This document shows, one piece after another, positions 1 through 27,547 of a stretch of DNA of 27,547 nt (the stretch's first letter is position 1; each line of letters begins with the position of its first letter). A program made the translations under genes and the position numbers. Location: positions 17,606 through 45,152 of the forward strand of contig FN647863.1 of assembly GCA_000310025.1 (NCBI GenBank). The letters run 5' to 3'. The notes under the pieces are model-generated. The model did no database searches, was not told the origin of the DNA, and saw nothing but the letters and a program-made list of their open reading frames with translations. Source of the DNA: Ectocarpus siliculosus. Taxonomy: Eukaryota; Sar; Phaeophyceae; Ectocarpales; Ectocarpaceae.

Positions 1-789
1 TCGCTTCTGCCACGACCTGAATCCCTTACCCCTTGCTGTATATGCCCCATATTCGGCACTATTTGGCTCGGTCCTGAAGAACCACGAAGGAAACACTAAC
101 ATACGTAATGACGCCACCAAAAGACGATGTTGTGAAAAAAAATATGAAGCCAAACACAGCACCATAGAAAATCCACGCTCGACACCTTCACGACGAACTC
201 CGTATCGGGCATCGTAAAATATCGTCGTTACGCTGTGTACGACGCAACAAGGAAAAAAGGTTTCGTCGGAACCAAGATATTGACAAGAAGTCGGAACCAC
301 GATGTTGACATACGCACGGCACATATCGTCCCGAGAACAGACAACACCCCCGCCAGGAAGGAAACCCATACCGGGAAACGTTGGCAATTTACAATGCCAA
401 CCGTGCAATAGGACAAGAAAAAAAACGACAACAACGCCAACCCATTCTAGTAAACCCACTGTAGTAAGAAACGTCGCCGATCAAAGTGACATGACGCAGC
501 TAGATAAGAGGAAGCAACCTAAACGGCTCGAATGTACGTAAAGCAGCCCCATTAGGCAGCGCGAATGGTGTAACCATAACCAAGTGCATCCTTCAGCCCA
601 TCACCCCAGGACGTCTGAGCGGGTGGAATTCCTCTCTGCTAGGTAGAGAGCACCAGGGAACTCGGATCGGTAGGAATGTTGGCCCACTCTCGACACACCG
701 TAGGAGGACGAAAAAGATGACACCGGGAGCTGTGCGGTTCCTGACGTCTACAACCTGCCGTTCCGGATGTATGTGTTGTACGTGCTTCG
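1..789. other. No supported gene; left-edge intergenic DNA
   Basis: Only short open frames without recognisable domains occur here. One minus-strand frame (228-440) begins with a hydrophobic stretch, but I see no splice context or similarity that supports it. The stretch lies downstream of the 3' end of the KDZ transposase gene on the minus strand, so it probably holds that gene's 3' UTR and the end of the transposon. I could not identify terminal inverted repeats by eye. Confidence 0.5.
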
Positions 790-3700
790 CTAACGGTCAA
801 AGGTCGGGTGCTGGGACAACAGCTTTTTGGTGAGCAGGAGCTCGTTCTTGAAGCAGATGTTGTTGTCCAAGACGAAACGGTTCGGCACCTTTGGTATGCG
901 CATGAGTACATGTCGAAACCCTGGTCAGCAAGAGAGGCATGCGTTTCAGAACAAATGTGGGTAGTTAACGTAGTTGGAGGTACTTAGCCTTAATGGATGA
1001 AACAACACGGATTACGAGTGAGACAGCGAGGAGAAGACATCAACGGGGGTCTGTAATGACGGTGTTAACCAGAAACTGCTATTGGTTCGACGCAGGGTGT
1101 ATCTGACGCACCGCTTAGCCACCCGTTGTTGGACTCGGCGATGGAGGAGTTCCAGTAGAACTCGGGTGGGTCTTGCTGCAAGTTCCACAGAAGAGGGTTG
1201 TTGTAGTCGTTTGGGTTGTTGAGGATAGAGCACGCAAGCTCCGTATGGCCCCTATAATGGAACCTGCCGGCGTCCATAGTAACGATATGCGCACAACGCG
1301 TGTATTGGGTACGGCCGGGGTATGTGGTACTTCATTCCAAGTTGGAGTTTGGACACACTGTACACGTCACCCCAAACGCCCCGCCAACTACAACTTAGAA
1401 CGCCCAACCTGCTGCTGTGAGTAACTTACCTACAGTGAGCACGCCCTACTTTAGGCCGAGGTGTACGTAGTCTCTCGTTGAATTGCCCCGGGTGCTTTGG
1501 AAACACCGGCCCACGTGTCACGTACCGGTCGACGATCAGCATCGTTCCAACCCAGGACAGATCCCCTCGGCCGCTCATGTAGCGGTCCAGAACGCAGGCC
1601 TTATCGTAAAAGAGGATGGTCGGGCGTCGATCCTCATCGGGAAAAATATGTTTCAGGGCCGCGTCCACATCGGCACATCCTTCCGCCTCCAAGAGGGGCA
1701 CTATCCCGCAGATGATCCCGCAAGACCAGCTCGCGGAGACTCCCCCAGCTGCTCTTCCTTCCTAGAATTGCACGGAGCATCCTCTTGTCCTCAGGCTATG
1801 TTGTCGGCACACACACGCACGCAGTGACAAGGGAGCTAGGGGTTTGTGATGGTGCCGATCAATGTGGCTGAAGTCCGGCTGCTCCCATGCGCGCCAGATT
1901 CGTTATGATACATTCGATACCGCCACGTTCAAAATAGGTTAAACCCGAAGCCTGCGGTGTCAGTGGGCTTCCATCGTAGGCCCTCCTACAGTGTATTCTT
2001 GGAGTACATGGTGATGTACACCCTCAACTGATGTTGGTGTGTGGAGCTTCTGTCTCAAGTCCATGCGGTGTGACAAAGAACGTTTTCGTCGTCTGCCGGG
2101 CGCGTTCCGTCCTCGCCTGAGAACCCATGTCGGAGGGTTAATCCCGGCCGGAACGCGCCTATTGTCCTGTAGCTGTGGTGGGGTTAGGAGTAGAGTGTAG
2201 GGTAAAATAGCTTGCCCTGTTGAAGGAAATACGTAGAGGTGGGTATTTCTCGCCCGTGAAGCAGAGGGGCAGTCGATGCAAAAGCCACGGCGCTTGTGCG
2301 AGAGTTTTTAGATTGGAACGTGCACACATCACGTACGGGAGTACCTCTAACATTTGTTCTTGCTGAAGCAAAACCGGCACCCCTATCGGAGCGGTTTTCC
2401 AACAAAAAACTACCAAAAATAAAAAACTCAAGGGGAAAGGAGGGGTTCTGTAAAACGGGCCAGATGAAGGAGAAGGACCCCAAGCAGCCCTGTACCTTCG
2501 AAGAAGTCCAGAGCCTCCCCTTTACTTACTCTTCTTTTGACTCACGACGAAACACGTACTTGAGAGGTAGTTTATAAGCCCTCCCGAACCCTCTGGTGAT
2601 GTAAAGACGATATCATGTCGGTAACCAATCACGGAGTATGCCACCGCCGCGATGGTTGTTTATGCAGAAACCCCACATCAAAAACGCTTCGTCGTAGGTT
2701 GCTGTTTCGTCCTAAAGGGGGGTGGGCGTAGCATGCGTTGATTCTACGACACCTCCTGGTCCAAGAAGCGCACTCACTGTGCTGCAGTCCACGTAGCCTT
2801 CCGGTTCCTTCTGTTGAACTCGTCCTCCTGTGCCTTGTTTGCTGTGCACGTTAGCCTGTTGTCCTCCCGATTGTTTCCGCAGGGCGGTTGTGCGACCCAG
2901 AACGCGCATTTGTGCCCGTGTACAGCAGCGTGGTTCTCGCAGTATCTGCCATTCAAAGATCACAAAAGATCACGAAAAGACCTCGGCGTATCTTGATTAT
3001 TGTTGCCTTCCTACGATACGCAGTTTGTGTTGATTGTCGTTTGACTGGTCTCGCAGTGTATGGAAGACGTAGCTGGTTACGTTATGCATGCTGTTGGTAA
3101 GCCTCTGTGTCACGAGAACCTCAGCCATCGATCTAGCGTTGTACAAGCGGCACGCCTTACTATCCCAGAAAGCTAATCGACGGCGCAGCTGCCATCGTTT
3201 TTCCTCATACCGATACGTCGATTAACGCGTGTCTCAGCAAGCGTCATGAACTTGGGCATGACGCTTCCATTCAGGTAGCTTTAGCGACACGTATTGAACG
3301 TTGGTTGTGGTGATGATGCACGAATACGTGCAGCCTAGCGGCAAGGGCTTGGGACAGGGCTTCGGACGAGGGTTAGCTACTAGGGAATCGTGCTCAACCG
3401 TGTCTTCGCTCGAGACTAAGTTGCAACGTACCTCTGCGTGGAATGAAGCCCTTCAATGCCACGGTCACACTTGTAGAATGAGCACTGGCTTGTGAAGGCG
3501 CGGGACGTTTGAAGGAGAGGGTGGTGTCGAGTTATATTTTGTGGGAGCAACAGGCGTTACAAACGACGTTGATGGTTGGTCTGTGCGTGAGCTGGGCAAA
3601 CAGGGAAAATTCCGGGAACCATGCGACAACAAAGGAGTGTGTGTACGGGGACCTTCAAGTAACACTTAGCGCCCCACCCACGCCGCCTCGAAAGGCAGGT

Positions 3701-4851
3701 CTATGCGAAACACACGGCAGCGCCAACTAACGGCGAGAACATCGAATTGCGCCTAACAAAGTCCCGGCAATACGCATCATTTAAGAAAAATATCATCTAC
3801 CCGCCGCTGTGCAACGTCCTTGGCAGTGTTTGGAGCGGACGAACCCAAACCGACGAGAGGAAGGTATGGATAGCGACGACGAAGTATGAGACTGTCTTGC
3901 GACACCAGAATAAAACGAGCCAAGAGTAAGGCATTCTCCGCCGAAAAAAACACTTGCAGACCTTGAAGTATCGCGTGGACGTATTGCCGTCTATCGCGGC
4001 CGCCTGCGTCCAGAAGTCCTGTCCCTCTATGGGAGTGTATTTCCGGCACTGATCACAAGCGTGATCTACCCACGGGGAGTCCCTCCAGTACCTGTCGTTG
4101 AACTCCTCCTCGACACGACGTAGCCCCGCCCAACTATTGCATCCTGACTGCTCACCTCTCTGATCAAACACATCGACAGCCTTGGGATCCCTTGGCTTGA
4201 GTGCCTGGCCGGGCAATGCGTACCACTTGTGTGGACCTTGCACGCAATCATAACGGAGAAAGTTTGAGTAACGGCAAGCAAGACGAAGAACTTGAGTCAG
4301 TTGCCAGAACGATAGCTGAAGGCGACTCGCCATCGGTTGTCGGTTCTGTGTGAATAACCCTCCGTGCTGTAGAGGACGCGCGGTCGTCCGTGTAACCGCT
4401 AAGGCTTGTCAAACATGTCCCACCCCGGGTAGGTGTCCCACCCCTTGCGTAATGACAGAGGAAAGACAAGAAGAAACAAACGATTGACTACTGCCAAATA
4501 AAAGGCTCGCACGCATGTCCCCTGCTCGGCGCTCCCTTATCCTTCCTACGAGAAGTTACTGTTAACCTGTACGCGGTCGGATTTGGGATTGGGTACTAAT
4601 GTTTGTTCGCCTTCGATGGGAAATGTATTCCAATGCGGGGAGAGGTCTGCTGTGTTGTCACAACAGAATACAACATGTTGCAGTAAGGGGACAACGCAAC
4701 TTTCTTACCGACATCATTTGCGGCCTCAAGCACGGCGTATATCTCCCAGCACTGCAGGAGCTCTGAACCCAGGAGGCGCAACTCCCGGCCGCCGCCGGCG
4801 TCCGCGGCGGCCGTGTTGGAGTGCAGTTCAGCGTAGGAGTTGAAGCCCCCC
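790..4851 (-). CDS. KDZ-family (Kyakuja-Dileera-Zisupton) transposase gene, multi-exon
   Basis: This is the transposase of a DNA transposon; KDZ proteins carry a Cys/His cluster and an RNase H-like DDE core. Exons I can place, in gene order: 4709-4851; 3962-4236 (ACDQC, then AAIDGNTS); 2778-2945 (RYCENH...HKC...LTC, the Cys/His cluster); about 1526-1748 (SWSCGIICG, RPTILFYDKAC, SWVGTMLIVD); 1112-1263 (RFHYRGHTELAC, NSSIAESNNGWLSG); 790-920 (FRHVLMRIPK, RFVLDNN, stop). These motifs follow the family order, including the YDKAC and W-T-IVDRFHY signatures. Borders agree in phase: GACCG|gtacgt to ggcag|GTTCC restores VDRFHY, AGCG|gtgcgt to accag|GGTTT restores WLSGF, and GATGTCG|gtaaga to gcaag|GTCC is phase 1 on both sides. 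At least one exon between 3961 and 2946 and one or more between 2777 and 1749 were not located, and the N terminus is uncertain. No stop interrupts the placed exons, so the gene may be intact or recently active. Confidence 0.75.
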
Positions 4852-5410
4852 CTGTCAGATATGCAACGTAGCAGCGATGTGTGCCACAGTAACCCACAGA
4901 GGGATGCTGGATCCTCTCCTCAGGAGTACCCTAGGCGACGAAACGTTTACCAGGGGTTAGGGTTACGATAGAGAATTGGTAGAGTGGCTAACCAAGCTGA
5001 AGCCATCGACTGCGGTTGCGATTACTTGGTTGGCATGTACGTCCGCCCCTTCTTTTAACAAGTTCCACGACAACATGCACGGCGTCAGGATGCTGTCGAT
5101 TTCCGCGGACTTATGGTCCGCTAGCGGGCAATCACATGTCCGCATGTTGCCGCCGAGTCACTTGCGTGTATTTCGGGCCAAGGATTGATTCGATTCGCCC
5201 ATGGACGGAGTGGTGTGGCCGGCCACCGTTGAGGTGATGTCGTTCGTAATCTCGGATTTGAGACGCATCTAGATTTCGGAACGAAATCGGGAAGAGTCAG
5301 ATATTCCAGAAAGGATGTTGGAAAATGACCCCACCTAGTTTAATCCCCCTTTTCTCTCCCGAAATACGCCGGAGCTACCGAGGAGAAGGGATATATTTGA
5401 GAGTCGTAAC
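4852..5410. other. Intergenic stretch between two transposon-derived genes
   Basis: This lies upstream of the first KDZ exon I can place (minus) and of the tyrosine-recombinase pseudogene (plus). It may hold the transposase promoter and first exon. Overlapping 60-79-residue frames on both strands at 4963-5237 have no recognisable motif. A telomere-like ggggttagggtta occurs near 4956 as a single short match. Confidence 0.4.
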
Positions 5411-7451
5411 ATGCCGCCTCGCAACACGCGGCGCTCCACGGCGGCGACTTCGGCGGCTGCTTCTTCTACAACGACTTCCTCAGCGGCGGCGCCTGCTTCC
5501 TCAGCGGCTGCTGCCCCGGCGGCGGCTGCCGCGGCCCCAGCGGCTGCCAGCGCGCCGATGGGACCGCTTTCCCTGCCTCCACCTGGGCTGCCTCCCCGGC
5601 CCGACCGCCAGACGGCCACGTGTGTGGACGCGACCACGGCGGCCTACGCTCTGCCGTGCTACACGGCGCTGGTGCCGGGAGCAGGGGCAACGCTGGACCT
5701 TGGGCGGGCGTTCGACCGCAACCGGCTCGGTTGCGAGCAGGGCACTGTGGAGGAGTTGGTCCTCCGTTTGGGTGAGGTGGCCACTCGGCTGCCGCCCCTT
5801 CCCGGGGCGGAGACCTACACGGCAGTTTTGGCGCGCGCCAGGAAGGTGGCCACTTCGCGGGCGGGCGACAAGTCCGTTGCCTATCGCCAGGCCGAGGCGA
5901 AGAAGCTCCTGGCCGAGTACACTGTGGAACTCGCGCTCCGCCATGGCCGCCTCCTGCAGTCAGAAGGCTGTGTTCGTCGTGCCAGACGGAAAACGTGGGA
6001 CATTACAACTATTGTTGGTCCTGCGGTGTTTAGCCTGCCCGCGGGCGTCCGGTACCGCGTGACCCTCAAGCGGCTCGGGTGTCGATCGATTTCGACGCGC
6101 TGCGCGCTCGTGGTGATCAGGTCCTCTCGGCCGCATCTCACCGTCGTGCTCAACAGCGCAAGTGCGCCGTAGCGGACGGGTTCGACGCTTTCATACTTTC
6201 GGCGACTGAACAACGTCGGGGTTGGAAGCAGGCGTCGGACCGAGACGTGTTTGACTATCTCTGCTTCTTGGACACACAAGGTAGTGGTACCAAGTGGGTG
6301 GGTTCGACGCTTTCATACTTTCGGCGACTGAACAACGTCGGGGTTGGAAGCAGGCGTCGGACCGAGACGTGTTTGACTATCTCTGCTTCTTGGACACACA
6401 AGGTAGTGGTACCAAGTGGGTGCACGACAGGGCATGCCCTGGTGTCGGCACGACTCACGGCCGCGATTGTCTTCCAAACACGCCATGTGCTAAGCGGTAT
6501 GCCGCCGCGTCCATGCAGAAAGGGATCGTGTCCAAGCTGAAGATGGCGATGCAAGAACAGTTGGGAAAAGACAGCAGCTGGGACCCTGCCACGCGCTCGG
6601 GCAACCCCTGTTGTAGTCCTCTCGTCGACTCCTACCTCGTCTTCACGGGGGAGGAACAAAAACGTGTGGGTGTCGCTGTCAACCAGGCAGAGGCTATGTT
6701 ACCGCACGTCCTCATCGACCTGTTGAGGGACATGCGCTCTCGCGCGCAGACTGCGTCCTCTCTGGCGGAACGTATTGAGCTCACCAGGGACGTCGCTTTG
6801 TTTTCGCTGGCGTTCGCCTCCATGCGGCGAGGCCATGATCTCTCCTTCACTATGGGATCGCAAGTTCTGCGGTTGCCCGCGGGGCAGGGTCTTCTGATTT
6901 CAACTTCCAGTTTGGCAAGACCCTCCGGGACTCTGTTGATGCCGTGGTCGTGCATCCGGACGTCGCTTGCCCGTCTATTTGTGCGGTGCGCAATGTTACG
7001 GCCTACATCAGTGCGGCGGAGCGTATTGGCTGGGATTTGTCCCAAGGGCATCTGTTTCCTATCGTTCTGCTGGGTGGAACTCGGGGCTGCGCTCCGCTTA
7101 CGGCGGTTTAGATGACGGCTGCCCTACAAGGGCATTTGCGAGCGGCGGGACTGCCGCACCGCTACACTATGCACTCGTGCCGCGTCGGAGGTTCTCTAGC
7201 GCAGTCGCTAGACGGAACGGCGATGGACGCTATCATGAAAATTGCCGGGTGGCGTACGGAGAGTAGCGAAGCGGTATGTTGGCGCCACTACTAGTGTGGG
7301 GGCAACGGGTTCCAAGAGGACCCGTAGCGAGCTGTACGCAGACTCAAATGCGTTGCCGTTGTCGGCTGACTTCACATGCGATTTCTCTGCGTGTGCTCGC
7401 CGCGAAAAAGAAAGAAAGTTTGGGTGGGCGAGACCTAGCTTAGAGGCGTGA
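5411..7451 (+). pseudogene. Tyrosine recombinase (Crypton-like) pseudogene
   Basis: This was a site-specific recombinase of the phage-integrase/Crypton type. From ATG 5411 it begins with an Ala/Ser/Pro-rich tail of about 75 residues, then a helical region. The catalytic domain shows the first Arg in SMRRGHDLS (about 6822-6842), the HxxR box as HSCR (7172-7183), GW near 7246 and the probable nucleophile Tyr at 7275-7277 in KRYVGATTS. The frame is broken repeatedly: frame 2 to 1 between about 5990 and 6078, a 122-bp duplication (frame 1 to 0), a shift near 6890-6905 (0 to 2), TAG at 7109-7111, and a shift near 7262-7270 that puts the Tyr in frame 0. The first shift could be an intron; the others look like decay. 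It is unlike the recombinase at 19141-20223 in sequence and N terminus, so it is a separate lineage. No gag or reverse transcriptase accompanies it, which favours a Crypton-like DNA element. Confidence 0.75.
6178..6421 (+). repeat. 122-bp tandem duplication inside the recombinase pseudogene
   Basis: The block starting gggttcgacgctttc near 6178 repeats at 6300 and ends accaagtggg in both copies, with essentially no differences. The period of 122 is not a multiple of three, so the duplication shifts the frame. The protein segment FDAFILSATEQRRGW is encoded twice, in two frames. The near-identity of the copies means this is a late lesion. Confidence 0.85.
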
Positions 7452-7605
7452 GTGGTCAATAACTAAGATGTGACAGATCGGATAATTAACAAGAAAGTAA
7501 TGGGCGGGACCACAGGCCGGCGCACGAGGCCTCACCCAACCAAATCCAATACTTACATCGAATGATCTGGGTAAGGGATAAGAATACAACAGGATCCGGC
7601 TGCGA

Positions 7606-8551
7606 GAGCCGCTTCAACCAGCCACTCGAAAGTATCAGTATGCCCCCTAATTTGAAGCAACTTTCGCTAGAAAGCACATTCAACAGGTCCATCGAAGGTG
7701 TGACTTTCGTAGATTCCATCGAGGAACATTCGTCTAGGAGGATGCTTCAACCTGCCAATCGCCGCAGTCCGGTGGCCCAGTAGCTTGCAACGTTTGGCGT
7801 TTGGTACGTGCTTTGACCAGCCGTTGACCGGCTATCATTGGCCAGATGCATTGATCGCTCTGACGGCCGGTGATGCGTTCCAGCAGAACCTGCTAGACGT
7901 TATCTGGCCTGGTTAGCTGCAGTATGTCACCTTGGGGGGTGCGTGGAACGGGGGGCTGAGGCCTCCTGTGGTACTCCCTGCCACGCTCAAGGTCCTACGG
8001 TTGGGGGGGAGTTTCAACAGCCCAATACAAGGCATGCAGTTGCCTGACGGGCTGTAGGAGGTGTCGTTCGCTTTAATATTTGACCAGAAGGTTGATGCCG
8101 TTCATTGGCCCAGGAACTTGCATATAGTTGTGTTCCCGGATGATTTCGACGACATGGTTTCCGTCGAACGCGCTGAGTGGCCGTCCACGCTAGAAGCTTT
8201 CGAGTTTGGGTCAGGCTGCGGGTGGCGTGTAAGCGACACCACTTGGCCTACGAGCCTAAAGACGTTGGTGCTTGGGGGTAAGTTCAACACGAAGGTTTAC
8301 ACCTTGCAGTGGCCGCCTGGATTGGAGTCGCTTGCCTTCGGGGGATCATTCAATCACTCTCGAGTCCTACCCTGAAGGAGTTGTCGTTTGGCAAACGCTT
8401 CCAACAACCACTGTCAGGCGTACGTTGGCCAAGAGCTATAGTCGAACTGAGGTTTGACGGGATGTCTACAGGTGACGGTTTTACGTGTGGTTGCATGTGG
8501 CCAAGGTCGCTGAAGAGGGTTCAGTTTAGAGATGCATCTTTGACTCGTTGA
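7606..8551 (+). pseudogene. FNIP/LRR-like repeat protein pseudogene
   Basis: The translation contains about twelve repeats of 22-23 residues with the pattern W-P-x-x-L-x-x-L-x-F-G-x-x-F-N-Q-P-(I/L)-x-G-V. Clear units include FNQPLESI, FNRSIEGV, FNLPIAAV, FDQPLTGY, FNSPIQGM, FNTKVYTL and FQQPLSGV. This matches FNIP repeats, an LRR-related solenoid expanded in some amoebae and, as I recall, in brown algae, usually inferred to bind proteins. The gene is broken: a shift near 7725-7745 (frame 2 to 0), in-frame TAG at 7914-7916 and 8055-8057, and a shift near 8350-8370 back to frame 2, apparently with loss of part of one repeat. No signal peptide, kinase or membrane segment is visible. It is probably a dispersed gene-family relic. 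Confidence 0.75.
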
Positions 8552-8750
8552 AAGGATAAACACTTGACGCGCGCAGTACTATGCGGGGAAATGCCTGGTG
8601 GTGGCCAGCTCCATACTTCGTGATGAATGATCGTGGTTTTGTAGACCAGGGCACTCGAGCTCGCTCTGGCACGGTGGGGTGAAGAGGTTTACGAATGGCG
8701 CCCCGTGCATGTTCCGACGCGGGGTATTCCCTGGTTTTCTTTGTGGGACT

Positions 8751-9560
8751 TCAGTCGTTCGTGTTGTGCCACGTTTGTTTCTCGCAGTTGTTTGGCGTTT
8801 TCAATCGAAGTATGGAACGACTTATTACCATCATCGGGTCCTCATGGGTTTTTCTCTCTCGCAGTTGTTTAGTCTTTTCAATCGAAGTATGGAACGACTT
8901 ACTACCATCAGCGGGTCCTCCAAGGTTATTCTCTGCCACAATGGAAGTAACATCCTTGCGGCTGCCTGCTTCATTTACAGTGGTCGTTACCTGTTGCCAT
9001 GTTCTCGTATACCGTGTATCGGCAAGAGCGTCCGCGGGTGTGTTTTCGGTGAGAGGCTTCAAGGTGACGACAACCGCGTACGTACATGACCATTTTTGCA
9101 CGGCCTTCCCAGTCCAACTTGGTATGGCGACAGTACTCCCATTTTCGTCGTGAGAAGTATACGACACTTTTCATGGTACGCAGAGTAATAAAATGTACAC
9201 TTTCAGTATCCTTTTTCCGTACAACTACAACCATCCAAGGCTACACAGGAGGGGGTTAACACCGGTGTGTGTGTGGACAAGAAATATCCAATCCTTGTCG
9301 GCAGCTCCTGCGTACGGCAACGAACAGCACGTATTACAAGTAATTTAGCGTTCGATGTCCCTTGCAAGTACCGAAGCACATGGTTCAGCCTTGTAGTCGG
9401 TCACGAGGAAAACTTGACCCACAGCTTCACGCACGTGGTGTTGCGACACGTCATTCCATGTACACTGTTTGTGGCAGCGGACTCCCACCTCTTCTTGCAC
9501 GAGGACGACGACAAGAGTGCCCAGGACAACAAAAGCAATCTTTGGGAAGATGTGGCGCAT
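8751..9560 (-). CDS. Possible small secreted-protein gene, two exons (weak)
   Basis: On the minus strand an ATG at about 9560 opens MRHIFPKIAF followed by a strongly hydrophobic VVLGTLVVVLV, a plausible signal peptide, then a Cys-containing mature part (HKQCTWNDVSQ, KAEPCAS). A donor-like TCG|gtactt near 9372 closes this segment. Downstream, two overlapping minus frames look coding: one reads VVVTLKPLTENTP (within 8751-9167), the other KLDWEGRAKMVMY (within 8971-9234). The second can follow the donor in phase 0 from an accaag acceptor. I cannot tell which is used, and no family is recognised. Confidence 0.22.
8781..8920 (+). repeat. 77-bp direct repeat, two copies
   Basis: Copies start at 8781 and 8858 with ctcgcagttgttt and share tttcaatcgaagtatggaac and a following cgacttaytaccatcakcgg. 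Several substitutions separate them. The reason for the duplication is not apparent. Confidence 0.8.
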
Positions 9561-9599
9561 AGAACCCTCCGTTGACAAGGCCCCTCACGCATAAATATT

Positions 9600-11090
9600 T
9601 TCTACCACGAGCATTACCTTTTTTTTTCTCGTTTTATCCAAAGAACACACCACACTTATTCCATTCGCCGTACACTGCGACACAACCCCAAACAATCACA
9701 TACATGATCTACGTTATTACCAAAGCTGGGTGCACACGCTCAGCCTAGTTGAACTGCTGCGCAGCGTATCACCGTGCCCGCCGCAAAGTCTAAAAGGCCA
9801 ACGGTGCTGTCGATGGACTCTGCGGTGACGCTTGGGGCGGCAGCAGCAATGGAATCAGCATGATGTACAAGTTGTGGCCATGAACAAAAGCGGAGAGTCG
9901 AGTTATTCGCTGTTGGTACGCACACCAAGGCTGTAAACTGCGACCGGGGCGGCAACTCACGGGCGCTAACCCCGATACCCCTTCGCTGGGGGGGACGCGA
10001 CCCCGACCATAATGCCATCTGACTAGAGTAGCGTTTCCGGCTACCTGCCCTTGGTAGCTGATGACCTTCCGCTTGAAATACGTGCTCTGGGATCTTTACA
10101 CTTCGTATAGATACACATTTCCTCCGTCAGTTATGCCTTTATGTTGTTGCTAGGTGATGGATCATCGCCTTTCTTTGTCATGGGCGGTAAGCATAGCGCA
10201 GGTATGCATCCAGTTTTCGCGAGGTTGAACGGTAAGGACAGGCGCCGCAGGTGAATGGCTTACGAGTACCAGCCATGCGCAGTGTTGCATCGCGTTACCC
10301 GCTGTGTGCCCCCGAGAAAGAGAGTGACTGCCGAGAGGAAGAAAATGCCGAGTGCCGAACCCAAAGTGTCCACAACCAGGAGTACGTACGCATACATCTA
10401 ACAGAGGGAGTTTTGCAATTTCCACCGTCGTTACCCATAGGTACCCACGCCCCATGGGTACCCATAGGTGCCCATGGGTATACCCATGGGCACCCATGGG
10501 TACAATGCCCATGGGTATACCCATGGGTACCCATGGGCACGAATAAGGATAATGTACATCACCCCAAAGATGGGTCATTTTTGTTGTCGGTGAATATCCA
10601 TCTTGGTTCTTTATGAATGTGTTTCTCTTGTCCGCCCGCCTCAAAGTGATTCCGCAATACTCTCATGCAGCCAGGATGACTTGAGGAGGTAGAGGGCGCG
10701 TCGAGGTCAAAGTAGATCTTCTGTACCACAGCGACATTTTTCGGACATTGAACTTGTTGAGAGTGAGTTGTTGAAGACGACCATCCGTTCTTCGGCGACC
10801 ATCCGGGTGTCTCTAAATTTGCTATCAATTATTGTTTCTTTGTATTTTTCGGGGGATTATGGCCCAGAGTTTCTCTATCGGCTTGTCTTTCCTGCCGACG
10901 TGGGGGTTGGGAAGGTTCTCACAGGTCCCTGCTGATCGGTGATCGGGACGACGGTCGGTTGATTCTCCTCTGATAGCGCCGGCAGGAGGATTGCCGGCCC
11001 CGAGAAGAGAGAGGTCCTCAAGAATGACAGTTCAGCGTAAATAATCATCATAGAGCCCATTAAACGCACGATCAATGGTGACATGTGAAG
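9600..11090. other. Gene-poor stretch with a palindromic octamer cluster
   Basis: I see no gene I can support here. Short minus frames at 9740-10018 and 10559-10828 lack motifs, signal peptides and convincing splice sites. The notable content is the CCCATGGG cluster at 10451-10537, which also generates the apparent Gly/His/Thr-rich ORFs on both strands. Confidence 0.5.
10451..10537. repeat. Cluster of seven CCCATGGG palindromes
   Basis: Perfect CCCATGGG octamers start at 10451, 10471, 10483, 10493, 10508, 10520 and 10530, joined by TA, GTAC-like or GCAC linkers, with degenerate copies on the left (near 10440-10470). Because the unit is self-complementary the block can pair in many registers, both as hairpins and as slipped strands. 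Confidence 0.9.
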
Positions 11091-11103
11091 TTCTGTGTCG
11101 ATG

Positions 11104-12388
11104 TCAAATCGTGTTGTTGTATTTTTGGATTCAAGACGGCTTGTTGTGCTGTTGGTCTATTGCTTAATGACGGCAACGGTTTGCCAAAGCTTTCATTTCC
11201 AGCAGAAAATTATGACATTCCGTGGTTCAGTAGAGTACGGCAGTGTGGCCGCGGCGGCAGAAGACCGCTTTCATGTATTTCAAGTTTATTACGGAGCCAA
11301 CACAGATCCTCCGCATGTTTGCCTCCAAACGAACGGTGTTGTGAATATCCCCTCCGACGGGGTTACTCCATATCTGAGGTCCTCGAGTGGTGGTCGGTAC
11401 TGCTGTGCACGGGGGCACATGAACCTCATAGATTGACACAACGCAGTCCATGCCACTCTGCTTTGGGTATATATCTTGGCAGCTCGAAGGGGATGAAGCC
11501 AATCTAAGAGCGGTCGAACCATGTGTTGAGGCGAAAGTATGTTTGTTGGCCGAGGTGCATTGTAGAACAGACATCAATCGACGACACCATCCATCACCTG
11601 CGCCCAAATCTGATAGCAGAGTCAAAACTCATCCCCAACGTCGACAATAGAGAAGGTTATGTTCAGAAAGAAGGTCAAGCGTCCGGTAATATTTTCGTTC
11701 ACTTCAGCCTCAGCTTTACCGGGAAAGGCACCAACTGCTGTGCATTTCTCCCTATCGAGCACTGCCCGCAGGCACCGACACAGTCCAAATACAACATACC
11801 ACACGAAGTAACGTACGGAATATATATATTGTTTGTAGACAGACAACTACAGTGCTCACTCTGTCAAATTGTAATGGAAATCAAGGTTCCATCCGAGATC
11901 TACGATCTGGTCCCTAACGCTACGGACTTAAGTTCAAGAGATCTACAGTTCGTATAGACTGTAGACCGATCCCCAATGTCAACACTAAGCCCAAGGACGG
12001 GAACGCCAAATGCATGCGTTCGGCGAAAATGCCACCGGATATGACAACCACACAGTACGAGTGAATTCTTGAGGACAACATCAAGACGCGTTTTCCCGGA
12101 GTGAATACGGCACGACTTCGTGCCGCCGACGGCAACGGAGAGGTGTCCCGACGCGAATACCTATCTCGAGTCAACCTCAGCGACGGTAGCCTCTGCTATC
12201 ATTCTGTTCTATCTGTTCACATACACGTAGCGAAAGATGGGTATTCGGAACGTCCTGTTACACGTACATCTAAGGCAGGATACAGAGTGAGTTTCAAGCC
12301 GGAAGTCAACGAACACCAGATCGTGAACACCGCATTGCATTTCACCTCGAGACCTTTACAACATACTTCATTACACGTATTTGTTTGA
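11104..12388 (+). pseudogene. Coding-looking segments of unknown function, possibly a decayed or multi-exon secreted protein gene
   Basis: I do not recognise this gene. Near 11101-11104 an ATG opens MSNRVVVFLD, a hydrophobic LVVLLVYCLM and a likely cleavage region before QSFHFQQK, so the product may be secreted. Coding-like frames then follow in series: 11104-about 11388 (frame 1), about 11430-11650 (frame 2, WQLEGDEANLRAV), 11580-11957 (frame 0, CQIVMEIKVPSEIYD) and about 11950-12388 (frame 2, with TGA at about 12062 between TTTQYE and ILEDNIK). A donor-like CTGAG|gtcctc and an acceptor-like cctcatag could join the first two. The remaining changes of frame fit frameshifts as well as introns. 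The end converges on the cupin gene, whose stop is about 130 bp away. Confidence 0.35.
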
Positions 12389-12519
12389 ATAGAACGGATA
12401 CGATACGCAAGTGCGCCCGCACCCACGCACCCACCCCTGCCTGCATCCAACGGCTCGGGCTGAGAGTCCGCGAGCGAAACACGTTCACAGGAACGGCAGG
12501 CAACATTGTCCAACATCAT

Positions 12520-15500
12520 TTAGTACTCGTCCCCGCTGTCCTTGCTGTCCTTGGTGTCGTCGTCGTAGGTGTAGTCGTAGCTGAAGTCGTTGCCCGGCTC
12601 AGCCATGCCACACCTCTGAAGGCACTGCTGGCGAGCCGCCGCCGGTGCATCGGGGAGTGACTCGATCAGCTTCTGGAGAGCGGGCTCTTCGAAGTTCAGC
12701 GAAGCCTGTGGGTGCATCACAATGACGACAATTGAAGCCCGGTCAAGATTCTGTGGAAGGGCGATTCGAGGAATACCACATACCCTGTACTATGTATTAC
12801 CGAGTGATTGAGACATGCTTTCATGAACGTTGCAACCAAGGATTTGAAGCAGAGTGCGAAAGGCTACAACATACTATTGCTGAGAGGAACTGAGCACGCA
12901 CCTGGATGGCCTCCGTCGGCAGCTCGAAGAAGCGAGTCGTGATCGTAACGGCACCGGGGTCGTCGTTGTTCAGCGCGGCCAGGAACGTCGCCGGCTCGCA
13001 GTCAAGGTTTTGCTGGTAATGGATTAGCCCCTGAGGGAAGAAAGCCACGCCCCCCTGGGCAAGGTCATTGACGACGGCCCCCTCGCCACCGTTCTCCTCT
13101 ACGAACGCCACCCGGACTTGCTCGCCCTTGATCACGTACAACATCTGTGAATGAACGGAGTGTTATGTCGGGGGATGGGGGCGAGGTTGAGGCTCGTATA
13201 TCTTTGAGGTGAACTTCGTCCGCAGAGCGTCATACATACGTAAGTGTGGCATCACTGTGTTCATGGCTACGGTCATGATCTGCAGCTTCCGGCAACAAAT
13301 CGTCGTAGCCACAAACTCAACGTCAATTTACTTCAGGTGAAGATCGTGGTTGACTTCGCCAGCTTGTGTTCAACCGTTCACGCTTATCGCTACTACTTTC
13401 ACGGCACAGGTGATCAACTGTCCATTGCGGTCACCTCGTGACCGCCTACATGCTTCCGGTCGTGGCTAGATGGGTAGCCTTCCCAAAGAAATAACCTATC
13501 GTGGCAACAACTTGCAGCACCACCAGTGCTAGCGAGGCACTGAAATTGTAACATTTTCCCGAAACACAAACAAATACACAAGGCGCCGATGCACCAACAG
13601 CAAAAAGAAAAACACCACGAAAACGACATAATAGCTTCGACATTTCTTTCTCTCGCGGCAGGTAGTCTTTTCTCGTGCTTCCCTCTCAGGGGCACGCAGG
13701 AGGCTCGTCGGCACATTAACGCTCATGCGTGGAGCTCGGCAGGCTTCCCTGGGGCGTGTGGTTGACGGTCAAAGTCACACAGACTGGCTCTATTCCCCCG
13801 GGACGCGTTCCGCGCAGACAAGGCCTGGCGAACCAATTCTGAAACCCATCAAAAACGACAGAACGGAAAATGGCCCCCACGCACTTTTCAAACAGGTTTA
13901 TCCGGCTAGGGCAGGTTTCTCGCTGCCAACAACACCTACCCGGATAAACCTGATCATGCATACACCCCCACAATGAATCCCCGTTCATGTTGCTTGTTCA
14001 AAGCTGGCGCCATCACCTCGGTTTGTGGTATTTTGGGCTGAAAATCAGTTGTCCGATTTAGCCTTAGACTATCCAATCTCCCACACTCCTGGCAGTTTTG
14101 TTGAACCGCCCATGGGACACCCATGGGTCACCCATGGGCGCTTCATTGGCCACCCATGGTTGACCCACGGGCAGGCGGCCCATGAAGTGCCCATCGTGGG
14201 CACTTCAACCTAGAACTTCGCCACCGGCATATCAACCTACAGTAGAACTTAGCCACCAGCGCCAACCTATGTAGCACGTATCGTGTGGGCTTGGGGTAGG
14301 GGGTAGGGTTAGGGTTGTTAGCCGCTATAGTGCCCGTTCCAAAGCAGACAAACTATTGTTTAGTAGTACGCTGGTTTTGAAGGACTCTCATTGGCCGCCA
14401 ATGGGCCACCCATGGGCTGCCCACGCGCTACTCATGGGCAAGCTCATGATGGCACGGGCATGGCCATGGGTGACCCATGGGCTCGCTGGTGTAGACAAGT
14501 CTGAGCGCATGCGCCCACAGTGTTATCAGTTTGCGTTTATTAGTTGTTTGCCGATTAACATTCTGTTGTTCTATTGGAAATCTGCCATCACAAAAATCAT
14601 TCGTAAAAGAATGTATGTTTGGGTCTTCCTGGTACGTTCGAGCTGGCTCCAATGTAGAACGCGTGCCGGCTTGCTAGCGTTAGGCATTTGCCCATTAAAA
14701 ATAGGAAGGTTTGTTCGTCGAAGCAGATAGAATAAACTGGTGTTTATTTTGTAACAGTCGAATTAGAATTTGGCTTCATTTTCTACCGGAAACCCAGGGT
14801 CACGGTGTTTGGAATCATTAGTCTATAGTTGGGGGTGTCATTCCGTGATCGAGTCCACGCAGGGGCTGTAGCAAAGTCGGGTAACGTGTGACAGCTACAG
14901 AGCGTGTGAAGCAACGGAAGGACAGCAGCAGCCGCCTAACGCAGTAGCGGCGGCAGTTTAGAAAAGGGCGGGACGGGACACGGCGCAAGCATTGGGGAAG
15001 CGACCAGCACGCGACTCTCCATATAAAGGTGTGTACTCGTGTCCAACATCCATCGTGTCGGCCGTGTTCCTATTCGCGTCCCGCTACTCTTGTGACCTCA
15101 CCGCTGCGTGCATTTAGCACGAGGGGGGAGGGTGCAGTAAGATAAGCGGCGGCAAGCCACCGCAGTCTCGCTCGCCGCGCCGCTCAGATAGGTCCCTTCC
15201 CAAACATGGGATGCGGTTCATCCCAACCGAGACGTACTCTCGCTGAAGAAAAAAAATGCGGTTCGTCCCAACCGAGACGTACTCTCGCTGAAGAAAAAAA
15301 AAATAGATAAGCGGCGGCAAGCCACCGCAGTCTCGCTCGCCGCGCCGCTCAGATAGATCCCTTCCCAAACATGGGATGCGGTTCATCCCAACCGAGACGT
15401 ACTCTCGCTGAAGAAAAAAAATGCGGTTCGTCCCAACCGAGACGTACTCTCGCTGAAGAAAAAAAATTCAACGGCAAAAAGAAAGAGCGGGGCCTGTTGT

Positions 15501-18500
15501 ATGGTCGCACGCTGACTTGTCGCGGTTGATAGCAGCCATTGTACTGCACGGGGTGGAGGAACCCTGCGGCATCGGACATAACCAATCGACCCGCGGCAGT
15601 AGGGCATGATGCTGTCACGAGTATGCACATGAGGCAGGTGCCTTGTTTTCTGTTTCCCCGGCTTACTAGGGACTACTTGCCGGTACAATCTTGTCTGTGC
15701 CGCGCACAGAGGGGCATATAGCTGAAGGAATCGACGATAATATGCCCACTCACGTAAGCAATCGTCTCCACGGATGGTATCGACAAGTCCCCACTGATGG
15801 TATCGACAAGTCCCATGGCATACAAAGCGGCCGCATACGTAATCGGAAAGTGCATTCAACAGCATTCACGGGAACGGATAAAAGCAAAAACACATGCATG
15901 CGAGAGAAAGACTCAAAGAAAAAGACTGAAAAAACAAAGAAGACGAGAAAAAAAACGAGACAGCGAACTACGTGCTGTATGCATAAGGAAAAAGAAGATG
16001 AGAAAAAAATAGGGGGGGGAGGTGAAAGTGACACGCGAGGTTCGAACTCGCGAGGAACGTCAGGTAGCGGTTCCATGTTAGTGCATCACGGTCTCGAGGG
16101 GCATCACGTCAGGGGCATCACGTCAAATTTATTGCCGCTGTGACACAAACCTTCTATAAGAATACGTCACGTCCATCGACGATTAGGCGACCAAAAACGC
16201 CCGGACAGCAATTGATGCATGCCAAAAACTCGTCAACCTGCCGTAGGATTGTCTATGCGGAAGTGATCTCAATGAAAAAAAAAAAAAACAAGGACACGCA
16301 CCAGCACGGGACGCGCCAATAGTGGAAGCACTCGTCCGTGCTGTTGGCGAGTGGAAGTTAACCGATCTCAACGCAACGAAACACGAAGTCATACATGTAT
16401 CAGCACGGGATGCGCCAATGAGTGGAAGCACCCGCGCTGTTGGCGAGTAGAGTTAACCGAATTCAATGCAGCGGTAGAAAAATACCACAAATCATGCATC
16501 AGTACGGGACGCGCCAATGAGTGGAAGCACCCGTGGTGCATATGTGATGTCAGCCTCAGCACGGGACGCGCCAATGAGTGGAAGCACTCGTGCTGTTGGT
16601 GAGTAGAGTTAACCGATCTCAAAAAGAAAGAACAAAACGCCGTACATGTATCAGCACGGGACGCGCCAATGAGTGGAAGCACCCGCGCTGTTGGCGAGTA
16701 GAATTAACCGAATTCAACGCAGCGGTAGGAAATACCACAAATCATGCATCAGTACGGGACGCGCCAATGAGTAGAAGCACCCGTGCTGCATATGTGTTGT
16801 CAGCCTCAGCACGGGACGCGCCAACGAGTGGAAGCACTCGTGCTGTTGGCGAGTAGAGTTAACCGATCTCAAAAAGAAAGAACAAAACGCCGTACACGTA
16901 TCAGCACGGGACGCGCCAATGAGTGGACGCACCCGTGCTGTTGGCGAGTAGAGTTAACCGAATTCAACGCATCGAAAACGAAGTCGTACACGTATCAGTA
17001 CGGGACGCGCCAATGAGTGCTGTTGGCGAGTAGAGTTAACCGATCTCAAAAAGAAAGAACAAAACGCCGTACACGTATCAGCACGGGACGCGCCAATGAG
17101 TGGACGCACCCGTGCTGTTGGCGAGTAGAATTAACCGATCTCCACGCATCGAAAACGAAGTCGTACACGTATCAGTACGGGACGCGTCAATGAGTGGAAG
17201 CACCCGTGCTGCATATGTGTTGTCAGTTTCAGCAAGGGACGCGCCAATGAGTGCTGTTGGCGAGTAGAGTTAACCGATCTCAAAAAGAAAGAACAAAAAC
17301 GCCGTACACGTATCAGTACGGGACGCGCCAATGAGTGGACGCACCCGTGCTGTTGGCGAGTAGAATTAACCGATCTCCACGCATCGAAAACGAAGTCATA
17401 CACGTATCAGTACGGGACGCGTCAATGAGTGGAAGCACCCGTGCTCATATGTGTTGTCAGTTTCAGCAAGGGACGCGCCAATGAGTGGAAGCACCCGCGC
17501 TGCGTACAAGTATCAGTACGGGTCGCGCCAATGAGTGGAAGCACCCGTGCTGCATATGTGCTGTCAGTTTCAGCGAGGGACGCGCCAATGAGTGGAAGCA
17601 CCCGCGCTGTTGGCAAGTGGAGTTCACCGTATCCAACGCATCGAAAAAAATAGAAAAACACGTATCAGCACGGGACGCGCCAATGAGTGGAAGCACCCGT
17701 GCCGATGGCGAACCGGGGTTCACCGAATCCAAGAAAATATATGTATAAAAAAAAAAAAAGAGAAACCATCGCTAGTGTTCCAAAGAGAGAAATATTCGGG
17801 ATTGGTCGACGTCCGGTGACCGTAGCGTCAGCAGCAATAATCACTCCGTTCAATCCACAGGCGTCGAGAACGAACTAACGCGAGCTACGCGATATAACAA
17901 CGCGTCGTTCTGGGCCCGACGAAAACCCACGTCAGATAGTTTCGCCCGAAGATAGGATTTGTAGACCATTCTAACTGCAGATCCAGGCGCGCGATCGACT
18001 ACGCCCACGATGAAGAGGAAAAGAAGTGTTCCCGCAACGCCGCCCTGACGCTCGCCCGCCGCCTGCCGCCGGTCCGCTGCTTATACGACTCCAACCGCGA
18101 CCAGATGCCGACACGGGCCTCCACGCGGAGCGGCAGGGCAGCGGGTGGGCAAGCAGGGCGAGGTCGGGCGGCGACACCTTCGACACCACGCACGAGGAGG
18201 TCTACCGCGCGATCGGTGGCGAGCTCGACGGCTCGCCCCTCGACGCGCAGCGGATCACGTACTCCCGCGAGGCGTCGAGCGGTATCCTCCTCGCGAGCGC
18301 CAGGGACAGGCACCCGCGGCGACCCCCCCGCTGATGAGACTGAGCTCGCTTCTCTCCGCGGGCTGGTGGACGGCCTGAGGGAGGAGCTGCAGCGGAAGCG
18401 CGATGAGGCTGCCGGCGATCGCCAGCAGCTTCAAGCAACGATCGACGACCTGATCGCCACCCAAGCAGCAGGACCTGGCCTTCCGGGGGGGGGGTGCAAC

Positions 18501-21500
18501 TGGTGGGCACAACCGCCCCACCATCGGCCTCTCGGGCCCCCGCTACACCCAGCGCCGAGGCGGCTAAGGCTACGGCAAAGGATAGAGCGCGGATGTGGGG
18601 GGACCTCCGCCGGGTAAAAGCGTGGCTCATCCTGGGGTGGCCTCCGGCAGTTTCAAAACTGTCGCAGATGGAGTGGCAATCCTTGCTTCGCAAAGGCGTC
18701 CTGGTGACAGAGAAAGTGGCGGCATCGCTCGACACGCTCGTGGTTACTGCTTCGCCTTCAACTCGTCGTCCGGTTGCCATGATCGTAACTGCCCACACAT
18801 CCACGCCCAGAACCCTTCCCACGCTAGGCGCGGAGCGTCCGAAACTCCGGCAACCGGCGCGCGCGGCGTTGGCCACGGCAACGGGGGAGGGCGCGGAGGA
18901 GAGGCGCGCGCCGCTGGCGAGGGCGGCGCGAGACCCAAGGCCGCTGGCTTCTTCACCCACGGGAAAGACAAATAGGGGTGCGGGCTCTCCCGCGTAGCGG
19001 GGGGGCCTACCTCGGATGGCAGCGCACCTGCGGCTAAATCGAACGGCAGCACGCCGGTCTACACGAGGTTGGCTCCAGGGCTATCAGCAGGTTCAGGACC
19101 CGGGACAGGCAGGACGGGACTTTGTTACCGACGTCTTGGCATGCAGCTCGTCGAGCACTCAGTTGCGTCTTCGTCTAGAAGGACTTACACGTCAGGCTTC
19201 AACTCTTGGTGCACGTTTCGCAGGCTGACGGAGAAGCCCAAGTTCCTAGGGCAACGTGCCGGGGACCTTCATGTGTGGGAGTTGATAGACTTCGTAGCCT
19301 GGTGTTTCGAGTCTGAGGGTAATCTAGCGAGTACAATATCCGGAAAACTCACGGCTGTACAACATTTTCATAGGCTGGAAGCTTCTGTCGAGCTAGACTT
19401 GTCGTCTCCGATGTTGAAATGTGCGCTAAGGGGGATTGCGAGGAACCACGTGGCTGTGGGGACGATACGCCGTGTGCGCCTGCCTGTGTCTTGGCGTATG
19501 CTGCTGGACGGGGAAAGCGCAAGCCAGAACTGGGGGGAAGGGGGCAGAGTGATGTGGCTGTGTCTGTGCTTGTCCTATCTCTTTATCACACGGTCTGATG
19601 AGGTGTTCGCGAATGATGCGGGCAGGGTGCATGAGGCACACTGTCTTACGAGGGCGGACGTAGCATTGTTTGCTGGCGAGACGCAATTAGTCTTTAGTCA
19701 CTATCGTAGAGCAGACCGTGTCGAAATGAGGTTTAGAGGGCACAAGGCCGATCAAGAGCAGAAAGGAAACATACGGGTTCGTACGCGAGACGAAGTCACC
19801 GGACCGCAGTCAGGTGTGAGAGCACGCGGCGGCGCGGTGGCTCTTGTGGTGGAGCTGTTATCGTGTCATGCGACGTTGCCTGACTCCGCACCGTTGGCTT
19901 CGTACCGTAGTGGAAGAGCAGTGAGAGTAGTGAGGTATACTGCTGCCCTCCGTGCAGTCAGAGAAGTGGTAGCGAAGTCGGGGCGTAACCCCCAGGAGTA
20001 CGCGTTGCACTCGTTGCGAATTGGAGGCGCGACGGCTCTTGCATCGGGCGGAGACATCGCAGAACGAGTGATTCAGAGAGAAGGGAAGTGGAGGTCGGAT
20101 GCATACAAGCCGTACGCGCGAAACAATGTAGAGGATTCGCGGCGAGTGTCACGGAAACTTACAGACGGCAGTAGGATCGTATCGAGACAGCCGGGGGAGG
20201 GGACCGTCTGGGGGAACGGATAGTTGACTTTATTCGGTGGTCGTCCAGAAACTGACCTCGATGTGGGTGTTGTAGAATGGTGTGTACCATTTGAGGACTT
20301 GTTCAGTTTTGGGACTCCTGCGTTTGCAGTGGTAGTCCCCCGGATAGTATTTGTGGGGAGAGAGATGGATTTGTAAGAGTTGACGCCGGCCTTTGCAGCT
20401 AACGCGGCCGGAGAGACGATGAGCGTTTCGTGGGTCTCTCTCCCCAACACGTAGCCTAGAAACCGAAGAAATAATGAAGCAATTCGAAAGAAAACAAAAT
20501 AAAAGGAAGGTTTGTTCGTCGAAGCAGATAGAATAAACTGGTGTTTATTTTGTAACAGTCGAATTAGAATTTGGCTTCATTTTCTACCGGAAACCCAGGG
20601 TCACGGTGTTTGGAATTATTAGTCTATAGTTGGGGGTGTCATTCCGTGATCGAGTCCACGCAGGGGCTGTAGCAAAGTCGGGTAACGTGTGACAGCTACA
20701 GAGCGCGTGAAGCAACGGAAGGACAGCAGCAGCCGCCTAACGCAGTAGCGGCGGCAGTTTAGAAAATCCCGCCCTCCCATCCCTTTTCTTTCGAAGGTGG
20801 GGGCATAAGTTCGGGAATATTCGGTATCTAGTCAGGTGTTGTAGAATGGTGTGTACCATTTGAGGACTTGGTCAGTTTTGGGACTCCTGCGTTTGCAGTC
20901 GTAGTCCCCCGGCTAGTATTTGTGGGGAGAGAGATGGATTTGTAAGAGTTGACGCCGGCCTTTGCAGCTAACGCGGCCGGAGAGACGATGAGCGTTTCGT
21001 GCGTCTCTCTCCCCAACACGTAGCCTAGAAACCGAAGAAATAATGAAGCAATTCGAAAGAAAACAAAATAAAAACACACAGCCTATTTCCGGCAATACGC
21101 ATGTGGTCTTGCGTCGCCCGCGGGAAGCTTGACACCCACGTCTCCAGAAGGGAGACCTTGCAAAGTCTACAATATGTAGTAGTCTATGTGCTCGATACCT
21201 CCAGACTGTTCTTACACATGAGTGTAGTAGACAAGATCAATCTGTTGCAATATCTTTTGACGTAAGATGGAGAATGAGACCTTTAGTCTAACCCGAAACC
21301 GAGAATGAGAGGAGTTTCACAAGAATTACATAGCGCTACAGCAGTACAGCACGGCAGCGGATTAGGAAACAACCGTCGATTGAACGCTGCAGGCTCGTTC
21401 ACCTCCGTGGCACGCGGGTGGATGTGAGGCAGATTGATGGCGCATGGGTCGAGGTTCACAAGGGCCATCGAGATGCCTTGTCCGTCCAGAGCCGGCAGCT

Positions 21501-22057
21501 GGTTCACGTTGACGAAACGGATCTGGAAGCCGTCCACCAGTGCATCGGGCTCAGGACCGCCGAGGCTGAACACGAAGTCCTCGGGGTTGAACAAGGTGAT
21601 TTGTTGCTGAACGCACGAAGGGGAAACACGAAGGGCAGCATCGAAATCAGGGGGGCGTTGTCGAGCCATCGACAGCACTGAGGGAGTAAAAGCATGTCGT
21701 GGCTAGTCGAGAAATAATGAGCTGGTCCATACAGCAAAATTGTAGCAACGAATCGCCGGACCAAGCTCTCGGGCTCGGGCCGATGTTTTGCACGCTGCAT
21801 GCGCACTCCCGATGTGCCGGAGTCCTGCTCTACAGCAGCGCGCAGCCGAGCACCGGACCACAAACTTCGTCTGCGCTGCTCGCTACAGTAGCTACAGCCA
21901 TGGTACCGCAGTAGAACATGACTGTATGTAAAGCGCCTCTCTTGTTCTTTCATGGCTTTATCTGTACCTGCGCAGTGACGACGCCGGAAGCCTGCACCGT
22001 AGACGGCATGAGCCCAGCGGCAATGACAAATCCAGCAGCAGCGCAGAAGGTCTTCAT
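12520..22057 (-). CDS. Germin/spherulin-like cupin, secreted, four exons
   Basis: This is a single-domain cupin of the germin/spherulin 1A type; relatives are extracellular metal-binding proteins, some with oxalate oxidase or superoxide dismutase activity. Exons on the minus strand: 22057-21968 (signal peptide MKTFCAAAGFVIAAG), 21606-21403, 13144-12902 and 12705-12520. All junctions are phase 0: GCGCAG|gtacag to gttcag|CAACAA, ACGGAG|gtgaac to cacag|ATGTTG, ATCCAG|gtgcgt to cacag|GCTTCG. The joined product has 240 residues. Box 1 reads LPHIHPRATE with ligands His91, His93 and Glu98; box 2 reads FFPQGLIHYQQN with His140. The junction of exons 2 and 3, HPRATE/MLYVIKGE, matches the unbroken germin motif. 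The C terminus has the CLQRC pair (Cys207, Cys211) typical of spherulin-type members and an acidic Asp/Tyr tail. Introns are 361, 8,258 and 196 bp. The huge second intron contains a retroelement in reverse orientation. Substrate and activity cannot be read from sequence. Confidence 0.9.
13893..13952. repeat. 13-bp inverted repeat
   Basis: caggtttatccgg at 13893-13905 is repeated as its exact reverse complement at 13940-13952, around a 34-nt loop. It could be a hairpin or a remnant transposon end. Nothing else in the flanks supports either reading. Confidence 0.7.
14109..14481. repeat. Two further CCCATGGG clusters and a perfect hairpin
   Basis: Octamers start at 14109, 14120 and 14131, and again at 14409 and 14474, with near copies between (for example gccatggg near 14463). 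At 14184-14206 gaagtgccca and tgggcacttc form a perfect 10-bp stem with a 3-nt loop. The flanking words cattggcc and gcccatgg recur in both sub-clusters. These are the same palindromic family as at 10451-10537. Confidence 0.8.
14703..14965 (+). repeat. Split direct repeat A1 (left end)
   Basis: It begins aggaaggtttgttcg and ends ggcagtttagaaaa. Its length of 263 bp equals A2, and I find about two differences (gaatcattag/gaattattag and gcgtgtg/gcgcgtg). The left flank ends attaaaaat, resembling the aaaataaaa that precedes A2. Confidence 0.9.
15022..15028 (+). promoter_or_regulatory. TATA-box-like site in the element leader
   Basis: ccATATAAAggt lies 57 bp after A1 and follows a GC-box-like gggcgggacggg at about 14966, in the orientation of the element's genes. 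The absence of this block after A2 fits a promoter that drives full-length transcripts from the 5' end only. Inference from motif and position. Confidence 0.4.
15141..15468 (+). repeat. 164-bp tandem duplication with a nested ~45-bp repeat
   Basis: gataagcggcggcaagcc starts at 15141 and at 15305, and the two 164-bp units are nearly identical. Inside each unit a block of about 45 bp (gcggttcrtcccaaccgaga ... ctgaagaaaaaaa) also occurs twice, so there are four copies of the short block. The reverse frame gives an apparent ORF that is only repeat translation. Confidence 0.85.
16021..16120 (-). ncRNA. tRNA-like / pol III-type fragment (weak)
   Basis: On the minus strand 16051-16035 forms a perfect T-arm, GCGAG-TTCGAAC-CTCGC, which is also a good pol III B box. 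The following GTGTCAC can pair with an upstream GTGATGC as an acceptor stem with two G-T pairs. A T-run that could terminate pol III lies about 25 nt further. A convincing D arm and anticodon arm are missing, so this is a degenerate tRNA or the head of a tRNA-derived SINE rather than a working tRNA. Confidence 0.3.
16302..17703 (+). repeat. Minisatellite of 18 hairpin-forming units
   Basis: A 39-bp core occurs 18 times, starting at 16302, 16401, 16500, 16557, 16652, 16750, 16807, 16902, 16996, 17079, 17173, 17230, 17314, 17408, 17464, 17514, 17571 and 17666. The core is cagcacggg, a 21-nt loop containing cgccaatgagtggaagca, and cccgtgctg; the 9-nt arms are reverse complements. Spacings cluster near 50-57, 83-84 and 94-99 bp, giving a higher-order pattern with two linker types (gttaaccgatctcaaaaag... 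and catatgtgttgtcag). Copies at 16996 and 17230 lack part of the core. The many overlapping ORFs (GRANEWKHP, SARDAPMSGS) are repeat translations. Confidence 0.92.
17938..18975 (+). pseudogene. gag-like ORF with coiled coil and CCCH zinc finger, frameshifted
   Basis: Coding segments in series: RAIDYAHDEEEKKCSRNAAL (frame 0, from about 17985), DTFDTTHEEVYRAIGGELDG and SREASSGILLASARDRHPR (frame 2), LASLRGLVDGLREELQ with heptad-like spacing (frame 0, a likely coiled coil), then GYCFAFNSSSGC..C..H (frame 1, 18740-18801). The last is a C-x8-C-x4-C-x3-H finger followed by a Gly/Ala-rich tail ending at TAG 18973. The order of helical region, coiled coil and C-terminal finger fits ORF1/gag proteins of YR retrotransposons, which package RNA. 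At least three frame changes mean it cannot make one protein. No ATG fits the first segment. Confidence 0.55.
19141..20223 (+). CDS. Tyrosine recombinase of the split-direct-repeat element
   Basis: This encodes a DNA strand-exchange enzyme that would integrate the element's circular copy. From ATG 19141 it is 360 residues with no interruption; the frame is open further upstream but has no earlier ATG I trust. Residues 1-100 form the SAM-like DNA-binding part (SSRRTYTSGFNSW). Catalytic residues: Arg151 in FITRSDE, Lys202 in GHKADQ, His290 and Arg293 in HSLRIGGAT, Trp317 in GKWRSD and Tyr325 in AYKPYAR (Tyr322 is the alternative nucleophile). The HSLRIGGAT and W-S-D-AY-x-x-Y motifs are those of DIRS/Ngaro-type recombinases. 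Repeat B1 begins 42 bp after the stop, and the gag-like ORF ends less than 170 bp upstream. All catalytic positions are present, so it may be active. Confidence 0.9.
   Translation: MQLVEHSVASSSRRTYTSGFNSWCTFRRLTEKPKFLGQRAGDLHVWELIDFVAWCFESEGNLASTISGKLTAVQHFHRLEASVELDLSSPMLKCALRGIARNHVAVGTIRRVRLPVSWRMLLDGESASQNWGEGGRVMWLCLCLSYLFITRSDEVFANDAGRVHEAHCLTRADVALFAGETQLVFSHYRRADRVEMRFRGHKADQEQKGNIRVRTRDEVTGPQSGVRARGGAVALVVELLSCHATLPDSAPLASYRSGRAVRVVRYTAALRAVREVVAKSGRNPQEYALHSLRIGGATALASGGDIAERVIQREGKWRSDAYKPYARNNVEDSRRVSRKLTDGSRIVSRQPGEGTVWGNG
20266..20504 (+). repeat. Split direct repeat B1
   Basis: 239 bp from ggtgttgtagaatggtg to the aaaacaaaataaaa end, where A2 begins. It differs from B2 at about four positions (ttgttcag/ttggtcag, cagtggtag/cagtcgtag, cggatag/cggctag, cgtgggtc/cgtgcgtc). 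The junction B1-A2 mimics a head-to-tail joint of the element's two ends. Confidence 0.9.
20504..20766 (+). repeat. Split direct repeat A2
   Basis: 263 bp, the partner of A1. It is followed by 68 bp of unrelated sequence (tcccgccctccc...) before B2. Confidence 0.9.
20835..21073 (+). repeat. Split direct repeat B2 (right end)
   Basis: 239 bp, the partner of B1, ending in aaaataaaa at the element's right border; cacacagcc of the host intron follows. No target-site duplication is evident, as expected for tyrosine-recombinase integration. Confidence 0.9.
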
Positions 22058-23279
22058 GTTAATCGCGAATGGGGAGCTGGCGAAGGGTACGTTTGACGGA
22101 GAGGAGAGGAAGAGAGAGGAGCAGACCTGAGGTGGTTTGGTGTGTGTGTGGTGTGGTTGGGCGAGGAGGTGTGAGAGGGGTGCGCGGTTTCGACGGCGCA
22201 ATGTGAAAAGGCTGCCGGCATCAAAGATCTGGGTTATTTTTTTCCGAATGAATGTTCTTCTCTCTCGGCGTTCGGGACGTCGGTGCGTTGTTCATCCGCG
22301 CCTCTCGGAAAAAATTGCGGGCAATTGCCGCCGCGAAAAAGCTCACCTACACTAACCCTAACACTAACCCTTAGCTTAGCTAATCTAGGGTTACCTGGCA
22401 TAGAGTGCAGAGAGGCGAGCGGAGTGGCCTAGACTATCTGTCGTTGACTTTTATTGGCTTGCGGACCCTTTGGGCCCATTTTTTTTTCGCTTTTCGTATA
22501 CCTTTTTTTGGGTAAGTTTGCCTGTGACCAGGGGAATCGACCCCGTCAAGTGTTAGACAATACAGTCGTACGGACAGAAGAAGGAAAAAACTCTTACTGT
22601 AGGCAGAGAGAACGAAACGGTTTCTAATGTGAAGACAACAACAACAGCAACAACACATTTATGTACATGCTGAAACCGTGACGCCATGACTACGCGGCGC
22701 CAGCGGGGGACCAACACGCGGAAAACAGGGAGTAAATGTTTCACCGCCGTGTGTATGTTGTGTTTTTCTTCGGGGTGATTGCACAACCGACGAACCAACT
22801 ACCCAACGCATTCCTTCTACACCTTCCCAGAATAAGAAAAACATACAGAGAGACGCACAGGATGGCTACCAAACTGTCTTGTCGACCCTTTTATCCACGC
22901 GGAAGATATCACTGTGTGCTGCTCGGGAAATCGTGGGGAAACAGCACTTTCGTTGACTCTATGAATTCATTGCTAACCTACATGGGTGCTCATCTCCCGC
23001 ACAATTTTTTTTACTCTTTATTTTCAGCACAATTATCACTAGATAGGATTCCATACTCGGGCTCTTGCGTCGTGTTGACGTTAGCCCGAGCCGCTGGCGT
23101 CGTCAGGAAAATTACGCCCAATACCAACCGGGCACACAATTGGGGAGCTGTGGCAGGTTTGCGCTTGTGGATTCGTGTGCTGCAGCGGAAGCACGGCAGT
23201 GGGTTGTGTGGGTAGATGTTGCTCTCTCCAAGCACCAGAAAAGTCAGTCATACACACTATCGTTATGACAGTCAGGTCA
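22058..23279. other. Intergenic region between divergent genes
   Basis: This holds the promoter side of the cupin gene (minus) and of the unknown gene (plus). The strand directly upstream of the cupin ATG is purine-rich (ggagaggagaggaagagaga). A short telomere-like actaaccctaacactaaccc lies near 22350. The 159-residue plus frame at 22736-23215 and the minus frames at 23011-23329 overlap each other and show no domain or splice context, so I do not call them genes. Confidence 0.5.
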
Positions 23280-23402
23280 CTCACTTTCATAAGAGTCAGC
23301 TGACTCTTATGAAAGTGAGGTGGGTGCACATTACTAACAGTCAGTTTGGGGACTTTTATAAAAGTGAAACGACTGTCAGCTGACCCTTACGAAAGTGAGG
23401 TG
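23280..23402. repeat. 40-bp perfect palindrome and a diverged second copy 80 bp downstream
   Basis: 23280-23299 (ctcactttcataagagtcag) and 23300-23319 are exact reverse complements with no loop. The right half recurs at 23375-23402 with two changes (gtcagctgacccttacgaaa). Between them ggacttttataaaagtg (about 23351) is itself near-palindromic and TATA-like. The second copy ends exactly at the ATG of the following gene. It could be a promoter element or the end of a MITE. Confidence 0.85.
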
Positions 23403-26400
23403 ATGGCGGCGGGCGGGGGAGAAGCAGCCGCCGCCGTGGCCGCGGCTGCTGCTGGGAAAGCAGCGGCTGCCATGCCTTCGGCAACGGCGGAGGGAGGGGG
23501 GGGGGCTGCGGCAGCGGGAGAGGGCCGTGCGAGGAAGCCCCCGAAAAGCAAGAAAGACCAAGACCACGCCGTCAAAGCCGCGAGAATCAAGGGCGACAAG
23601 AAGAAAATAGCCGAGATAGCAGCCACCACACGCCAGATGTCGGACGCCTCGAAGGCAGCGTGGAGGGCGTCTATGGCGGCACTCGAGAAGTAACAGAAGG
23701 CTAGGAGCGAGCGAAAAGCGATCAAGAAGCACGCCGCCAACTCTGCCGCCTCCGCTGCTATTCAGGTGCGACCCCCCTCACACTCACACGTTTTTGTGCA
23801 GCAGCCGTGTGGTTCTTGTCTGGCCGTGCTTGGATGGGTTGCGTGTTGCACGTTGTGGTTCCGCGTCAAACCTACTCGTCCTTTCCACCATTCTGTCCTC
23901 TCCCAGCATTTTTCGCAAGGTTCCTTTTTGCCCGTCCTTCCAGGCGCCGACATGTACGATGTAATACTCCGTAGGTATTATTTTTTTTCGTCGGTTGCGT
24001 CACTTCCAGCAAGCGAATGAATTCCACGAGGCACGAGAGGAGAAGAGAAGGAACTGAAGAACGTTGCAGCGGGAAGCACCGGCGCTGAGGCCACGGCGCG
24101 GGCTTCGATGGCAAGTGGGTCAGGGAGCGGGGGCGTGCCGGATCACGAGGTGGGTTCCCCGCAGTGTTTCCCCTCGGTTGTTTTGGCCGACATACACTAG
24201 GGTCAATCTTTGTGCAGCTCTCCTTCGTGCTCGTTGTGGAGCTGCATCTACTTTGGGTGTACGCGTTGATGGAAATGCTAACTACGCCCCCACACGTCAT
24301 TCTCCATTCTCGCTTCCGCGAAAGATGTACCATCTTCCGCAATACTTCCACACTCCATGTGTACCATCATCATGCACGCATTATTCTGACCTACAGTACG
24401 CGACAAATGTCCCACTTTTATCGTCGGCGCTTGTCCCATTTTCATGCACGGGTGTAGAGGATCTTGAACTTTTCAAAATAGAGAAATTGCTGTTGCGAAA
24501 GGGTATCGAAGAGTAAAGTACCATGGCCTCGCAACTATATTTTGCGTATGTTCGGGCCGACATACCCCCCTGGTTCACTTGTTTGAAAAATATTTGCACG
24601 CTGTGCGCGACGCTGCTTTGTCGCAGCTTGCCGAAATTCGTTTGCTCCAGGCCCGACTCAAGGCGGCAGAGCACGCGGCCGAGATCAGTCGACTAAAGCG
24701 CGCAGTGGCCGGCGGTGGAGATGGCCTCTCTGCCAACGGCAATCACGACCACGCCGCCTTCACGGGGGAGCCGTCGGCTGGAGACGCCCAGGGTGCAAGC
24801 GGTGAGAGACTAGGTCTTCAATATAGATGGGCCGCCATCCTCGGTTCCCTAGAACACTGCGCTACGCTAATCATTACATAGTGGTTCGTTTGTTCGCCGT
24901 GTGATATGAGCAGTATCCAGATCCATCCACCGCGTTTGTTTGTTTTCTTAGGCATTGGGAAACCTCGCTTTGGGCACCGGCGTCGGTGCGGGCCCCGGCC
25001 CTGCATGTGCTCCCGCCATGTTTGGTCCACCGATTGTAACAGCCGTCCCTTTTGATGGGTTTCGTTTGTTTGGTTGCGTGGGAATGTTAGGGTCGGTAGG
25101 TGTCGAACCTTTACCTTTATATGTTTTCGTGCGGTCAGGCGCTGACTTTGCGTCGGAAGGACAGCTATAGTCATGACACTAGACGCCTTAAATCACTTGA
25201 CCAGACCGCATTTCCCACTGCTTGCGATTGCCCTTCTTGTCGGCTTTGAGACCTTTATTAGTATAAATATTTAAAACAATAGACTTATGCGCCAACCCTT
25301 ACCTCTATATTGTCCTCCAACTTGCATTGATTCTCCAACTTGCAGGGGCAGACGCCAATATGGAGGAGGAGTGCCGCGGCGAGGGCGGCGGCGACGACGA
25401 CGACGACGACCCCCCACTGCGCAAGTTTGCCTCCAGTGTGTCCGCGTTGAGGAAAGACGGCGGCAGCAGGATGACCTACGGCAAGGTGTCGATCGAGAGC
25501 ATGCGGTGCTGGAAGGAGTGCTACGACGATCTTCAAGGAACCCGCACTGCTGGTCGTGCCCAGCTCACCGCGATTATGGACGGCTCTACGTCGAGGAAGA
25601 AGGGGGCAGATGGTCAGAAGGTCACGACGAAGGTTACTGCCCCGTTGGTTCCCGGCTGCACCATGTCGACCGCCGGAAGGTGAGCAACGGGTTGGGCGAA
25701 TATGTTGTTGGGATGTAACCTTGTGGTAGGTGTATCCCTGGATGTGATAAGCACTGTGTAGAGACAGTGTGCAAAGGCTCAGAGTGACTGTTACGTACAC
25801 TTGTTGAACGACCAGATTGATGGTTGAAAGTGGCGCTTAGTTGGCCGAAAGGTAAGGAAAGAGGAAAGAGATAAGAGTGATCGAGTGGGGGCGAGCACCG
25901 CGGGGGGCGAGCGTCCAAGCTATCACGGAAAGATGCACACACACGGGACATTGCAATATCCCTGTCACGCTAGCAGGCGGTTAATCCGACCTCTAGGAAC
26001 AACGCAAGAATATCGTAACGGACAATGGTCTCTTCCAAATGGTCCGATAATTCTCCTGAGGTGAATACCTACGTGCTGTGTCCACAGTAGTACAAATACT
26101 AATGACTGACATTGAATTACCAACATATGTAACGTACAGACAACTGCTTTGTTTCAGAGCCCCCAGTCTACTACCCTTCTCCATCAAACATTAATGAAGC
26201 CTTTTGGCAATACTCCCCCCCCCCTCGCGAACAACTGAACTGCTTTGATCAGGTGGCTCACAATCCTCTCGGCGATCAATGTTTGCCACAAGAAATCCTG
26301 CTGCACGAAGGATTCCACGATCGAGCACGCTCTACTGAAGCATCCCATCCCCAAGGCCCAGAAGCCTACCCCCCTCCCCGGCAAGTGTAAGACGGGCGGT

Positions 26401-26490
26401 GCCGAGAAGCGGAAGACGGGCAAGAGTTCGTTTTTTTTTTGTTTGCCCTTTAGCCTAAGCCTAGCGATATCGTCGGCATATTCGTTGTGA
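23403..26490 (+). pseudogene. Five-exon gene of unknown function with an in-frame TAA
   Basis: I do not recognise the family. Exons: 23403-23765 (Ala/Gly-rich, then a basic helix with KKDQDHAVKAARIKG and SKAAWRASMAALEK), 24010-24149, 24627-24801 (coiled coil LAEIRLLQARLKAAEHAAEI), 25346-25679 (acidic DDDDDDPP, then MRCWKECYDDLQG) and 26253-26490 (basic KAQKPTPLPGKCK, stop 26488). Borders agree in phase: AUU-CAG|gtgcga to ttccag|CAA (0), CACGAG|gtgggt to tcgcag|CTT (0), AAGCG|gtgaga to tgcag|GGG (1), GGAAG|gtgagc to gatcag|GTGG (2). TAA at 23691-23693 interrupts exon 1, yet coding-like sequence (QKARSERKAIKKHAAN) continues in frame to the donor. In exon 2 the frame EFHEAREEKRRN meets TGA; a one-base shift, or a later acceptor before GAACTGAAG, restores it. 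It may be a recent pseudogene or a coiled-coil nuclear or transposon-partner protein. Confidence 0.5.
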
Positions 26491-26716
26491 CTTGGAGAAT
26501 TATAGCGGCATGTTCGTGTTGTAGGCTGGCCTCCTCTAGACTCGGCGCCAATCAACGGCGCGGGAGGGGGGCGGAAGGAAACAGGGAGGGAACAGAGCAA
26601 ACGAAAAGGGGCCGCCCGTTTCCCCCGGCATTTTGGGGATTGAAGCTGATTAGTTTTTTTTTTGTGTTATTTTTTCCCCCCCCCCCCCGTTTTTTTTTTT
26701 TTTTTTTTTTTTTTTT
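26491..26716. other. Homopolymer-rich non-coding stretch
   Basis: A purine-rich block (gggaggggggcggaaggaaa) is followed by short T runs, a C run near 26677-26688 and a T run ending at 26716. No gene is supported; the apparent Phe/Lys-rich ORFs are translations of these runs. Read on the minus strand, the T run is a poly-A tract next to the direct repeat at 26717. Confidence 0.6.
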
Positions 26717-26880
26717 GGCGGTAACCATAATGGTGGTCGAGTAGATCATGTTGTGCGGGGTCGAGAAACCTCACTCCGCGCAACGGGGGATGATCGCACC
26801 ATGTTGTGTTAAAATGGTCAAGCTTCCTCGAGGCAGTTACACAGTGCTTACTACTGTCTCTGGAAGTGAAAGCACCAGAA
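26717..26880. repeat. Direct repeat, left copy
   Basis: This 164-bp block begins ggcggtaaccataatggtgg after a T run and ends aagtgaaagcaccagaa. It recurs at 27384-27547 with about seven substitutions. Both copies are preceded by a T run. Confidence 0.9.
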
Positions 26881-27133
26881 AATAAATTAAGTCATACGTA
26901 GCTGTCATCCGTACGCAAGGAAGTAAGCACAAGATGCCGAACACCCTTAGCAGGATGCAGCTCCCCCTTCATGCGCCTCGCCAAATACCTCACGGCGTTT
27001 CGCGCTTGGTGATGTGAGACCCTGGTCCGGTGAGACCCCGGCGTGTTCCGTCCCGGTTTTGTAGGGATGGGAGGTCAATGGTCAAAGGATTACGGCATGC
27101 ACGATTAGGAGTACCCCCCCCCCCCCCCGCCCT

Positions 27134-27320
27134 TGCCATCGGGGTTGGGTTTTCGTCGCTTGGCAACGACGTTGCAAAACAAGCCGCCCCCCCCGGTGTT
27201 TGCCATCGGGGTTTGGGTTTTCGTCGCTTGGCAACGACGTTGTAAAACAAGCCCCCCACTCGGTGTTTGCCATCGGGATTGGGTTTTCGTCGCTTGGCAA
27301 CGACGTTGTAAAACAAGCCA
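27134..27320. repeat. 67-bp minisatellite, three copies
   Basis: Units start tgccatcggg at 27134, 27201 and 27268. Each has gggttttcgtcgcttggcaa, then cgacgttgyaaaacaagcc. The core cgtcg-cttggcaa-cgacg can form a small hairpin. A C run sits before the first unit. ORFs on both strands here are repeat translations. Confidence 0.9.
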
Positions 27321-27383
27321 ATTCACTTCGTGAACTCGGCAACCAGGTTACCGTCTTTTTCTTTTACCTCTGGTTTTTTTTTT

Positions 27384-27547
27384 GGCGGTAACCATAATGG
27401 TGGTCGAGTAGATCATGTTGTGCGGGGTCGAGAAACCTCACTCCGCGCAACGGGGGATGATCGCACCACGTTGTGTTAAAATGGTCAAGCTTCTTCGAGG
27501 CAGTTACACAGTGCGTACAACAGTCTCTGGAAGTGAAAGCACCAGAA
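27384..27547. repeat. Direct repeat, right copy (cut by window end)
   Basis: Same block as 26717-26880, offset by 667 bp, still matching at the last base of the window. The repeat may therefore be longer on this side, although the left copy shows what follows (aataaattaagtcatac). Confidence 0.85.

Follow-up and report, generated by a model that had tools for sequence, protein, structure and literature searches.

An RT-less family of Ngaro-type tyrosine-recombinase retrotransposons in Ectocarpus siliculosus, probably derived by deletion and mobilised in trans

The window, a 27,547-nt stretch of Ectocarpus siliculosus DNA, carries an element in which two pairs of direct repeats, A and B, enclose a non-coding leader, the remains of a gag gene and an open tyrosine recombinase (YR) frame (Table 1). 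The layout A1 - internal - B1A2 - B2, which a sequence-only reading of the window had put forward, was found where that reading placed it, with B1 adjoining A2, two mismatches between A1 and A2, four between B1 and B2 and no gaps in either pair, a likeness far above chance level. Of the repeat lengths proposed there, 263/263 and 239/239 bp, the second stands, and A measures either 262 or 263 nt, a lone A at 14703/20504 being assignable either way. Unrelated nested insertions were rejected as the source of the pairs: further A1 and A2 repeats lie at similar distances elsewhere, and both pairs occur together in other copies. The 68-nt spacer between A2 and B2 is 100% identical in two RT-bearing relatives, L040 and L041, and is found in the solo unit L047 too. 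The core of the leader's tandem array, GGGACGCGCCAATGAGTG, was counted in the RT-bearing L039-L041 as well, and the spacing from A1 to A2 differs from copy to copy.

Table 1. Features of the element, in positions of the window
Feature	Position	Strand	Basis
A1 repeat, left terminus	14704..14965	+	99.2% identity to A2
Leader, non-coding	14966..17738	+	direct repeats D1-D4, D7, D8
Direct duplication in leader, 162 nt	15140-15301 and 15305-15466	+	direct repeats
Variable tandem array in leader, core GGGACGCGCCAATGAGTG	about 16265-17738	+	direct repeats
Remnant of broken gag, from N-terminal part up to and including CCCH finger	17940..18972	+	tblastn and junctions
UAG in frame with downstream ORF, then predicted stem-loop; candidate readthrough signal	18973..19007	+	context TAGGGGTGCGGGCTC
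Start of pol, first 39 residues, left upstream of RT deletion	18976..19092	+	L040 pol as tblastn query: 95% across 39 aa
Tyrosine recombinase ORF, 415 aa and stop	18976..20223	+	360 aa if started at first ATG, 19141
Junction of 2,056-bp RT-RNase H deletion, 6-nt overlap	19087..19092	+	alignment to L039
B1 repeat, directly adjoining A2	20266..20504	+	direct-repeat comparison
A2 repeat	20505..20766	+	direct-repeat comparison
Spacer, 68 nt, A2 to B2	20767..20834	+	recurs in L040, L041 and solo unit L047
B2 repeat, right terminus	20835..21073	+	direct-repeat comparison

The recombinase frame (18976-20220) precedes B1 and is open over 415 codons, with its first ATG at residue 56, which bears out the intact 360-residue recombinase noted earlier. 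Tyrosine recombinases share a catalytic set of R, K, HxxR, H/W and Y, and the residues R151, K202, H290/R293, W317 and Y325 are identical across the recombinases of the window element, L039 and L038. In a profile comparison the window recombinase aligned with ALOG-type YRs at E 3.3e-6 (probability 88%, 75 columns). A Pfam scan of the window, L039 and L038 proteins gave no recombinase match; of the ALOG-type YRs aligned, L025 matched Phage_integrase at E 0.00038, below the cut-off. Neither the recombinase nor the L040 pol found a match among solved structures at E up to 1, and structure prediction from one sequence gave a mean pLDDT of 30.6.

The gag-like ORF of the sequence-only reading (18586-18972) is indeed gag-derived, yet it is just the C-terminal CCCH part of a frame-broken, internally deleted gag and not a complete one. 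When the 542-aa gag of L039 was compared with the window by tblastn, it fell into three pieces in three frames, with deletion junctions at 18739 and 18862-18866 and a small insertion or deletion in a run of G. The L039 gag is open over its whole length and has no Pfam family; its putative CCCH finger is read from the sequence. The gag UAG is in frame with pol, and its context, TAGGGGTGCGGGCTC, is common to the window element and the L038 Ngaro family, which suggests stop-codon readthrough. If functional, this context would act as a Ngaro recoding signal, and as a side finding it may outweigh the RT-less finding in importance; a full-text literature search for Ngaro and readthrough found no paper.

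Neither RT nor RNase H lies between the CCCH finger and the recombinase, as had been noted from the sequence for RT. The only parts of the L040 pol matched in the window (tblastn, E 0.001 or better) were residues 1-39 and 723-768, residues 40-722 being missing, and a Pfam scan of four window ORFs gave no RT. Alignment of the window with L039 revealed three deletions: RT-RNase H, 2,056 bp, is lost in one and a piece of gag in each of the other two. The fusion at the first sets the start of pol in frame with the recombinase. All three junctions are present in 20 of 20 loci, L001-L020, where L001 is the window copy, and the RT-less layout thus marks a distinct family of many copies, one of the outcomes that the sequence-only reading had envisaged. 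The 14-nt right flanks are all distinct in the 17 loci of this set that bear B2, and these are therefore separate insertions rather than products of segmental duplication.

The other outcome envisaged, descent by deletion from relatives in which RT-RNase H sits between gag and the recombinase, applies as well. In L039, L040 and L041, gag, pol (RT-RNase H) and the recombinase lie inside the same A/B repeats. The recombinase region of these relatives is 97.2-97.8% identical to the window at the DNA level, and their A/B repeats mostly reach 95.8-97.3% (96.6-97.3% for the A of L039 and L040 against the window A1; 92.5% for the A2 of L041). L039 has an open gag, the UAG and a 690-aa pol; it is without B2, and its match stops after 17 nt of the spacer. 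In L040 the pol is 768 aa long and B2 begins but is cut off where the stretch ends, and a small indel carries the L040 gag frame past the UAG. L041 has broken gag and pol, and A1 is absent from its stretch. The whole parent is accordingly a composite description of three incomplete copies, none of which need be active. The Pfam RT model matched pol weakly (E 0.018-0.02, below the cut-off), and we take pol to be an RT because of its motifs, YVDD and RNase H, and its likeness to the pol of L037 and L038. Absence of a methyltransferase domain separates Ngaro from DIRS/PAT; Pfam found no such domain in the L039 and L040 pol, and none in the PAT-like L025 either.

Across the host genome, 101 loci of 750 recombinase candidates were scored, and among these the RT-less form was seen far more often than the RT-bearing one. 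The RT-less frame is spanned by at least 48 matches, of which 44 are free of stops, versus at least six loci where RT is matched on the same strand no more than 6 kb upstream, both counts being lower bounds from a query that favours the RT-less form. In the first 100 entries of a list of 210 A-end sites, an A1 and its nearest A2 are 5.1-6.3 kb apart in 27 of 31 pairs, which involve 27 A1 sites and 25 different A2 sites, and whole A1...B1A2-B2 sets are present in L021, L023, L024 and L044. Within copies the repeats are 98.3-100% identical (A1/A2 in seven copies, B1/B2 in five), and the A of a subfamily at 81-86% differs by 6-7% from the window A; homogeneity within copies together with divergence between subfamilies fits regeneration of the repeats at each cycle. 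None of the seven copies checked has a target-site duplication of 5 nt or more, in keeping with Ngaro, which makes none; the longest measured 4 nt when each end was given a slack of 2 nt.

We consider it very likely that the window element is a non-autonomous Ngaro-type tyrosine-recombinase retrotransposon, RT-deleted from a full-length parent and moved in trans. The route by which YR retrotransposons integrate is poorly known. Deletion of RT-RNase H and two gag pieces from a parent with gag, UAG, RT-RNase H and recombinase between A1 and B1A2-B2 would have left its terminal repeats and open recombinase frame in place. The RT-less transcript would be packaged and reverse-transcribed by the Gag and RT of full-length copies, presumably the rarer relatives of the same genome; a circle would form across the B1A2 junction, and integration would proceed through the recombinase, its own or the parent's. 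The RNA intermediate, the provision of RT and Gag by other copies, the circle and the integration step are steps that we infer from sequence. The shared junctions and the RT-bearing relatives support the trans-mobilised family that had been suggested for this element, and the RT-less form multiplied once the deletion had occurred. The suggestion of a new class of YR element is set aside by RT-bearing copies with such closely similar A/B repeats.

How the RT was lost admits a second account, which we regard as improbable, namely that the RT-less form arose by reverse copying of a recombinase mRNA, spliced from the parent transcript, and not by random deletion. The RT deletion has equivalent placements, and one of them makes it a GT...AG interval (GTGTGG...TGGCAG); an in-frame join of pol start and recombinase would suit such an origin too, but the 6-nt overlap is also compatible with microhomology or template switching, and no GT-AG placement exists for the two gag deletions or the L043 deletion. 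A joint reading, tentative and likewise rather unlikely, would combine a Ngaro Gag-Pol made by UAG readthrough (conserved 3' context, stem-loop), an RT-less family from a spliced recombinase transcript, and a satellite with its own recombinase (a finger-UAG-recombinase frame) and the parent's RT and Gag.

It is very unlikely that the family is instead a self-sufficient, Crypton-like RT-less class, in which the recombinase needs no partner to excise the element and insert it as a DNA circle and RNA plays no part. The recombinase is the sole long frame that stays open, as the stop-free matches attest, and [A-int-B] units and [A-spacer-B] units are found separately (L043, L003, L047), with A copies 569 bp apart on C12, implying that A and B junctions recombine. 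Against this account, RT-bearing copies exist with closely similar termini, cut-and-paste offers no obvious path to high copy number or repeat homogeneity within copies, and the long split direct repeats and gag remnants are not known from Cryptons. The window and L039 recombinases differ by 14 silent and five replacement changes (dN 0.0062, dS 0.0545), but three-way arithmetic with L041 assigns most of the constraint to the L039 branch, and the figures are not taken as purifying selection on the RT-less recombinase. By hand-worked estimate the window branch has had about 2 silent and 2.5 replacement changes since RT loss, and variant codons among the 20 RT-less copies comprise five silent and seven replacement. 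Without a clear signal of selection after RT loss, the recombinase may be a passenger. Dead debris, in which each RT-less copy decayed independently, is scarcely credible: differently deleted copies exist (L043, L044), but the junctions shared by all 20 loci with differing right flanks already contradict it for the main family, and the repeats are nearly identical within copies. PAT-like helpers (L025 and relatives) were rejected, their recombinases being only remotely similar to that of the window.

If the preferred reading of an RT-deleted element moved in trans is right, this would be a clear parent/satellite pair within YR retrotransposons, and the family would permit a direct test of trans-mobilisation in them. 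A search of the openly available literature, covering titles, abstract starts and passages, found no RT-less Ngaro family.

Among known systems, Cryptons (PMC4157794) resemble the window element in having a YR without RT, but they are not known to have split direct repeats, gag or an RT-bearing parent, and membership was rejected on the long repeats and RT-bearing parent-type relatives. ALOG-type DIRS1/PAT-like elements (PMC3537659) are RT-bearing YR elements that seem to be present in the same genome (L025, L029, L030, L034), but an ALOG-type region marks their recombinase, which can be aligned with that of the window near the C-terminal HxxR...W...Y part only. Pfam ALOG matched L025 at E 7.9e-5, just below the cut-off, and found no match in the window, L039 and L038 YRs, which, by the criterion of an ALOG-type recombinase with zinc ribbon, keeps them apart from PAT/ALOG-DIRS. 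SIRE, a non-autonomous relative of VIPER in Trypanosoma cruzi, matches the A2-B2 region of a YR retrotransposon much as solo L047 does, but is described without a recombinase, which the window element has (PMC6681497). For Ectocarpus, perhaps in the same host or a related one, 15 Ngaro families with 3893 copies, 689 of them intact, are reported (PMC12477816), the same TE group as the window family, which may already be in the TE library of that study; no RT-less Ngaro is described in the text covered. The closest likeness is to Ngaro retrotransposons such as those of Cafeteria burkhardae, described as A1-[ORFs]-B1A2B2 with a Gag-like ORF, RT-RNase H followed by YR, and solo AB units (PMC8547959). 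The window copy differs in that RT-RNase H is missing, gag is broken and A2 and B2 stand 68 nt apart. Its split direct repeats A1...B1A2...B2, with the internal repeats downstream of YR, are present as in Ngaro, and RT-RNase H between gag and YR is found in its lineage if not in the copy itself. The family shares with Ngaro the repeat layout, solo AB units, a length of about 6 kb and, in full-length relatives, RT-RNase H followed by YR; its putative Gag-like ORF is open in L039 and a broken remnant in the window copy.

The split direct repeats A1...B1A2...B2 that had been read from the sequence alone were present at the places proposed, with two mismatches between A1 and A2, four between B1 and B2 and no gaps in the window copy. 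The coordinates also confirm that B1 abuts A2 (20504/20505), and 68 nt lie between A2 and B2. Similarly, the predicted recombinase proved to be an open frame ending 42 nt upstream of B1, whose first ATG begins a 360-residue protein. A Pfam scan did not recognize this protein. A profile comparison matched it to ALOG-type recombinases (E 3.3e-6, probability 88%, 75 columns), one of which, from locus L025, scores as Phage_integrase in Pfam with E 0.00038, short of the curated cut-off. In addition, the residues R, K, HxxR, W and Y, which we take to be catalytic, are identical in the aligned recombinase of L038, an RT-bearing element of a related family whose recombinase is 43-45% identical to that of the window. 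The profile match and these identical residues thus relate the window protein to tyrosine recombinases.

Features of the element, its flanks and the gag stop context
Feature	Position	Strand or frame	Basis
A1 repeat	14704-14965		direct-repeat comparison
B1 repeat	20266-20504		direct-repeat comparison
A2 repeat	20505-20766		direct-repeat comparison
B2 repeat	20835-21073		direct-repeat comparison
Recombinase frame, 415 codons	18976-20220, stop to 20223		open reading frame
Gag UAG and context	window 18973-19007; L038:4507; L048:660; L049:647; L050:656	in frame with pol	sequence reading
Germin-like cupin part	12821-13159	minus	Pfam Cupin_1 positions 55-134
Germin-like cupin part	21283-21699	minus	Pfam Cupin_1 positions 3-57

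Relatives with RT-RNase H, which the sequence-only reading had envisaged, were indeed found. A genome search with the pattern HS[FL]RxGG, designed to miss the window family, gave 29 matches and exposed other families, including two loci in which RT-RNase H precedes a related recombinase: L038, which has both repeat pairs, a CCCH gag and a pol spread over several frames, and L037, with one direct-repeat pair at its 3′ end. When the L038 RT was used as a genome query (122 of 228 candidates scored), 6 of 101 window-family loci showed an RT match 0.3-0.7 kb upstream of the recombinase. Three of the six were fetched. In L039, A1 is followed by a tandem-repeat leader, gag (542-aa frame), UAG, pol (690-aa frame), recombinase (392-aa frame) and B1A2; B2 is missing, the match ending 17 nt into the spacer. 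L040 runs from A1 through leader, gag, pol (768-aa frame), recombinase (392-aa frame), B1A2 and spacer to the start of B2, where the stretch ends. In L041 both gag and pol are broken; B1A2 and the spacer are followed by the first 38 nt of B2, and the stretch contains no A1. None of the three singly demonstrates a complete parent. The L039 and L040 pol frames match the Pfam RT model weakly (E 0.018-0.02) and carry what we take, by eye, to be a YVDD box and RNase H motifs; L040 pol is 36-52% identical to those of L037 and L038. Whole A and B repeats of L039 and L040 are 95.8-97.3% identical to those of the window (L041 A2, 92.5%). The 5′ leader holds a long, variable tandem array (window 16265-17738), found in same-family and RT-bearing copies too; its core was counted 14 times in the window element, 10 times in the L039 stretch, 11 in that of L040, 5 in that of L041 and 9 in L023, a subfamily copy.

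In an alignment with L039, 2,056 bp containing RT-RNase H are missing from the window element, as are two pieces of gag (about 0.5 kb and 84 bp). The earlier claim that no RT lies between CCCH finger and recombinase is borne out, residues 40-722 of L040 pol being absent from the window. The gag-like ORF claimed before the recombinase is only the finger end of a broken gag, which the deletions and a small G-run indel have left in three frames; of its pieces, the finger end alone shares a frame with the recombinase. The RT-deletion junction has a 6-nt overlap and is most simply explained by a deletion through microhomology or template switching. One equivalent placement of this junction reads GT...AG, as an origin from spliced RNA would predict, but neither the two gag deletions nor the deletion in the variant copy L043 can be placed in this way, which leaves splicing the less likely source.

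To what extent this form has spread was assessed by a recombinase search of the host genome (189 Mb, 492 contigs), in which 101 of 750 candidates were scored, so that the counts are lower bounds. Among these at least 101 loci, 48 matches (one of them 1-413) span query residues 1-415, the frame in which the RT-less form joins the pol start to the recombinase, and 44 of the 48 are stop-free. Twenty of the 48, window copy included, were read, and all 20 have the same three internal junctions. B2 is present in 17, whose 14-nt right flanks all differ; L003 ends after B1, and L008 and L017 have A2 without B2. The common junctions and differing flanks argue that one copy already carrying all three deletions multiplied and inserted at many sites. 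An A inner-end pattern occurs at 210 genome sites, the first 100 of which (45 of A1 type, 55 of A2 type) yielded 31 nearest A1-to-A2 pairs within 25 kb. Spacing was 5.1-6.3 kb in 27 pairs, involving 25 different A2 (median of the 31, 5,945 bp); the others were 1.1, 3.3, 7.9 and 19.6 kb apart, the 7.9-kb pair being RT-bearing L039. The same RT-less junction region occurs in a subfamily (L022-L024) with 81-86% recombinase identity, in which L023 and L024 have complete repeat sets and the L022 stretch contains no A1. Copies with other deletions also occur (L043, L044).

Copying after the deletion implies that RT, and probably Gag, would be supplied by another source, most naturally the RT-bearing copies, whose A and B repeats are similar. 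The near-uniformity of repeat partners within copies (A1/A2, B1/B2), set beside an A divergence of 6-7% between subfamilies, fits repeats that are rebuilt from template in each cycle. None of the seven copies with both ends, two of them incomplete units, showed a target duplication of 5 nt or longer; 4-nt flank matches appear in L024 and L044 if 2 nt of slack is permitted. Recombination of A and B junctions is shown by a solo A-spacer-B unit (L047), A-int-B units without A2B2 (L043, L003) and two A copies 569 bp apart on contig C12 (1582108, 1582677). At L017 (C26:3449951), an A in the A2 position is followed by internal-type sequence. The C12 and C26 arrangements look as if units had inserted beside an existing copy. 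Recombinase changes since RT loss show no clear departure from neutrality, so the frame may be open merely through the youth of the family, and use by the element of its own recombinase is only putative.

In both L039 and L038 a UAG ends gag and pol continues in that frame, and in L041 the same UAG shares its frame with the gag finger end and with the first 131 codons of pol. A small indel in L040 displaces the UAG from the gag frame, which continues beyond it, and this counts against strict UAG conservation. The context TAGGGGTGCGGGCTC is identical between the window family and L038; tblastn against L038 at E 0.001 returned nothing for L039 gag or the first 96 residues of L040 pol. The pattern BTAGGGGTGCGGGCT has eight genome matches (one at C27:3810723) versus one for a reversed control, and four of the eight, on C13, C25, C178 and C186, are followed downstream on the same strand by an L038-family RT match. 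Three of these were fetched (L048-L050), their context identity being a product of selection by the pattern; all three show a glycine-rich frame, the UAG and, in frame, a GCGLR...GP start resembling that of L038. A stem-loop is predicted directly 3′ of the context in five of six folded sequences, with modest z-scores (-0.5 to -2.1; L050, +0.5). The gag UAG and its context thus look like a candidate stop-codon readthrough signal. In Ngaro-like L049 (647-1101), an HSGRIGGAT recombinase remnant lies within about 130 codons after the gag stop, with stops between; L049 is perhaps a second RT-deleted derivative.

The element appears to lie inside an intron of a germin-like (cupin) gene, as two Cupin_1 parts of one minus-strand gene stand on either side. 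PAT/DIRS-like elements of ALOG type, with both RT-RNase H and a tyrosine recombinase, are also present in the host genome (L025, L029, L030, L034; Pfam for L025 only), and many RT matches there belong to elements with ALOG-type recombinases, which PMC3537659 reports for Ectocarpus. Ngaro and PAT-like families, both kinds being present in this genome, are described in PMC12477816; on these grounds the host is probably a brown alga. In the literature searched, which did not extend to the Ectocarpus TE supplement, no RT-less Ngaro family retaining its recombinase appeared; that supplement may already list the window family. Already known from PMC8547959 and PMC6681497 are Ngaro elements, solo AB units and non-autonomous derivatives of the SIRE kind.
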